Positions 1-64,000 of a DNA stretch of 64,000 nt are shown one piece after another. The DNA is taken from contig JAQZBN010000026.1 of assembly GCA_029238935.1 (NCBI GenBank), positions 1-64,000 on the forward strand, written 5' to 3'. Below the pieces are notes generated by a model, which was not told the DNA's origin, made no database searches, and saw only the letters and a list, made by a program, of their open reading frames with translations. Both the position numbers and the translations under genes were made by a program. How positions within the stretch are numbered: the first letter of the stretch is position 1; each line of letters begins with the position of its first letter. Origin of the DNA: Herbinix sp. Its GTDB lineage: Bacteria; Bacillota; Clostridia; Lachnospirales; Lachnospiraceae.

Positions 1-169
1 CATTAATGTCAAGAAAGCAGATTATGGCTTTGCTAGACCGGGCAGCATGCATCGACATAATGTGGATGCTGATGATGAATATGACGATGGTGACGATAGC
101 GATATCGAAATCAATAATTTACATTATAAAAATTCGGGTAATGTAAAAAAAGATAACGCCGACGAGTAG
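1..169 (+). CDS. C-terminal end of an unrecognised acidic protein (partial)
   Basis: An open frame enters from the left edge (first full codon at 2) and ends at a TAG at 167-169, giving about 55 residues. The tail is rich in Asp and Glu (for example DADDEYDDGDDSD) and ends KKDNADE. There is no start in the window, so the ORF track does not list it. It lies 34 bp upstream of cdaA on the same strand and could share its transcript. No domain is recognisable in this fragment, so no function is proposed. Confidence 0.6.
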   Translation, partial: INVKKADYGFARPGSMHRHNVDADDEYDDGDDSDIEINNLHYKNSGNVKKDNADE

Positions 170-203
170 TCAGAATTAAAATAACTGCAGGAGAGAAGAA
201 CGT

Positions 204-1073
204 ATGGAGGCAATTATTAATTTCATAAAGCAATATTGGTTGTCCTTTCCGAAGATTAGCCCTACAGATGTCATAGAAATCTTCATACTTGCATTTTTGA
301 TCTATCATATCGTGAAATGGGTCAAAACGACGAGAGCTTGGGCATTGGTAAAAGGCTTAGTTGTAATTATGGGATTCTGGCTCTTTGCAGAATTATTTGA
401 TTTAAATGTATTATTATGGATTATTACCAATACAATCAGTGTGGGTATTATCGCATTAATTATCGTGTTTCAACCGGAATTTCGTAAAGCCTTGGAACAG
501 CTGGGGCAAAAAAATATTGTGAAATCATTTATTACCTTTGATGATTCCAATCGAAGTGAAAAGTTTTCTGATCATACTCTGGCTGAAGTAGTACGTGCTA
601 CCTTTGAATTAGCCCGTTCTAAGACCGGTGCGTTGATTGTAATCGAAGAAGATATTCCGTTAAAAGATTTTGAAAATACTGGTATTGATATTGATAGTGT
701 GATCAGCAGTGAACTTTTAATAAATATATTTGAACATAATACACCGTTACATGACGGCGCAGTTATACTTCGGGGAAATCGAATTGCTGCTGCAACCTGC
801 TACTTACCTTTGTCTGATAACATGCAGCTTAGTAAGGATCTTGGAACCAGGCACCGCGCTGGTATTGGTATCAGCGAGGTATCAGACAGTTTAACAATCA
901 TTGTTTCAGAAGAGACAGGTAAAGTATCGATTGCTAAAGGAGGAAAACTAATCCGTAATGTGGACGGGGATTACCTGAAAGCAAAATTAATCGATGCTCA
1001 GAAAAAAACGATCGAGTCAAAGAAGATTAATTTATGGAAGGGAAGAAATAAGAATGAAAGAAAAATTGACTAG
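204..1073 (+). CDS. cdaA: Diadenylate cyclase CdaA (c-di-AMP synthase)
   Basis: This membrane-bound enzyme makes cyclic di-AMP from two ATP; c-di-AMP controls potassium and osmolyte transport and cell-wall homeostasis in Firmicutes. The 289-residue protein has about three hydrophobic helices in residues 25-90 and then a DAC domain. The catalytic DGA motif is at about 184-186 (LHDGAVI) and the RHR motif at about 216-218 (TRHRAG), so both signature motifs are intact. Length and layout match the CdaA/DacA family. It overlaps the next gene, cdaR, which is the usual partner. The start has a GGAGAGAAG-type ribosome site. Confidence 0.96.
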   Translation: MEAIINFIKQYWLSFPKISPTDVIEIFILAFLIYHIVKWVKTTRAWALVKGLVVIMGFWLFAELFDLNVLLWIITNTISVGIIALIIVFQPEFRKALEQLGQKNIVKSFITFDDSNRSEKFSDHTLAEVVRATFELARSKTGALIVIEEDIPLKDFENTGIDIDSVISSELLINIFEHNTPLHDGAVILRGNRIAAATCYLPLSDNMQLSKDLGTRHRAGIGISEVSDSLTIIVSEETGKVSIAKGGKLIRNVDGDYLKAKLIDAQKKTIESKKINLWKGRNKNERKID

Positions 1074-2286
1074 AAATGTTGGTTTAAAAATTCTATCAAT
1101 TGTTCTTGCAGCCCTTTTATGGATTGTAATTACAAATATTGATGACCCATATAAAACAAAGAGATTTACAGGGATAGAGGTTAAGGTATTAAACGAAGAA
1201 GTAATTGAGCACTTAAATCAGGAATATGATATTACCGAAGGGGAAACGATAAATATTAAGGTGGAAGCAAGAAAATCCATCATTGATAAATTAAGAAATT
1301 CAGATTTTATTGCAACAGCAGATTTTAGACATTTATCCGATGTAAATGCGGTACGAATTGAAATTTCCTGTCCAAAGTATGGTGAAGCTGTTGAGATCAT
1401 AGACGGCAAGTATCAGGAGATGTTAATTACCCGTGATGTATTAGACCACCAGGATAAAAAGGTGAATATCGTAGTCAAAGGAGAAGTAGCAAAAGGGTTT
1501 ACCATTGCTGAGAAGACAGCGAGTCCTAACATGATTACAGTTTCAGGTGCAAAGGGAAGAGTAGATAAGATTTCTGAAATTACAGTAGAGGTAGATGCGA
1601 CAAATAAATCCAGACCGTTTAATACGACCGCTGCTCTGAGAGCATATGATGCGAACGGCAAATTGATGGATACGGATAAATTAACTTTTGAATATGATAA
1701 TCAACCGATCGAAACGGTTGATGTTAGCGTTAGTCTATATCGAACGAAAACAATTAATCTTTCCATATCGATTGCCGGAAAACCGGCGGAGGGCTACTCA
1801 TATGCTGCTCCTTCCTATTCACCGGAGCAGATTACGATAGCTGGTACGGACGAAATGTTGAAGGATATTAAGTATTTACCAATCACAGTAGATATCACAG
1901 GTGCAAATAAGAATATAGAAAAGGAAATAGATCCGCTAGAGTGGCTGCCCAAGGGAGTCATCTTAGTAAATGATACGACCATTGCATTAAACATTAAGAT
2001 TGAGGAACTTGATACAAAGGAAATGACAGTAGGTTCTCATGACATTGATATTCATAATTTAAAGGATAACTGCTCAATCACCTACAATACAACAGGAGGT
2101 ATCTATGTTGTAGTTAATGGTTCTGAAGAAGACATTGAGTATCTAACAGAAGAAGATTTAAAACCACGGATAGACCTAACCGATTATTCGGTTGGTACAT
2201 ATTCTGCGGAGATAGAGTTTGACCTCCCGGAAGGAGTCAATTTAGTTAATAAACCAACTATAAGTTTTAACATAATTGAAAAATAA
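1054..2286 (+). CDS. cdaR: YbbR-domain regulator CdaR
   Basis: CdaR proteins are anchored in the membrane with extracellular YbbR repeats and modulate CdaA activity. The N-terminus has one membrane helix at about residues 10-27 (LKILSIVLAALLWIVI), followed by roughly 380 residues of repeated beta-rich YbbR modules with phrases such as ITVSGAKGRVDKI and ITIAGTDEMLKDI. The ORF track starts at 994, but ATG 1054 follows a GGAAGGGAAG ribosome site and puts the membrane helix at the N-terminus, so it is preferred. It overlaps cdaA by 20 bp, which suggests translational coupling. The glmM gene that often follows in Firmicutes is not here. Confidence 0.92.
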   Translation: MKEKLTRNVGLKILSIVLAALLWIVITNIDDPYKTKRFTGIEVKVLNEEVIEHLNQEYDITEGETINIKVEARKSIIDKLRNSDFIATADFRHLSDVNAVRIEISCPKYGEAVEIIDGKYQEMLITRDVLDHQDKKVNIVVKGEVAKGFTIAEKTASPNMITVSGAKGRVDKISEITVEVDATNKSRPFNTTAALRAYDANGKLMDTDKLTFEYDNQPIETVDVSVSLYRTKTINLSISIAGKPAEGYSYAAPSYSPEQITIAGTDEMLKDIKYLPITVDITGANKNIEKEIDPLEWLPKGVILVNDTTIALNIKIEELDTKEMTVGSHDIDIHNLKDNCSITYNTTGGIYVVVNGSEEDIEYLTEEDLKPRIDLTDYSVGTYSAEIEFDLPEGVNLVNKPTISFNIIEK

Positions 2287-2327
2287 ACGATCCCCGACAA
2301 CCAAAGGCGGCTGATAGGAGGAGTATT

Positions 2328-2603
2328 ATGGTTAGTGAAAAGATTGTGATTCGTATTTCATCGGGATTACATTTGCGACCAGTAGGTGTATTATGTAACC
2401 GTGCAATTGAGTTTAAATCAACAATTACCATGAAAAGCGGAGAAATTAGTGTCAATGCAAAGAGTGTATTGGGCGTACTTTCGGCCGGTGTAAAATATGG
2501 GGATGAAATTGAAATCATCTGTGATGGTGAGGATGAAAAAGAAGCATTGCATACTCTTAGTATGATCATAAGGAATGGTTTAGGAGATGAAATTGTAAAA
2601 TAA
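2328..2603 (+). CDS. ptsH: HPr phosphocarrier protein
   Basis: HPr carries phosphate from enzyme I to sugar-specific EII proteins of the PTS and, when phosphorylated on Ser-46, takes part in CcpA-type carbon catabolite control. The 91-residue protein has His at position 15 (SSGLHLRPVG) with Arg-17 and Pro-18, and Ser at exactly position 46 (NAKSVLGVLS). Both phosphorylation sites are therefore present, making it HPr rather than Crh, which lacks His-15. It follows cdaR by 41 bp with a strong AGGAGG site. No enzyme I gene is in the window. Confidence 0.9.
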   Translation: MVSEKIVIRISSGLHLRPVGVLCNRAIEFKSTITMKSGEISVNAKSVLGVLSAGVKYGDEIEIICDGEDEKEALHTLSMIIRNGLGDEIVK

Positions 2604-2606
2604 TAG

Positions 2607-2635
2607 TTGCGAAAGAAAAACCTTAATGTTATAAT
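2607..2635 (+). promoter_or_regulatory. Candidate sigma-A promoter for leuA
   Basis: TTGCGA (2607-2612), a 17-bp spacer and TATAAT (2630-2635). It lies just after ptsH and about 180 bp before leuA, implying a long leader of about 170 nt. I looked for a T-box motif in that leader and did not find one. Confidence 0.5.
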
Positions 2636-2814
2636 GAAAAACATTATAGAATTAATAATTATAACGAAAGGATCTGATCTGGATGGGACTCGAGTAGACA
2701 ATGCAATCCTATTTATTATCAAGAAATACAGTGTGATTTACCGACTCCGTGGCTTAATATTGAATGTCTAATTATGTAGGTAGATTGAATAAATATTAAG
2801 TAGGAGGAACAATT

Positions 2815-4479
2815 ATGTTAAATTATAAGAGATATCAGAAAGCACCGATCGTAAATTTTCCGGAAAGACAATGGCCAAACAAAGAGATAACAAAAGCCCC
2901 GATTTGGTGTAGTGTGGATTTAAGAGATGGTAATCAGGCACTCATTGAGCCTATGGTGGTGGAAGAAAAGATAGAATATTTTGGTCTTCTTGTGGATTTG
3001 GGCTTCAAGGAAATTGAAGTAGGATTTCCTTCGGCATCTCAGATTGAATTTGATTTCTTACGACAATTGGTTGATCGGAGATTAATTCCAGGAGATGTGA
3101 CAGTCCAGGTATTGGTACAATGCAGAGAGCACTTAATAAAGAGGACTTTTGAAGCTTTAGAAGGTGTTAAAAGAGCTGTCGTACACATTTATAATTCAAC
3201 ATCTACCTTACAAAGAGATGTTGTATTTCATATGAGTCGTGATGAGATCAAACAGATCGCTGTAGAAGGTACAAAATTGGTTAAGGAATATGCGAAGAAC
3301 TTTCCTGGAGAGATCATATTGGAATATTCACCAGAGAGTTTTTCGGGAACCGAATTAGATTTTGCATTGGAAATTTGCACAGCAGTTCAGGAAATCTGGG
3401 TACCAACACCGCAGAATAAGATTATTCTTAATCTGCCTGCAACTGTTGAGATGAATACACCAAATGTGTATGCTGATCAAATTGAATGGATGAATAACCA
3501 TTTTATAAACAGAGAAAGTGTTATTCTTAGCGTGCATCCACATAATGATCGTGGTACAGGAATAGCGATCACAGAACTTGCTCTTCTTGCAGGAGCCGAC
3601 AGAGTGGAAGGAACACTGTTTGGAAATGGAGAAAGAACAGGTAATGTTGACATACTTACCATTGCCTATAATATGTTCTCACAAGGAATTAATCCGGATT
3701 TAAATATAGATAATATTACAGAAATTATTGAAAAATATGAGCGTCTGTGTAAGATGCATGTACACGAAAGGCACCCTTATGCAGGTAAATTAGTTTTTAC
3801 CGCTTTCTCAGGTTCACACCAGGATGCGATTAATAAAGGTATTAAAGCGATGAAGGAACGTAACAGCAGTATTTGGGCTGTACCGTATCTTCCAATAGAT
3901 CCTTCCGATATAGGAAGGCAATATGAGCCTATTGTCAGAATTAACAGTCAGTCTGGTAAGGGCGGCGTAGCTTTTATTATGGAAAACTACTTTGGCTACA
4001 AACTGCCAAAAGGTATGCATAAGGAGTTTGCAGATGTAATTCAGAAAATGTCAGAAAAACAGGGTGAAGTTACTCCGGATCAGATTATGAGTGAATTTAA
4101 ACATAATTATCTGGATAAGAAAGAGCCACTTCATTTCGTAAAATGTAGAATAGAAGATATGCCGGAATGTGCAGATGAATGTAATACCCATGTAGTTGTT
4201 GTATATACAGATCAGGGTGTAGAAAAAACGATCGAAGCTTCCGGAAACGGACCAATTGATGCAGTGCAAAGAGGGTTACAGTCAGTACTTAACATTCAAT
4301 TGAAGGTTCTAGATTATTCAGAGCATGCTTTGGGTGGCGGTGCGAATGCGCAAGCAGCAGCTTATATTCATATGCTGGATACAGTAACGAGCAAAGCAAC
4401 CTTTGGTGTAGGCGTAAGTTCTAATATTACCAGAGCGTCTATTCGTGCTATCTTTAGCGCATTAAATCGATTGAGATAA
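2815..4479 (+). CDS. leuA: 2-isopropylmalate synthase
   Basis: LeuA condenses acetyl-CoA with 2-oxoisovalerate, the first committed step of leucine biosynthesis. The 554-residue protein has the HMGL-like TIM-barrel signature (VDLRDGNQAL near residue 40), the metal-binding HPHNDRGTG motif near residue 242 and a C-terminal allosteric LeuA domain. The length and the PERQWPNKEI-type N-terminus fit the longer LeuA class 2 form rather than the roughly 510-residue enterobacterial form. An AGGAGG site precedes the ATG. It stands alone, with its own candidate promoter and a terminator; leuBCD are not adjacent. Confidence 0.95.
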   Translation: MLNYKRYQKAPIVNFPERQWPNKEITKAPIWCSVDLRDGNQALIEPMVVEEKIEYFGLLVDLGFKEIEVGFPSASQIEFDFLRQLVDRRLIPGDVTVQVLVQCREHLIKRTFEALEGVKRAVVHIYNSTSTLQRDVVFHMSRDEIKQIAVEGTKLVKEYAKNFPGEIILEYSPESFSGTELDFALEICTAVQEIWVPTPQNKIILNLPATVEMNTPNVYADQIEWMNNHFINRESVILSVHPHNDRGTGIAITELALLAGADRVEGTLFGNGERTGNVDILTIAYNMFSQGINPDLNIDNITEIIEKYERLCKMHVHERHPYAGKLVFTAFSGSHQDAINKGIKAMKERNSSIWAVPYLPIDPSDIGRQYEPIVRINSQSGKGGVAFIMENYFGYKLPKGMHKEFADVIQKMSEKQGEVTPDQIMSEFKHNYLDKKEPLHFVKCRIEDMPECADECNTHVVVVYTDQGVEKTIEASGNGPIDAVQRGLQSVLNIQLKVLDYSEHALGGGANAQAAAYIHMLDTVTSKATFGVGVSSNITRASIRAIFSALNRLR

Positions 4480-4493
4480 ATTTAAAAATTTAA

Positions 4494-4543
4494 GAGGCTG
4501 TCCCAGAAATGTTATCACAGCGGTAACATTCGGGGGCAGCCTC
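4494..4543 (+). terminator. Rho-independent terminator after leuA
   Basis: GAGGCTGTCCC pairs with GGGGGCAGCCTC around an inner GTTATC/GGTAAC-type stem, and is followed by ATTCCTTTATT. Confidence 0.8.
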
Positions 4544-4645
4544 ATTCCTTTATTATTTCATTAAAAAATCTTTTGTTAGAAAATAGGTATTTGGGAAAAA
4601 CTAAAGAAAAAAGTTTTGGATTTTTAGTATCAAATCTTGCTAACC

Positions 4646-4674
4646 TTGACTTACATTTATTGAAATGCTATAAT
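4646..4674 (+). promoter_or_regulatory. Sigma-A promoter for the wall-polymer cluster
   Basis: TTGACT (4646-4651), a 17-bp spacer and TATAAT (4669-4674), about 55 bp before the TTG start of the first transferase. Confidence 0.75.
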
Positions 4675-4728
4675 TCCATTGCCAGGTTACCATAGAATGA
4701 TTTTCCAAAACACATGGAGGTTAAAATT

Positions 4729-7077
4729 TTGAAAGTAAGTGTGATTGTTCCATATCATGAAGAGGAAGCATATCTACGAGATTGTTTGGATAGTTTGAAA
4801 GAGCAGTCTTATAAAAATATGGAGGTTTTGCTTGTTTGTGATCAAGTGAAGGAATCCTCCCTTCAATGGCTCTCTGAATATCAGGAGGAGCTATCCATCA
4901 GAGTATTACACTTGAAGAATAAAACCGGTGTAGCCGCGGCTAGAAATCTTGGACTTGAGAACGCAGACGGTGATTATATATATTTTATAGATAGTGATGA
5001 TTACTTGTATGGTAATACCATTGAAAGCTTGGTTATTGCTTCTCAGGACAGGGATGATGATATTATATATGGTAAGAAAAAGTGGACCTGGTTTCAACGG
5101 AGCATATATCTTGCTAGAAAGCAAGAACAAGAAAACGGAGATACAGAAGAAGAGAATGAAGAAAGCTCCAATGAGACCTCAGAACTTGCTGCAGAAAACG
5201 GTACGGATGGAAAAGAGAGCAAAACGGAGGAATCGAGTGAAGAAGAGGATGCTGATGACTCCTCAGAAGATTCTGAAGAAGCTGAGGACACCGATTATAG
5301 CGAAGATAGCAAAAGTCAGAGTACCGAGGATGACGAGAATAATATCATAGATGAAAACCTAACACCGGAAGAGTTAGAAGCGAGAGAATTAAGAAGAACT
5401 GAAAATAGAAAAAAACAGGCATATCGAATTCTGATCACTAAACGGAAAGGAGTTCGTAATATTTCTGTTTTAAATATATTATTTAAGAGAAGTTTTATTG
5501 AGGCAAATAGGATTCGTTTCCCGGAACAGTTTAAATATTTTTCGGATATTCCTTTCTTACTGGAAGCAATGTCTAAAACGGATAAATTTAAGAAGCGTTT
5601 AGGTGCTACTTATATTAAAAGAAAACATAATGATAAGATTAACCTTCCTGCTTTATCACAAATTAAGGATCCAAACAGATTTTATGAATATATGGATTCT
5701 TATTATGATGCAATTAGTAAAATACCAGCAGATTCGGATCTAAGAAATCGTTATGACAAAAAGATCATCGATTATTATTGCAGGGTTTTTGCTCCAAGAT
5801 TAAAGCGAAGTTCAAACGATGCCTGGAGGAACGAAAATTTCATACGGATGAGTGAAATTGTAAGAGGTATGAATCCAGATTTGATTCGCAAGATGAAAGG
5901 ATATCGTAAAAGGCTGATCAAAGCTTTAGTTAAGCAAAATGTAAATAAGTCCTTACGAATTGTTAAAGTTCATTTGGGTTATAAAAAGTTAAAAAAGATA
6001 TTAAAAAATAAGAGAACTTTTGCAAAGTTCCTTTATGTTCATTCGTTCTTAAAGAAACCGATGATGGATAATTGGATTTTATTTGAGAGCTTTTTTGGAA
6101 AGAATTATTCGGACAGCCCAAAATACATTTATGAGTATTTAGCAAAGAACTATCCGGGTAAGTATAAATTCATTTGGGTTATTGATAAAAAGAACACTAA
6201 AATTCCATTTAAACATACGAAAATCAAACGTTTTAGTTTACGTTATTCCTATTATCTAGCCAGATGTAAGTATTTTGTCTTTAATGGAAGACAACCGGAT
6301 TGGATGAAGAAAAGGAAGGATAGTGTTTTTTTAGAGACCTGGCATGGAACGCCCCTGAAGAAGCTAGTATTTGATCAGGATGATATCAGTTCTGCCAATC
6401 CAAAGTATAAAGAGCAGGTATATAAACAATCCAGAGTATGGGATTACCTGATTGCACCCAATGCGTTCAGTAGTGAAGTGTTCCGCAGATGCTTTATTTA
6501 TGATAAGGCAATGTTAGATACAGGATATCCGAGAAATGATATCCTACATGCGAAAGATCGTGATGAAATAGCTAGCAAGATCAGGAAAAAACTAAATATT
6601 CCAAAGGATAAGAAAACGATATTGTACGCTCCAACCTGGCGCGATGATGAATTCTATGCTAAGGGCCAATATAAGTTTGAATTGCATTTAGACTTAGCTT
6701 ACCTGAGAGAGAAGTTAGGAGATCAATATGTACTGTTATTAAGAACTCATTACTTTATCGCAGATTCTCTTGATGTCAGCTCATTGGGAGGTTTTGCAGT
6801 AAATGTGAGCAAGTACGATGATATCTCTGAGCTTTATTTAATATCGGATATCTTAATCACGGACTATTCCTCCGTATTCTTTGATTATGCCAATTTGAGA
6901 AGGCCAATGTTGTTCTTTACCTACGATTTGGAAAAATACAGGGATGTTCTACGAGGTTTCTATATTGATATCGAAAAGGAAGTTCCTGGTCCATTGGTGT
7001 TTACTACAGAAGAGGTTGCAGATGCGATCTTAAATATAAATACCATAGAAAAGCAGTATCGAGATCGTTATTGTTGA
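4729..7077 (+). CDS. Bifunctional GT2 glycosyltransferase / CDP-glycerol glycerophosphotransferase
   Basis: The N-terminal half is a family 2 glycosyltransferase (VSVIVPYHEEE at the start, DxD motif FIDSDD near residue 89). The C-terminal half is a TagF-type CDP-glycerol transferase domain (ETWHGTPLKK, LYAPTWRDDEF, ILITDYSSVFFDY). It probably builds or decorates a glycerol-phosphate wall polymer on the cytoplasmic side. An acidic stretch of about 90 residues (about 134-225) interrupts the GT2 domain between the DxD motif and the VLNILFKRS segment. The ORF track starts at ATG 4714, but that ATG lies inside the TGGAGG ribosome site, so TTG 4729, eight bases downstream, is preferred. It is first in a cluster with an exporter. 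Confidence 0.88.
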   Translation: MKVSVIVPYHEEEAYLRDCLDSLKEQSYKNMEVLLVCDQVKESSLQWLSEYQEELSIRVLHLKNKTGVAAARNLGLENADGDYIYFIDSDDYLYGNTIESLVIASQDRDDDIIYGKKKWTWFQRSIYLARKQEQENGDTEEENEESSNETSELAAENGTDGKESKTEESSEEEDADDSSEDSEEAEDTDYSEDSKSQSTEDDENNIIDENLTPEELEARELRRTENRKKQAYRILITKRKGVRNISVLNILFKRSFIEANRIRFPEQFKYFSDIPFLLEAMSKTDKFKKRLGATYIKRKHNDKINLPALSQIKDPNRFYEYMDSYYDAISKIPADSDLRNRYDKKIIDYYCRVFAPRLKRSSNDAWRNENFIRMSEIVRGMNPDLIRKMKGYRKRLIKALVKQNVNKSLRIVKVHLGYKKLKKILKNKRTFAKFLYVHSFLKKPMMDNWILFESFFGKNYSDSPKYIYEYLAKNYPGKYKFIWVIDKKNTKIPFKHTKIKRFSLRYSYYLARCKYFVFNGRQPDWMKKRKDSVFLETWHGTPLKKLVFDQDDISSANPKYKEQVYKQSRVWDYLIAPNAFSSEVFRRCFIYDKAMLDTGYPRNDILHAKDRDEIASKIRKKLNIPKDKKTILYAPTWRDDEFYAKGQYKFELHLDLAYLREKLGDQYVLLLRTHYFIADSLDVSSLGGFAVNVSKYDDISELYLISDILITDYSSVFFDYANLRRPMLFFTYDLEKYRDVLRGFYIDIEKEVPGPLVFTTEEVADAILNINTIEKQYRDRYC

Positions 7078-7106
7078 CTGACAAACAGAAAGGGATAGGT
7101 TTTAGC

Positions 7107-7883
7107 TTGAATAGAGTAATTAGTAATTTTAAAAAGTACCGCTTCTTATTGGTTGAGTTAGTGAAGAAGGATATAAAGTTGAAGTACAGACGTTCCTACC
7201 TGGGTATCTTCTGGACTTTATTAGAGCCTCTGTTGACTACGATTGTATTAACCTTTGTATTTTCCAGGCTGTTAGGTAGAGGAACGGAAAGCTTCCCAGT
7301 GTATATATTAACCGGTCGTTTATTATATACTTTTTTTGCCAATTCTACGAAAGCTGCAATGAAAGCGATACGAACTAATAGTGCAATGATTAAAAAAGTT
7401 TATGTACCAAAATACATCTATCCTTTTGCATCAGTTCTATCCAACTTTGTGATTTTTTTGATTTCTCTGATTATATTATTTGTTGCCTTGTTAGTATTTC
7501 ATGTCGTACCAAACTGGCATATTTTTGAGGCAGTGATTCCATTGATCATGGTTTTAATTTTATCCCTTGGGGTCGGTATGATATTAGCAACCATGGCAGT
7601 ATTTTTTCGAGATTTGGAATATTTATGGAGTGTGGCATTGATGTTGGTTATGTATACATCAGCTATATTCTATCAGATTAAAGATTTGGATTTAGAGGAG
7701 CATGCATGGGTATTTAACCTAAATCCTCTATTTAATATCATCGTAAATTTCAGAGATGCTGTATTTGGAAATCCATTGAACCTGCAGGCAGTTTTAATAT
7801 CAGCAGCATATAGCTTAGGCTCTCTGCTGATTGGAACATTACTATTCTATAAAAAGCAGGATAAATTCTTCCTTAATATATAG
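7107..7883 (+). CDS. ABC-2 type polysaccharide/teichoic acid export permease (TagG-like)
   Basis: This is the membrane subunit of an exporter that would move a lipid-linked polymer across the membrane. It has the ABC-2 N-terminal signature (KDIKLKYRRSYLGIFWTLLEPL) and about six hydrophobic helices, and ends in a short basic tail, like TagG and the O-antigen permeases. The track begins at a TTG at 7071 that overlaps the previous gene and has no ribosome site; TTG 7107 follows AAAGGGATAGG and gives the usual family N-terminus, so it is preferred. The ATPase subunit follows directly. Confidence 0.88.
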   Translation: MNRVISNFKKYRFLLVELVKKDIKLKYRRSYLGIFWTLLEPLLTTIVLTFVFSRLLGRGTESFPVYILTGRLLYTFFANSTKAAMKAIRTNSAMIKKVYVPKYIYPFASVLSNFVIFLISLIILFVALLVFHVVPNWHIFEAVIPLIMVLILSLGVGMILATMAVFFRDLEYLWSVALMLVMYTSAIFYQIKDLDLEEHAWVFNLNPLFNIIVNFRDAVFGNPLNLQAVLISAAYSLGSLLIGTLLFYKKQDKFFLNI

Positions 7884-7924
7884 AATAGAGTTTGACGATT
7901 GGATATGGCAGAATGGAGGCTTTT

Positions 7925-8671
7925 GTGGAGAATAAAGTATTAACGGTTGATAATGTCAGCATGAAATTTAACCTAATGGAAAAGAAAGTTGACAATTTAA
8001 AAGAATATGTTATTAAGATGTTAAAAAATGAGCTTAGATACCAAGAATTTTGGGCGCTGAAAGATGTGTCCTTTTCTCTCAATCAGGGAGACCGTCTGGG
8101 AATTTTAGGTTTGAATGGTGCGGGAAAGAGTACCTTGTTAAAGATCATAGCGGGAGTGTTAAAAGCAACGGAAGGCAAAGTATCTATGAAAGGTAAAGTG
8201 GTACCGCTTCTCGAACTAGGTGCTGGTTTTGATCCGCAGTATACAGGAGCAGAGAATATTTTCCTCTATGGAGCAGTTCTAGGCTATCCCAAGGATTTTA
8301 TCAAAGAGAAGTATGAAGAAATCGTTGCATTTTCTGAATTAGGAGACTTTATTCATGTACCTGTGAAAAATTATTCCTCCGGTATGAAGGCAAGGTTGGG
8401 ATTCTCAATCGCTACGATTGTGGAACCTGATATCCTAATACTAGATGAAGTATTAGCTGTTGGTGATGCTAAATTTCGTAAGAAGAGTGAGAAAAAGATT
8501 AAGTCCATGTTTGATAAGGGCGTAACAGTGCTATTTGTATCTCATTCCATTGAACAGGTAAAGCGCTTGTGTAATTGCGCGATCTTATTGGAAAAAGGGA
8601 CTTTAATAGCGAAAGGATCGGTTGAGGAAGTCAGTGCAATATATGAAGCAAAAATTGCGGAGAATGACTAA
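7925..8671 (+). CDS. ABC exporter ATPase for wall polymer (TagH-like)
   Basis: This is the ATP-binding subunit that pairs with the preceding ABC-2 permease. It shows Walker A GLNGAGKST, signature YSSGMKARL, Walker B DILILDEVLAVGD and a switch His (VSHS). The VLTVDNVSMKFNLMEKKVDN start is typical of the polysaccharide-export (TagH/RfbE) group, but it lacks the long C-terminal extension of Bacillus TagH. The track starts at TTG 7892. The ATG at 7913 is part of an ATGGAGG ribosome site, and GTG 7925 follows at 5 bp, so GTG is chosen; ATG 7913 remains possible. Confidence 0.9.
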   Translation: MENKVLTVDNVSMKFNLMEKKVDNLKEYVIKMLKNELRYQEFWALKDVSFSLNQGDRLGILGLNGAGKSTLLKIIAGVLKATEGKVSMKGKVVPLLELGAGFDPQYTGAENIFLYGAVLGYPKDFIKEKYEEIVAFSELGDFIHVPVKNYSSGMKARLGFSIATIVEPDILILDEVLAVGDAKFRKKSEKKIKSMFDKGVTVLFVSHSIEQVKRLCNCAILLEKGTLIAKGSVEEVSAIYEAKIAEND

Positions 8672-8818
8672 AGTAACACGTACATGATTGGTATTACGAT
8701 CGAAATAAATTACAAAAAGAGAAGATTATGAGAGATGCTAGTTTGAAAAATCAATATTTTTCACACGCAAATTTGTGGTGACGGTCCAAAGTTTGCAGGC
8801 TAAGAAGAAAGGTAAGGT

Positions 8819-9226
8819 ATGAATATGAGAAAAGTTATCACCTATGGAACCTATGATTTACTACACGTAGGACATATCAACTTATTAAGAAGAGCAAAGG
8901 AATTAGGAGACTATTTGGTAGTTGTTTTATCCTCCGACGAATTTAATGCGTTAAAACATAAGACAGCATATCATAGCTATGAAGATAGAAAGATCATATT
9001 AGAATCGATTAAATATGTTGATGAAGTTATTCCGGAGTATACATGGGAGCAAAAAATTAGTGATGTTGTGGACAACCAGATCGATGTTTTTGTAATGGGA
9101 GATGATTGGAAAGGTCAGTTTGACTTCCTGAAAGACTATTGTGAAGTGGTTTATCTGTCCAGAACAGAAGGCATTTCTACTACAAAGATTAAACAGGATT
9201 TACATCTGGGACAAGAGAAAAAGTAA
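8819..9226 (+). CDS. tagD: Glycerol-3-phosphate cytidylyltransferase (TagD)
   Basis: TagD makes CDP-glycerol from CTP and sn-glycerol 3-phosphate, the activated donor used by TagF-type transferases. The 135-residue protein has the nucleotidyltransferase signature GTYDLLHVGHINLL and the C-terminal RTEGISTTKIK motif (the ISTT loop). Size and motifs fit the TagD/TarD family. The three CDP-glycerol transferase domains around it are the likely users of its product. About 147 bp separate it from the ATPase gene; a weak AGAAAGG site precedes the ATG. Confidence 0.92.
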   Translation: MNMRKVITYGTYDLLHVGHINLLRRAKELGDYLVVVLSSDEFNALKHKTAYHSYEDRKIILESIKYVDEVIPEYTWEQKISDVVDNQIDVFVMGDDWKGQFDFLKDYCEVVYLSRTEGISTTKIKQDLHLGQEKK

Positions 9227-9249
9227 ATCCTACTGAGAGGTCTATTTTT

Positions 9250-10440
9250 ATGAGCTCACTACTGAAAAAAGGTAAAAAAATTATGAAAAGCTTGGTACTA
9301 AACGGTTATATTTTATGTACTAAGCTTTTTGCTGTACAGAAAAATGCGATTATGTTTGAGAGTAACATAGCAAGAAACTATACTGGGAATCCTCGCGCTA
9401 TTTATGAAGAAATGGTTCGCCAAGGGCTCGACCGAAAGTATCGTTGCTATATTATTCTGGAGGATACCAATATTTTGGTCCCGGGAGCCGCAAAAAAAGT
9501 AAAGAGAAACAGATTCTATTACTTTTATGTTATGGCTATAACAGGAATCTGGGTCAGTGATTCGAGGCTACCCAAATACCTGATGAAACGACCTCAGTGT
9601 ACCTACATTCAAACCTGGCATGGAACTCCTTTGAAAAAATTAGGACTGGATATGGATACCGTATTTATGGCAGGAGAAAATGGAATAGAGGAGTATAAGA
9701 AGAATTTCTATGATAATGCTCAAACTTGGGATTATTTAATTTCACAGAACCAGTACTCCAGTGAAATATTCCGTAGAGCCTTCGGGTTTCAGAAGGAAAT
9801 GCTTGAAATCGGTTATCCCCGTAACGATGTATTATTCCAGAAAAATACGACGGAAGAGATTGTGAAGCTAAAGAAGAAACTGGGTCTTCCTCTCGATAAA
9901 CGAATTATATTATACGCGCCGACCTGGCGAGACAATGAGTTTTACAAGGAAGGAAGATATAAATTTAATCCTAAGATTGATTTTTCGATGCTTCAGAATG
10001 AATTTGAGAGGGATACTGTCCTGATAGTTAAATATCACTATTTGATTATGGATCAAATTGATTGGTCTTCCTACGAAGGATTTATTTATACCTATGACAT
10101 GAGTTACGATATCTCTGTTCTTTATCTGGTTGCAGATATGCTAATCACCGATTATTCCTCGGTTATGTTTGATTATAGTCTGTTAAAACGTCCTATGTTA
10201 TTTTACTGCTATGATTTAGAGGAGTATAAGGATACCTTACGGGGATTTTATTTTGACTTTTTAGCAGAAGCACCGGGTCCTGTGGTATTAGAAACAAGGG
10301 AGCTTGTAGAAGCAATCCGAACATACCGATATGACAATTATACCGATCGTTATGAAGCATTCGGAAAGAAATATAACCATGCGGATGATGGTACTGCCTC
10401 ACAGAAGGTAATAAAACTAATTGAGCAAAAATGTAAGTAA
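9250..10440 (+). CDS. CDP-glycerol glycerophosphotransferase family protein
   Basis: The 396-residue protein is a stand-alone TagF/TagB-type transferase that would add glycerol-phosphate units from CDP-glycerol to a membrane-linked acceptor. The family motifs QTWHGTPLKKLG, IGYPRNDVLF, LYAPTWRDNEF and MLITDYSSVMFDYSLLKRP are all present, including the active-site His of WHGTP. Its C-terminal half closely resembles that of the fused transferase at 4729. There is no signal peptide, so it is probably membrane-associated by a basic N-terminus. It starts 23 bp after tagD. Confidence 0.9.
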   Translation: MSSLLKKGKKIMKSLVLNGYILCTKLFAVQKNAIMFESNIARNYTGNPRAIYEEMVRQGLDRKYRCYIILEDTNILVPGAAKKVKRNRFYYFYVMAITGIWVSDSRLPKYLMKRPQCTYIQTWHGTPLKKLGLDMDTVFMAGENGIEEYKKNFYDNAQTWDYLISQNQYSSEIFRRAFGFQKEMLEIGYPRNDVLFQKNTTEEIVKLKKKLGLPLDKRIILYAPTWRDNEFYKEGRYKFNPKIDFSMLQNEFERDTVLIVKYHYLIMDQIDWSSYEGFIYTYDMSYDISVLYLVADMLITDYSSVMFDYSLLKRPMLFYCYDLEEYKDTLRGFYFDFLAEAPGPVVLETRELVEAIRTYRYDNYTDRYEAFGKKYNHADDGTASQKVIKLIEQKCK

Positions 10441-10464
10441 ATTAAGAAGAAAGGCAGGAGTAAT

Positions 10465-11601
10465 ATGAAATCAATTGGATATCTGATATTTGCGATGGTT
10501 TATTATATCTGCCACCTTTTCCCGGTCAAAGCAAAAAAAGTTATGTGCATCATGACCCATGATGATGGAGAAGGAAGTAATGTCAGTATCGTTGCCAAGG
10601 CACTAAAGGAAGCAAAGAGGGGATTTACCTTAACTTATATAACCAAGAGCGAAACGATGGCTGTAAAGAGCCTGACAGGACTGAAAAAGGTAATCTCTTT
10701 TTTCTTGTTTAAACCGTATGAACTGGCCACGTCAGAATATATCCTGCTGGACAACGTTTTTTTACCCTTAGCTTATGTAAATAGGAGAAAGAAAGTTAAG
10801 ATCATTCAACTATGGCATGGAACCGGAACAATAAAAAAGTTTGGACAGGATGTCAATACCGGTAAGTTAAAAAGTCTGGAACAGAGAGCAAATAAAAATA
10901 TAACTCATCTGATTGTGAATTCACCCGCGGTTAAAAAATTATATGCAGGAGCTTTTGGTATTGAAGAGGATAAAGTGTATCCAATCGGTATGCCAAAGAC
11001 GGACGAACTCTTACAAAGAATTCAACGGGCAGAACAATTACAGAAAAATAAAGACAAAGAACAAATTTATCAAAAATATAACATCCCTGCAGATAAAAAA
11101 TTAGTGCTATATGCACCTACCTTTCGGGATCAAGAAGTGAAGAACCCAAAGGTAGCAAAGCAGTTAGAGGAGATTGAGAGGGAACTCAGTGAGGAATATT
11201 ATTTAGGGTTAAGATTGCATCCCCATGTTGCAGAGTCCTTTCAAAATAACACTCTTAATAGTAGAGTATGTCAATTGTCCTATGAAACAGATTTAAATTC
11301 ACTACTTATGGCTTCAGACGTATTGATTACTGACTATTCCTCCATATTGTTTGATTATTCCCTGACGGAACGACCTATGGTATTTTATGCTTATGATCTA
11401 GAAGAGTTTTCTGAGAATGGACGAGGCTTCTATGAAGATTATATCAGATATATTCCAGGACCGGTTGCACATACGGGAGAAGAAGTGGCAGAAATACTGA
11501 ATGAACATAGGTTAGACAGTAATCAGGTGAAAGCATTCAAAGAAACATATTTTTATTACTTGGATGGGAAAGCTACGAAGCGGTTAATTGATTTAATGTA
11601 A
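10465..11601 (+). CDS. CDP-glycerol/ribitol phosphotransferase family protein
   Basis: This third CDP-polyol transferase has 378 residues, with a hydrophobic N-terminus (SIGYLIFAMVYYICHLFPV) that may tether it to the membrane. Motifs are LWHGTGTIKKFG, IGMPKTDELL, LYAPTFRDQE, LRLHPHV and VLITDYSSILFDYS. The GTGTIKKF variant differs from the GTPLKKL of its two neighbours, which suggests a different acceptor or polyol. It is last in the cluster, 24 bp after the previous gene with an AGGCAGGAG site, and is followed by a bidirectional terminator. Confidence 0.88.
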   Translation: MKSIGYLIFAMVYYICHLFPVKAKKVMCIMTHDDGEGSNVSIVAKALKEAKRGFTLTYITKSETMAVKSLTGLKKVISFFLFKPYELATSEYILLDNVFLPLAYVNRRKKVKIIQLWHGTGTIKKFGQDVNTGKLKSLEQRANKNITHLIVNSPAVKKLYAGAFGIEEDKVYPIGMPKTDELLQRIQRAEQLQKNKDKEQIYQKYNIPADKKLVLYAPTFRDQEVKNPKVAKQLEEIERELSEEYYLGLRLHPHVAESFQNNTLNSRVCQLSYETDLNSLLMASDVLITDYSSILFDYSLTERPMVFYAYDLEEFSENGRGFYEDYIRYIPGPVAHTGEEVAEILNEHRLDSNQVKAFKETYFYYLDGKATKRLIDLM

Positions 11602-11614
11602 GCTACTAATAAAG

Positions 11615-11697
11615 AAGGCTGTTGCCAAAACATTTCTTTATCAAACACTTGAGTACTCAAGATGGATTGAATATAAGAGATGTTTGGCAACAGCCTT
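11615..11697. terminator. Bidirectional terminator between convergent genes
   Basis: Long arms AAGGCTGTTGCCAAA and TTTGGCAACAGCCTT enclose an inner perfect palindrome CTTGAGTACTCAAG. T-rich sequence follows on both strands. It separates the wall-polymer cluster from the oppositely oriented LCP gene. Confidence 0.85.
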
Positions 11698-11706
11698 TTA
11701 TATAAT

Positions 11707-12738
11707 TTATTTACTTGTTCGAATTCCTTCGATATAAGTGGAATAATCTTGTACCGTTTTTGTTGTTGTATAATTTGTACTTTCAAATAAAAACTCATGC
11801 AATTTAACTACATTAGCTTGTAAATCGATGGGGAACACATAGGAGACTTTTTTATAAGTGTGAGCATCCTTTTCGAAGGGAAAACCAGTCTCATCCACGA
11901 TATTATAAGAAAGAACATCCTTTGCAAGACCAATTAACTCCAAAGAATTTAGATTAGTATATACTTGAGGAAAGATTTCATCAATCAGTGAAGTCATGGT
12001 TGCAAGATCTGCCTTCTTAGCTTTCTCGAAGATTTTGCTAAGAACAATTCTCTGACGCTCCGTACGTTTAAAGTCACCACCAGCGGTATAACGAATTCTT
12101 GCATAAGCAGTAGCCTGTGTACCATTGACTAACTGAGTACCGGATGAAGCAAGACCTTTTACATCGGTACCGTTAATGCGATTTAGTTCTCTTACATAAC
12201 CATTCAGTGTTTTTAATTCTTCATCGGTAACGTCAATCGTAATACCACCTAATTCATCTATAACATTTACGACGGCTTGGAAGTTAACTGTTACGTATTC
12301 TTTGATATCCAAATCAAAATTAGTATTGATCGTACTTAATGCGAGAGAGTAACCACCTTTAAAATAGGCTGCATTGATTTTGTCATAACCTTCATTTGGG
12401 ATATTAACATAGGTATCACGGTAGATAGATGCTAGTTTGATATCCTTGGTTTTGTTATTGATACTTACAATAATAATGGTATCACTATGAGTACTATCCT
12501 CAAGAGCATTCTGCCTTGAGTCGACACCAAATACAACAATATTTCGATATCCTTCCAGTTGTGGGTTGTCCAGATCATCATTTTGCTGGATTTGCTTATC
12601 ATCGTCATTGTCGTAGTTGATACTTTTAAAAGTATCAAAAATTTTAACTCCAATAAATAGCATAATTACTACAACAACTTCTATTAATAAGATACGAAAT
12701 AGTCTTCCCTGCTTTTTCTTTTTTCTTTTCTCTTTCAT
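11707..12738 (-). CDS. LytR-CpsA-Psr (LCP) family cell-wall polymer ligase
   Basis: LCP enzymes transfer lipid-linked teichoic acids or capsule to peptidoglycan outside the membrane. The 343-residue protein has a basic N-terminus, one membrane helix (RILLIEVVVVIMLFIGVKIF) and an extracellular LCP domain with conserved arginines and aspartates: SDTIIIVSI, ASIYRDTYV, and YARIRYTAGGDFKRTERQR. An AGGCAGGAG site precedes the ATG. It shares a - strand operon with the sugar-phosphate transferase and faces the teichoic-acid cluster, which fits a role in attaching that polymer. Confidence 0.92.
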   Translation of the reverse strand: MKEKRKKKKQGRLFRILLIEVVVVIMLFIGVKIFDTFKSINYDNDDDKQIQQNDDLDNPQLEGYRNIVVFGVDSRQNALEDSTHSDTIIIVSINNKTKDIKLASIYRDTYVNIPNEGYDKINAAYFKGGYSLALSTINTNFDLDIKEYVTVNFQAVVNVIDELGGITIDVTDEELKTLNGYVRELNRINGTDVKGLASSGTQLVNGTQATAYARIRYTAGGDFKRTERQRIVLSKIFEKAKKADLATMTSLIDEIFPQVYTNLNSLELIGLAKDVLSYNIVDETGFPFEKDAHTYKKVSYVFPIDLQANVVKLHEFLFESTNYTTTKTVQDYSTYIEGIRTSK

Positions 12739-12784
12739 TATGATTGCTCCTGCCTTAAGATGCTGGTAATGTCACAAGTAGTTG

Positions 12785-14209
12785 TCAATATGCGTTTTTG
12801 TTGATAAAACCCTTGAATATGGTCAAGAATAATATCTTGATATCAAGTCCTAACGTCCAATTTTCGATGTAATATAAATCGTGATCGATACGCTTACGTA
12901 TGGAAGTGTCTCCGCGATAACCGTTTATTTGTGCCCATCCGGTTAATCCTGGACATACTTGATGTTTAATCATATATCTTGGAATTTCTTCTTTAAATTT
13001 ATCAACAAAGAAGGGGCGTTCCGGTCTTGGACCTACTAAACTCATATCACCCTTTAAAACATTGAATAATTGAGGAAGCTCATCGATGCTAGTCTTACGA
13101 ATAAACTTGCCAATTCCTGTAACTCGAGGATCTTTATTGGTTGTCCATGCTTTTTTCTCGGTACCTTCTGTTTGAACTTCCATCGAACGGAATTTATACA
13201 TTTTGAATTCTTGATTATGTTTACCAATTCTTATCTGTGAGAATATAATTGGTCCTTTGGAAGTAAACTTAATCAAAATAGCTACAATGATCATCGGAAG
13301 TGCGAAAATCAGTAAAGCAAAAATTGCTCCGAAGATATCTACAACCCGCTTAATTATTTTATTAAAGGTATTACTCAGTGGAACATTACGAATATTAATA
13401 ACAGGAAGACCATTCAAATCTTCAATGTAGGGAAGTGTGGGTATAAAATTATGGTAATCCGGTACAAATTTTGTATGGACACCGGATTTTTCACAGATTC
13501 CTACGATCTGTTCCAGCTTACTGTATTCATTAATACTCAGTGTAATAGCGATCTCATCCAGAACCATTTTTGATAAGAAAGCTTCCAAATGATAGACAGT
13601 ACCAATGACAGGAACTTTCTTGTACATGGTTCCGACTTCCATATTGTCGTCTAAGATCCCATGAATATAGTATCCCCATTGTGGATTAGCAAATATACGG
13701 TCAATGTAGCTTTCTGTAGCACGGCTGTATCCAACTAAAATTACATGTTTTAAATTATAGCCTCTTTTTCTTGCAGTACGAAGACTATAGGAAAGGATAT
13801 AGCGAAATAATATTGTTAGCAGGATATTTACGACATAAAATAAAGCAAGAAATGGACGGGAATAATTACTACTAACTTTTAAAAATGTTAAAATAAGAGT
13901 AAAGTATGCGATACCAAAGGAATTTGCTTTTACAACATTAAATATCTCTACTCGTTTACGTTTTCCTCTCTTGGGCATATAGAGCCCAGATAGATAATAG
14001 ATGATTAGGTAAACCGGCAATACATAAATCAAATTTCTTGCGTATACCGGGAGAGATAAAAATCGCTTATTCTCCAAAGTTAAAAGAGCAATTTGTTTTA
14101 ATGGACTATAAAATCTTAAATAATACGATACAAGATAAGATATTACAATCACCAGGGCATCCAAGATAACATGGATCCGATTTAACATTTTTTGATTATC
14201 TTTAATCAT
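12785..14209 (-). CDS. Undecaprenyl-phosphate sugar phosphotransferase (polyprenyl glycosylphosphotransferase)
   Basis: This enzyme class starts polysaccharide synthesis by moving a sugar-1-phosphate onto undecaprenyl phosphate. The 474-residue protein has about four N-terminal membrane helices, a central CoA-binding-like domain (KHVILVGYSRATESYID), a further helix near residue 285 and a C-terminal transferase domain with KFRSM, TSIDELPQLFNVLKGDMSLVGPRPE-type motifs and PGLTGWAQ. It is of the WbaP/CpsE group. It is 46 bp upstream of the LCP gene in the same direction. The substrate sugar cannot be read from sequence. Confidence 0.92.
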   Translation of the reverse strand: MIKDNQKMLNRIHVILDALVIVISYLVSYYLRFYSPLKQIALLTLENKRFLSLPVYARNLIYVLPVYLIIYYLSGLYMPKRGKRKRVEIFNVVKANSFGIAYFTLILTFLKVSSNYSRPFLALFYVVNILLTILFRYILSYSLRTARKRGYNLKHVILVGYSRATESYIDRIFANPQWGYYIHGILDDNMEVGTMYKKVPVIGTVYHLEAFLSKMVLDEIAITLSINEYSKLEQIVGICEKSGVHTKFVPDYHNFIPTLPYIEDLNGLPVINIRNVPLSNTFNKIIKRVVDIFGAIFALLIFALPMIIVAILIKFTSKGPIIFSQIRIGKHNQEFKMYKFRSMEVQTEGTEKKAWTTNKDPRVTGIGKFIRKTSIDELPQLFNVLKGDMSLVGPRPERPFFVDKFKEEIPRYMIKHQVCPGLTGWAQINGYRGDTSIRKRIDHDLYYIENWTLGLDIKILFLTIFKGFINKNAY

Positions 14210-14259
14210 ATGAAATACCTACTTTTTATACAGTTGTTTTCAGGTGCAATGTCTCTACT

Positions 14260-14288
14260 ATAATACATGATTAAATAAAAATCTACAA
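14260..14288 (-). promoter_or_regulatory. Candidate promoter for the polyprenyl transferase-LCP operon
   Basis: On the - strand, TTGTAG (14288-14283), a 17-bp spacer and TATTAT (14265-14260), about 50 bp before the start at 14209. Confidence 0.5.
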
Positions 14289-14460
14289 TATAATTTTTAT
14301 TAATTTTTTACTTCAAACCTTAAGATTATTGAAAGAAATATGGAAAAGATATGTGAACGATTTTTTGAAAAATTTTCACAATCTAAACACAAAGTATTGT
14401 TACACTATTAATATAATCGAAATCAAAAGAAATATTAGATTACGGAAAGGGGAATTTGTT

Positions 14461-15981
14461 ATGTCAGATTTTGATAACGGTCAAAAGCCGGATTTGGGGC
14501 AGAACCCGGAATTACAATATAGAGAGAATGAGCAAGGAGGTATTTCGGGTTATCAGCAGGAGCCGGTGAAAAGACAACCGGAATATAATTTTTGGGCGGA
14601 GCGAATCTCTGACAATACTAAGGATAACGGATCCGCTAATCCAAGTTGGGGATATCAAAGCGGATATCAAAATGGATATCAAAACTATACTTATAATCCA
14701 AATCAAACAATCAATGTTCAAGATAGTAAAAAGCCAAGAAAAAAAGGTCCGTTTCGTTTTATTGCCAAAGCAGTAAGCTTTGGACTAATCGCTTGTGTAA
14801 CATTTTTAATTTTTCAAAGTGTTTATTATGTGGTTAATCCTGGTGCAAGAAAGTCTTCTTATGAAGCTGATCAGAATATCGGTGATATATTAAATATCGA
14901 TCCACCGGCGAAGGATGTACCTGAGGTAGAAAACACAAGTGTTTCTCCCGTAGAACTGACAGAACGTACCGTGATTACAAAGGTAGTAGAGAATACCATG
15001 CCAGCAATCGTATCAATCCGAGTTGCTTCAAAACAGGAATATAACTGGTTTGGCCAATCCTATGAGCAGGAAGTGGAAGGCAGCGGATCCGGAATTATAG
15101 TCGGTCAGGATGAGAAGGAACTTTTAATCGCAACAAATAACCATGTTGTAGAAGGTGCAGCTACCATAGCAGTCGATTTTATCGATGGAACCGAAGCAGA
15201 GGCTATTATTAAGGGTACCGATCCAATTGCCGATCTTGCAGTTGTTGCCATTGATATTTCTAAGATAAAAAAAGAGACATTAGATGCAATTACGGTTGCT
15301 AAGCTGGGGAATTCTGATGATGTAAGTGTTGGAGAGATGTCCATAGCAATTGGAAATGCACTTGGATACGGACAATCCGTAACGGTAGGTTATATCAGTG
15401 CAAAAGACAGAGATGTATCAGTTTCTGATGGTTATGAAACAAAGACAATGGTATTACTACAAACGGATGCAGCAATTAATCCTGGTAACAGTGGTGGCGC
15501 ATTATTAAATATCAAGGGAGAAGTTATAGGTATTAATACGATTAAATATGCATCAAATGATGTGGAAGGTATGGGGTATGCAATCCCTATCTCCAGAGCT
15601 ATTCCTATTATTGAGGAATTAAAGACCAGAGAAACCTTAAGTGCAGAGGAACAAGGTTATCTTGGTATTACAGGCAGTGATGTAACAGAAGATGTATCCG
15701 TTTCATATAACATGCCGATCGGTGTATTCGTATATGAAGCATCTCCAGGAGGAGCAGCAGATAAAGCAGGAATCAAGCAAGGAGATATCATAACAAAACT
15801 CAATGATATGGAGATTACATCAATTACACAATTAAAAGAAAAAGTAAATAGTATGAGAATTGGAACTGAAGTTAAGATAACCTTGATGCGTAATACAAAT
15901 GGATCTTATGAGGAACAAGAGATTACTGTTGTTTTAGGAGAAAGACCAAAGGTTAATACTGAAACATTACCAGAAAATTAA
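14461..15981 (+). CDS. Membrane-anchored HtrA/DegP-type serine protease with PDZ domain
   Basis: This is a protein-quality-control protease facing the cell exterior. The 506-residue form has a hydrophilic cytoplasmic N-terminus rich in Gln, Asn, Gly and Tyr with GYQ-type repeats (about 64-80), a membrane helix at about 101-124, a trypsin-like domain with His-228 (NNHVV), Asp-258 (ADLAVV) and Ser-344 (GNSGG), and one PDZ domain at the C-terminus. The catalytic triad is complete. The track starts at 14329, but ATG 14461 follows AAAGGGGA and is preferred. It is monocistronic with a clear terminator. Confidence 0.93.
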   Translation: MSDFDNGQKPDLGQNPELQYRENEQGGISGYQQEPVKRQPEYNFWAERISDNTKDNGSANPSWGYQSGYQNGYQNYTYNPNQTINVQDSKKPRKKGPFRFIAKAVSFGLIACVTFLIFQSVYYVVNPGARKSSYEADQNIGDILNIDPPAKDVPEVENTSVSPVELTERTVITKVVENTMPAIVSIRVASKQEYNWFGQSYEQEVEGSGSGIIVGQDEKELLIATNNHVVEGAATIAVDFIDGTEAEAIIKGTDPIADLAVVAIDISKIKKETLDAITVAKLGNSDDVSVGEMSIAIGNALGYGQSVTVGYISAKDRDVSVSDGYETKTMVLLQTDAAINPGNSGGALLNIKGEVIGINTIKYASNDVEGMGYAIPISRAIPIIEELKTRETLSAEEQGYLGITGSDVTEDVSVSYNMPIGVFVYEASPGGAADKAGIKQGDIITKLNDMEITSITQLKEKVNSMRIGTEVKITLMRNTNGSYEEQEITVVLGERPKVNTETLPEN

Positions 15982-16001
15982 AAATAGAAACGTCTTTCAT
16001 T

Positions 16002-16039
16002 GGACTTATCTGTAAGTTGACAAGCGAGCAGATAAGTCC
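16002..16039 (+). terminator. Terminator after the HtrA gene
   Basis: GGACTTATCTG pairs with CAGATAAGTCC, followed by TTTCTTTCT. Confidence 0.85.
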
Positions 16040-16082
16040 TTTCTTTCTACCATATTTTAATATAAGCTTTCAGATTCTTCTA

Positions 16083-16111
16083 TTGTAGTATAAGATTATA
16101 TCAGTTATAAT
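16083..16111 (+). promoter_or_regulatory. Candidate promoter for the ClpX-like gene
   Basis: TTGTAG (16083-16088), a 17-bp spacer and TATAAT (16106-16111), about 48 bp before ATG 16159. Confidence 0.55.
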
Positions 16112-16158
16112 GTGAAATTATAAGTTACTATGGCGGTTTGGTATTAAGGAGGATACGG

Positions 16159-17583
16159 ATGAGTAATATGAATGATAATGATAAAGATAAGAATATAAAT
16201 ATAGAAGAAAAGCATGAACATAAAGGGGATTACGAGGACATCTGCTATATCTGCAGAAGACCGGAGAGCAAGGCTGGTAAGATGATCAAGATCCCTCAGA
16301 ATATTAGCATTTGTGCAGATTGTATGCAGAAGACTTTTGATACAATTAACAAAGGGGATAATCCTTATATGCAAATGATGGGGATGCCTCCGAATATGAT
16401 TAATTTATCTAATCTTCAGAATGAAATTCCTAAAACGCAAAAGATAAAGCGAAAAAGTAAGGAAGAAGAACAAGTGGCACAGGAACCATTCGAGCGGAAG
16501 AAAGTGCCCTCCCCTCATATAATAAAAGGACAGCTGGATGATTTTGTGATCGGTCAGGATCATGCAAAGAAAGTGATCTCTGTGGCAGTATACAATCATT
16601 ATAAGAGAATAAGTTCCTTAAAAGATGGTAGTTATGATATTGAAAAATCAAATATGCTGATGGTTGGACCTACCGGTAGTGGTAAGACTTATCTTGTAAA
16701 AACCTTAGCAAAACTCCTAGATGTTCCGTTAGCAATTACAGATGCGACCTCTTTGACAGAGGCAGGTTATATTGGAGACGATGTGGAAAGCGTATTATCG
16801 AAGCTTCTCCAGGCAGCGGACAATGATGTAGAAAAAGCGCAAAGAGGTATTGTATTTATTGATGAGATCGATAAAATAGCAAAAAAACGAAATACGAACA
16901 GCCGTGATGTCAGCGGGGAATCTGTGCAGCAAGGATTATTAAAATTACTGGAAGGAAGCGATGTTGAGGTTCCGGTTGGAGCTACATCAAAGAATGCAAT
17001 GGTTCCGCTTACAACAATGAATACCTCTAATATATTATTTATCTGCGGAGGAGCTTTTCCGGATCTGGATAAAATCATCAAGGCAAGACTAAATAAACAA
17101 TCCTCCATTGGGTTTAAAGCCGATCTTAAGGATAAGTATGATGAGGAACCAAATTTGTTGCAAAAAGTAACAGTAGAGGATTTGAGAGAATACGGTATGA
17201 TTCCTGAATTCTTGGGTAGATTACCAATTCTATTCTCCTTAGAAGGATTAACAAAAGAAATGCTCATTAAGGTATTAAAAGAACCAAAAAATGCAATCCT
17301 AAAACAGTACCAAAGATTGTTACTGCTTGACGAAGTGGATCTGCAATTTGATGATGAGGCATTGGAAGCGATTGCAGAAAAAGCCTTGGATAAAAAGACT
17401 GGTGCTAGAGCCTTGAGAGCGATTATTGAAGAATTCATGCTGGATGTTATGTATGAAATCCCTAAGGATGAGAATATCGGCAGAGTACTTATTACAAGAG
17501 AGTACATTGAAGGAAAAGGTGTTCCTGTCATAGAGATGAGAGGGAGCTTAAAAACTAAGCTGATTACAGAAGCCCAAATATAA
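16159..17583 (+). CDS. ClpX-like AAA+ unfoldase
   Basis: ClpX unfolds proteins and feeds them to ClpP. The 474-residue protein has an N-terminal zinc module with Cys-29, 32, 52 and 55 (CYIC, CADC), Walker A GPTGSGKT (170-177), pore loop GYIG (203-206), Walker B IVFIDEID and the ClpP-docking IGF tripeptide (317-319), so ClpP interaction looks possible. It is about 50 residues longer than E. coli ClpX, mainly from an extended zinc module and linker. The RKH pore loop is replaced by a sequence without that motif (ATSKNAMVPL). ClpP and trigger factor genes are not adjacent, so it may be a paralogue. ATG 16159 follows AAGGAGG and is preferred over the track start. Confidence 0.88.
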   Translation: MSNMNDNDKDKNINIEEKHEHKGDYEDICYICRRPESKAGKMIKIPQNISICADCMQKTFDTINKGDNPYMQMMGMPPNMINLSNLQNEIPKTQKIKRKSKEEEQVAQEPFERKKVPSPHIIKGQLDDFVIGQDHAKKVISVAVYNHYKRISSLKDGSYDIEKSNMLMVGPTGSGKTYLVKTLAKLLDVPLAITDATSLTEAGYIGDDVESVLSKLLQAADNDVEKAQRGIVFIDEIDKIAKKRNTNSRDVSGESVQQGLLKLLEGSDVEVPVGATSKNAMVPLTTMNTSNILFICGGAFPDLDKIIKARLNKQSSIGFKADLKDKYDEEPNLLQKVTVEDLREYGMIPEFLGRLPILFSLEGLTKEMLIKVLKEPKNAILKQYQRLLLLDEVDLQFDDEALEAIAEKALDKKTGARALRAIIEEFMLDVMYEIPKDENIGRVLITREYIEGKGVPVIEMRGSLKTKLITEAQI

Positions 17584-17629
17584 GGGGGAATTCGTAGTTG
17601 GAGTAATCGCATTGGGGGAGGAATTTAGT

Positions 17630-17938
17630 ATGGGCAAGGTCGTTTCTTTGGTCAAGCATCTATTTAATAGGAAAGAACAGGACACGGATTATTTAGATGG
17701 GACAGAATTTGATAGTCAAGAGGAGCTGCTTTCGGAGACAGATCAAGAGGATCAGGAAAATTATTTTTGGCAAGAGGAAAATAAAGATCTTAAAGCTACT
17801 GGTGACACTGAGGAGGAAGACGAAGAATACGAGATTGTGGAACGGGAAATACTGCCCCAAAAGATTATCTGTCCCGATTGCGGGGGAATTACGCTGGAAG
17901 GTTTGGACTTTTGTGATAAATGCGGTGGTGAATTATAA
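17630..17938 (+). CDS. Small acidic protein with C-terminal zinc ribbon
   Basis: The 102-residue protein has a short basic N-terminus (GKVVSLVKHLFNRK), a very acidic middle (EEEDEEYEIVEREI) and a C-terminal CPDCGG...CDKCGG zinc ribbon. It is 46 bp after the ClpX-like gene, so the two are probably co-transcribed. ATG 17630 follows GGGGGAGG; the earlier TTG of the track lies at the edge of that site. No function is recognised; an adaptor or substrate role for the unfoldase is only a guess from position. Confidence 0.75.
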   Translation: MGKVVSLVKHLFNRKEQDTDYLDGTEFDSQEELLSETDQEDQENYFWQEENKDLKATGDTEEEDEEYEIVEREILPQKIICPDCGGITLEGLDFCDKCGGEL

Positions 17939-17957
17939 AAATTGCATAAATATTTTA

Positions 17958-17986
17958 TTGACAAAATAAATATTCAAGGTTATTAT
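17958..17986 (+). promoter_or_regulatory. Sigma-A promoter of the liv operon
   Basis: TTGACA (17958-17963), a 17-bp spacer and TATTAT (17981-17986). The start of transcription would be near 17993, only a few bases before the leader hairpin. Confidence 0.8.
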
Positions 17987-17997
17987 ATATGCAGAAC

Positions 17998-18057
17998 AAA
18001 GACGTTTGTATGCAGTGCAGAGACTTATTATTTTGGTCTTCTTAGCTAAACGTCTTT
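17998..18057 (+). promoter_or_regulatory. 5' leader hairpin of livJ
   Basis: AAAGACGTTT (17998-18007) pairs perfectly with AAACGTCTTT (18048-18057), with an inner AGAC/GTCT pairing and then AAATTTTA. It sits at the very 5' end of the predicted transcript. It could be an attenuator or an mRNA-stabilising stem; it matches no riboswitch class I know. Confidence 0.6.
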
Positions 18058-18129
18058 AAATTTTATCAACGGATACTCATACCAAGGGTACATATCATAA
18101 TGAGGATCCTAAAAACAGGAGGGAAATTT

Positions 18130-19308
18130 ATGAAAAAAAGCTTAAAAAAACTGTTAGGCTTAGGTTTAGTACTTTCCTTAGTGGTTGCATCTTTCGCAGC
18201 ATGTGGAACGAAAGATACTGGAAGTGACACTGAAGGTACGACAGGCAATGGTACAGAAGATTTCGATGATACTTTCTTAATTGGTGCAATTGGACCTCTT
18301 ACCGGTGGTGCAGCTTCTTATGGTACATCAGTGAAACAAGGTGCTGAAATTGCTATTGCGGAAATTAATGAAGCAGGTGGTGTAACTGTTGGTGATAAAC
18401 AGTTTAAATTAGAGATGAACTTCATGGATGATGAAGCAACTCCGGATAAAGCTGTTACCAGTTACAATGCTCTTATGGATGCTGGTGCAGATGCCATCCT
18501 TGGTACCGTTACCTCTGGCGCATGCTTGGGTATCATTGATTTAACTAGTGAAGATGGTATTTTACAATTAACACCATCCGGTTCCGCAAAAGACATTACA
18601 AAGTATGATAATACTTTCCGTCTTTGCTTTACCGATCCTGTTCAAGGTGTTACCATGGCGGATTTTGCAAAAGAATTAGGATACACAAAGTTTGCTGTTA
18701 TTTATAACAATTCTGATGAATATAGCACAGGAATGATGCAAGCTTTTGTTGATCAGGTTACTGTAAACGGAGGAACCGTTGTAGCAAGCGAGTCTTTCGT
18801 AAAGGATGACGTAGATTTTAATACACAATTAACAGCAATCAAAGCTACGGATGCGGAAGTTATCTTTGTTCCTGCTTATTACAATGATGCTGCTTATATC
18901 ACAACTCAGGCTGCTGAATTAGGAATGGATCTTCCTTTCCTTGGTGGTGACGGTTGGGACGGTGTTATAGCTCAAACCGTTGATACCTCAGTATTAGAAG
19001 GTGCTATCTTCATGAGTCCTTTCGTTGCTTCGGTTGAAGACCCTGCTGTTCAGGCTTTTGTAACTAAATATGAAGAATTATATAAAGCAACTCCAGACCA
19101 GTTTGCAGCTGATGGTTATGACAGTGTTTATGTAATTGCACAGGCTATGGAGAAAGCAGGAAGCACAGATAGTGCAGCTTTAATTTCAGCTATGACTCAG
19201 ATAGAGTTAAACGGTTTAACCGGTAAACTTACTTTCAATGCGGATGGCGAACCTAATAAGGGTGCTAAATTCGTAGAAATTAAAGACGGTAAATATGTAG
19301 AAAGATAA
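18130..19308 (+). CDS. livJ: Branched-chain amino acid ABC transporter, substrate-binding lipoprotein
   Basis: This is the extracellular receptor that delivers Leu, Ile or Val (or a related amino acid) to the LivHMGF permease. The 392-residue protein has a lipoprotein signal peptide with a Cys lipobox (VASFAACG) and a LivJ-type periplasmic-binding fold (LIGAIGPLTGGAASYG, AEIAINEIN-like segments, QFAADGYDSVYV). ATG 18130 follows an AGGAGGG site and is preferred over the track start at 18100. It is first in a livJHMGF operon with its own promoter, leader hairpin and downstream stem-loop. Substrate specificity is inferred from family only. Confidence 0.93.
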   Translation: MKKSLKKLLGLGLVLSLVVASFAACGTKDTGSDTEGTTGNGTEDFDDTFLIGAIGPLTGGAASYGTSVKQGAEIAIAEINEAGGVTVGDKQFKLEMNFMDDEATPDKAVTSYNALMDAGADAILGTVTSGACLGIIDLTSEDGILQLTPSGSAKDITKYDNTFRLCFTDPVQGVTMADFAKELGYTKFAVIYNNSDEYSTGMMQAFVDQVTVNGGTVVASESFVKDDVDFNTQLTAIKATDAEVIFVPAYYNDAAYITTQAAELGMDLPFLGGDGWDGVIAQTVDTSVLEGAIFMSPFVASVEDPAVQAFVTKYEELYKATPDQFAADGYDSVYVIAQAMEKAGSTDSAALISAMTQIELNGLTGKLTFNADGEPNKGAKFVEIKDGKYVER

Positions 19309-19349
19309 TCTTCTGGAAGATTTATTTCGATACGTATACTTTTACAATG

Positions 19350-19391
19350 ATAAGAACGGAAGGAGACTGCATGCCTCCTTTTCGTTCTTAT
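19350..19391 (+). terminator. Intercistronic stem-loop between livJ and livH
   Basis: ATAAGAACGGAAGGAG pairs with CTCCTTTTCGTTCTTAT (one bulge). The T-tract is weak, so it may act as a partial terminator or 3' stabiliser that keeps binding protein in excess over membrane subunits. Confidence 0.65.
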
Positions 19392-19490
19392 TTATGGCAA
19401 AAAAAAGTAGTTGCGAAGTTATTATTATGAAATTATAATAAGGTAATTAAACAAACCTGCCTTACAGGTCGAATAAATGAGGTGAAACAT

Positions 19491-20369
19491 ATGGTAAACA
19501 TTATTGAACAACTAATCAATGGATTGAGAACTGGGAGTATCTATGCATTAATCGCACTGGGATATTCCATGGTTTATGGAATTGCGAAAATGATTAATTT
19601 TGCCCATGGCGATATCATAATGGTAGGTGCTTATGCATTATATGTGTTCGTTGTTCTATTACACCTGCCTGTAATTGTGGCAGTGTTATTTACCATTGGG
19701 CTATGTGCATTATTGGGTATGATCATTGAAAGAATTGCTTACAAACCACTGAGAACAGCTCCCCCCCTTGCAGTATTAATCACTGCGATTGGTATCAGTT
19801 TCTTCCTACAGAATGCATCTCTTTTGATTTTTACAGCTAATCCGATTCCTTTTAAATCAATCGTAAATGTTGAAACAGTATTTATAGGAAAGGTTTCTAT
19901 CGCGGGAATCACAATTGTTACATTATTAGTTACTTTTGTATGTATGATTATTTTGACACTCTTTATCAATAAGACGAAAGCCGGCAGTGCGATGAGAGCC
20001 GTATCGGAGGATAAGGGTGCGGCACAATTAATGGGTATTAATGTGAATAGGACGATATCCATGACATTTGCAATAGGTTCTGCTCTGGCTGCGATCGCTG
20101 GTATCTTATACTTAAGTCAATATCAATCATTAAAGCCTACCATGGGTGCATTGCCAGGAATTAAAGCATTCGTAGCGGCAGTTCTTGGAGGTATCGGTAG
20201 CGTACCTGGAGCAATGCTTGGAGGTATCCTGCTAGGTATCATAGAGAGTATATCAAAAGCTTTTATTTCTTCAGAGCTTTCCGATGCAATTGTATTTGGT
20301 GTATTAATCTTAGTTCTCTTACTGAAGCCATCGGGCTTACTGGGTAAGAAACGTATTGAGAAAGTGTAG
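19491..20369 (+). CDS. livH: Branched-chain amino acid ABC transporter permease LivH
   Basis: This is one of the two membrane subunits. The 292-residue protein has about eight hydrophobic helices, the conserved IYALIALGYSMVYGIAKMINFAHGD N-terminal region and the C-terminal GGIGSVPGAMLGG loop that contacts the ATPase. ATG 19491 is preferred because the GAGGTG ribosome site covers the GTG used by the track. livM starts 13 bp downstream. Confidence 0.94.
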   Translation: MVNIIEQLINGLRTGSIYALIALGYSMVYGIAKMINFAHGDIIMVGAYALYVFVVLLHLPVIVAVLFTIGLCALLGMIIERIAYKPLRTAPPLAVLITAIGISFFLQNASLLIFTANPIPFKSIVNVETVFIGKVSIAGITIVTLLVTFVCMIILTLFINKTKAGSAMRAVSEDKGAAQLMGINVNRTISMTFAIGSALAAIAGILYLSQYQSLKPTMGALPGIKAFVAAVLGGIGSVPGAMLGGILLGIIESISKAFISSELSDAIVFGVLILVLLLKPSGLLGKKRIEKV

Positions 20370-20382
20370 GTGACTTACGAAG

Positions 20383-21396
20383 ATGAGTACTAACACAAAA
20401 CAGAATAAGAATATATTTACTTTGAAAAATCTATTGGTTCTGGCGGGTATCATAGCAATTTATCTTATACTGACCGCATTAGTAGAATTCAATATATTAA
20501 ATAGACAATTTAGTGCACTTCTTGTACCAGTTGGTGCAAATATCATTCTCGCAGTTTCCCTGAATTTGGTGACGGGCTTTTTAGGTGAATTAAGCTTAGG
20601 TCATGCTGGTTTTATGGGCATCGGAGCCTATGCTGGAGCAATCTTGACGCTTAATATGAATTTACCAAAGATTCCAGAGTTTATTCTAGCTATCATTTTT
20701 GGTGGATTAGTTGCTGCTCTATTTGGATTTTTAATTGGTGTACCGGTATTAAGATTACGAGGTGATTATCTGGCCATCGTTACCTTGGCTTTTGGTGAAA
20801 TTATACGTTCCATTATAAACTCTCTTTCCATTCCTGCAGGAGTTGACGCAGCTGGAAAGTTAATACTAAAAAAAGGAACCATGGGATTATCTGGTATTCC
20901 TACCTATGCGAATTACACATGGGTTTATGTGGCTGTTGTCATCACCATTGTCGTTATTGTTAATCTTGTAAACTCCCGTCACGGAAGAATGATCTGTTCC
21001 ATCAGAGATAATCGTATTGCAGCAGAATCAATCGGAATTCGTGTCAGCAAATTTAAAATTATGGCATTTTCATTAGCTGCATTTTTTGCTGGTGTAGCCG
21101 GAGTTATCTATGGACATAGTATCTCGATTATAAAGCCTGGCGATTATGACTACAATAGATCCATAAATATCCTTGTATTTGTAGTACTTGGTGGTATGGG
21201 AAGTATCAAAGGCTCTGTGATCGCAGCAATTATTTTAACGGTGCTTCCTGAAGTTCTTAGACCTATTCAGGAATACAGAATGTTAATGTATGCTGTATTA
21301 TTAATTGCAATGATGCTATTTAATCATTCCAGTATCATGGCACGTTTACAGGAAAGCGGAATGTTCAAAAAAACGTCCAAGTTACAGAAACTCTAG
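20383..21396 (+). CDS. livM: Branched-chain amino acid ABC transporter permease LivM
   Basis: This is the second membrane subunit, 337 residues with about nine hydrophobic helices. LivM markers are LNLVTGFLGELSLGHAGFMGIGAY, LRLRGDYLAIVTLAFGEIIR and the ATPase-contact loop GGMGSIKGSV. It has no long N-terminal extension, unlike E. coli LivM. It follows livH at 13 bp and precedes livG at 39 bp. Confidence 0.94.
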   Translation: MSTNTKQNKNIFTLKNLLVLAGIIAIYLILTALVEFNILNRQFSALLVPVGANIILAVSLNLVTGFLGELSLGHAGFMGIGAYAGAILTLNMNLPKIPEFILAIIFGGLVAALFGFLIGVPVLRLRGDYLAIVTLAFGEIIRSIINSLSIPAGVDAAGKLILKKGTMGLSGIPTYANYTWVYVAVVITIVVIVNLVNSRHGRMICSIRDNRIAAESIGIRVSKFKIMAFSLAAFFAGVAGVIYGHSISIIKPGDYDYNRSINILVFVVLGGMGSIKGSVIAAIILTVLPEVLRPIQEYRMLMYAVLLIAMMLFNHSSIMARLQESGMFKKTSKLQKL

Positions 21397-21435
21397 AAGA
21401 ATGGGTAGCATTCATAAAAAGCAGGGAGGTTCGTT

Positions 21436-22194
21436 ATGGCTCTTTTAGAAGTTAAAAATTTAGGTATATCCTTCGGAGGATTACGGGCTGTAGATGAAGT
21501 CAATTTAAAGATAGAAAAGGGCCAGTTATATGGTCTAATCGGTCCCAATGGGGCAGGAAAGACTACAATATTTAATCTGTTGACCGGAGTATATCAGCCC
21601 ACGGATGGTACCATTTTATTAGACGGTACCAATATAGTAGGTATGAGTACTTCCCAGATCAATCGCGTAGGTATAGGTAGAACATTCCAAAATATTCGTT
21701 TATTTAAAAATATGACCGTTCTTGATAATGTTAAGACTGCACTACATGAGCAAATTCAATATTCCTTATGGACAGGAATTTTTCGATTACCTTCTTATTT
21801 TCAGAAGGAACGTTTAATGAATGAAAAAGCTCTTACTATATTGCAAGTATTTGATCTTGATAAAGAAGCAGATTTTCTTGCAGCAAATTTGCCTTATGGT
21901 AAGCAAAGAAAGTTAGAAATTGCGAGGGCATTGGCTACCAATCCTAAGTTATTGTTGCTTGATGAGCCTGCTGCAGGAATGAACCCCAATGAAACAGCGG
22001 AGCTTATGGATACCATTCGCCTGGTAAGAGATAAATTTGATATCACCATACTCCTGATTGAGCATGATATGAAGCTGGTAACAGGAATCTGTGAGCAAAT
22101 TTTAGTTCTTAATTTTGGTACGGAGTTAGCAACCGGAGCTCCTGAAGTGGTATTAAACGACCCGGCAGTTATTAAAGCTTATCTGGGTGAATAG
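21436..22194 (+). CDS. livG: Branched-chain amino acid ABC transporter ATPase LivG
   Basis: The 252-residue ATPase has Walker A GPNGAGKTT, Walker B LLLLDEPAAGMNP and a switch-His region LLIEHDMKLV. The signature LSGGQ region is the variant PYGKQRKLEIARAL, which is normal for LivG. A GCAGGGAGG site precedes the ATG. It works as a dimer with LivF. Confidence 0.95.
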   Translation: MALLEVKNLGISFGGLRAVDEVNLKIEKGQLYGLIGPNGAGKTTIFNLLTGVYQPTDGTILLDGTNIVGMSTSQINRVGIGRTFQNIRLFKNMTVLDNVKTALHEQIQYSLWTGIFRLPSYFQKERLMNEKALTILQVFDLDKEADFLAANLPYGKQRKLEIARALATNPKLLLLDEPAAGMNPNETAELMDTIRLVRDKFDITILLIEHDMKLVTGICEQILVLNFGTELATGAPEVVLNDPAVIKAYLGE

Positions 22195-22206
22195 GAGGGT
22201 GATTTT

Positions 22207-22962
22207 ATGGCTTTGTTGTCAGTTAAAGATTTGAATGTTTATTATGGAGTAATCCAGGCAATCCATGGGATCTCCTTTGAAGTTAATGAAGGAGAGGTTA
22301 TCGCTTTAATCGGAGCCAATGGAGCTGGTAAGACAACAATACTGCATACGATTACCGGCCTAGTTTCCGCTAAATCAGGAAGTATTGAATTTGAAGCTCC
22401 AATGTCAATCGAGGAGCGTAAAAGTGGTAAGAAACCGGTGATGGCAGACTTAAGAAAGACTCCTGCACATAAAATCGTTTCCTTAGGAATGGCTCATGTA
22501 CCGGAGGGAAGAAGAATTTTTCAGGAACTAACGGTATTTGAAAACCTGAAGATGGGAGCTTACACCAGAACCGATAAGAAAGAAATCGAAGATACCATAC
22601 AAATGATATATAAGCGATTTCCAAGATTGGAAGAAAGAAAGACACAGATTGCAGGTACCTTAAGTGGTGGTGAGCAACAGATGCTAGCTATGGGAAGGGC
22701 ATTGATGTCCCATCCTAGAATCATCTTAATGGATGAGCCCTCCATGGGACTTTCACCAATATTTGTAGAAGAAATATTTAATATCATTATTGATATCAGT
22801 AAAAGTGGAACTACCGTATTATTAGTAGAACAGAATGCGAAGAAGGCATTATCCATCGCAGACCGTGCCTATGTTCTGGAAACTGGTAAAATTGTACTGG
22901 AAGGCGATGCTAAAAGTATGATGAACAATGAATCTGTGAAGAAGGCATATTTAGGAGAATAA
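22207..22962 (+). CDS. livF: Branched-chain amino acid ABC transporter ATPase LivF
   Basis: The 251-residue ATPase has Walker A GANGAGKTT, signature LSGGEQQMLAMGRAL, Walker B ILMDEPSMGLSP and the LivF-type MAHVPEGRRIF motif. It carries a short insertion after the first strand region (SIEERKSGKKPVMADLRKTP) compared with the usual LivF of about 235 residues. It is 12 bp after livG. Confidence 0.95.
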   Translation: MALLSVKDLNVYYGVIQAIHGISFEVNEGEVIALIGANGAGKTTILHTITGLVSAKSGSIEFEAPMSIEERKSGKKPVMADLRKTPAHKIVSLGMAHVPEGRRIFQELTVFENLKMGAYTRTDKKEIEDTIQMIYKRFPRLEERKTQIAGTLSGGEQQMLAMGRALMSHPRIILMDEPSMGLSPIFVEEIFNIIIDISKSGTTVLLVEQNAKKALSIADRAYVLETGKIVLEGDAKSMMNNESVKKAYLGE

Positions 22963-23008
22963 AGAATACGAAAAGCCAATACAATAAAAAGGGCAGGAGG
23001 TATTTCAT

Positions 23009-23629
23009 ATGAATAAATATGTGATAACAATTGCAAGAGGATACGGCAGTGGTGGTAGAACCATCGGTAAGATGCTTGCAGAGGAACTGGGAATTGAATT
23101 TTATGATCGGGATTTGCTTCGTTTAGCTTCCGATGATAGCGGAATTAACGAAAGCTTATTTGCTAAAGCGGATGAGAAATTAAAGAGAAGTTTATTGTTT
23201 CGTGTTGCAAGTAATATATATAAAGGCGAACTAATTCCCCCAGACAGTGACGATTTTGTGTCTAATGACAATCTCTTTAATTATCAGGCTAAAATTATAA
23301 AAGAACTTGCAGAGACAGAATCCTGTGTAATTGTTGGTCGCTGTGCTGATTTTGTTTTAAAGGATAGTCCTAACGTAGTTAAGGTATTCGTTCATGCACC
23401 TCTTTCCGATTGTATCAATACCTTAAAGGAAATGACAGGAAGATCAGAAAAAGAAATAGAAAAACAGGTCCTATCCATTGATAAACACCGTGCAGATTAC
23501 TATAAATATTACACGGGAAGAGATTGGGAAGATGCGAAAAACTATGATCTTTGCTTAAATAGCAGCATGTTAGGTTTTGAGAAATGTGTAGAGATAGTAA
23601 AATCATACTTAAACATTCGATTTCGATAA
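23009..23629 (+). CDS. Cytidylate kinase-like family protein
   Basis: The 206-residue protein starts ITIARGYGSGGRTIGKMLAEELG, a P-loop of the cytidylate-kinase-like group (Cytidylate_kin2), followed by FYDRDLL and a VGRCADFVL segment. It is common in Clostridia next to transporters, but its substrate is not established; it should not be taken as the essential CMP kinase. It lies 46 bp after livF with a GGCAGGAGG site, so it is probably in the liv transcript, which ends at the terminator just downstream. Confidence 0.8.
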   Translation: MNKYVITIARGYGSGGRTIGKMLAEELGIEFYDRDLLRLASDDSGINESLFAKADEKLKRSLLFRVASNIYKGELIPPDSDDFVSNDNLFNYQAKIIKELAETESCVIVGRCADFVLKDSPNVVKVFVHAPLSDCINTLKEMTGRSEKEIEKQVLSIDKHRADYYKYYTGRDWEDAKNYDLCLNSSMLGFEKCVEIVKSYLNIRFR

Positions 23630-23676
23630 AGTCCCCAGATGAAAATATATTGATGAAACAATTATAAATATACAAG

Positions 23677-23703
23677 AAAAATGGAGCTTAGGCTCCATTT
23701 TTT
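23677..23703 (+). terminator. Terminator of the liv operon
   Basis: AAATGGAGC pairs with GCTCCATTT around a TTAG loop, followed by a run of T. Confidence 0.9.
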
Positions 23704-24011
23704 CATATCTACTTGATAATTCTGGGAATGGTATGGTATACTTTAGAACATATAAAATCGTGCGTTTATACTTATACTAGGACGAAGTTATTTTTATAAA
23801 GAAGCAGATATTTTACATAAATCATAGAGCAAGATATCATGTATAATATGCTACGGATGATAAAGGTAAAGATAATCAATAGTGAAATTTAAACAGTAAG
23901 GATGTAACTTAAAACTTATGGGACTATAAATCATCTATGTTCTAGGAGTATTAGGTGGGTTGTACTGCTAATAAGTCAAAATATAAAACGGTATAGAAAG
24001 AGGATGGAAAG
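23704..24011. other. Intergenic region upstream of the aminotransferase pair
   Basis: About 300 bp of AT-rich DNA. I see no coding frame, no clear promoter hexamer pair and no strong inverted repeat. Confidence 0.5.
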
Positions 24012-25202
24012 ATGATTTCGGAAAAGATGGTAGGGTATGTAAGAAACAGTTCAATCATTCGTGCAATGTTTGAAGAAGGAAAACGTTTGGCTGATATTTA
24101 TGGTGCTGAGAATGTATTTGATTTTAGTATCGGAAATCCTAGTGTAGAACCTCCGGATGAAATAAAAGAAGCACTGATTCAAATCATTCAGGAGGAAAGA
24201 CCAAATTTAGTACATGGTTATATGAATAATTCAGGATTTGAAGATGTTAGGGCAAAAATAGCGGAATCTTTAAATCAGAGATTTGGAACACAATTTAACC
24301 ATGAAAACATTCTTATGACCGTAGGAGCAGCAGGCGGTTTAAATGTAATCCTTAAAGCACTCTTAAATCCAGGGGAAGAAGTGATTACCTTTGCTCCATT
24401 CTTTGGAGAGTATCGTAACTATGTTTCTAATTTTGATGGAGAATTGGTTGTCGTTTCACCAAATACAGAAACATTCCAGCCAAATCTGGAAGAGTTTGAA
24501 CAAAAAATAACGAGGAAAACAAAGGCTGTCATTGTCAATACGCCAAATAATCCTACTGGTGTTGTTTATTCTGAACAGACGATCCTTGCTTTAGTTGATA
24601 TTTTAAATAAAAAGCAGAAGGAATTTGGGAATTCCATCTACATGATTTCAGATGAACCATATCGTGAGATTGCTTATGATGGTGTAGAGGTTCCTTATCT
24701 TACGAAGTATTACAATAATACAATAGTAAGCTATTCCTATAGTAAATCCTTATCTCTTCCGGGAGAGCGCATTGGATACTTAGTAATTCCGAAGGAATTG
24801 GATGATTTTGAAGACGTAGCTGCGGCTTCCAATGTGGCCAATCGTATCTTGGGATATGTGAATGCTCCATCTCTGATGCAAAGAGTGGTGGCTAGATGCC
24901 TGGATGCAAAAGTTGATGTTGAAAACTATAACCGTAATCGTGAGTTATTATATAATAACTTAGTATCGTTTGGCTATCACTGCGTGAAGCCCCAAGGAGC
25001 ATTTTATCTGTTTGTAAAAGCTTTGGAAGAGGATGATAAAGCTTTTTCTGCGGCGGCGAAAAATCATAATATCTTAATTGTTCCAGGTTCCTCCTTTGGA
25101 TGCCCTGGTTATTGCAGAATTGCTTATTGTGTTGACTACAACATGATAGAAAGAGCACTACCTGGATTTGAAAAATTAGCAAAGGAATACGAGCATAAAT
25201 AA
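24012..25202 (+). CDS. PLP-dependent class I/II aminotransferase
   Basis: The 396-residue protein has fold-type I aminotransferase features: FDFSIGNPSVEPP near the N-terminus, NTPNNPTGVVYS, ISDEPYREIAYD and the PLP-lysine motif SYSKSLSLPGERIGY. It resembles AspC-like enzymes that act on aromatic or acidic amino acids, but the substrate cannot be assigned. It is 62 bp upstream of hisC on the same strand. An AGAGGATGGAAAG ribosome region precedes the ATG. Confidence 0.88.
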   Translation: MISEKMVGYVRNSSIIRAMFEEGKRLADIYGAENVFDFSIGNPSVEPPDEIKEALIQIIQEERPNLVHGYMNNSGFEDVRAKIAESLNQRFGTQFNHENILMTVGAAGGLNVILKALLNPGEEVITFAPFFGEYRNYVSNFDGELVVVSPNTETFQPNLEEFEQKITRKTKAVIVNTPNNPTGVVYSEQTILALVDILNKKQKEFGNSIYMISDEPYREIAYDGVEVPYLTKYYNNTIVSYSYSKSLSLPGERIGYLVIPKELDDFEDVAAASNVANRILGYVNAPSLMQRVVARCLDAKVDVENYNRNRELLYNNLVSFGYHCVKPQGAFYLFVKALEEDDKAFSAAAKNHNILIVPGSSFGCPGYCRIAYCVDYNMIERALPGFEKLAKEYEHK

Positions 25203-25264
25203 GCAGTATTTATTGCGAAAGTACTGACGTATTATTGTATTAAGATGTAAGAGGGAGGAATACT

Positions 25265-26326
25265 ATGAAGCCATGGGAAAAGAACGTTAGAAAAGTTGTT
25301 CCATATGTACCAGGAGAGCAGCCGAATAAACCGAATATGGTGAAATTAAATACCAATGAAAATCCATATCCACCGGCTCCCGGAGTCAAAAAAGCTCTGC
25401 AAGAGATGGATACGGATAAACTTAAACTCTATCCGGATCCAACGATTAAGTCATTGGTAGAGGAATTGGCGGAGTTTTATCACCTACAACCCAATCAGGT
25501 ATTTGTAGGGGTAGGATCGGATGATGTTCTAGCCATGGCTTTTATGACCTTCTTTAATTCAAATAAACCTATTTTATTTCCCGATATTACGTATTCATTT
25601 TATCCGGTATGGAGTGAATTATATCAAATACCCTATGAAACCCCGGCGTTGAACGATGAGTTTCGTATCGTGAAAGAAGATTATTTCAGAGAAAATGGTG
25701 GAATTATAATTGCTAACCCAAATGCACCAACCTCTATCTATGAGGATCTTTCGGCAGTTGAAGATATCGTAAAACATAGCAGTGATGTTGTTGTAATCGT
25801 AGACGAAGCTTATATCGATTTTGCAGGAAGATCAGCTGTCGAGTTGATCGATTCATATGATAATTTATTGGTAGTTCAAACGTTTTCAAAATCAAGATCA
25901 ATGGCAGGTATGCGAATTGGTTATGCTATGGGTAATCCAACATTAATCAAAGCTTTACAGGATGTTAAATATTCTTTTAACTCCTATACGATGAATATGA
26001 CTTCCATAATTGCAGGAGTGGAAGCAGTCAAAGATAGAAAATATTTTGAAGAAGGCGTAGCAAAGATTTGCAAAACCAGAGATAAAACGGTTGAATTCTT
26101 AAGAGCTTTGGGCTTTTTCGTTTTACCTTCAGGTGCTAATTTTGTATTTGTAACCCACGAGAATATCCCTGCAAAAGAACTCTTCGAGGCATTACGAGAA
26201 GAGAATATTTATGTAAGATATTTTAATCTTCCGAGAATTAATAATTACTTGCGCATTTCCATCGGAACAGAGGAAGAGATGAATAAGTTATTATCATTCC
26301 TACAACGCTTTTTAAAAAGTATATAA
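25265..26326 (+). CDS. hisC: Histidinol-phosphate aminotransferase
   Basis: HisC converts imidazole-acetol phosphate to histidinol phosphate in histidine synthesis. The 353-residue protein shows VKLNTNENPYPPAPGV, VGVGSDDVLAMAF, IIANPNAPTSIY, VDEAYIDFAG and the PLP-lysine motif QTFSKSRSMAGMRIGYA, all typical of HisC. No other his genes are nearby. A GAGGGAGGAA site precedes the ATG. Confidence 0.9.
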   Translation: MKPWEKNVRKVVPYVPGEQPNKPNMVKLNTNENPYPPAPGVKKALQEMDTDKLKLYPDPTIKSLVEELAEFYHLQPNQVFVGVGSDDVLAMAFMTFFNSNKPILFPDITYSFYPVWSELYQIPYETPALNDEFRIVKEDYFRENGGIIIANPNAPTSIYEDLSAVEDIVKHSSDVVVIVDEAYIDFAGRSAVELIDSYDNLLVVQTFSKSRSMAGMRIGYAMGNPTLIKALQDVKYSFNSYTMNMTSIIAGVEAVKDRKYFEEGVAKICKTRDKTVEFLRALGFFVLPSGANFVFVTHENIPAKELFEALREENIYVRYFNLPRINNYLRISIGTEEEMNKLLSFLQRFLKSI

Positions 26327-26453
26327 ATGTAACTATATATCATACCAATTACCCTCTATTCAATATAGTTCAGACAGGTTATGATAGTAAATGGAATACT
26401 AGGAATAAATAATAGTTATGCAATAAATGGTTGAGGTAGGAAGGAGCCTAGAA

Positions 26454-26846
26454 ATGAGGATATTAATTGCCGAAGACGACTTTGCAAGCAGAAAATTCAT
26501 GTTAAGATTTTTGTCCAAGTATGGTGAATGTGATGTTACCGTTGATGGCACAGAGGCAGTAGAAGCATTTTCCATGGCCCTTGAAGCGAAAGAAGGTTAT
26601 GACTTAGTCTGTTTGGATATTATGATGCCTGTATTAGATGGGTATCAGGCGCTAAAGGAAATCCGTAATATTGAGAAAGAAAAGGGAATTTCTGACGATA
26701 AAAAAGCAAAGATTATCATGACAACGGCGCTGAATGAGGGAAGAAATGTAACAAAAGCCTTTGAGTTGGGATGCACAGCTTATGCAGGAAAGCCGATTGA
26801 TCAGGATAAGTTTGAAAATGTTTTACGGAAGTTGGATTTAATTTAA
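26454..26846 (+). CDS. Stand-alone CheY-like response regulator receiver
   Basis: The 130-residue protein is one receiver domain with the acidic pair (IAEDD), phospho-acceptor Asp in VCLDIMMPVLDGYQAL, the Thr of MTTAL and the Lys of AGKPID. It has no output domain. ATG 26454 follows AGGAAGGAG and is preferred over 26427. No histidine kinase or chemotaxis gene is next to it, so its partner is unknown. It may signal by protein-protein contact as CheY does. Confidence 0.87.
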   Translation: MRILIAEDDFASRKFMLRFLSKYGECDVTVDGTEAVEAFSMALEAKEGYDLVCLDIMMPVLDGYQALKEIRNIEKEKGISDDKKAKIIMTTALNEGRNVTKAFELGCTAYAGKPIDQDKFENVLRKLDLI

Positions 26847-26937
26847 GCAAAAAAGTGAAAAGTGATGATTTTTTACTCAGTGTATTACCGTTCATTAGCA
26901 AATTTTGCAGGTTGTGAAGAAAGGCATGGTTATTATC

Positions 26938-27576
26938 ATGAACTATCAAAAAGAGTTAGATCAAATAATTGGACACCTTACCCGGGATTCTAAACAGCCG
27001 AATCTTCTTATTCACAGCTGTTGCGCACCTTGCAGCAGCTATGTACTGGAATACCTTTCACAGTATTTTGAAATTACGGTATTCTATTATAATCCGAATA
27101 TTTATCCTCCAGAGGAGTACGATAGAAGAGTAGAAGAACAGCAGAGATTAATTGATGAACTTCCAATACCGGGAAAGATTACATTTTTACAAGGTGAATA
27201 CCATCCTGAGGTGTATTATCAATTAATTAAGGGACATGAAGCTGATCCGGAAGGTGGAGAACGGTGCTTTAAGTGTTATGAGATGAGACTGAAGGAAGCA
27301 GCGAAGATAGCGAAAGAGGGTGGGTTTGATTATTTTACCACAACACTCTCCATTAGTCCTCATAAGAACGCAGCAAAATTAAATGAGATAGGTGAGAATT
27401 TATCTGCCATTTATCATGTTTCTTATCTGCCATCTGATTTTAAGAAAAAGAATGGTTACAAACGTTCTATTGAATTATCTGGACAATATAATTTATATCG
27501 ACAGGATTATTGTGGGTGTATTTTTTCAAGACGAGAAGCAGATCAGCGAGCCGAGAATAATCATATAGGAAAGTAA
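26938..27576 (+). CDS. queH: Epoxyqueuosine reductase QueH
   Basis: QueH carries out the last step of queuosine tRNA-modification synthesis and replaces the unrelated QueG in many anaerobes. The protein (about 212 residues) has the conserved cysteines for metal/iron-sulfur binding: IHSCCAPCSSY near the N-terminus, GERCFKCYEMRL in the middle and YCGCIFS near the C-terminus. The start is uncertain: ATG 26938 has an AAGAAAGG site 13 bp upstream, ATG 26926 is too close to that site, and the track begins at a TTG at 26905. A terminator follows. Confidence 0.9.
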   Translation: MNYQKELDQIIGHLTRDSKQPNLLIHSCCAPCSSYVLEYLSQYFEITVFYYNPNIYPPEEYDRRVEEQQRLIDELPIPGKITFLQGEYHPEVYYQLIKGHEADPEGGERCFKCYEMRLKEAAKIAKEGGFDYFTTTLSISPHKNAAKLNEIGENLSAIYHVSYLPSDFKKKNGYKRSIELSGQYNLYRQDYCGCIFSRREADQRAENNHIGK

Positions 27577-27614
27577 CAGCCGGAAGAAACTTAAGTTAGG
27601 TAGCTTCCGGCTGT
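27576..27614 (+). terminator. Terminator after queH
   Basis: ACAGCCGGAAG pairs with CTTCCGGCTGT, followed by TCTTATCTTGTCCTTTT. Confidence 0.9.
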
Positions 27615-27664
27615 TCTTATCTTGTCCTTTTCTGTAATTTTTTGCAGAAATTGTTTTAGAATGG

Positions 27665-27693
27665 TTGACAAATGAAGGCATCAAGCTTATAAT
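27665..27693 (+). promoter_or_regulatory. Consensus sigma-A promoter of feoAB
   Basis: A perfect TTGACA (27665-27670), 17-bp spacer and perfect TATAAT (27688-27693). Such a strong promoter makes sense if it is held off by the Fur site just downstream. Confidence 0.92.
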
Positions 27694-27704
27694 GTAATAG
27701 CAAA

Positions 27705-27719
27705 TGATAATTATTATCA
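27705..27719 (+). promoter_or_regulatory. Fur operator
   Basis: TGATAATTATTATCA is an exact 7-1-7 match to the Gram-positive Fur consensus TGATAATnATTATCA. It starts 12 bp after the -10 box and so covers the transcription start, the position expected for repression by Fe-loaded Fur. Confidence 0.92.
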
Positions 27720-27754
27720 ATTAGAATTACATACATAGTGAGAGGATGCATAAT

Positions 27755-27979
27755 ATGACCTTACGAAGTGCAAAAATCGGAAAAATCTATACCGTTAATT
27801 CAATGAATCTTGATATGGTAACCATGCGGAGACTGGAGGCCTTAGGCCTCACCAGAGGAACCAATGTTAAAATCTTAAATAGCAATCAAAGCGGTTCCGT
27901 TATATTTATGGTCAGAGGCAGCAGACTGGCTGTGGGGAAAAAGATAGCCGATGCGATCCAAATGAAGGAGGTCTCCTAA
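27755..27979 (+). CDS. feoA: Ferrous iron transport protein FeoA
   Basis: FeoA is a small cytoplasmic SH3-like protein needed for FeoB function. The 74-residue protein contains MRRLEALGLTRGTNVKIL and VRGSRLAVGKKIADAI, matching the family. The track start at 27746 directly touches the GAGAGG ribosome site; ATG 27755 has a 9-bp spacing and is preferred. Its TAA overlaps the feoB ATG (TAATG), which suggests translational coupling. Confidence 0.93.
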   Translation: MTLRSAKIGKIYTVNSMNLDMVTMRRLEALGLTRGTNVKILNSNQSGSVIFMVRGSRLAVGKKIADAIQMKEVS

Positions 27980-30039
27980 TGAAAGACGAATTACAGGTAG
28001 GTTTTGTCGGTAATCCAAATTGCGGAAAGACAACCTTGTTTAATGCCTATACCGGAGCAAATTTGAAAGTAGCCAATTGGCCTGGTGTTACGGTGGAAAA
28101 GAAGGAAGGTGCCTTTAAATATCATGATCATCGATTTAAATTGGTGGATCTACCGGGAATTTATAGTTTGACTTCCTACACCATGGAAGAAAAGCTGACG
28201 AGGGAGTTTATCCTTGATTCCAATGTCGATGTGATTGTTAACGTTGTAGATGCATCCAGTTTGGAGCGTAATCTCTATCTCACCTTACAATTAATTGAAT
28301 TAGGAAAACCAGTTGTATTGGCACTTAATATGATGGATATTGTGGAAGAACGTGGTATGGAAATTGACCTTCATCGTCTTCCGGAGATGCTGGGAATCCC
28401 AGTAATTCCAGTATCTGCAAGAAAGAAGACGGGTCTGGATATTCTGATGCATACGGTTGCCCACCATAAAAATAAGAAAATAGATCAGAACCTGGAACAT
28501 CATCATGGTGTGATACGTAAACGAGGAACAAGTCATAAGCACGAGCATCATAATGAATATACCGTAGTATATCAGGATGAATTAGAAGATAAAATTGATG
28601 AAGTCAGTGAATGCTTACAAAAAAAATATGGTGATATCGAGAACATCAGATGGTATGCCATTAAACTTTTAGAGATGGATGAAGCCATAAGAAATAAGTA
28701 CCCCCTGGAACTTTCAACAATAATTGATCGAAGTTATGAAGAAGACTTTATTAATCAGAAATATGATTTTATTGAAGAAATCGTGGAGGAGGTTCTGGTA
28801 AATAAAAGCAGTAAGGCAGAATTGACTGATAGGGTAGATAAGATTTTGACTCATCGTTTTCTGGGGCTCCCTATTTTCTTGGGGATTATGGCATTGGTAT
28901 TTTTTCTGACCTTTACGATTGGAGATTTCATAAAAGGTGGATTTGAGATACTTATTGGTGCTTTTGCAACTGCTACGTACAATTTACTTATTCAAATTGA
29001 AGCTGGAAAAGTAATCACATCTCTGATTGTAGACGGTATTATCGCCGGAGTCGGAGGAATACTTACATTTTTACCGAATATATTTATTCTCTTTTTAGCG
29101 TTAGCATATCTGGAAGACAGCGGTTATATGTCAAGAGTAGCTTATGTTATGGACGGAATTATGGGTAAGCTGGGTCTTTCCGGAAGAGCATTTATTCCGA
29201 TGCTGCTGGGCTTTGGTTGTACAGTTCCGGCGGTTATGGCATCAAGAACATTGGAGAACATGTCGGATCGTAGAAGAACCATCTTAGTTACACCATTTAT
29301 GTCTTGCAGTGCAAGATTACCGATCTATGTATTGTTCTCACAGATGTTTTTTGGTAATAAAGCTATGTTGGCTGCCTACTCGATGTATTTAATCGGTATC
29401 TTTGTGGCTATCCTAGTAGCTTATATTATGAATAAGGTTACAAAAGGAAAAGAAAGCAGTAATACCTTGTTAATTGAGCTACCGGAATATAAATCTCCAA
29501 ATGCCAGAACCATCATAATATATGTATGGGAGAAGGTAAAAGAATATTTGACAAAAGCAGGTACTACAATTTTCGTAGCTTCCGTGGCAGTATGGTTTAT
29601 TCTTAATTTTGGAACTCGTGGTATGGTTGACGATATGTCTCAAAGCTTTGGAGCTTATATAGGAAAAGCGCTGGTTCCGATTCTGGAACCTGCCGGTCTT
29701 GGTTTATGGCAAGTAGGTGTTGCACTGATCTCTGGTATCGCAGCTAAGGAAGTAGTTGTATCCAGCTTTAGTGTACTGTTTCGTATTAGTAATATCACGA
29801 CTGAAGCAGGGATGGCTGGACTAGTAGGAGCCTTATCGGATTATGGGTTTGGAGCATTAAATGCCTATTCTCTCATGGTATTCTGTTTGCTCTACGTACC
29901 CTGTGCAGCAACTATTGGTGTTATAAAAAGAGAGCTCCATTCTGCAAAATGGACAGCATTCACTATTTTCTTCCAACTTGCAGTCGCATGGTTAATATCA
30001 ACACTTGTGTTTCAAGTTGGTAGTCTCTTCCTGAATTAG
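27979..30039 (+). CDS. feoB: Ferrous iron transporter FeoB
   Basis: FeoB is the GTPase-gated membrane transporter for Fe(II). The 686-residue protein has a G domain (G1 GNPNCGKTT, G3 DLPG, G4 NMMD, G5 SARKKTG), a linker, and a permease half with paired Gate motifs (FGCTVPAVMASRTLE; YVPCAATIGVIKREL). A His-rich segment (about residues 165-200, with HHHG and HKHEHH) lies between the G5 motif and the helical domain and may bind metal. The first part of the Fur-regulated feoAB operon is directly upstream. Confidence 0.96.
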   Translation: MKDELQVGFVGNPNCGKTTLFNAYTGANLKVANWPGVTVEKKEGAFKYHDHRFKLVDLPGIYSLTSYTMEEKLTREFILDSNVDVIVNVVDASSLERNLYLTLQLIELGKPVVLALNMMDIVEERGMEIDLHRLPEMLGIPVIPVSARKKTGLDILMHTVAHHKNKKIDQNLEHHHGVIRKRGTSHKHEHHNEYTVVYQDELEDKIDEVSECLQKKYGDIENIRWYAIKLLEMDEAIRNKYPLELSTIIDRSYEEDFINQKYDFIEEIVEEVLVNKSSKAELTDRVDKILTHRFLGLPIFLGIMALVFFLTFTIGDFIKGGFEILIGAFATATYNLLIQIEAGKVITSLIVDGIIAGVGGILTFLPNIFILFLALAYLEDSGYMSRVAYVMDGIMGKLGLSGRAFIPMLLGFGCTVPAVMASRTLENMSDRRRTILVTPFMSCSARLPIYVLFSQMFFGNKAMLAAYSMYLIGIFVAILVAYIMNKVTKGKESSNTLLIELPEYKSPNARTIIIYVWEKVKEYLTKAGTTIFVASVAVWFILNFGTRGMVDDMSQSFGAYIGKALVPILEPAGLGLWQVGVALISGIAAKEVVVSSFSVLFRISNITTEAGMAGLVGALSDYGFGALNAYSLMVFCLLYVPCAATIGVIKRELHSAKWTAFTIFFQLAVAWLISTLVFQVGSLFLN

Positions 30040-30053
30040 AAAGGAGTTATGCT

Positions 30054-30200
30054 ATGGCACCTTATATCATCGGTGGAATTATTTTAATCTATGTTATATT
30101 CGTAATCTATAAGAAAATAAAGGATTTTAAAGCAGGAAAAACATGCTGTGGAGGTTGCTCTTCCTGTCAGTCAAAAGATAAATGCGGTTCTTTGAAATAA
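30054..30200 (+). CDS. FeoB-associated Cys-rich membrane protein
   Basis: This 48-residue gene is absent from the ORF track because it is short. It begins MAPYIIGGIILIYVIFVIYKK, a single membrane helix, followed by a basic stretch and a Cys cluster (TCCGGCSSCQSKDKCG). It matches the small FeoB-associated Cys-rich family found after feoB in Clostridia. It starts 14 bp after feoB with an AAAGGAG site and is followed by a terminator, so it is the third gene of the feo operon. It may help Fe(II) handling; this is family inference. Confidence 0.9.
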   Translation: MAPYIIGGIILIYVIFVIYKKIKDFKAGKTCCGGCSSCQSKDKCGSLK

Positions 30201-30213
30201 GATTCTTAATAAT

Positions 30214-30244
30214 AATCCTCAGGATGAAGTTCATTCTGAGGATT
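30214..30244 (+). terminator. Terminator of the feo operon
   Basis: A near-perfect palindrome: AATCCTCAG and CTGAGGATT arms with inner ATGAA/TTCAT, then TTCATAT. Confidence 0.8.
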
Positions 30245-30877
30245 TTCATATCCAAAAGATATACTATTTCTTGTATTTCATATTGAAAACTATCATGTGG
30301 TTACCTATGAAAGAGCTAACTCTATGGAGCTAGTTTATTTTCATAATTTACAGTTTTCAAACATAAGTGATTAGTAAAAAACTTTAAAATGAAAAATGTA
30401 ATACTTGTTTGTCGTTACAGATTATGAGTTTTGCATGAATACCTATTAAAATTAATGATTAAAGTGATTCGTGAATCATTTTGTATACTACAAAGGTGCA
30501 TTTACAAATTGGAAAGAATAATATTAATATAGAAGAAAGATATAAAACTAGAGCAATAAATGCACAGTGTCCATAATTAAGGATCTATTTAGTAAGGATG
30601 TCTGAAAGATAGGTCTCCACTAAATAATGTGTCCACAGTTATGGGTACATTATAAAAAAGTCTAGAAATATGAAAATACATAGTAAATATTAAATTTTAT
30701 CTTAAAATAGATAAGAATAAAAGAAAAAATAAAATAAAAAAAGGAAATAGAAAGACCTTGTAGAATATTAGTAGTATAAGTGTAAATTCGCCTTAATAGT
30801 ATTGAAACCATGAATCTGGAGATAATTTTTTTATATAAGTTTCCTTTAATCACTCATCCAAAAAAGGAGGGATTGTT
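30245..30877. other. Gene-free region with several inverted repeats
   Basis: About 630 bp without a believable gene. It contains a nested inverted repeat at 30283-30360 (TTGAAAACT/AGTTTTCAA with inner ATGAAA/TTTCAT and AGCTAACTC/GGAGCTAGTT pairings), an imperfect palindrome around GTGATTCGTGAATCAT (near 30475), and a second paired segment at about 30565-30650 (CCATAA/TTATGG and TATTTAGT/ACTAAATA). The last 200 bp before dgt are very A-rich. An expressed small RNA or decayed repeat elements are both possible. Confidence 0.5.
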
Positions 30878-31903
30878 ATGGAACAAGAGAAGATGAACAT
30901 GAGACAAAAGTTAGAAAAGAGGGAACATGAATATCTTAGTCCCTATGCAGCTTTTTCAGATTGTTCGATGGGGCGGGATGTCTTTGAAGAACCCTGTGAT
31001 CTTAGACCAATTTACCAAAGAGACAGGGATCGTATCTTACACTCCAAAGCCTTTCGTAGATTAAAACATAAAACACAGGTGTTTTTAGCACCTGAGGGAG
31101 ATCATTACAGGACAAGATTAACCCATACCTTAGAAGTATCTCAGACAGCAAGAACCATTGCAAAAGCCTTAAGGCTGAATGAAGATTTAACAGAAGCCAT
31201 AGCACTTGGTCATGATCTTGGACACACACCGTTTGGTCACGCTGGGGAAAGGGCATTAGACAAGATCTGCCCTAGAGGTTTTGAACATCATTTACAGAGC
31301 ATACGTGTGGTGGAGCAACTTGAGAATCATGGATGTGGGCTCAACTTAACCAAAGAAGTAAGAGATGGGATAGTTAATCATCAAACCCAAGGAAAACCTT
31401 CTACATTAGAAGGAAAAATTGTACGGCTTTCCGATAAGATTGCTTATATTAATCATGACATTGATGATGCCATCAGGGGCCATATCATTACGGAAGAGGA
31501 AATACCGAAGGAATATACAGATATCCTTGGACATAGTGTAAGGGAGAGATTAAATACCCTAATTCATGATATCGTTACCAATAGTGAAGACAGGAACGAT
31601 ATCATAATGTCACAGGAAATTGAAACAGCAATGCTAAAATTGAGAAAATATATGTTTGAAAGTGTTTATCTTAACAAGAAGGCAAAAAGTCAGGAAGAAA
31701 AAGCAGAGAAGCTGTTAGAACAGCTATTTCTATATTATGAAAAGCATTTGGAATTATTACCGGAGGAATATCTCCATCGGATGGAACAGAACAATGACCC
31801 GGTATATCAGACTGTGTGTGACTATATAGCAGGGATGACGGATCGATATGCTGTTGCAAAATATAAAGAATTAATGATCCCATCAGCTTGGAGTGTGTAT
31901 TAA
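30878..31903 (+). CDS. dgt: dGTP triphosphohydrolase (HD-domain dNTPase)
   Basis: The enzyme removes triphosphate from dGTP or other dNTPs. The 341-residue protein has the HD-domain metal motifs: RLTHTLEVSQ (His), ALGHDLGHTPFGHAGE (HD) and DKIAYINHDIDDA (Asp). Start region SPYAAFSDCSMGRDV is typical of the clostridial dGTPase-like family encoded before dnaG. A strong AAAGGAGGG site precedes the ATG. dnaG starts 27 bp downstream, so dgt-dnaG-rpoD may be one transcript. Confidence 0.92.
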   Translation: MEQEKMNMRQKLEKREHEYLSPYAAFSDCSMGRDVFEEPCDLRPIYQRDRDRILHSKAFRRLKHKTQVFLAPEGDHYRTRLTHTLEVSQTARTIAKALRLNEDLTEAIALGHDLGHTPFGHAGERALDKICPRGFEHHLQSIRVVEQLENHGCGLNLTKEVRDGIVNHQTQGKPSTLEGKIVRLSDKIAYINHDIDDAIRGHIITEEEIPKEYTDILGHSVRERLNTLIHDIVTNSEDRNDIIMSQEIETAMLKLRKYMFESVYLNKKAKSQEEKAEKLLEQLFLYYEKHLELLPEEYLHRMEQNNDPVYQTVCDYIAGMTDRYAVAKYKELMIPSAWSVY

Positions 31904-31930
31904 GAAGTAAGCCAGTGGGAGGAGTATATT

Positions 31931-33712
31931 ATGTTTTACCCAGATGAACTAGTGGAAGAAATAAGAAGTAAAAATGATATCGTAAGTGTAATAGGCTCCT
32001 ACATAAGACTTCAGAAAAAAGGAAGCAATCATATGGGATTATGCCCGTTCCACAACGAAAAAACACCATCCTTCTCCGTCAGTGCTACCAAGCAGATGTA
32101 TCATTGCTTTGGCTGCGGAGTAGGAGGGAATGTATTTACCTTTATCATGGAGTATGAGAATTATACTTTTATCGAAGCTCTACGATATTTGGGAGAACGG
32201 GTGGGTATTTCATTACCGGAACAGGAATATACGGAAGAAGCAAAGAAGCAAGCTGATTTAAAAAGCAGGCTCTTAGAAGTAAATAAACAGGCTGCGAAGT
32301 ACTATTTTTACCAGTTAAAATCATCTCGAGGACAAGCTGCCTATGATTACCTGTCAAAACGTGGACTTACCGAGGATACGATGAAACAATTTGGGCTAGG
32401 CTATTCTAATAAATACAGTGATGAGTTATATCGATATTTAAAAAATATGGGATATGAGGACGATCTTTTAAGACAATCTGGCTTGGTTACGTTGGATGAG
32501 AAAAGAGGAGCTTTTGATAAGTTCTGGAACAGAGTGATGTTTCCAATCATGGATGTTAATCATAGAGTAATCGGCTTTGGTGGTAGAGTAATGGGCGAAG
32601 GAGAACCGAAATATTTGAATTCTCCTGAGACATATATCTTTGATAAGAGTAGAAACTTATACGGCATGAACTTTGCCAGAACCTCAAGATCTACGGTCAT
32701 GTTAATCTGTGAAGGTTATATGGACGTGATTGCTTTACATCAGGCAGGTTTTACAAATGCTGTAGCATCTCTAGGAACAGCATTTACCGGTTTACAGGCT
32801 AATCTTCTAAAGAGATATACCAATGAAGTTCTCTTAACCTATGACAGTGATGAAGCAGGGACGAAAGCAACCTTACGGGCAATTCCTATATTAAAGGATG
32901 CTGGCCTTTCGGTGAAAGTAATAAACCTCAAACCTTATAAGGATCCCGATGAATTTATCAAAGCGCAGGGAGCTGATGAATTTAAGAAACGAATACAGGA
33001 AGCTAAGAACAGCTTTTTCTTTGAGATAGAAATTTTACAGAGAGAATATGATCTGGGTGATCCGGAGCAGAAAACAAAATTCTTTCATGAAACTGCAAAA
33101 AAACTTCTTGGATTTCCGGAGGAGTTGGAGCGAAATTTTTATTTGGAAGCGGTTGCCAAAGCATATTATATAGAACCAGAACAGCTAAGACGGTTAGTGA
33201 ATAAGTTGGGTTCTCAGATCGTTATGGGTATCGGTGAACCTAAGGAATATAAAAATGAAGCTACAAAAGTGAAACATAAACCGGAGGACGGAATTTCACA
33301 GTCTCAGCGTTTAATGTTAACTTGGTTAATTGAGGACAACCAGTTATTTGATAAAGTCAAAGGACTTCTTGGACCGGACGATTTTACCGAAGATATCTAT
33401 GGGAAAGTAGCTAATTTGGTATTTAAACAGTACGAGGAAGAACAGGTAGTGATCCCTGCAAAGATCATTAACTGCTTTGAAAGTAAAGAGGAACAATCAG
33501 AAGTAGCAGCTCTTTTCTCAGCAGGAATTAGAGGAGAGATGACGATACAAGAAAGACAGAAGGCAATCAAAGATACCGTGCTTCGTTTAAAGGAGCATAG
33601 TTTAGATATGAAAAGCTTAAAAGCAATTGAAGCAAATGATACTGTATTATTTCAGAAGATTATCATGGAGAAAGCGGATCTTAAGAAACGTACGATAACA
33701 TTTAACGATTGA
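31931..33712 (+). CDS. dnaG: DNA primase
   Basis: DnaG makes RNA primers for replication. The 593-residue protein has the N-terminal zinc site (Cys-38, His-41, Cys-59, Cys-62 in GLCPFHNEKTP and YHCFGCGVGG), the primase core with a TOPRIM domain (LICEGYMDVIALHQAG; LLTYDSDEAGTKA) and a C-terminal helicase-binding region. It sits in the conserved macromolecular synthesis order ahead of rpoD. A GTGGGAGGAG site precedes the ATG. Confidence 0.96.
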   Translation: MFYPDELVEEIRSKNDIVSVIGSYIRLQKKGSNHMGLCPFHNEKTPSFSVSATKQMYHCFGCGVGGNVFTFIMEYENYTFIEALRYLGERVGISLPEQEYTEEAKKQADLKSRLLEVNKQAAKYYFYQLKSSRGQAAYDYLSKRGLTEDTMKQFGLGYSNKYSDELYRYLKNMGYEDDLLRQSGLVTLDEKRGAFDKFWNRVMFPIMDVNHRVIGFGGRVMGEGEPKYLNSPETYIFDKSRNLYGMNFARTSRSTVMLICEGYMDVIALHQAGFTNAVASLGTAFTGLQANLLKRYTNEVLLTYDSDEAGTKATLRAIPILKDAGLSVKVINLKPYKDPDEFIKAQGADEFKKRIQEAKNSFFFEIEILQREYDLGDPEQKTKFFHETAKKLLGFPEELERNFYLEAVAKAYYIEPEQLRRLVNKLGSQIVMGIGEPKEYKNEATKVKHKPEDGISQSQRLMLTWLIEDNQLFDKVKGLLGPDDFTEDIYGKVANLVFKQYEEEQVVIPAKIINCFESKEEQSEVAALFSAGIRGEMTIQERQKAIKDTVLRLKEHSLDMKSLKAIEANDTVLFQKIIMEKADLKKRTITFND

Positions 33713-33804
33713 TTTGTGATATGTAATAGCTGCTTTACAGAAATTGCATATTTCATCAAATGATGGTTAAAATATAAAAAGAGTTTAAGAAGGAAGGTTT
33801 ATCT

Positions 33805-34899
33805 ATGGACGAGAATATTGCCAAATTTACGGAGAGGTTGAAGGAATTACTTGTTTTTGCAGAAAAAAAGAAAAATGTCTTAGAATTTCAAGAGGTCAAT
33901 GATTTCTTTGCAGATATGGAGCTGGATCCCCCACGTATTGAAAAAATATACGATTATCTTGATAAGCACAATGTTGATGTTCTTCGGATCTCCGAGGAGG
34001 ATGAAGAAGATTTATTGCTTGATGAGGATGAAGACCTGGAGACCATAGATTTATCCATTCCGGAAGGCATCAATATCGAAGATCCAGTTCGTATGTATTT
34101 AAAAGAAATAGGTAAAGTACCGTTACTAAATGCAGATGAAGAAATTGGGTTGGCTCGTAAAATGGAGGATGGAGATGAATATGCGAAGAAACGTCTGGCA
34201 GAAGCAAATCTTCGTCTTGTTGTCAGCATTGCTAAACGTTATGTTGGACGAGGAATGTTATTCTTGGATCTTATACAAGAAGGTAATCTAGGCCTTATCA
34301 AGGCAGTTGAAAAATTTGATTATCGTAAGGGTTATAAATTTAGTACCTATGCAACTTGGTGGATTAGGCAAGCTATTACGAGAGCAATTGCTGATCAAGC
34401 AAGAACCATTCGTATACCGGTTCATATGGTGGAGACTATAAATAAATTAACACGAGTACAACGGCAGTTATTGCAGGAATTAGGTAGAGAACCTTCTCCT
34501 GAGGAGATCTCCGAACAAATGAATATGCCGGTGGATCGTGTCAGAGAAATTCAAAAGATTTCTCAGGAACCGGTGTCCTTAGAGACTCCAATCGGTGAAG
34601 AGGAGGATAGTCACCTTGGTGATTTTATTCAGGATGATAATGTTCCGGTACCGGCAGATGCAGCAGCATTTACATTATTAAAGGAGCAATTGGTTGAAGT
34701 TCTGGGAACCTTAACCGAACGGGAACAGAAAGTATTAAGATTACGATTTGGCTTAGATGATGGACGAGCTCGTACCTTAGAAGAAGTAGGAAAAGAGTTT
34801 AATGTAACCAGAGAACGAATTCGTCAAATTGAAGCAAAAGCTCTTCGTAAGTTAAGACACCCCAGCAGAAGCAGAAAGCTGAAGGATTATCTGGAATAA
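33805..34899 (+). CDS. rpoD: Primary RNA polymerase sigma factor RpoD (SigA)
   Basis: This is the housekeeping sigma factor. The 364-residue protein has region 1.1-like N-terminus, region 1.2 ([16 protein letters not shown]), region 2 ([50 protein letters not shown]), region 3 and region 4 ([14 protein letters not shown]-like, [20 protein letters not shown]). It follows dnaG by 92 bp with an AGGAAGG site. The sigma-A-type promoters found throughout this window fit its specificity. Confidence 0.97.
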
Positions 34900-34956
34900 A
34901 TTTTATGCTAAGAGGTCTGATTTAAAAATTGGTAGAACAGTAAGTTGGTAATTGAG

Positions 34957-34994
34957 GGGCATCAGGTATCAGGGTTAATTGGTATTTGATGCTC
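34957..34994 (+). terminator. Terminator after rpoD
   Basis: A 14-bp RNA stem including G-U pairs: GGGCATCAGGTATC with GGTATTTGATGCTC, followed by TTTCTTATTT. It ends the dgt-dnaG-rpoD unit. Confidence 0.75.
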
Positions 34995-35292
34995 TTTCTT
35001 ATTTGGGCTCTGTGTCAATAGTTGGGGTAGGATTCGCTGAATCCTGCTCCATTTCTGTTTTTTGTAAAGAAATGGAAGATAATTCATCTTCGTACCAATT
35101 AATTAACTTGATAAGTATATTAAAATCACATGAAAAACAAGGATCACAGGTGGTAAAATCTAAGAATTCATGGTAATATGAATAGAATAGTGGAATGAAG
35201 CAATAGGAATGTCATAATATCGTATATTCATTTCGCAGTAATAACACTAATAGAAGAAAAATCATATTATAATAGAAATTTGGAGAGTAGAA
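34995..35292. other. Intergenic region before trmK
   Basis: About 300 bp. The 65-codon ORF listed at 34979 starts inside the rpoD terminator and has no ribosome site or recognisable domain, so it is not called. A TATAAT lies at 35268-35273 but has no good -35 partner. Confidence 0.4.
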
Positions 35293-36006
35293 ATGCAGCT
35301 TTCGGATAGATTAAATAGTGTTGCAGAATTTGTAACAAAGAAAAATAGAGTAGCAGACGTAGGGTGTGACCATGCATATACCTCAATTTACCTCGTTGAA
35401 AAGGGAATATCTCCTAAAGTGATTGCAATGGATGTCAATAAGGGGCCGATTTTACGAGCGAAGGAAAATGTTCATAAATACGGGTACGATAACCAAATCG
35501 ATGTTCGGCTATCTGATGGTCTTACTGCCTTGCAGGAGGATGAAGTAGATACAATCTTAATAGCCGGTATGGGTGGAAGTTTAATGGTACGGATTTTAAC
35601 AGCTCGAACGGAAGTATTAGCTAAAGTAAAAGAGCTGGTATTACAACCTCAATCGGAAATATATAAAGTCAGAATGATGCTTCAGCAATATGGTTTTGCT
35701 ATTACACAGGAGAATATGTTAATAGATGAAGGCAAATATTATGTAATGATGAAAGCGGAAAAAGTAGGCCTAAATAACGAATATGAGTTATATAAACTAT
35801 ATAGGGATGAGCATTTTCATTTTGGAAGATTGCTTTTAGAAAATAAAAATTCGATTTTAAAGGAATTTTTAGAAAAAGAACATAATCAGTGTATTCATAT
35901 CTCCGAACGATTGCGTTCAGAAGCTACTGAAAAATCCATGGAACGATGGAATGAAATCAAGGAGAAGATGGAACTTATCAGGAAAGGACTCGATTATTAT
36001 GATTGA
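35293..36006 (+). CDS. trmK: tRNA (adenine(22)-N1)-methyltransferase TrmK
   Basis: TrmK methylates adenine 22 of tRNA. The 237-residue protein starts LSDRLNSVAEFV, with SAM-binding motif VADVGCDHAYTSIYLVEKG, then DVRLSDGLTAL and the catalytic-region motif ILIAGMGGSLM, all typical of the YqfN/TrmK family. In many Firmicutes trmK follows rpoD, as here. A GGAGAG site precedes the ATG. The nif3-like gene that often follows is missing. Confidence 0.93.
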   Translation: MQLSDRLNSVAEFVTKKNRVADVGCDHAYTSIYLVEKGISPKVIAMDVNKGPILRAKENVHKYGYDNQIDVRLSDGLTALQEDEVDTILIAGMGGSLMVRILTARTEVLAKVKELVLQPQSEIYKVRMMLQQYGFAITQENMLIDEGKYYVMMKAEKVGLNNEYELYKLYRDEHFHFGRLLLENKNSILKEFLEKEHNQCIHISERLRSEATEKSMERWNEIKEKMELIRKGLDYYD

Positions 36007-36021
36007 GAAGGGTGAATTGGG

Positions 36022-37686
36022 ATGAACGAGACAGTAAAGGTAGAGATCAATGGTAAAGTGACTGAATACCCTGTAGGCACTTCTCTATTAACCATCAGCA
36101 GGGAATACCAGAATGAATTTAAGAATGATATTATACTGGCATTTGTTAATAACAAGCTGAGAGAACTATTTAAAACGGTTGAGAAGGATTGTACCATACG
36201 TTTTGTTACCACCGCAGAGGATGCCGGACATAAGACCTATATGCGTGGTCTGGTATTAGTGATGTTAAAAGCAATCTATGCTGAGTTTGGATCGGAAAAT
36301 GTCGATAAAGTTTTAGTGGAATATGCGATAGGAAACGGTCTCTATTGTGAACTTCAGGGAAAAGAAAAAGTAACCGTAAGCAGATTGAATGCAGTGAAAC
36401 GAAGAATGCAGGAAATGATTGATCGTAATACTCCGTTCTTAAAAAGAAGCATAGGAACTGATGAAGCAATTGAATTATTTCGTCAATATCGAATGTTTGA
36501 TAAGGAAAAGTTGTTTCGATATCGTAGAGTTTCAAAAGCCAATATCTATAATTTGGATGGCTTTGAAGATTACTATTATGGGTATATGCCACCCAGTACA
36601 GGGATGTTGAAATACTTCGATTTAATCGAATATGAGGAAGGATTTATACTAGTTCACCCAGAAAAGAAGACGCCTACAGTTGTAGAACCCTTTCTACCGC
36701 AGAAGAAACTCTTTTATACAATGAAAGAGGCAAACCAATGGGGTCGAATGATGGAAATTGACACAGTAGGAGCTTTAAATGATGTGATAGCAAAAGGCAA
36801 AATCAATGATCTGATTCTCGTTCAGGAGGCAATGCAAGAAAAGAAGATAGGAGAAATTGCTGAAGACATAAAAAAGGCTGGTGGAAAGAAATTTATAATG
36901 ATTGCTGGGCCCTCCTCTTCCGGCAAGACTACATTTTCTCATAGACTCTCAATTCAATTAAGAACTTTGGGGTTAAAACCCCATCCTATCGCTGTAGACG
37001 ATTATTTTGTAAACAGAGAAAAGACGCCTAGGGACGAACATGGCAACTTTAATTTTGAAAGTTTGCATGCAATAGACCTTGAGCAATTTAATGAAGATAT
37101 GACAAATTTACTTCATGGTAAAACAGTGGAATTACCTGGTTTTAATTTTAAAACCGGAGTTCGGGAATACAAAGGCAATGACCTTAAGCTAGGACCAGAA
37201 GATATCTTGGTCATTGAAGGTATCCATGGATTAAATGATGCACTTTCTTACTCGCTGTCAAGAGATAGTAAATATAAGATTTATATTAGTGCACTCACTC
37301 AATTAAATGTTGACGAACATAATCGAATACCCACTACTGACGGTAGATTAATTCGCAGAATGGTTCGGGATGCAAGAACAAGAGGAGCTTCCGCTCAGAA
37401 AACAATTTCTATGTGGCCTTCAGTTAGAAAAGGTGAGGAAGAAAATATTTTTCCGTTTCAAGAGGATGCAGATACGATGTTTAATTCTGCATTAATATAT
37501 GAGCTTGCGATATTAAAACAATATGCAGAACCGATTTTGTTTGGAATTGAACGAAATTGTGAAGAGTATGTAGAGGCGAAAAGATTATTGAAATTTTTAG
37601 ATTATTTTATTGGAACCCCCAGTGAAGCAGTTCCAACAAACTCAATTTTAAAAGAGTTTGTAGGAGGTAGCTGTTTCAAGGTATGA
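36022..37686 (+). CDS. Nucleoside (uridine) kinase with N-terminal TGS/ThrRS-like domains
   Basis: The 554-residue protein combines an N-terminal TGS domain (VKVEINGKVTEYPVGTSLL), a segment resembling the threonyl-tRNA synthetase second additional domain, and a C-terminal P-loop kinase domain of the uridine/phosphoribulokinase group (IAGPSSSGKTTFSHRL, P-loop at about 296-303; HPIAVDDYFVNREKTP). It has no synthetase catalytic core. This architecture is widespread in Clostridia as a nucleoside kinase, but the role of the N-terminus is unknown. It starts 15 bp after trmK; its stop codon overlaps the 3' end of rnpB on the other strand. Confidence 0.88.
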   Translation: MNETVKVEINGKVTEYPVGTSLLTISREYQNEFKNDIILAFVNNKLRELFKTVEKDCTIRFVTTAEDAGHKTYMRGLVLVMLKAIYAEFGSENVDKVLVEYAIGNGLYCELQGKEKVTVSRLNAVKRRMQEMIDRNTPFLKRSIGTDEAIELFRQYRMFDKEKLFRYRRVSKANIYNLDGFEDYYYGYMPPSTGMLKYFDLIEYEEGFILVHPEKKTPTVVEPFLPQKKLFYTMKEANQWGRMMEIDTVGALNDVIAKGKINDLILVQEAMQEKKIGEIAEDIKKAGGKKFIMIAGPSSSGKTTFSHRLSIQLRTLGLKPHPIAVDDYFVNREKTPRDEHGNFNFESLHAIDLEQFNEDMTNLLHGKTVELPGFNFKTGVREYKGNDLKLGPEDILVIEGIHGLNDALSYSLSRDSKYKIYISALTQLNVDEHNRIPTTDGRLIRRMVRDARTRGASAQKTISMWPSVRKGEEENIFPFQEDADTMFNSALIYELAILKQYAEPILFGIERNCEEYVEAKRLLKFLDYFIGTPSEAVPTNSILKEFVGGSCFKV

Positions 37687-38049
37687 GCAGCACGATAAGC
37701 CGGGTTCTGTCTTGAATGGTCATCTATCTTGGTTACATGTTACCATGCAACTCAAGTATCCGCTTTCGCAAATACTACGCGACCTACCCTGAAGCACGGC
37801 GGGCTACCGTATCGCTCCATGTTCGGTCTTGCTTCGGGTGGGGTTTACATCTGCCCCTTCTGTTACCAGAAGGGCGGTGGTCTCTTAAGCCACCTTTCCA
37901 TCCTTACCAAAATATCAAAATACTCTGGCGGTATCATCTCTGTTGCACTAGCCTTGGAGTTGCCTCCACCGGACGTTATCCGGCACCCTGCCCTATGAAG
38001 CCCGGACTTTCCTCATCTTATAAAAAGACGCGACCATCTGTACTACTCA
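37685..38049 (-). ncRNA. rnpB: RNase P RNA (class A)
   Basis: RNase P RNA is the catalytic RNA that matures tRNA 5' ends. On the - strand the RNA contains the conserved GAGGAAAGTCCGGGCT block near the 5' end, a GGTGCCGG/CCGGTGGAGG region, and the conserved 3' end ACAGAACCCGGCTTAT. The outermost helix P1 can be closed: GAGTAGTAC at 38048-38040 pairs fully, with G-U pairs, with GTGCTGCTC at 37693-37685. The length, about 365 nt, fits bacterial RNase P RNA. The track ORFs at 37716 and 37729 are shadows of it. Its 3' end overlaps the TGA of the convergent kinase gene by 2 bp. Confidence 0.96.
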
Positions 38050-38057
38050 CAAAGTGT

Positions 38058-38086
38058 ATTCTACCACGGGATTATAAAAAAGTAAA
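38058..38086 (-). promoter_or_regulatory. Candidate rnpB promoter
   Basis: On the - strand, TTTACT (38086-38081), a 17-bp spacer and TAGAAT (38063-38058); the expected start is close to 38050, matching the 5' end inferred from P1. Confidence 0.6.
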
Positions 38087-38149
38087 TGACTATCCTTACC
38101 AATCCCTTAAGATAAGATGAATTGTAGATCAGTAATATGATTATGGAAT

Positions 38150-38400
38150 ATGCGGTTATAGCCATAAATACTAGGTTTTTGCTATAAATGCTAGTTATGA
38201 GATATTGATATTAGTTTCTAGTATAGATTCTAGTTTTAAGATATTAATTTTAGTTTAAGATATTGATTCTATTTTTTGGGTATGAGGTTTTAACACTGGT
38301 TCTTAATATTATTTCTAGTTTTAAATATTACTTCTAATTTTAAATAAGCTTATTTAAGTAATTAAACTAATTTCACGATATTAATGCTAATATCGGGTTC
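38150..38400. repeat. Degenerate AT-rich tandem repeat region
   Basis: Repeated versions of a TAGTTTTAAGATATTGATTCT-like unit (about 20-25 bp) in imperfect tandem, within a 570-bp gene-free gap between rnpB and the response regulator. Units are too diverged for exact boundaries. No coding potential is seen. Confidence 0.5.
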
Positions 38401-38571
38401 TAAATACCGGTTATTAGTATATAATGAGAGTTTTTGGTCTTTCAACTAAGATTAAGGGGATATATTTATCAAGTAGTTATATAATTTGATTCAATAACAG
38501 TTGGGACAGTTTCGTTAACACCCAGATACCAACCTTGAAAAATATGAATAAGACTATAGTAATGTAATTTG

Positions 38572-38599
38572 TTAACATAAGATAATTTTAAGATAAAAT
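38572..38599 (+). promoter_or_regulatory. Candidate promoter of the two-component system
   Basis: TTAACA (38572-38577), a 16-bp spacer and TAAAAT (38594-38599), about 22 bp before the ATG. Confidence 0.4.
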
Positions 38600-38621
38600 A
38601 TAATAAGAAAGGAGGAGTAGT

Positions 38622-39323
38622 ATGGAGCAAGTATGTATCTTAGTCGTCGATGATGATAAGGAAATCGCTGATTTGGTAGAAATACATCTGGTTAGTGAAG
38701 GATACGAGGTTCGAAAAGCCAATAGTGCCAGAGAAGGCCTTCAAATATTGGATAATGAAAATATCAAATTAGTTATATTGGATATCATGATGCCTGGTAT
38801 GGATGGGTTAACCATGTGCAAAAAAATTCGTGAGACCAGTACTATTCCAATCATTATGTTAAGTGCGAAGTCAACAGATTTAGATAAAATCATCGGTTTA
38901 GGAACAGGAGCAGATGATTATGTCATTAAACCTTTTAATCCATTAGAATTAACAGCAAGGGTAAAGTCCCAATTGAGAAGATATACTAAATTTAACCCGA
39001 ATTCCTATGAAGAAAAACTAGATAAAGAGATAGTGCTGGATCATCTTACAATTAATAAAGAGAATCATAAAGTGAATGCTTATGGCAGGGATGTAAAGCT
39101 GACTCCAATTGAGTTTGATATTCTATATTTGCTGGCAAGTAATGTTGGAAGGGTATTCTCAACTGATGAAATATTTGAACGGGTATGGAATGAGAAAATA
39201 TATGAAGCGAATAATACGGTTATGGTTCACATTCGTAGATTGAGAGAAAAAATCGAGATGGATTCCCGAGATTCACAGATTATAAAAACGGTATGGGGAG
39301 TGGGATATAAAATTGAACAATAA
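38622..39323 (+). CDS. OmpR/PhoB-family response regulator
   Basis: The 233-residue transcription factor has a receiver domain (VVDDDKEIADL; phospho-acceptor Asp in VILDIMMPGMDG; Lys of VIKPFNPLEL) and a C-terminal winged helix (LTPIEFDILYLLASNVGRVFS...TVMVHIRRLREKIE...VWGVGYKIE). It resembles the VanR group. The kinase gene overlaps its end by 11 bp. AAAGGAGGAG precedes the ATG. The regulated genes are unknown; no resistance gene is adjacent. Confidence 0.94.
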   Translation: MEQVCILVVDDDKEIADLVEIHLVSEGYEVRKANSAREGLQILDNENIKLVILDIMMPGMDGLTMCKKIRETSTIPIIMLSAKSTDLDKIIGLGTGADDYVIKPFNPLELTARVKSQLRRYTKFNPNSYEEKLDKEIVLDHLTINKENHKVNAYGRDVKLTPIEFDILYLLASNVGRVFSTDEIFERVWNEKIYEANNTVMVHIRRLREKIEMDSRDSQIIKTVWGVGYKIEQ

Positions 39324-40479
39324 TATCTTCAGAAGCTTTCGTTTTGAAATCGTATTATATAGTCTCCTTAGTCTTCTCTACACTATGCTTACCATAGCAG
39401 TGGGTGGAGTAGGAATGTATCTGATCTATAGTATACTTAATAAGCAATTTCCGGGAAATCGACTGCTATTAAACTATGAAATAGGAAATATCGCTTCCGG
39501 AAGGGAACTCTCCAAACCGACGATTATATTTCTGGGAATTGCAATATTAATCATTGGAATAGTCTTATTCATAACGTATTTTCTACTACTAACGAAAAAG
39601 TTTGTTACTTATATTAAAGAGATTGCGGAAGGAATTAATGAGATATCTTTAGGGAATTTTGATAATAGAATTGAGATTAAAAACGAAGATGAATTTGCTT
39701 TAATTGCGGACAAGCTAAATCAAATGGCGGAAGATATAAAACAGATTATGGAGAATGAACGTCGCAGTGAGGTTGCTAAAAATGAACTGATCACCAGTGT
39801 GGCCCATGACCTCCGAACCCCTTTAACTTCTATCATCGGATATTTGGACCTGATCTCTAACAAAGACTTACAACCGGATACACAGAAAAAGTATTTTGAG
39901 ATTGCTTATGGCAAATCAAAAAGACTTGAGAAATTGATTGAAGACCTATTTACTTATACCAAATTCAACTTTGGAGAAGTGGCAGCTACTTATACAGAAG
40001 TAGATATTGTAAAACTTATTAATCAGCTCCTAGATGAATTTTACCCAAGCTTTGAAGAGTTTCATCTGGAGTATGAATTTAAATTCAGTAAAAGTAGTGC
40101 AGTAATCACTGCAGATGGAGATCTCTTAGCAAGAGCATTTGCTAATCTGATCAGCAATGCAATAAAATACGGTAAGGATGGAAAATGGGTTCGATTACAT
40201 TTGTTAACAAGTGATGATCATGTGGTTATTACCCTTAAGAATTATGGAGAACCGATTCCTAAGAAGGACCTAGATTATATCTTTCAACGATTTTATCGGG
40301 TTGAAACCTCAAGATCCAGTGAAACAGGAGGAAGCGGATTAGGGTTAGCGATAGCGCAGAGTATAATTAAAATGCACGAAGGAACAATTACAGCGCAAAG
40401 CGATACAGAAGGTACCATATTTACTGTAGTACTTCCATTTCAGAACAAAATGAACCGTAAGGAAACTGCATTGAAATAA
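39313..40479 (+). CDS. Sensor histidine kinase (VanS-like)
   Basis: The 388-residue kinase has two membrane helices (near 15-40 and 75-100), a HAMP-like linker (EIAEGINEISLGNFDNRIEI), the phospho-His motif SVAHDLRTPLTSIIGYLDLI and an ATPase domain with N box (ANLISNAIKYG) and G boxes (SSETGGSGLGLAI). The start is a TTG overlapping the regulator gene by 11 bp, with GGAGTGGG upstream; no better start is seen. The extracellular part is short, so the signal may be sensed in the membrane. Confidence 0.92.
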   Translation: MNNNIFRSFRFEIVLYSLLSLLYTMLTIAVGGVGMYLIYSILNKQFPGNRLLLNYEIGNIASGRELSKPTIIFLGIAILIIGIVLFITYFLLLTKKFVTYIKEIAEGINEISLGNFDNRIEIKNEDEFALIADKLNQMAEDIKQIMENERRSEVAKNELITSVAHDLRTPLTSIIGYLDLISNKDLQPDTQKKYFEIAYGKSKRLEKLIEDLFTYTKFNFGEVAATYTEVDIVKLINQLLDEFYPSFEEFHLEYEFKFSKSSAVITADGDLLARAFANLISNAIKYGKDGKWVRLHLLTSDDHVVITLKNYGEPIPKKDLDYIFQRFYRVETSRSSETGGSGLGLAIAQSIIKMHEGTITAQSDTEGTIFTVVLPFQNKMNRKETALK

Positions 40480-40498
40480 AAGGAATTATAGATAGAAT

Positions 40499-40589
40499 CA
40501 AATTGAGCCACCGAATTTCTTATAACCAAGTCAGTACATTCCGAATGTACCGGAAACACTTGTAAGAATTTAACGGTGGCTTCAATTTG
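40499..40589. repeat. Long imperfect inverted repeat between convergent genes
   Basis: CAAATTGAGCCACCG and CGGTGGCTTCAATTTG form the outer arms, with inner AATTTCTTA/TAAGAATT and a central GTACATT/AATGTAC pairing. There is no T-tract. It could be a terminator for the kinase gene or a small MITE-like element. It lies in the 320-bp gap between the kinase and the AP2-like gene, which otherwise shows nothing. Confidence 0.6.
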
Positions 40590-40799
40590 CGAAACTATGA
40601 AAATGGAAGAAGAAAAATATATATCCATATTATAACACATATTTTTGAGAAAGGTAGTGTTTTTTTAAAAATTAAAATATTGTTAACATATTTCTATAAA
40701 TGATAGGTATAAACGTAAGTATTAATTAATATCAGTTCATATCAGTTCAATTAAATTCAATATTGAAATTTGATTCTAAACTTCTCCTTAAAACTCTAT

Positions 40800-41651
40800 T
40801 TATTTATCTGAAACATCTGAAAACAGGGTTAATACCTTTCTTGATATGCGAATCCTTTGATAAAGGGAAGCATAGGAAATCTCATCTAATTCATCAATAT
40901 AATTCTGCGGGTAATTCTTTGAAAAGCCATTTTGTTTAAGATAATAGGAGGCTTTATTGTACGCAACAGCTGCTTCTACATCGGTAGAATATCTTCCGAT
41001 CAGGTAATCACCGTTAATATGTATCTTAGCCAGGTACATAAATCTTCCATTTTCCCATACTTTTGTAACTCCATGGTATCGATTAATAAGTTCGATATTC
41101 CCATATCTAAAATCAGTAGAGTCGCCATTTGCAAAAGTAAAATCACGACCGCAAACAGCATAAATTTTAATACCGTAGCGGGATAAGACGCTTACCTGCA
41201 TTCCATAATCCGAAACGAATAGATGGCCACCTCGCTTCATGATCTTATGATTCGCATAGTAGAAAAGATCATCTACATCAAATTTCAAAATATCATCTCG
41301 ATTTAAATAGTATAAGAAATATCTCTTTTTCAGATAGATTGGATTTTTAAAATACAGCTTATTATCCCTAAAATTAATTAAGACAACCCATTTTTCAAGA
41401 GAGATGGGGCAAGAACTTTGATAATGGTCGATCTGATATAAGGTTGAGTCGTTTAGAATATTACCAGCATATAAATACGCCGCATTAGCTATTTCTTCTG
41501 AAGTAAAGCTTCCAAGACTAATATGCTTACCACGGTAAGTTATGGATGCACGGTAATAAAACGAAGCATCTTTTTTCTGCGCTTGATAAACGCCAGGCAA
41601 TAAACTCATAAGAATCCTCTCCATCGTTGTAAGCTTAGTTTCGTATTTCAT
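40800..41651 (-). CDS. AP2-domain protein related to HNH/AP2 endonucleases
   Basis: The 283-residue protein has two AP2-like segments: residues about 20-65 (YRASITYRGKHISLGSFTSEEIANAAYLYA) in part, and about 198-245 (YLAKIHINGDYLIGRYSTDVEAAVAYNKA in part, ending near KNYPQNYIDEL). Between them, VSRYGIKIYAV...FANGDSTDFRYGNIELIN resembles the part of HNH-AP2 homing-type nucleases that reads HINGNPLDNRRSNLR, but the catalytic histidines are not there. It is likely a DNA-binding protein derived from such a nuclease. This reading is by eye; the regulator role is inference. It stands alone on the - strand. Confidence 0.6.
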   Translation of the reverse strand: MKYETKLTTMERILMSLLPGVYQAQKKDASFYYRASITYRGKHISLGSFTSEEIANAAYLYAGNILNDSTLYQIDHYQSSCPISLEKWVVLINFRDNKLYFKNPIYLKKRYFLYYLNRDDILKFDVDDLFYYANHKIMKRGGHLFVSDYGMQVSVLSRYGIKIYAVCGRDFTFANGDSTDFRYGNIELINRYHGVTKVWENGRFMYLAKIHINGDYLIGRYSTDVEAAVAYNKASYYLKQNGFSKNYPQNYIDELDEISYASLYQRIRISRKVLTLFSDVSDK

Positions 41652-42067
41652 ATGTTCCGCTGATACATTAACTATAGCAAAGCAAATCGATTATAGCAAG
41701 TTGTATTGATTATCCTTTGAATATGATATGCCCCTAGTTTTTTGTATAAATTTTTTAATTAATTAGTATCTGGAGAGGCTGTTTGTAATATCATGGTAGT
41801 AAATAATTAATAAATTATTACATTGATTTACTGAAGGGAAACACAGATTTTTAAGTAAAATAAATGCTTTCAAAGAAAAAAATGAATAAACTAGAAAATT
41901 AGGGCGTAAAATATTTAATAAGTCCTTAATAATTTGTTAAAATTATCTTGTTTAATCTATACAAAGACTATAAGTTTATTATGGACTCTAATTGGCATTA
42001 TTAACCTGAAAAGTAAAATCATGTCAGATGTCTTAATGTGATATATAACGAAAATGGAACAGGCTTA
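41652..42067. other. Intergenic region between divergent genes
   Basis: AT-rich DNA of about 400 bp between the AP2-like gene and the promoter of the wall hydrolase. No coding frame or clear structure is seen on either strand. A TATAAT for the - strand gene occurs near 41690 without a good -35. Confidence 0.4.
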
Positions 42068-42096
42068 TTGACACAAAACATCAGCTTGCCTATAAT
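42068..42096 (+). promoter_or_regulatory. Consensus sigma-A promoter of the wall hydrolase gene
   Basis: Perfect TTGACA (42068-42073), 17-bp spacer, perfect TATAAT (42091-42096). It lies downstream of the track ORF start at 42038, so the real start must be further right (42167). Confidence 0.88.
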
Positions 42097-42166
42097 GCAG
42101 ATTGTATTACGGCAGTCCCAGATAATGGTAACAACTTATCCAAATCAAAAAAGAGAGGAACAATTT

Positions 42167-43117
42167 ATGTCTAAGATAAACACGTTTCTTCAAAAGAGAA
42201 AAATGACAAGCGGTCAGTGTGGAATTATTATGATGATCGTTGCCTATGCATTATCCTTTATTCTGTTAGTTGTGGGTTCTGATTGCATCTTCAGTATCAG
42301 TTCCAGTGCAGCAGGAATTGGCGATAAGTCGGATGAAGTTACGAAACAGATAAGCGCAGACAACGAGGAGGAAATGTCACAAATAAATTTTTATCCGTAT
42401 TGTGATCCATCTGTTGTTGAAACAAAGTTAGAAAATTTGTCTCATTTTAAACTCAATAAATCTAGTAACGTACAGGAAGAAAAAGGAGAATCATCTGTAG
42501 AAATTCTGAGCCAGGATACTTATTGGATGTTTGGCAATGCAATGGATACAAAAGAGTATTCATTAATGCAGGCACAGATTGAAGAAGTAGCACAGAGTTT
42601 AATTGAAAATGAGAAGAAAGAAAAAGAAGAGAAGCAACAAAAGGAAAAAGAAGAGAAAGAAAAGAAAGAAGAAGACACCATAGAAAGTTTTAGTACTTCC
42701 GATAAAGCTACCACTTCTGTTTACTCTGCTTCTAAGGAAGAAGTGAAGATGCTGGAACGAATTGTGGAGGCAGAAGCATCCGGGGAAGATATGATTGGTA
42801 AAATTCTAGTTGCTAATGTAATTCTCAATCGAACACAGGATGATGAATTTGCTGATACGATTGAAGGCGTAATATTTCAGAAAGTTAATGGTGAATATCA
42901 GTTCTCACCAATTTCAGATGAACGTTATTGGTCAGTCAAGATATCCAAGGAAACAAAGGAAGCTGTGAAAAGAGCTTTATCAGGAGAAGACTATTCGGAA
43001 GGTGCTGTGTACTTTATGGCTAGAAAAAGTACAAAGTCCAGTAGTGCTAAATGGTTTGACCGAAATCTAGAATGGTTATTTAAACACGGTGGTCACGAGT
43101 TTTTTAAAGATAATTAA
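42167..43117 (+). CDS. SleB/CwlJ-type cell-wall hydrolase
   Basis: The 316-residue protein has an N-terminal membrane helix (GIIMMIVAYALSFILLVVGS), a long extracellular linker with a Lys/Glu-rich charged helix (about 145-172) and a C-terminal Hydrolase_2 domain (VKMLERIVEAEASGEDMIGKILVANVILNR; GAVYFMARKS). This domain cleaves peptidoglycan in spore-cortex and vegetative wall hydrolases. ATG 42167 follows AGAGAGGAAC and lies after the promoter, so the 43 extra residues of the track ORF are not real. Whether it works in spores or in growth is not known. Confidence 0.88.
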   Translation: MSKINTFLQKRKMTSGQCGIIMMIVAYALSFILLVVGSDCIFSISSSAAGIGDKSDEVTKQISADNEEEMSQINFYPYCDPSVVETKLENLSHFKLNKSSNVQEEKGESSVEILSQDTYWMFGNAMDTKEYSLMQAQIEEVAQSLIENEKKEKEEKQQKEKEEKEKKEEDTIESFSTSDKATTSVYSASKEEVKMLERIVEAEASGEDMIGKILVANVILNRTQDDEFADTIEGVIFQKVNGEYQFSPISDERYWSVKISKETKEAVKRALSGEDYSEGAVYFMARKSTKSSSAKWFDRNLEWLFKHGGHEFFKDN

Positions 43118-43163
43118 GTCAAATGGGGAAGCGGATAACGTAAAATAAATAAAAAGGGAAGTA

Positions 43164-43192
43164 TTGTATCGTATAGGCTCGCATGTTATAAT
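43164..43192 (+). promoter_or_regulatory. Candidate thrC promoter
   Basis: TTGTAT (43164-43169), 17-bp spacer and TATAAT (43187-43192), about 49 bp before the ATG. Confidence 0.5.
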
Positions 43193-43240
43193 ACATGAAA
43201 CTTGCGAAAGTAATATACAATGAAAAGAGGATGAAGTGTT

Positions 43241-44731
43241 ATGGACCTTATGTATCAGAGTACCAGAGACAATGGCAAAAAGGTATTTGCTTCCCAGGCG
43301 ATTTTACAGGGACTATCTTCAGATGGAGGATTATTCGTACCGGAAACGCTGCCCCATTTAACCTTATCAATGAATGAACTTTCAGCCATGTCCTATCAGG
43401 AACTGGCTTATGAAGTAATGAAACTTTTTTTGACGGATTACACGGAAGAAGAGTTAAAAGATTGTATCAATAAAGCATATGATGATAAGTTTGACACCAC
43501 AGAGATTGCACCACTGAAAAAGGCAGGACAAACATATTATCTGGAGTTGTTTCATGGATCTACGATAGCCTTTAAGGATATGGCATTATCAATTTTGCCG
43601 CACCTCTTAACAACCGCAGCAAGAAAGAATAATGTCAAAGATGAAATTGTTATATTAACAGCAACTTCAGGAGATACCGGTAAGGCAGCCTTAGCAGGCT
43701 TTGCTGACGTAGAAGGAACCAAAATCATTGTATTTTATCCCAAAAACGGAGTTAGTAGTGTTCAGGAAAAGCAGATGATAACTCAAAAGGGTGATAATAC
43801 AGATGTGATCGGTATTCTGGGTAATTTTGACGATGCTCAGACCGGAGTTAAACTTATGTTTAATAATAAAGAGTTGGCAGATCGAATGAAGAATGCTGGA
43901 TATCTATTCTCCTCTGCTAATTCGATTAATATAGGCAGATTAGTACCTCAAATCGTATATTATGTCTACGCTTATGCATCATTATATAAGAAGAAAGAGG
44001 TTTCAGCTGGAGAAAAAATCAATTTTGTGGTGCCTACAGGAAACTTTGGTAATATTTTAGCGGCATATTATGCAAAATGTCTTGGAATCCCAATTGATAA
44101 ACTGATTTGTGCCTCCAATGAAAATAAAGTTTTGTATGACTTTTTTTCTACGGGCCGTTATGATCGAAATAGAGAGTTTGTATTAACGTCATCACCTTCT
44201 ATGGATATCTTGGTATCAAGCAATTTGGAACGTCTGATTTACCACATTGCAGAAAATGATTCTGAGAAAACAGCAGAGCTGATGAAAGCCCTTTCTTCTC
44301 AGGGTAGCTATGATATTACAGAAAAGATGAAAGAACATCTCAATGATTTCGTAGGGGGATGGGCTGATACAGAAAAGACAAAGAAAGCGATTGAAAAAGT
44401 ATATAAAGAATCTGGATATGTCATTGATACACATACTGCGGTTGCAGCTAGTGTTTATGAAAGTTATGCCACTAATTCCGGTGATAAAAACAAAGCAGTT
44501 ATTATTTCCACTGCAAGTCCTTATAAATTTTCAGAAAATGTATTGAAAGCAATTTATCAAGGGGAGGTACCGGAGGATGATTATGATCAAGCTGAATTAC
44601 TTAGTAAGTTATCTGGTACGAATATTCCAAGTGCAGTCGAGGAAATACATTTTGCACCTGTTCTGCATAAAAAAGTATGTGAAGTTGGTAAAATGCAGAA
44701 GTTTGTAGAAGATATTCTTAAAATAATCTAA
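43241..44731 (+). CDS. thrC: Threonine synthase
   Basis: ThrC converts O-phosphohomoserine to threonine with PLP. The 496-residue protein has the N-terminal YQSTRDNGKKVFAS start, the PLP-lysine motif ELFHGSTIAFKDMALS, ILTATSGDTGKAALAG and the VPTGNFGNILAAYYAK phosphate loop. Length matches the long (E. coli/yeast-type) class. The start at 43241 follows AAAAGAGG. It is monocistronic; hom and thrB are not adjacent. Confidence 0.95.
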   Translation: MDLMYQSTRDNGKKVFASQAILQGLSSDGGLFVPETLPHLTLSMNELSAMSYQELAYEVMKLFLTDYTEEELKDCINKAYDDKFDTTEIAPLKKAGQTYYLELFHGSTIAFKDMALSILPHLLTTAARKNNVKDEIVILTATSGDTGKAALAGFADVEGTKIIVFYPKNGVSSVQEKQMITQKGDNTDVIGILGNFDDAQTGVKLMFNNKELADRMKNAGYLFSSANSINIGRLVPQIVYYVYAYASLYKKKEVSAGEKINFVVPTGNFGNILAAYYAKCLGIPIDKLICASNENKVLYDFFSTGRYDRNREFVLTSSPSMDILVSSNLERLIYHIAENDSEKTAELMKALSSQGSYDITEKMKEHLNDFVGGWADTEKTKKAIEKVYKESGYVIDTHTAVAASVYESYATNSGDKNKAVIISTASPYKFSENVLKAIYQGEVPEDDYDQAELLSKLSGTNIPSAVEEIHFAPVLHKKVCEVGKMQKFVEDILKII

Positions 44732-45009
44732 ATGTGACAAAAGCCTGACATATGTTTGACACATACAAAGTGCATTATATGTATTGTCAAAAGCAATGAG
44801 ACATGAATTGCATGAAACAAAATCCGGGTAATAAATTTGTCACATCCTATCCCAAATGAGTTGCTATGGATTTGAACATGTAAGGATTGATTATGGGGGA
44901 GTCCCTGCTAGCGATTTTTGACATGATATAATCCGCCCGACATAAGGAATTACAACGATCAGGAAGACTTGGAAATGGTAAAAAATCCAAATAACTTGGC
45001 TGAAAAGAC
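44732..45009. other. Intergenic region after thrC
   Basis: About 280 bp with an imperfect inverted repeat TTTGACA/TGTCAAA at 44755-44791 but no T-tract. The 64-codon ORF on the - strand (44847-45041) has no support. Confidence 0.4.
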
Positions 45010-45038
45010 TTGACCTTTTTTTCCTTTATTGTTATAAT
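45010..45038 (+). promoter_or_regulatory. Strong promoter of the surface-protein gene
   Basis: TTGACC (45010-45015), a T-rich 17-bp spacer and TATAAT (45033-45038). It leaves an untranslated leader of about 125 nt, which is common for highly expressed S-layer-type mRNAs. Confidence 0.8.
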
Positions 45039-45170
45039 CATCTTGTTGTTGGCATGATTATATTAAAGCGTTTTCTGCACTGTTTTATGAAAGGTTTCGG
45101 CTTTTGATAGGCAGCAAGAGAACGTGAAATATAATAACCAAACCATATATTTTAAGGAGGAAGAAAGAAT

Positions 45171-47639
45171 ATGAAGAAGAATTTCTTTAAGAAGTTGTCC
45201 TTCGTTTTAGCACTTGCAATGGTACTTAGTACTATTACACCTGCTGGCGCATTCGCGGCTACTAAGTTAAGCCTTACAGCAGCGAAGAAATATCTGCATC
45301 TTGATGTAGATGGCCTTAACAAGTACAATTTCGACATTAATGGTACCAAGGGCAAAGGCTGGACCTACAATTGGTACACAGCTAATGAAAACGTTGCAAC
45401 TGTAGCTAAGAACGGTGTTGTTACCGCTGAAGGCGTTGGTTCAACTAAAGTTGTTTGCGAGATCACAGACAAATCTGATGAACTTGTAAAAGAACTTTCC
45501 GCAACTGTAGTTGTTAGAGATAACATCAAGAGCTTAACTATCACTAACACTCCTAAAGACGGAAAACTCAATGTTAAAGTTGAGAACGATTTCAACAGAT
45601 CTTTCGTAACAAATTCTGGTTCTACAACAAAGACATCTGCTGTTACAAGATGGACTGTAGATAAAGAAGGCGCTACAATCAATGCTGATAACGGTAAATT
45701 CGTTGCTACAAAAGCTGGCGAATATGTTGTTACTGCTAGATCATTCCAGTCAACTGAGAAGTACAACACTTGGCTTGTATCCAAGGATGATACTTTAGTA
45801 TTAGCTACAGCTACATACAAAGTAACTGTTGCTGCTACAATGGAAAGCGCTAAACAGATCGATAAAGATACTGTTCAAGTTACTTTCACAGCTCCTGTAA
45901 CTGATGTTGCAGCTAACATGACTATTTCTTCTTTAGTAGCTGCTACTGGAACAAAAATTAAGCAAGTAATCAAAGAAGTTAAGATGAACGCAGAAAACAC
46001 TGTAGCAACTGTTGATATGTACATCGAATTCACTGCTGATACAACTTATGTTGTAGATTTCACAGGAATGGAGAACGTACAATTCAAAGCAGCTACAAAG
46101 AATGATACTGATGTAACTGATATGCAGATCGTTACTACACAGGCAACTGTTGGTACTGCTAAAGCTATTGAAGTTAAATTATTAAACAAAGATGGCGTAG
46201 ATATTACAACTGCTAATTTATTAACAAGAGTAACTTTCACATCATCTTCTGACAGAGCTTACTACAATCCTTCAACAAAAGAATTAACCATGTATACAAA
46301 GGGTGATACTTCAAACATCACTGCAGTATTCCATACATGGAAATATGATACAACAACTGGTAAAGAAATCGGAATAATCGAGAAAACTGGCGTTATCACA
46401 TGTGTTGATGTTGTTACTGTAACTGTTGGTGCAGTATCTGCTTACACAATCGTAAATGACAATGCTCCTGATTTCGATAAAGTTTCCCATACTCTTGCAG
46501 CTGATGATCAGACTTACAGATTATACGTAAAAGCTAAGAAGTCCGACAATGAGACCTATGCAAACAGCAAAGACGATGCAAACTTCTCTTTCACTACTTC
46601 TGACAACTCCGTATTAATCGTTAGCCCAAGTGGTACTTTATGGCCAATCAAGGCTGGTAGTGCAGTAGTAGTTGTTAAATATGGTGATACCGTAATTGAC
46701 GCTCTTACTATTACTATCAATCCTAAGAGAGAAGCAAGCATATTCAACCTTGACAATGCAGTATTCTCTTTATCTAATGACGTAACAGTAAATGACAGCA
46801 AAACTGTTAAACTTGAAGTTTTAGATCAATATCAGAAACCTGTAGTTCTTAAAGATGTATCCATTACCTTAAATGCTGGTTCTGTAAGTGACAACTTAAT
46901 CGTTGGTTCCGTTTCAGGTAGCGCTTCTCAGATCACATTCAACGCAAGTGGTGCAGATGCTGGTTCTTATACTTACACAGTAAAAGCTAATGGTCAAACA
47001 AGATTTATTAATATTAATGTTCAAGAACCTAAAGAACAACCTAATCCATTGTCTGCTTACTACAAGTTAAACTTAAGTGCTACCACTCTTGATATGAACG
47101 TTAAGAGCGATGATAAAACTGAAATATTAACTGTTAAGATTTACGGATATGCTTCTAACAACGTAGCTAACGATGTTCGTCCTGTATCTGGTGGAAGCTT
47201 CACTGTAGAAGTAACTAAGCCAAACGGTTCTGTAGACAATGCTTTATTAAATGCTGATGGTACAATTACATTCGCTAATGCAGTAAGTGGTTCTGCAGTT
47301 ACTAAGCTTGACAAGGGTGTTTACAGATTAAGACTCCTTGAAGGCAACAAAGTTCATGATATCGCTACTGTTGAAGTAAAAGATACTCAGGCTACTCCTA
47401 CCGTTACTTTCGATAGAACAGTATCTGAGAAGACAGATAGAGATCAAGCTATCTTAGATTGCATCGTTGTTAAATTAAGCGGTGTTGCACAGGACGACAG
47501 CAAGATCACTATTGAAAATGCTGGTATCTACGGATCAGGTAAAGAAGTATTCGTTAAGTATGTGAAGTTCACTGAGAATATCGGTGGTGCTACTATCGTT
47601 CATACTGTAAACGTTGATCAGACTATTATCTTCAAATAA
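45171..47639 (+). CDS. Secreted Ig-like (BIG2-type) surface protein, possibly S-layer
   Basis: The 822-residue protein has a Sec signal peptide (MKKNFFKKLSFVLALAMVLS, cleavage near AFAA-TK) and then repeated beta-rich modules typical of bacterial Ig-like domains (ENVATVAKNGVVTAEGVGSTKVV; NSVLIVSPSGTLWPIKAGSAVVVV). It is Thr/Val/Ala/Asn-rich with almost no Cys. No SLH or LPXTG anchor is seen. Codon use is unlike its neighbours: C-ending AAC, TTC and ATC codons and GCT are favoured, as in very highly expressed genes. With the strong promoter, long leader and AAGGAGG site, a major surface protein is likely. S-layer status is inference. Confidence 0.75.
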   Translation: MKKNFFKKLSFVLALAMVLSTITPAGAFAATKLSLTAAKKYLHLDVDGLNKYNFDINGTKGKGWTYNWYTANENVATVAKNGVVTAEGVGSTKVVCEITDKSDELVKELSATVVVRDNIKSLTITNTPKDGKLNVKVENDFNRSFVTNSGSTTKTSAVTRWTVDKEGATINADNGKFVATKAGEYVVTARSFQSTEKYNTWLVSKDDTLVLATATYKVTVAATMESAKQIDKDTVQVTFTAPVTDVAANMTISSLVAATGTKIKQVIKEVKMNAENTVATVDMYIEFTADTTYVVDFTGMENVQFKAATKNDTDVTDMQIVTTQATVGTAKAIEVKLLNKDGVDITTANLLTRVTFTSSSDRAYYNPSTKELTMYTKGDTSNITAVFHTWKYDTTTGKEIGIIEKTGVITCVDVVTVTVGAVSAYTIVNDNAPDFDKVSHTLAADDQTYRLYVKAKKSDNETYANSKDDANFSFTTSDNSVLIVSPSGTLWPIKAGSAVVVVKYGDTVIDALTITINPKREASIFNLDNAVFSLSNDVTVNDSKTVKLEVLDQYQKPVVLKDVSITLNAGSVSDNLIVGSVSGSASQITFNASGADAGSYTYTVKANGQTRFININVQEPKEQPNPLSAYYKLNLSATTLDMNVKSDDKTEILTVKIYGYASNNVANDVRPVSGGSFTVEVTKPNGSVDNALLNADGTITFANAVSGSAVTKLDKGVYRLRLLEGNKVHDIATVEVKDTQATPTVTFDRTVSEKTDRDQAILDCIVVKLSGVAQDDSKITIENAGIYGSGKEVFVKYVKFTENIGGATIVHTVNVDQTIIFK

Positions 47640-47671
47640 GAAATAATCTGTGATATAGTAAAATAAAAAAG

Positions 47672-47704
47672 GTCTATCATTCGTAAGAATGATAGGCTTT
47701 TTTA
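47672..47704 (+). terminator. Terminator of the surface-protein gene
   Basis: GTCTATCATTC pairs with GAATGATAGGC around GTAA, followed by TTTTTTTATT. Confidence 0.9.
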
Positions 47705-47746
47705 TTGTATATATGTTAGATTTATTTAGATTACTGATATACCCCC

Positions 47747-47774
47747 TTGATGTTTTCATAATTATGTGTATAAT
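47747..47774 (+). promoter_or_regulatory. Candidate promoter of the O-antigen-ligase-like gene
   Basis: TTGATG (47747-47752), a 16-bp spacer and TATAAT (47769-47774), about 38 bp before ATG 47812. Confidence 0.65.
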
Positions 47775-47811
47775 AAAATTATTTGGAATACATGAGAAAA
47801 GGAGCGTCTTT

Positions 47812-49788
47812 ATGACCCGCAAAAATGTAACCGTAAATAGAGAAAAGAATTTAAAGAATGAAATGATCAATGGTAAAGGTAAAAGTAATAAGAAGCAGAT
47901 AGAGGTAAAAACTAATCATAAACTACATAATAAATTTTCAAATGGAAAAGTTAACTGGATTCCTGTTCTTTTTATCAGCTTCGTAATAGCTATTATTCCA
48001 ATAATCCTTAGGATGTATATTTATGATCCTAAATTAGGTCAATATATATGGTTTGCGCAGATGGAAGAGAAGTATGATTTCTTCTTATATTTTAAACAGT
48101 GGACTCTCGTCGGTGTAGCTTTATTAATGGTTGTGATAATTTGTAAAAGAATTTTTAAAGATAACATAAAATTAAAGTTTAGTCGAATTATTATTCCCCT
48201 TGGAATTTATATATTATTTATAATTTTATCAACAATATTTTCAGAAAACATAAGGTTTAGCTTACTAGGCGTGATGGATCAATTTGAATCTATGTTTGCA
48301 CTCTTAAGTTATTGCATCGTTGTTTTGTTTGCGGTAGAATGTGTAGAAACAGAGTTAGATTTTATATATATTCTACGTTTCTTATTACTGGGCTCACTTG
48401 TATTAGGTGCACTTGGTGTCGGACAAACTTATGGCTATGATTTCTTTTATTCAACTTTTGTTCAAAAACTTATTATACCAAGAAACTATTGGGATTATAT
48501 CGGGAGTTTTGGTGCAACCTTTGGTAAAGGTGTAGCATATTTGACATTATTTAATCCTAATTATGTAGGTGTCTATGTATCATTGGTGATACCTATTTTA
48601 TTTGTTTTACTTATATTTAATAAGAAAATAGTATTGGGGTTATTATATATACTTGCTATCGTCGGATTGAGTATTTCTATGGTAGGGTCCGGTTCCTTAG
48701 CTGCGATTATATCGCTAGGTTTTAGTGCCATTGCTTTGGTAATATTTTTGTGGAGATATTTACTCAAATCGTTCTTTATATTAATACCTGTATTGGTTAT
48801 TGGTGTTATCTTAATATTCTCATTTAATAAAATTAATGATAATACTATCGGTAATTATCTAATGACAAAATTGCAGATTAATAAGTCTGAACATAATATT
48901 TCAGACATCACAACTTATGATGATCATGTTGGAATAACTTATAAAGGCAATACATTAAATATTGAATTTATATATAATGATGACGATGCAGCATCATTTA
49001 ACTTGACTGATGGAAATGGACTACCAGTTGAAAACGAATTGGTTCAAGAAAAAAGTGAATTTATTGTAACAGATAAGCGTTTTCCGGGATTTTCCTACGC
49101 TCCTGTTGTATATAATAATTATCTGAGTTTTTATGTGAAAATAGACAGATTTGACTGGTTATTTACCAATCAAACAGGAGATGGAACTTATTATTACCAT
49201 AATAGAGCTGGTAAGTTAGATAAGATGGTAGAGGCACCTTCAGCAATATTTACCGGCTATGAATGGTTTGCTTCAAGACGTGGATATTTGTGGTCAAGGA
49301 CAATACCGCTCATTAAGAGCAATATTATTGTTGGATCTGGACCTGATACCTTTATATTGGAGTTTCCTCAATATGATTATCTCAATTTTTATAACTATGG
49401 GTACGCTGATCAATATAACAATCAAGTGGTAACAAAACCTCATAGCTTATACTTACAAATAGCGGTACAAACAGGATTATTATCCTTATTTGCATTTTTA
49501 GCTTTTTATGGTATGTATTTTATATCAAGTATCAAGCTTTTCATTCGAGGTAGATTTAACAGTATTTATGCTCAGGCTGGTTTAGCGATATTTGTTGGAA
49601 CGATTGGATATATGGTAAGTGGAATTGCTAACGATTCCAGTATTACTACAGCTCCGGTATTTTGGGCTTTAATGGGTGTAGGTATTGCTGCAAATTATAA
49701 GGCGAAACCTCTTATTTTGGAAGAAGCTGCGAAGGCAAAGGAAGAAAAATTGGCGAAAAAGAATAAGGTAGAAGAAAGTGTAAAGTGA
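47812..49788 (+). CDS. O-antigen ligase/polymerase-like membrane protein
   Basis: The 658-residue protein has about a dozen hydrophobic helices, with a large extracytoplasmic loop between two membrane blocks, and a Wzy_C-like segment after it (VGSGPDTFILEFPQYDY, PHSLYLQIAVQTGLLSLFAFLAFYG), where the conserved His of ligase-type enzymes sits. Both ends are Lys-rich. It probably joins or polymerises a lipid-linked glycan outside the membrane; it could glycosylate the neighbouring surface protein, but that is speculation. The track start at 47689 lies in the preceding terminator; ATG 47812 follows AAAAGGAG. Confidence 0.82.
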   Translation: MTRKNVTVNREKNLKNEMINGKGKSNKKQIEVKTNHKLHNKFSNGKVNWIPVLFISFVIAIIPIILRMYIYDPKLGQYIWFAQMEEKYDFFLYFKQWTLVGVALLMVVIICKRIFKDNIKLKFSRIIIPLGIYILFIILSTIFSENIRFSLLGVMDQFESMFALLSYCIVVLFAVECVETELDFIYILRFLLLGSLVLGALGVGQTYGYDFFYSTFVQKLIIPRNYWDYIGSFGATFGKGVAYLTLFNPNYVGVYVSLVIPILFVLLIFNKKIVLGLLYILAIVGLSISMVGSGSLAAIISLGFSAIALVIFLWRYLLKSFFILIPVLVIGVILIFSFNKINDNTIGNYLMTKLQINKSEHNISDITTYDDHVGITYKGNTLNIEFIYNDDDAASFNLTDGNGLPVENELVQEKSEFIVTDKRFPGFSYAPVVYNNYLSFYVKIDRFDWLFTNQTGDGTYYYHNRAGKLDKMVEAPSAIFTGYEWFASRRGYLWSRTIPLIKSNIIVGSGPDTFILEFPQYDYLNFYNYGYADQYNNQVVTKPHSLYLQIAVQTGLLSLFAFLAFYGMYFISSIKLFIRGRFNSIYAQAGLAIFVGTIGYMVSGIANDSSITTAPVFWALMGVGIAANYKAKPLILEEAAKAKEEKLAKKNKVEESVK

Positions 49789-49840
49789 TTTAATACAAAT
49801 TATCATTCTAATTGAACTATAAGAATAAAAGTATGATGTT

Positions 49841-49873
49841 AAGCCGAATGCATCTGGTAGAAGCATTCGGCTT
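49841..49873. terminator. Terminator between convergent genes
   Basis: AAGCCGAATGC pairs with GCATTCGGCTT, followed by ATTTTGG on the + strand. It ends the ligase-like gene and may also serve pflB. Confidence 0.85.
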
Positions 49874-49929
49874 ATTTTGGGGATCTGAATTAATTTATGA
49901 GGTTATATTTACTTAAGCGATTCGTAACT

Positions 49930-52161
49930 TTATATTTTTGTATGAAAGGTTCTTGATATTACTTCATCCTTCTGTTTTTCGCTTAAGGAATTAAAACGAA
50001 CAGCATATCCTGATACACGAATCGTAAGATTGGGGTAACACTCCGGATGAGCCTTAGCATCTTCAAGTAAACTGCGATCAAGCACATTAACGTTAATGTG
50101 ATGAGCATTATGATCAAAATAGCTATCTATCATAGCAGTTAAGTTCTTTATTTGATCAACTGACGATTTTCCCAAGGTACCAGGGGTTACAGTAAATGTA
50201 CAAGAGATACCATCCTTACAATTGTCATAATTAATCTTAGCTACGGATTGTAATGAGGCTAAAGCACCTTTCTGATCTCTACCATGCATGGGATTTGCAC
50301 CAGGTGCAAAGGGCGACCCTAATTTGCGTCCATCGGGAGTGGTCCCGGTTTTCTTTCCGTAAACAATATTACTGGTAATTGTCAATATCGATAGTGTATG
50401 TATAGAGTTTCGATAGGATGGATGTTTCTTTAATCTAATTACAAATTCTTCAATGATTTCATTAGCAATTGAGTCAACTCGATTATCGTTATTGCCAAAG
50501 GCAGGATATTCGTCTTCTATCTTAAAATCAGTGATAATTCCTCTCGAATCTTTAATAGGAGTTACTTTCGCATATTTAATAGCACTTAAGGAATCGATAA
50601 CAACAGACAAACCAGCAATTCCGAAACCCATAAGTCGCTCTACATCCGTGTCATGTAGAGCCATTTGTAGTTTTTCATAGGCATATTTATCATGCATATA
50701 ATGGATCACATTCATTGTTTTTACATAGAGTTCACATAACCAATCCATATACTTTAGAAAGCTTGCTTTTACGTCATCATATTGGAGTGGTTCTCGATCA
50801 GAAAATATCTGGGACACAGGTCCGATCTGTTCATCATTTATTTCGTCTCTTCCTCCATTTAAGCTCATTAGCAGTACCTTGGCTAGATTACATCTAGCTC
50901 CAAAATATTGCATCTGTTTGCCCACCTTCATGGCGGAAACACAGCAAGCGATTGCATAATCGTCACCATAATCTGTACGCATAAGATCATCATTTTCATA
51001 TTGGAGGGAGTCAGTTTGTATTGACATCTTAGCGCAATATTCTTTGAACTTTATAGGTAAATATTTTGACCAAAGTATTGTTAAATTTGGTTCCGGTGCT
51101 GGGGATAACGTATTTAAAGTATGTATAAAACGGAAGCTGCTTTTAGTAACCATACTATGTCCACTTGTAGTAGCTCCGCCGATCGCTTCCGTAATCCAAA
51201 GAGGATCTCCGGCAAAAAGTTCGTTATAATCAGGAGTCCGTAATTGCCTAGCCATACGTAATTTTAATATAAACTGATCGATGATTTCTTGTGCAGTAGT
51301 TTCATCGATAACACCTAAACGAAGATCACGTTCAAAATAAATATCTAAAAAAGTTGAGGTACGTCCCAATGACATTGCAGCACCATTTTGCTCTTTGATG
51401 GCACCAAGGTAAGCAAAGTATAACCATTGTACGGCTTCTTTTGCGCTGCAGGCGGGACGGGAGATATCATACCCATAACTTTCAGCCATAACTTTTAGTT
51501 TTTGGAGAAAATCTATTTGACGATAGAGCTCTTCAAGAGTACGAATTGTATCTTCCTCCATAGGCTTCCTACCTAAGCTTTTCTGATCTAGTTTCTTCTG
51601 CTCTATGAGATAATCAACTCCGTATAAAGGGACACGGCGGTAATCTCCGATGATGCGTCCTCGACCATAAGCATCCGGTAAGCCAGTAATGATTCCACTT
51701 TTTCTTACTTTTTTCATTTCATCGGTGTAGACACGAAAAACGCCATCGTTATGGGTAGTACGATACCGGAAATGTTCTTCTACTTGTTCGGATAATGTGT
51801 AACCGTAGGATTCACATGCCTGCCTTGCCATTCGAATTCCTCCGAAGGGATTCACACCTCTTTTTAAAGGTGCATCAGTCTGAAAGCCCACAATTATTTC
51901 ATTGTCTTTATCCAAATATGCAGGTTCATAGGATAAGAGTGAAGAAACTTGTTCGGTATTTATGGATAAAACACCGTTCTTTTGCTCCAGTTGAATGAGC
52001 TCTTGATACTTTTCGTATAGAGTTAGGGTACGTTTTGTGGCTGAAGTAAGAAAACTTTCATCTCCATCATAAGGAGTATAATTACATAGAATAAAGTCTC
52101 TGACATTGATTTCATCCTGCCATTTTCCAAGCTTAAATTGATACCAGGGTTTCATAGTCAT
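49930..52161 (-). CDS. pflB: Formate acetyltransferase (pyruvate formate-lyase)
   Basis: PflB cleaves pyruvate with CoA to acetyl-CoA and formate using a glycyl radical. The 743-residue protein has the active-site cysteine pair at 406-407 ([13 protein letters not shown]) and the radical glycine at about 718 (RVSGYAVRF). Length matches the true PFL group. The AAAGGATT site lies about 8 bp before the ATG. The activating enzyme gene pflA is not adjacent. A ZTP riboswitch with its own promoter lies about 740 nt upstream in the same orientation, and folate-linked control is typical of that RNA class. Confidence 0.96.
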
Positions 52162-52246
52162 ATATCCAATCCTTTCTTATAATTTAGATTGTTTTATGTA
52201 CCGTAAGAAATTGTCATAATAAAATTCTTCTTCAAATTACACTACT

Positions 52247-52292
52247 GAAAATCATATCTTGATCTTAAGAAAATCATATTGTATAATCCGGA
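52247..52292. repeat. Two outlying copies of the 23-bp repeat
   Basis: GAAAATCATATCTTGATCTT followed by AAG (52247-52269), and a second, half-matching unit (AAAATCATATTG at 52270). They are the same unit as the array at 52533 but separated from it by the inverted-repeat element. Confidence 0.7.
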
Positions 52293-52532
52293 CGGGATTA
52301 CACCAGCTGTCCGGTCATAGGAAACCACGTTTTTGATAAGTACATTCTGCTTATTTTAGACTACCTGTTACTGAATAAATTATCAAGGCTGCTACGCACC
52401 GCAATATCGGCAAGGCCTTGACAATTTATTCAATAACAAGTGACAGGCAGTTAAGCAGAACTAAGTTGGTTTCCGTCTACCGGAAGACCGGTTTCCATTT
52501 TGTCGGAATCATGGTTTCCCGAGACAAGAATA
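52288..52532. mobile_element. MITE-like inverted-repeat element (no coding capacity)
   Basis: A 155-bp imperfect cruciform at 52320-52474 has nested arms: GGAAACCA/TGGTTTCC, TTCTGCTTA/TAAGCAGAA, and an 18-bp inner pair with one mismatch (52372-52389 with 52415-52432). A smaller hairpin CCGGAC/GTCCGG lies at 52288-52314, and GGTTTCC recurs to the right. It splits the 23-bp repeat tract. It could be a non-autonomous insertion or a structured RNA. No target duplication or transposase was identified. Confidence 0.5.
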
Positions 52533-52693
52533 TTCATCATATCTTGATCTTTAATAAAATCATATCTTGATCTTTAGTAAAATCATATCTTGATCTTTAT
52601 TAAAATCATATCTTGATCTTTAGTAAAATCATATTTTGATCTTTACTAAAATCATATCTAGATCTTTACTAAAATCATATCTAGATCTTGACT
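52533..52693. repeat. 23-bp tandem repeat array (7 units)
   Basis: Seven head-to-tail 23-bp units with consensus AAAATCATATCTTGATCTTT plus a three-base end (AGT, ATT or ACT); the first and last are slightly diverged and later units change CTTGAT to CTAGAT. There are no spacers, so this is not CRISPR. It lies in the long leader between the ZTP riboswitch and pflB. Confidence 0.92.
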
Positions 52694-52904
52694 TAAATCA
52701 TTCATTGATTGAGACTTTACTCTTATTTATATAGACAAATGAGTCGAAGTAATTTTATCATCTGAATGAAGCCAAATTTCTCACTGATATTTATGACAAA
52801 TACCGTGAGGAGTAGCAGGAAAATTTTGAAGAAATCATTACTAACTATACAGCAATAAAACAACCTAATGAAGTTGTTATCTCAGGCTCGGTTGTGATAG
52901 AATC

Positions 52905-53021
52905 AAAAAACCGCCTGAGCATTTGCCCAGGCGGTCGACATTCTTATTCAGCTTTCTATGTATTGGAAAGCCTTCCTATCGGTCCCTTGTGGTATTCCCA
53001 CTGATCCGCCAGTTCCGATAG
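52905..53021 (-). ncRNA. ZTP riboswitch (pfl motif) with intrinsic terminator
   Basis: This RNA senses ZTP/ZMP, a signal of low 10-formyl-tetrahydrofolate, and usually turns on folate, purine or pfl genes. On the - strand P1 is CTATCGG/CCGATAG (53021-53015 with 52982-52976), followed by the conserved ACTGGCGG, the GTGGGAATACCAC hairpin and AAGGGA. After a linker comes the 3' hallmark CGACCGCCTGGGC (52937-52925), which also forms the left arm of a terminator with GCTCAGGCGGTTTTTT. All conserved parts are present. The next gene in this direction is pflB, about 740 nt away. Confidence 0.92.
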
Positions 53022-53026
53022 TAATC

Positions 53027-53055
53027 ATTATAAAACTTACAATAAATGGTGTCAA
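53027..53055 (-). promoter_or_regulatory. Consensus promoter of the ZTP riboswitch transcript
   Basis: On the - strand: perfect TTGACA (53055-53050), 17-bp spacer, perfect TATAAT (53032-53027). Transcription would start at about 53021, exactly at riboswitch P1. Confidence 0.92.
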
Positions 53056-53060
53056 GCTGG

Positions 53061-53084
53061 AAGTGTCATTTATCCATGACACTT
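53061..53084 (-). terminator. Hairpin at the end of the ECF S-component gene
   Basis: AAGTGTCAT pairs with ATGACACTT around GGATAA and overlaps the last codons of the gene. There is no T-tract, so it may stabilise the 3' end more than terminate. Confidence 0.5.
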
Positions 53085-53575
53085 CTTATCTGAGGTACCT
53101 TTTTAAGAAGAGGTAGTAATAAGGAGGATAAAACAATACCAAAGATATTCTGTACGATGTTACCAGGCACTCCCACTACTGCAGCTGCCAGTCCATTCCC
53201 TAATAACATACTTTCAAATAGTAAATATCCTGAGGTCACGACGATTCCACCAGCAATACCAGCTAGAATAACAGAGTACTTACGAACATGACGATAAATA
53301 AGAGCACCAGTAACTGCGGCTAAGGCTTTGATTATCAATGTTGCCGGTGCATATATCGTATAGCCTAGAAAAATATCAGCAAACATAGATCCGATACCAG
53401 CTGCAAGACCTCCATAAAAAGGTCCTAAAATGATACCCGATAATAATACAAAGCCATCTCCAGGATGTATAAAACCACCGGTAGGAGAGGGAATAGGAAC
53501 AACCATGGTGGTCATACAGGTCATAGCAGCCATAAGCGCAGCTGTAACCAGTTTTATTAAGTGTTTGGATTTCAT
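53066..53575 (-). CDS. ECF transporter S component
   Basis: S components bind a vitamin or other micronutrient in the membrane and work with the shared EcfAA'T module. The 169-residue protein has about five or six hydrophobic helices and phrases typical of the riboflavin-like S-component group (FIHPGDGFVLLSGIILGPFYGG; YTIYAPATLIIKALAAVTG). The ligand cannot be assigned and no riboswitch precedes it. The AGGAGG site is 1 bp from the track ATG at 53581 and 7 bp from the ATG at 53575, so the latter is chosen. Confidence 0.88.
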   Translation of the reverse strand: MKSKHLIKLVTAALMAAMTCMTTMVVPIPSPTGGFIHPGDGFVLLSGIILGPFYGGLAAGIGSMFADIFLGYTIYAPATLIIKALAAVTGALIYRHVRKYSVILAGIAGGIVVTSGYLLFESMLLGNGLAAAVVGVPGNIVQNIFGIVLSSLLLPLLKKVPQIRSVMDK

Positions 53576-53618
53576 AGTCATGCCTCCTAAGATAATGATA
53601 TGTTATGAATTATGTGCA

Positions 53619-53647
53619 ATAATAGCATAAATCAACTGAATATACAA
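53619..53647 (-). promoter_or_regulatory. Candidate promoter of the ECF S-component gene
   Basis: On the - strand: TTGTAT (53647-53642), 17-bp spacer, TATTAT (53624-53619), about 44 bp before the start. Confidence 0.5.
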
Positions 53648-53703
53648 GAATATTTATAAATATAAAGAGTAAGATGTCGCTTTATTGTAGATACAATATT
53701 CGA

Positions 53704-53949
53704 TTACTTAGCTCTATGACTTAATGTATCAATCAGTAAAACTCCATATGCAAAAAATTCTATTAGAAGACACATTCCAAAAGCTATAACTGCATATAAA
53801 GAAAAAATACTAAGTAGACAAAAAATAAAGGCTAGAACAGCGAGTAAATTAGCTACCAAACCGATTTTAAAGGCCATTTTACTTTTTTTGATTTTCCCCC
53901 AAATGCTTTTAAGGACTTTTTTTGAACTTATCTTATTACTATCTTTCAT
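53704..53949 (-). CDS. Small membrane protein with two helices
   Basis: The 81-residue protein starts MKDSNKISSKKVLKSIWGKIKKSK, a basic N-terminus, followed by two hydrophobic segments (IGLVANLLAVLAFIFCLLSIF and VIAFGMCLLIEFFAYGVLLI). ATG 53949 follows a good AGGAGG site, so the 21 extra residues of the track ORF are dropped. No family is recognised and neighbours give no clue. Confidence 0.6.
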   Translation of the reverse strand: MKDSNKISSKKVLKSIWGKIKKSKMAFKIGLVANLLAVLAFIFCLLSIFSLYAVIAFGMCLLIEFFAYGVLLIDTLSHRAK

Positions 53950-54269
53950 TATTGTAATCCTCCTAATTTTTTCACACATAATGTTAATAAGATCAGCATA
54001 ATCATGCCGCATAATAAATATGAATTACCTTTAAAACAAATCATACATCATGTTACATATTTTTACTATGGTATTTTGTAAATTCTTTGATCGAACTTTT
54101 ATAAGCAGTGCAGGACGTCTAGACAAAAGCTTGAAAGTTTGAAAACGATCAGATATTGCATTGCCCATTGCTCATATATACAATTATGGTTAATGTCACA
54201 TGGAATACAGACCTGTTTCATAGATAACTCCTTCTATAGGATGAACCACCCCCTGTGTTGTTTAAATCG
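53950..54269. other. Intergenic region before the zinc operon
   Basis: About 320 bp between divergently oriented genes. I see no coding frame with a ribosome site and no strong hairpin; the znu promoter begins at its right end. Confidence 0.4.
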
Positions 54270-54298
54270 TTGACATTAGGTAATACTTGTAATATAAT
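54270..54298 (+). promoter_or_regulatory. Consensus promoter of the zinc ABC operon
   Basis: Perfect TTGACA (54270-54275), 17-bp spacer, perfect TATAAT (54293-54298). Confidence 0.9.
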
Positions 54299-54303
54299 AT
54301 GAA

Positions 54304-54322
54304 AATGCAAATGAATTGCAAT
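54304..54322 (+). promoter_or_regulatory. Candidate metal-regulator operator over the znu start site
   Basis: TGCAAATGAATTGCA is a 5-5-5 inverted repeat centred at the expected transcription start, extended by AA/TT at its ends. By position it could bind a Zur-type repressor, but it is not a clear match to the Bacillus Zur consensus. Confidence 0.45.
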
Positions 54323-54445
54323 TAGAATAGTTAATGACTGATTATTGTAATTTTTGTAGGTATATCAATCACTAATTTATTTGAGAAGGAGAAATCATTA
54401 GAACCAGAAAAGAATACGGTTAAAGTAGTAACTTCATTCTATCCC

Positions 54446-55270
54446 ATGTATATAGCAGCACTTAATGTTCTTGATAGCAGTGACGAGATTGAAGTTGAGA
54501 ATCTCACAACTTCGGCAACGGGCTGTCTTCACGACTATACCATCACTACAGAGGATATGAAGAAGCTGGCTGACGCGGATGTGTTTATCATCAATGGCGG
54601 TGATATGGAGAGCTTTCTAAGTGATATTGTTAAGAATTATCCGGATTTATATGTCATCAATGCCAGTGAGGGGATTAGCTTATTATCTGAAAGAGAGGAA
54701 ACTGCTGAAAATACCAGTGGTTTAGGAGATACCGAAGATGAAGCGAATGCTCATGTATGGTTAAATCCATTGCTTTATCAAGCGCAAATTGAAAATATTA
54801 AAAATGGTATACTTGAATATTTAAAACAAGAAGACAAAGATGAAAGTAACTTGGTTACTTTAATCAATAATAATACAGAAACATATCTTTCAAAAGTAAA
54901 GAGTATTGATATCCGTTTGGATGAAGAGCTTCAAGGAATAAAAAAAGAAGGAGTTGTCATTTTTCATGATGCCTTTGCGTATTTGGCAGATCGTATTGGA
55001 TTGCCGGTTTATCATACTGTGGAGATTGAATCGGACACTGCGCTAAATGCATCTGAAATAGCGGATATTATAAAATTGGTGCAGGATGGTAAGGTAAAGT
55101 TATTATTTACAGAACTGCAATATAGCGATACGATAGCGAATCGAATAGAGGAAGAAACCGATGCAAAGGTTTACATCATAGATTCAGGTGTTACCGGTGA
55201 TGGTTCTAAGGATTCGTATCTGAAAGCAATGGAACACAACCTGAGCGTATTGAAGGATGCTCTTAAATAA
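54446..55270 (+). CDS. znuA: Zinc-type ABC transporter substrate-binding protein (5' end irregular)
   Basis: This is a ZnuA/AdcA-type metal-binding protein. The metal ligands are present: His of CLHDYTIT, His of AHVWLNP, His of IFHDAFAYL, and an acidic residue near the end (IDSGVTGDG). ATG 54446 lies inside the first conserved strand (VVTSFYPMYIAA). The same frame is open upstream to a stop at 54335-54337 and encodes a hydrophobic, signal-like stretch (IIVIFVGISITNL) but no ATG, GTG or TTG, and the lipobox Cys is missing. Either a non-standard start is used or the 5' end is mutated. The promoter and partner genes are intact. znuC follows after 125 bp. Confidence 0.78.
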   Translation: MYIAALNVLDSSDEIEVENLTTSATGCLHDYTITTEDMKKLADADVFIINGGDMESFLSDIVKNYPDLYVINASEGISLLSEREETAENTSGLGDTEDEANAHVWLNPLLYQAQIENIKNGILEYLKQEDKDESNLVTLINNNTETYLSKVKSIDIRLDEELQGIKKEGVVIFHDAFAYLADRIGLPVYHTVEIESDTALNASEIADIIKLVQDGKVKLLFTELQYSDTIANRIEEETDAKVYIIDSGVTGDGSKDSYLKAMEHNLSVLKDALK

Positions 55271-55395
55271 GAATGGAATCGTATTGATTGCATAAATCAA
55301 TATGTAATTCTAGAAGAAGTCACAGTACGAGATAAAAATAAGATCATAGTAATCGTAGGTTAAGTTCGTGGCTTTGGAGTGTAATCGGAGGGGTA

Positions 55396-56175
55396 ATGAT
55401 GACAAGAGTTTCAACCAAGGTTCCAAGAAAACGTAATTACACTAATTGTTCAGAAAAGGAAGCTGCTTGTGGTCTTCATTGTATACAGGCCAAGGATATT
55501 ACAGTAAGAGATGGTTCTCATATTATTCTGGATAAGATTAATTTGCATATTCATTGCGGAAAAATATCTGTGATCATAGGAAAGAATGGAGCAGGGAAGT
55601 CAACATTAATTAAAGCAATATTGGGTGAACGAAAGCATGAAGGTACCATAGAGTTTACTGATATGAAGCAGAACAGTATGCCTGCGTTAAAGATCGGCTA
55701 TGTTCCTCAGCATTTGAACATAGAAAGAAATACTCCGGTTAGTGTATATGATTTATTTGCAGGATATATTTCGAATGCACCTGTATTTTTTCGCAAAAGT
55801 AGTAAGGTGTATCAAAGAGTTAAAGAGCAATTACAAATTTTTGAAGCGCAGGATTTAATCGATAAACGAGTTTGTGATTTGTCCGGTGGTGAATTACAGA
55901 GAGTTTTATTATCCGTTGCGATCACTCCGGTACCAAATCTATTGTTATTGGATGAACCGGTATCCGGAATTGATCATAATGGAATGGAACTCTTCTATAA
56001 AAATATAGGTAAGCTAAAACAAAATTATGATCTCGCTATGATAATCGTTTCCCATGATTTTGAATTTGTAAAAAAGTATGCAGATCATGTTATCCTGCTA
56101 GAAAAAACAATCTTAAGGGAAGGTACTCCGGAGGAAGTGTTATCGAGTGATGAATTTCGCAGGATATTCGGATAG
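55396..56175 (+). CDS. znuC: Zinc-type ABC transporter ATPase
   Basis: The 259-residue ATPase has Walker A GKNGAGKST, signature LSGGELQRVLLSVA, Walker B LLLLDEPVSGID and switch IIVSHD. An N-terminal extension of about 35 residues with Cys and His (NCSEKEAACGLHC) precedes the usual ABC start, which is unusual. It is 16 bp upstream of the permease gene, and a CGGAGGGG site precedes two adjacent in-frame ATGs (55396, 55399). Confidence 0.92.
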   Translation: MMTRVSTKVPRKRNYTNCSEKEAACGLHCIQAKDITVRDGSHIILDKINLHIHCGKISVIIGKNGAGKSTLIKAILGERKHEGTIEFTDMKQNSMPALKIGYVPQHLNIERNTPVSVYDLFAGYISNAPVFFRKSSKVYQRVKEQLQIFEAQDLIDKRVCDLSGGELQRVLLSVAITPVPNLLLLDEPVSGIDHNGMELFYKNIGKLKQNYDLAMIIVSHDFEFVKKYADHVILLEKTILREGTPEEVLSSDEFRRIFG

Positions 56176-56191
56176 AGGGTGGGAATAACAT

Positions 56192-57034
56192 ATGGATACA
56201 GTATATAAGATAATCGAAACAATTCTGCCGTTTTCGTGGATGCAATATGATTTTATGAAGAATGCGTTACTTGCCATTGTTATCATAACTCCTCTGTTCG
56301 GAGTATTGGGTACGATGATAGTGAACAATCGTATGGCATTCTTTTCTGATGCGTTGGGTCATTCCGCGCTTACCGGTATCGCAATCGGAATTCTATTTGG
56401 AATATCTGATACCAATGTAACAATGTTGGTATTTGCTATTCTATTTGCATATCTATTAAATAAAATTAAAAGAAGAAAAACTGTTTCTACGGATACTGTA
56501 ATTTCAGTTTTTTCATCCTTCAGTATGGCGATTGGCTTAGTGATCTTGTCAAGAGGGGGCTCCTTCTCTAAATATTCAAGTCTTTTGGTCGGTGATATAC
56601 TAAGTATCACATCAAGGGAAATCATATATTTAATGTTGATACTTATCATGACAATGGTGTTTTGGATCATTGGATTTAACAAACTTAGCTCAGTGAGCAT
56701 CAATGAATCTTTGGCACGGAGTAAAAACATTAATTGTAGCTTAGTAGAAGACATTTTTAGTGTTATTATTGCAATTATTGTTATGTTTACAATCAAGTGG
56801 GTAGGTATCTTAATCATTAATGCTTTACTTATATTACCGGCAGCAGCAAGCAGGAATATCGCGTCCAATATGAGAGAATATCATCTATATTCTGTTATTA
56901 TCTCTATCTTTTCCGGAATAACTGGCTTAATTATCTCCTATTATGGAAATACTGCAACAGGACCAACCATCGTTATTATAGCTGCGATATGCTTTTTCCT
57001 GACCTATTTTTCAAGGCTGTTACGTAGAAACTAA
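56192..57034 (+). CDS. znuB: Zinc-type ABC transporter permease
   Basis: The 280-residue permease of the ABC-3 family has about eight hydrophobic helices, with RMAFFSDALGHSALTGIAIG and LLILPAAASRNIASNM as family markers. With znuA and znuC it forms a metal uptake system; zinc is more likely than manganese from the overall type, but this is not certain. Confidence 0.92.
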   Translation: MDTVYKIIETILPFSWMQYDFMKNALLAIVIITPLFGVLGTMIVNNRMAFFSDALGHSALTGIAIGILFGISDTNVTMLVFAILFAYLLNKIKRRKTVSTDTVISVFSSFSMAIGLVILSRGGSFSKYSSLLVGDILSITSREIIYLMLILIMTMVFWIIGFNKLSSVSINESLARSKNINCSLVEDIFSVIIAIIVMFTIKWVGILIINALLILPAAASRNIASNMREYHLYSVIISIFSGITGLIISYYGNTATGPTIVIIAAICFFLTYFSRLLRRN

Positions 57035-57108
57035 GAGATATAAAAATAATCTTTTCTTTTTTGTAGTAACATATTATAATGAAAATAAGTACTGCATGGG
57101 AGGAGCAA

Positions 57109-58236
57109 ATGAAGGATTCCAGATTTCATATCTATATTAAAATATTACTTAATTTTATGATTGCAGTTTTTTGGGCTTTGGTGATTCTGTTTTTAATACC
57201 CAAATTACTTCGTTTCTTCATGCCATTTGTCATAGGTTGGATTGTATCTATGATTGCAAATCCATTAGTTCGATTTTTAGAGAAGAAAGTTAAACTATTA
57301 AGAAAGCACAGCTCTGCCATCATCATCGTTGCAGTAGTTGCAGCTATTGTCGGAGTATTCTATTTACTCATTTATCTATTGGTAAACGAAATAATTGATT
57401 TAATTGATCATCTTCCTGAACTGGTTGAAGGGGTACAGATACAATTACAAGAAGTTTCCAATAGGTTGAGTATCATATCAAAATCATTACCTTTTAATAT
57501 TCAATCAACAATCGATAATTTAGTGGTTAAGATGGATGATTACATCTCAAACTTTGTTAAAAATATGGAGCCGCCAACCTTCAGTACAGCAAGCAATTTT
57601 GCTAAAAATATCGCAGAAGGTTTTCTTATGGTGATTATTACAATCTTATCGGCCTATTTCTTTATTGCAGGAAGAGAGGAAATGATTGTAAAAGTAAATA
57701 AGTATATACCTAAGATGGCTAAGAAAAGCTACTATATGATTGTACAGAATTTTAAGACAGCCTTCGGTGGTTATTTTAAAGCGCAATTTAAGATAATGAT
57801 TTTAATCATTGCGATTATGTTTATTGGATTTGAAATTCTGAGGATCGATTATTCCTTCCTATTAGCGAGTGGTATTGCGTTTCTGGATTTCCTGCCGTTC
57901 TTTGGAACAGGAGCTGTTCTGTGGCCTTGGGCATTGTTTGATATGATTGCTGGTAATTATATGAGAGCCATTGGATTAGTAGTGATTTACCTGATCTGTC
58001 AGATATTAAAGCAGCTGCTTCAGCCGAAGATGGTAGGAGATAGTATAGGCATCAGTCCTTTTACCACCTTGATATTTATGTTTATAGGATATCGTTTTTA
58101 TGGTGTATTAGGAATGATATTTGGAATTCCTGTTGGTATGGTTCTTGTAAATCTATATCTGATTGGTATGTTTGACCGAATATTAAAAGGATTTCAAATA
58201 ATTATACATGATATTAACGAATTTAGAAAATATTAA
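57109..58236 (+). CDS. AI-2E family (YtvI-like) membrane protein
   Basis: The 375-residue protein has about seven or eight hydrophobic helices with the family pattern: two N-terminal helices (FMPFVIGWIVSMIANPLV), a long soluble middle and a C-terminal block (FLDFLPFFGTGAVLWPWAL; QPKMVGDSIGISPFTTLIFMFIGYR). These proteins are linked to export of small molecules, to Na+/H+ exchange or, for YtvI, to sporulation; the function here is open. ATG 57109 follows GGGAGGAG and is preferred over 57079. Confidence 0.85.
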   Translation: MKDSRFHIYIKILLNFMIAVFWALVILFLIPKLLRFFMPFVIGWIVSMIANPLVRFLEKKVKLLRKHSSAIIIVAVVAAIVGVFYLLIYLLVNEIIDLIDHLPELVEGVQIQLQEVSNRLSIISKSLPFNIQSTIDNLVVKMDDYISNFVKNMEPPTFSTASNFAKNIAEGFLMVIITILSAYFFIAGREEMIVKVNKYIPKMAKKSYYMIVQNFKTAFGGYFKAQFKIMILIIAIMFIGFEILRIDYSFLLASGIAFLDFLPFFGTGAVLWPWALFDMIAGNYMRAIGLVVIYLICQILKQLLQPKMVGDSIGISPFTTLIFMFIGYRFYGVLGMIFGIPVGMVLVNLYLIGMFDRILKGFQIIIHDINEFRKY

Positions 58237-58344
58237 CTTTTAATGTAAATAATCCTAAAGTTCCATATACAAAATAATAAAATAGTGTTAATATAACCTA
58301 TAAGCGTAAAACATACGAAAGAACATAACAAGGGGATTTGTTGT

Positions 58345-59139
58345 ATGAAAGGGAACAGAATTGAATTGGGAATGGAAGCAGTAATCACTGCGGACGAGAT
58401 TAAGATGATATTAGAACGATATCATATAGGGAAAAAACCTCTGGCTAAGTTACTTGGATGGGGGGAGACCACCATCATTCGGTATATGGAAGGGGATATT
58501 CCTACGAATGAATACTCTCATAAACTAAAAGCAATTTTAGAAGATCCGGAATACTATTATGATATTCTTATGAATCGGAAAGAAAGCTTAACAGGAGTTG
58601 CATTCAAAAAGAGCAAGAGAGCAGTATTATCCAAGATTATGTGCTCTAAGATTTATGTGGTAACCTATTATTTAGCTAACAAATGCGATGCTGATATATG
58701 TGCAAGCTATTTACAGTATTTGTTGTATTATATCCAGGCTTTTTCATTGGCATTCTATGATAAGGAGATGTTCCAGGAAGAATGCGGCATTAACCTGAAT
58801 AATATGCCTTATCAAAAATTATATAACAGTATGAAATGTTGCGGTATTAAAACATTGGATGCCTGTGATGAATATCTGAATGAAGAAGAAAAAGAGTTGA
58901 TTGATTCCATTGATGATTGCTTTTCATGGTATGGACCTAAAGCATTACGAGCATTGACTGCTTATGAGAAATCTATGTTAAAAATTTCACGAGATAAGAA
59001 TAATAACAAGATTATTTCGAAGGATACAATCAAAGCTTACTTCAAAGATGTACTAACACAATATGGAATTAATGAGATTAAAGATATCGCAAAGTATCCA
59101 GATCAAAGGATCCATGAACTTAGAGAAATGAGTCTATAA
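58345..59139 (+). CDS. Xre-HTH and Panacea (DUF4065/SocA-like) domain protein
   Basis: The 264-residue protein has an N-terminal helix-turn-helix (ADEIKMILERYHIGKKPLAKLL; ETTIIRYMEGDIPT, about 16-55) and a C-terminal part with the Panacea/DUF4065 pattern (VVTYYLANKCDADICASYLQ, then LLYYIQAFSLAFYDKEMF, about 104-145). Panacea proteins are often antitoxins paired with varied toxins. No toxin-like gene is next to it: the 108 bp upstream and 224 bp downstream hold no credible ORF. It may be an orphan antitoxin or a repurposed regulator. The domain call is by eye. Confidence 0.68.
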   Translation: MKGNRIELGMEAVITADEIKMILERYHIGKKPLAKLLGWGETTIIRYMEGDIPTNEYSHKLKAILEDPEYYYDILMNRKESLTGVAFKKSKRAVLSKIMCSKIYVVTYYLANKCDADICASYLQYLLYYIQAFSLAFYDKEMFQEECGINLNNMPYQKLYNSMKCCGIKTLDACDEYLNEEEKELIDSIDDCFSWYGPKALRALTAYEKSMLKISRDKNNNKIISKDTIKAYFKDVLTQYGINEIKDIAKYPDQRIHELREMSL

Positions 59140-59363
59140 CTTTATCTAAGATTGTTAATTAATTGACATAGTATTAATATTTACCAAATATCGATAGACA
59201 AATATGAGACAATAGTAACCTGCAGATAACTATGCTAGGAAAAGTTAGTGCACTAATTTACTTTATTAAATCTCGTAATGAATGATTGAGCAGTATGAAA
59301 TAATCAATAAATAATACGATGTAAAAGAAAAGAGCAGATACGCTTCGCTAATTAATTGATATC

Positions 59364-61196
59364 TTATTTATTCTGACTATTTCTCTTTTCCCTCATTCTT
59401 AGGGTAGGGTCTAGAGTTTTCTTTCGAATACGTAAATTAACCGGAGTAACCTCCAATAATTCATCAGTATCAATAAATTCTAGTGCTTGTTCAAGACTTA
59501 ATATCTTAGGCGGTGATAATTTCAGAGAGTCATCGGAGCCGGAAGCACGAGTGTTTGTTAATTGCTTACGTTTACAAACATTAACCTCAATATCCTCTGC
59601 TTTACCATTTTGGCCTACAATCATACCGGAGTATACTTTAACACCAGCACCGATAAATAAAATACCACGTTCCTGTGCATTGAATAAACCATAGGTAACA
59701 CTTTCGCCGGACTCAAAGGCAATTAAGCTTCCTTGTTTGCGATACTGGATATCACCTTTATAAGGGTCATAACCGTCAAATAAGGTATTGATGATACCAT
59801 TACCTTTGGTATCGGTTAAGAACTCACCACGATAACCAATTAAACCTCTGGCTGGAATGGAAAATTCCATACGGGTATATCCGGTACCGGATGCAGTCAT
59901 ACCGATTAATTCACCTTTTCTCTGGCCGAGCTTGTCTATTACGACGCCAACAAATTCTTCCGGAACATCGATCATTGTATGCTCCATCGGTTCTAGTTTT
60001 TTGTCATTTTCATCATATTTATAAAGAACTTCCGCTTTACTTACAGAGAATTCATAACCTTCTCTACGCATATTTTCTATTAATACGGAAAGATGAAGCT
60101 CACCACGTCCGGATACTTTAAAGCTTTCTGTTGTATCAGTTTCTTCTACACGAAGGCTGACATCGGTATTTAATTCACGCATCAGACGTTCTCTTAAATG
60201 TCTTGAGGTTACAAACTTTCCTTCGGTACCAGCCAGTGGACTGTCATTTACGTTAAAATACATGGCAATCGTAGGTTCAGAAATCTTCTGAAAAGGAATT
60301 GCATTTGGCTTTTCAGGAGAACAGATCGTATCACCGATGTGAATGTCAGCAATTCCGGAGATCGCTACGATGGCTCCGATGGTAGCTTCTGAAACATCAA
60401 CTTTTTTCAGACCATCAAATTCATAGAGCTTACTAATCTTAACCTTGACAAATTTATCCGGTTCATGGGCATTTACCAGGACGGCGTCCTGATTTACTTT
60501 GATTGTACCATTGTCTACTTTACCAATACCAATTCTACCAACATATTCATTATAATCGATGGTACTGATTAGAACTTGAGTGCTTTCATTTGGATCACCT
60601 TCAGGAGCTGGTATATAATTGATAATAGTTTCAAAGAGGGGTTTCATATCAACTGGCTCCTCTTTGATATCAAGGACTGCAACACCAGACTTAGCGGAAG
60701 CAAATACAAATGGACAGTCAAGCTGTTTTTCATCAGCATTTAATTCAATAAATAACTCCAATACTTCATCTATAACTTCGGTAGGTCTTGCTTCAGGGCG
60801 ATCAATTTTATTAATACATACAATAACAGGTAAATCCAACTCTAATGCTTTTTTTAATACAAACTTTGTCTGTGGCATTGGTCCTTCGAAAGCATCGACT
60901 ACCAGGACAACACCATTTACCATCTTAAGTACTCGTTCTACCTCGCCGCCGAAATCAGCATGGCCAGGAGTGTCTATAATATTAATCTTTATTCCGTCAT
61001 AATGAACCGCAGTATTTTTTGATAAGATGGTGATTCCTCTTTCGCGTTCTAGGTCATTGGAATCCATTACTCGCTCAACAACATTTTGGTTGGACCGGAA
61101 TACACCGCTTTGCTTTAATAACTCATCAACCAGAGTGGTTTTACCATGGTCTACATGGGCTATAATGGCGATGTTTCTTATATCCTCTCTTTTCAT
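59364..61196 (-). CDS. typA: Ribosome-associated GTPase TypA/BipA
   Basis: TypA is a translational GTPase related to EF-G that helps ribosome assembly and stress adaptation. The 610-residue protein has G1 AHVDHGKTTL, G2 RGITILSKN, G3 DTPGHADF, G4 NKIDRP, and the BipA-specific C-terminal domain (ARGLIGYRGEFLTDTKGNGI; NVCKRKQLTNTRASGSDD). All GTPase motifs are intact. The AAGGGAATT site is a little far from the ATG. It is monocistronic. Confidence 0.97.
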   Translation of the reverse strand: MKREDIRNIAIIAHVDHGKTTLVDELLKQSGVFRSNQNVVERVMDSNDLERERGITILSKNTAVHYDGIKINIIDTPGHADFGGEVERVLKMVNGVVLVVDAFEGPMPQTKFVLKKALELDLPVIVCINKIDRPEARPTEVIDEVLELFIELNADEKQLDCPFVFASAKSGVAVLDIKEEPVDMKPLFETIINYIPAPEGDPNESTQVLISTIDYNEYVGRIGIGKVDNGTIKVNQDAVLVNAHEPDKFVKVKISKLYEFDGLKKVDVSEATIGAIVAISGIADIHIGDTICSPEKPNAIPFQKISEPTIAMYFNVNDSPLAGTEGKFVTSRHLRERLMRELNTDVSLRVEETDTTESFKVSGRGELHLSVLIENMRREGYEFSVSKAEVLYKYDENDKKLEPMEHTMIDVPEEFVGVVIDKLGQRKGELIGMTASGTGYTRMEFSIPARGLIGYRGEFLTDTKGNGIINTLFDGYDPYKGDIQYRKQGSLIAFESGESVTYGLFNAQERGILFIGAGVKVYSGMIVGQNGKAEDIEVNVCKRKQLTNTRASGSDDSLKLSPPKILSLEQALEFIDTDELLEVTPVNLRIRKKTLDPTLRMREKRNSQNK

Positions 61197-61510
61197 TTAT
61201 ATAAATTCCCTTCTTTCTCGGACTTTAATCCGTATCTATCCATAACTTTTACATTGTAGCATAGGATATAATATAAAATCAACGGAGGATGAAGAAAAAA
61301 TACATAAAAAATTTCAATATATTTGTATAAAGTAACAAAAATTGGATATTTTTATAATATATGAATTTTTTTACTTCTAAAATATGGAAATTAGCATATA
61401 TTTAATCATAGGTGAATGAAAGCTGTTTTTGACTAAACAGAGAATTTTACCCCACATTTTAGAGCAGATTGACGTAAAAGAAGCGTCAAGAGAGAAGGGA
61501 GAGGTACGAT
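61197..61510. other. Divergent intergenic region between typA and the SSB-like gene
   Basis: About 310 bp of AT-rich DNA. Only a short hairpin TTGACG/CGTCAA (61469-61489) next to the ribosome site of the SSB-like gene was seen; no clear promoter pair for that gene was found. Confidence 0.4.
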
Positions 61511-62143
61511 ATGACAGATAAAGTATTTGATAACAATCAAGTAAGTATTGCAGGAGAGGTGATCAGTGATTTCACGTTCAGTCATGATGTATTTGGAGAG
61601 GGATTCTATGTATTAGAGGTGGTTGTAAGCCGTCTAAGTAATTCCTATGATATGATACCAGTTATGGTTTCAGAACGTCTCATTGATGTAAAGGCTGATT
61701 ATAAAGGTAAATTTGTAGAGGTATTGGGACAATTCAGGTCGTATAACCGACATGAGGAGAGTAAAAATAAATTAGTGTTATCTGTTTTTGCACGAGAAAT
61801 TAAAATATGCGATGAGTTATCCGAAAATGCTAAGCCAAATCATATATTCTTAGATGGTTTTGTATGTAAACCTCCGATTTATCGTAAAACACCGTTGGGA
61901 AGAGAGATTGCTGATGTCTTATTAGCAGTAAACCGTCCATATGGAAAATCGGACTATATTCCTTGTATTTGCTGGGGACGTAACGCCAGATTCGCAGAAA
62001 GCTTTACCGTAGGCGGCCATGTCCAGATTTGGGGTAGAATTCAGAGCCGCGAATATCAGAAAAAGGTAACGGATGCTGATTTTGAAAAGAGAGTCGCTTA
62101 TGAAGTTTCGGTAAGTAAGCTGGAGTATTTAGAGGAATATTAA
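61511..62143 (+). CDS. Tandem OB-fold single-stranded DNA-binding-like protein
   Basis: The 210-residue protein reads as two OB folds in one chain: the first at about 8-100 (NQVSIAGEVISDFTFSHDVFGEGFYVLEVVVSR), the second at about 110-205 (NHIFLDGFVCKPPIYRKTPLGREIADVLLAVNR, CICWGRNARFAESFTVGGHVQIWGRIQSREY). The second has the SSB-like GRIQSREYQ end. It lacks the acidic DDDIPF tail of housekeeping SSB, so it is probably an accessory SSB-like protein known from Lachnospiraceae. A GAGAAGGGAGAGG site precedes the ATG. Confidence 0.82.
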   Translation: MTDKVFDNNQVSIAGEVISDFTFSHDVFGEGFYVLEVVVSRLSNSYDMIPVMVSERLIDVKADYKGKFVEVLGQFRSYNRHEESKNKLVLSVFAREIKICDELSENAKPNHIFLDGFVCKPPIYRKTPLGREIADVLLAVNRPYGKSDYIPCICWGRNARFAESFTVGGHVQIWGRIQSREYQKKVTDADFEKRVAYEVSVSKLEYLEEY

Positions 62144-62194
62144 AAAGATTAGAATAGTTCTTTGAACATAGTATTTTTGAAACTGTGATATTTT

Positions 62195-62253
62195 ATTCAA
62201 GTGTCATGACGGAGCAGATCATCCCTTGGTCTGTTTCCTCAGGATACTTGAAT
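62195..62253 (+). terminator. Terminator after the SSB-like gene
   Basis: ATTCAAGT pairs with ACTTGAAT around an inner GGAGCAGATC/GGTCTGTTTCC stem, followed by TTTTTCAT. Confidence 0.75.
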
Positions 62254-62293
62254 TTTTCATGTTATAGAACCATGAATCCTTCATTTTTGTCTA

Positions 62294-62322
62294 TTGACAA
62301 GCATTTTATCTAATGATAAGAT
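62294..62322 (+). promoter_or_regulatory. Promoter of the dapA leader
   Basis: TTGACA (62294-62299), 17-bp spacer, TAAGAT (62317-62322); transcription would start about 30 nt before the lysine aptamer. Confidence 0.75.
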
Positions 62323-62356
62323 AAGACTACGAATTTGAGTGAAAAACAATATAACT

Positions 62357-62610
62357 TATGGTAGAGGTGCATTGCTTATCAGTAGGCAGCGGGATATGAC
62401 AGACATAGATGAACGCAGCCGAAAGGAAACAATGCCGAAGTGATAATAATTCTGTATTATTATTGCTGGTCATACGGTAAAGAACTCTATGACTGTCATC
62501 AAGAAATTGATGGAGCGCTGCCTAAAGAATGTTTTACTGTTTACAAGCATTTTTATTATATGCTATCTAGCAGATATTCTTTAGCGTCGACTCTGTAGTC
62601 GACTTTTTTT
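62357..62610 (+). ncRNA. Lysine riboswitch (L box) with terminator
   Basis: The aptamer has the conserved blocks in order: GGTAGAGGTGC (62360 region), AGTAGG, CCGAAAGG, GCCGAAG, GCTGG, ACTGTCAT, and GATGGAGCGCTGCC closing P1 (about 62524). A terminator follows: GTCGAC (62585-62590) pairs with GTCGAC (62597-62602) and is followed by a run of T. Lysine binding should favour termination and lower dapA expression. Confidence 0.95.
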
Positions 62611-62696
62611 ACGTATTCCAACAGTCAGGATGTACAACTTAACATAAGAAAATCGTATGGTAACCTATTCATATTTCATTTTGGAGGTGTCTGAAC

Positions 62697-63590
62697 ATGG
62701 CAATTTTTAAGGGAGCAGGCGTAGCAATTGTTACACCATTTACAGAGAATATGGAAGTTGATTATGAGAAGCTTGGTGAAATCATAGAATATCAGATAGC
62801 AAATGGTACGGACAGTATTATCATCTGCGGAACAACCGGTGAAGCTTCTACGTTAAGTCACGAAGAACATTTAGAATGTATCAAATATACAGTGGAAAAA
62901 GTAAATAAACGTATTCCTGTAATCGCAGGAACGGGATCGAATTCAACAGAAACTGCTATTTATCTCTCAAAGGAAGCAGAGAGTTACGGAGCAGACGGTC
63001 TTTTATTAGTTACCCCTTATTACAATAAAGCAACACAAAAGGGATTGATTGCTCATTTTACTGCTGTAGCAAATTCGGTAAATCTACCTATTATATTATA
63101 TAATGTTCCGGGAAGAACAGGATGTAATATCCTACCACAAACATTGGCAACGCTGGTAAAAGAGGTTGATAATATTGTAGGTGTAAAAGAAGCCAGCGGT
63201 AACATTGCTCAGATCGCTGAGATTATGCAATTAACCGGTGGAAATATTGATTTGTATTCCGGTTGTGATGAGATGATTGTCCCCGTTCTTTCCCTGGGTG
63301 GTTCCGGAGTTATTAGTGTATTATCTAATATTGCACCAAAGCAGACCCACGATATAGTTGAAAAATATCTGGAAGGTGATACAAAGGGAAGTTTGTCATT
63401 ACAATTAGAATACCTTCCGGTCATTAATGCACTGTTCTGTGAGGTTAATCCTATTCCGATTAAGAAAGCAATGAATTTAATGGGCTTTGGGGTAGGACCT
63501 TTAAGAATGCCACTCACTGAGATGGAACCTGCTAATGCAGACCGTTTATGGAAGGCATTAAAGGATAGTGGATTGGATAAAATAAACTAA
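62697..63590 (+). CDS. dapA: 4-hydroxy-tetrahydrodipicolinate synthase
   Basis: DapA condenses pyruvate with aspartate semialdehyde, the first step specific to lysine and diaminopimelate synthesis. The 297-residue protein has CGTTGEASTLSHEEH, the Tyr motif LLVTPYYNK, YNVPGRTGCNI and the Schiff-base lysine of VGVKEASGN. A GGAGGTG site precedes the ATG. It is under the lysine riboswitch and is followed 60 bp later by dapB. Confidence 0.97.
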   Translation: MAIFKGAGVAIVTPFTENMEVDYEKLGEIIEYQIANGTDSIIICGTTGEASTLSHEEHLECIKYTVEKVNKRIPVIAGTGSNSTETAIYLSKEAESYGADGLLLVTPYYNKATQKGLIAHFTAVANSVNLPIILYNVPGRTGCNILPQTLATLVKEVDNIVGVKEASGNIAQIAEIMQLTGGNIDLYSGCDEMIVPVLSLGGSGVISVLSNIAPKQTHDIVEKYLEGDTKGSLSLQLEYLPVINALFCEVNPIPIKKAMNLMGFGVGPLRMPLTEMEPANADRLWKALKDSGLDKIN

Positions 63591-63650
63591 TGTATTAACT
63601 AGATTGGCGATAGAATATGTTTTTAAGAGCAGTTAATAAGGAGGAAGCAT

Positions 63651-64000
63651 ATGACGAATATCATTTTACGGGGTTGTAATGGCAAGATGGGACAAGTAAT
63701 TACAGAAATGGTGGATGCAGATGATAACGTGGTTATCGTAGCTGGTATTGATATCTCCCTTGAGCGGATTAATAAATATCCGGTTTATCAAAGCTTCTCC
63801 CAATGTAATGTGAAAGCAGATGTTATTATCGATTTTTCGTCCCCGAAGGGTGTGGAGGAGATGCTTCAATTTGCTATAGAACGCGGAGTTGGTATCGTTT
63901 TATGTACCACTGGTTTTACGAAGGAGCAATTACAGCTGATTGAAGAAGCATCCTATAGAATCCCAATATTAAAGTCAGCCAATATGTCTATGGGAATCAA
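63651..64000 (+). CDS. dapB: 4-hydroxy-tetrahydrodipicolinate reductase (partial, runs off the window)
   Basis: The first 116 residues are present and read without stop to the right edge. The start MTNIILRGCNGKMGQVITEMV has the dinucleotide-binding GxxGxMG pattern of DapB, followed by VIIDFSSPKGVEEML and IVLCTTGFTKEQ, all typical. DapB reduces the DapA product with NAD(P)H. An AAGGAGGA site precedes the ATG. The ORF track does not list it because it is cut off. It shares the lysine-riboswitch transcript with dapA. Confidence 0.95.
   Translation, partial: MTNIILRGCNGKMGQVITEMVDADDNVVIVAGIDISLERINKYPVYQSFSQCNVKADVIIDFSSPKGVEEMLQFAIERGVGIVLCTTGFTKEQLQLIEEASYRIPILKSANMSMGI

Follow-up and report, generated by a model that had tools for sequence, protein, structure and literature searches.

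A ZTP riboswitch on the minus strand of the 64,000-nt stretch of Herbinix sp. DNA analysed here (hereafter the window) stands 744 nt away from pflB, counted from the end of its U-tract to the ATG. It is probable that an ordinary transcriptional ZTP ON-switch here drives pflB through an inflated leader. The stretch between switch and gene has grown about tenfold, by a simple route that is in part paralleled elsewhere. The locus is a natural experiment on the distance that can separate a transcription-terminating riboswitch from its gene, indicates that annotation of riboswitches by a fixed distance can miss true targets and, as a by-product, exposed a family of hairpin MITEs.

The riboswitch unit and its neighbours

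The switch unit is preceded by a sigma-70-type promoter at 53027..53055 (minus strand, as are all features of the locus), TTGACA-N17-TATAAT, with 12 matches to the 12 consensus positions. The ZMP/ZTP (pfl motif) aptamer at 52918..53026 was identified by a covariance-model search of the whole window: RF01750 is matched over its full length (model positions 1-86) with 54.3 bits against a gathering cut-off of 39 bits, and an E-value of 4.7e-6. An intrinsic terminator with a 12-bp stem and a T-run is found at 52909..52936. The expression platform overlaps P3 and the pseudoknot, the strands of which are ACUGGCGG and CCGCC. Since CCGCC is contained in the 5' arm of the terminator, aptamer and terminator appear mutually exclusive; the minimum free energy fold of the window leader corresponds to the terminator state, with which the pseudoknot is predicted to be incompatible. 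A preceding sequence-only reading had placed a consensus promoter, a complete pfl-motif aptamer and an intrinsic terminator on this strand, with coordinates that are right within a few bases, and the covariance-model search it proposed gave the match above cut-off reported here.

An alignment of 12 genus leaders, window included, has both promoter hexamers at the same place, near-invariant hexamers, aptamer core and terminator, and unchanged pseudoknot strands. Signs of decay are absent from promoter, aptamer and terminator of the window. The window riboswitch is a typical representative of its known family, has a classic target, pflB, and resembles the Clostridium beijerinckii pfl switch (RF01750) in aptamer, pseudoknot strands, overlapping terminator and target. 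As the switch looks intact, the locus is best described as a known system, unusually laid out, and not as a new one. This genome, assembled into 157 contigs with contamination estimated at 8%, yielded no further ZTP RNA.

Upstream of the promoter lies a gene for an ECF transporter S component (53066..53581; Pfam PF07155, 98.9 bits), which precedes the ZTP RNA at each of the 13 genus loci examined, window included. The next gene 3' of the ZTP RNA, with no gene between, is pflB (49930..52161), a target of the one-carbon/purine kind. It is intact and encodes a full length pyruvate formate-lyase of 743 aa that contains the Gly_radical domain and scores 1098 bits with TIGR01255 (formate C-acetyltransferase; cut-off 994). 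The spacer shows no gene-like frame and none with a ribosome-binding site, the longest listed frame being 46 aa; the gene-free stretch of about 740 nt followed by pflB in the same orientation described earlier stands. A second pflB paralogue, 59% identical, is present in the same genome at G000:C74:124126-126342.

In the genus, 12 further species have a ZTP RNA 3' of this ECF-S gene. It is followed by pflB in 11 of these; the contig of the twelfth (G031) ends at the ZTP RNA before pflB is reached. The spacers lack homology between species and measure 23 to 405 nt across the 11 sisters, the shortest being 23, 51 and 57 nt, with spacers of 283 to 405 nt in three other species. The comparison of sister genomes that had been suggested thus returns a conserved promoter, aptamer and terminator with a spacer of variable length. 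In G003 the U-tract and the pflB ATG are only 23 nt apart. No promoter would fit there, which argues that in this genus the ZTP RNA controls this pflB directly. In most of the genus members whose genomes are smaller, the ZTP-pflB locus is missing and the other paralogue of pflB, about 62% identical, is the only one present. G005 has a second, diverged ZTP RNA (L030, 1501-1608; 47.4 bits) with a matched change in the pseudoknot strands, GACGG/CCGTC replacing GGCGG/CCGCC; downstream, a gene-poor stretch separates it from a surface-protein-like ORF.

Growth of the spacer

Distances from aptamer end to start codon were obtained for ZTP loci of the order and for the genus pflB loci, with start codons called automatically and required to have a Shine-Dalgarno-like match. 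Nine of the 88 order loci gave no automatic downstream ORF call, and the remaining 79 have a median distance of 73 nt and a range of 39-228 nt, except for a single outlier of 552 nt. The other genus pflB loci show 43, 70, 74, 104, 112, 145, 188, 206, 301, 364 and 423 nt. The window distance according to the same measure is 756 nt, the longest in this analysis, and it is this length that sets the window apart from known ZMP/ZTP riboswitches. The outlier (L251 of G387, positions 1-630) belongs to another genus and consists of a ZTP RNA and terminator that precede purH, with a spacer filled by about four near-identical, hairpin-bearing repeats. This is an independent case of leader expansion.

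The window spacer contains a 23-bp tandem array of 7.6 copies at 52536..52709 (TRF score 269, 92% matches) and a 257-bp MITE-like hairpin element at 52280..52536. Array copies also occur beyond the element, at 52248..52279. An empty site was reconstructed by deletion of the element and one copy of the flanking duplication, with the boundary shifted by one base, upon which these copies become continuous with the main array, which lengthens from 7.6 to 8.7 copies. Since the deletion restores a single continuous array, the array predates the element. The sequences support growth of the spacer in at least two steps, first the 23-bp array and then insertion of the MITE into it. The claim that the leader was stretched by a 23-bp array and an inverted-repeat element agrees with the short sister leaders, the element ends, the duplication and the inferred empty site.

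Among 34 genus genomes searched, the 23-bp unit occurs in tandem solely in that of the window. Sister spacers hold arrays of their own, such as 3.3 copies of 25 bp in G015 and six copies of 17 bp in G026; kinship with the window array was rejected, as the units of the other species are unrelated. The G015 unit (L022) includes a Shine-Dalgarno-like GGAGG and its array abuts the pflB start codon.

A mobile family of hairpin elements

The window element has imperfect terminal inverted repeats, TGAATATTC...GATTATACA, is flanked by ATATGA and folds with a z-score of -8.4. No listed minus-strand frame of more than 30 codons is found inside. It is present in one copy in its own genome; a further weak match, at C141, falls within a histidine-kinase-like gene and was taken as chance. 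Comparison with Rfam yielded just sub-threshold chance matches. A phage or plasmid origin was dropped, as no match was found in phages, plasmids or viral contigs, and so was a retron ncRNA as explanation of the nested hairpins, as the ORFs inspected around the copies included no recognisable reverse transcriptase.

G002 carries a truncated homologue (77% identity over 157 nt) and G334 one that is essentially gapless (68% over about 260 nt). The three-sequence alignment shows ten hairpin base pairs with compensatory changes on both sides, and a covariance model built from it identifies relatives in distant genera, G379 (146.7 bits) and G226 (93 bits), whereas 700 kb of unrelated loci gave no match above 22 bits. 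Weaker, multi-copy matches such as those of G360, with up to 59 bits in seven places, may be true relatives or merely similar long hairpins. The start TRAATAWTCTTG is common to the window element and the four strong relatives. The G334 copy measures 257 bp and has termini TGAATATTC...GGAATATTCA; the G379 copy measures 256 bp.

Because the insertion site in the window is itself repetitive, its 6-bp ATATGA duplication is ambiguous when taken alone, a point settled by the relatives, which show duplications of ATTTG (5 bp, G334) and CATTA (5 bp, G379). The G379 copy (L274, 3174-3429) splits an IS21-type transposase gene and has a clean target duplication, and in silico removal of the element and one duplication copy restores the frame ...FQRFCEHYRIKPVFMN..., which shows that the family is mobile. 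No autonomous transposase partner was identified beside the relatives: an IS91-type transposase and a tyrosine recombinase near the G334 copy form a separate insertion, and the recombinase beside the G002 copy is a C-terminal fragment of 85 aa.

This is a hairpin MITE family of this order without Rfam match, and a narrow literature search found no description of it. The layout resembles that of the BrickBuilt MITE of Porphyromonas gingivalis (PMC4596501), which is likewise intergenic and combines a MITE with a 23-nt tandem array. However, BrickBuilt carries its array within the MITE and occurs as a whole in multiple copies, whereas the window has a MITE inside an array, in a single copy in the genome. 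By description it also resembles the bcr1-type stem-loop repeats (PMC2267715), which are short, non-coding and intergenic, have a fold that is conserved and show signs of mobility, but the window element differs by its TG...CA termini and the duplications of 5-6 bp.

Probable control of pflB across the spacer

The sequences compared above document which parts are present, how well they are conserved, in which order the two insertions occurred and that the element family is mobile, while the ligand, the ON logic and read-through would follow by analogy with known ZTP riboswitches. RNA polymerase would start just below 53027 and transcribe the aptamer. When ZMP/ZTP is absent, the GCUCAGGCGG strand would invade P3 and pseudoknot and thereby form the terminator. 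Binding of ZMP/ZTP, the signal of 10-formyl-THF shortage, would block the terminator, such that polymerase could continue into pflB across some 740 nt of repeats that are not translated. Formate made by the pflB product would then feed 10-formyl-THF synthesis. In the C. beijerinckii pfl ZTP switch, strand displacement at the terminator makes the decision (PMC10085676). The spacer comes after this decision point, hence its length should add delay, and possibly loss of RNA, rather than abolish control. Given the strong fold of the spacer and a weak terminator-like hairpin at 52303-52281, some of the read-through RNA may indeed be lost. The sequence-only reading had considered control over such a distance, or its loss, unusual. 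The view that distance by itself makes control doubtful does not hold up well against a terminator that overlaps the aptamer and would decide ahead of the spacer, a conserved unit and the existence of the 283-405-nt and 552-nt cases.

The switch might instead have been uncoupled, with pflB transcribed from a promoter of its own, borne by the repeats or the element, and the ZTP unit yielding just a short terminated RNA. The spacer is long enough for this, and the BrickBuilt MITE had promoter activity in a reporter. A promoter search on the pflB strand of the spacer, however, returned nothing good, its sole match being weak (9 of 12 positions, 52217-52188), and promoter, aptamer and terminator of the switch are free of visible decay. 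A non-consensus promoter may lie nearer pflB. We consider uncoupling unlikely; with no strong promoter in the spacer and the spacer past the decision point, retained control of pflB by the riboswitch is probable.

Leaders 3' of ZTP terminators might also tolerate or recruit repeats and mobile elements, which here, as hairpin and array, would form functional leader parts kept by selection: a second layer acting on read-through pflB mRNA by way of mRNA stability or RNase III processing. The compensatory changes, the presence of the element in distant genera and the recurrence of leader expansion would fit such a role. Yet the element sits at unrelated sites, as in the IS21 gene of G379, so that mobility, rather than pflB, is the more likely reason for its conserved structure. 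The element is absent from the sister pflB leaders of the genus, and the array sequences vary between species, which makes selection for either in this leader quite improbable.

That the long spacer is an artefact of a draft assembly with tandem repeats is most improbable, given a single contig with consistent flanks, an ordered insertion with target duplication and long spacers in other species too.

Two further structured RNAs were observed in the window. RNase P class A RNA (278.8 bits) lies at 37680-38049 (minus strand) and 38154-38346, adjoined by arrays of tandem repeats with units of 19-39 bp, and a lysine riboswitch aptamer (123.7 bits) is found at 62354-62528 (plus strand).
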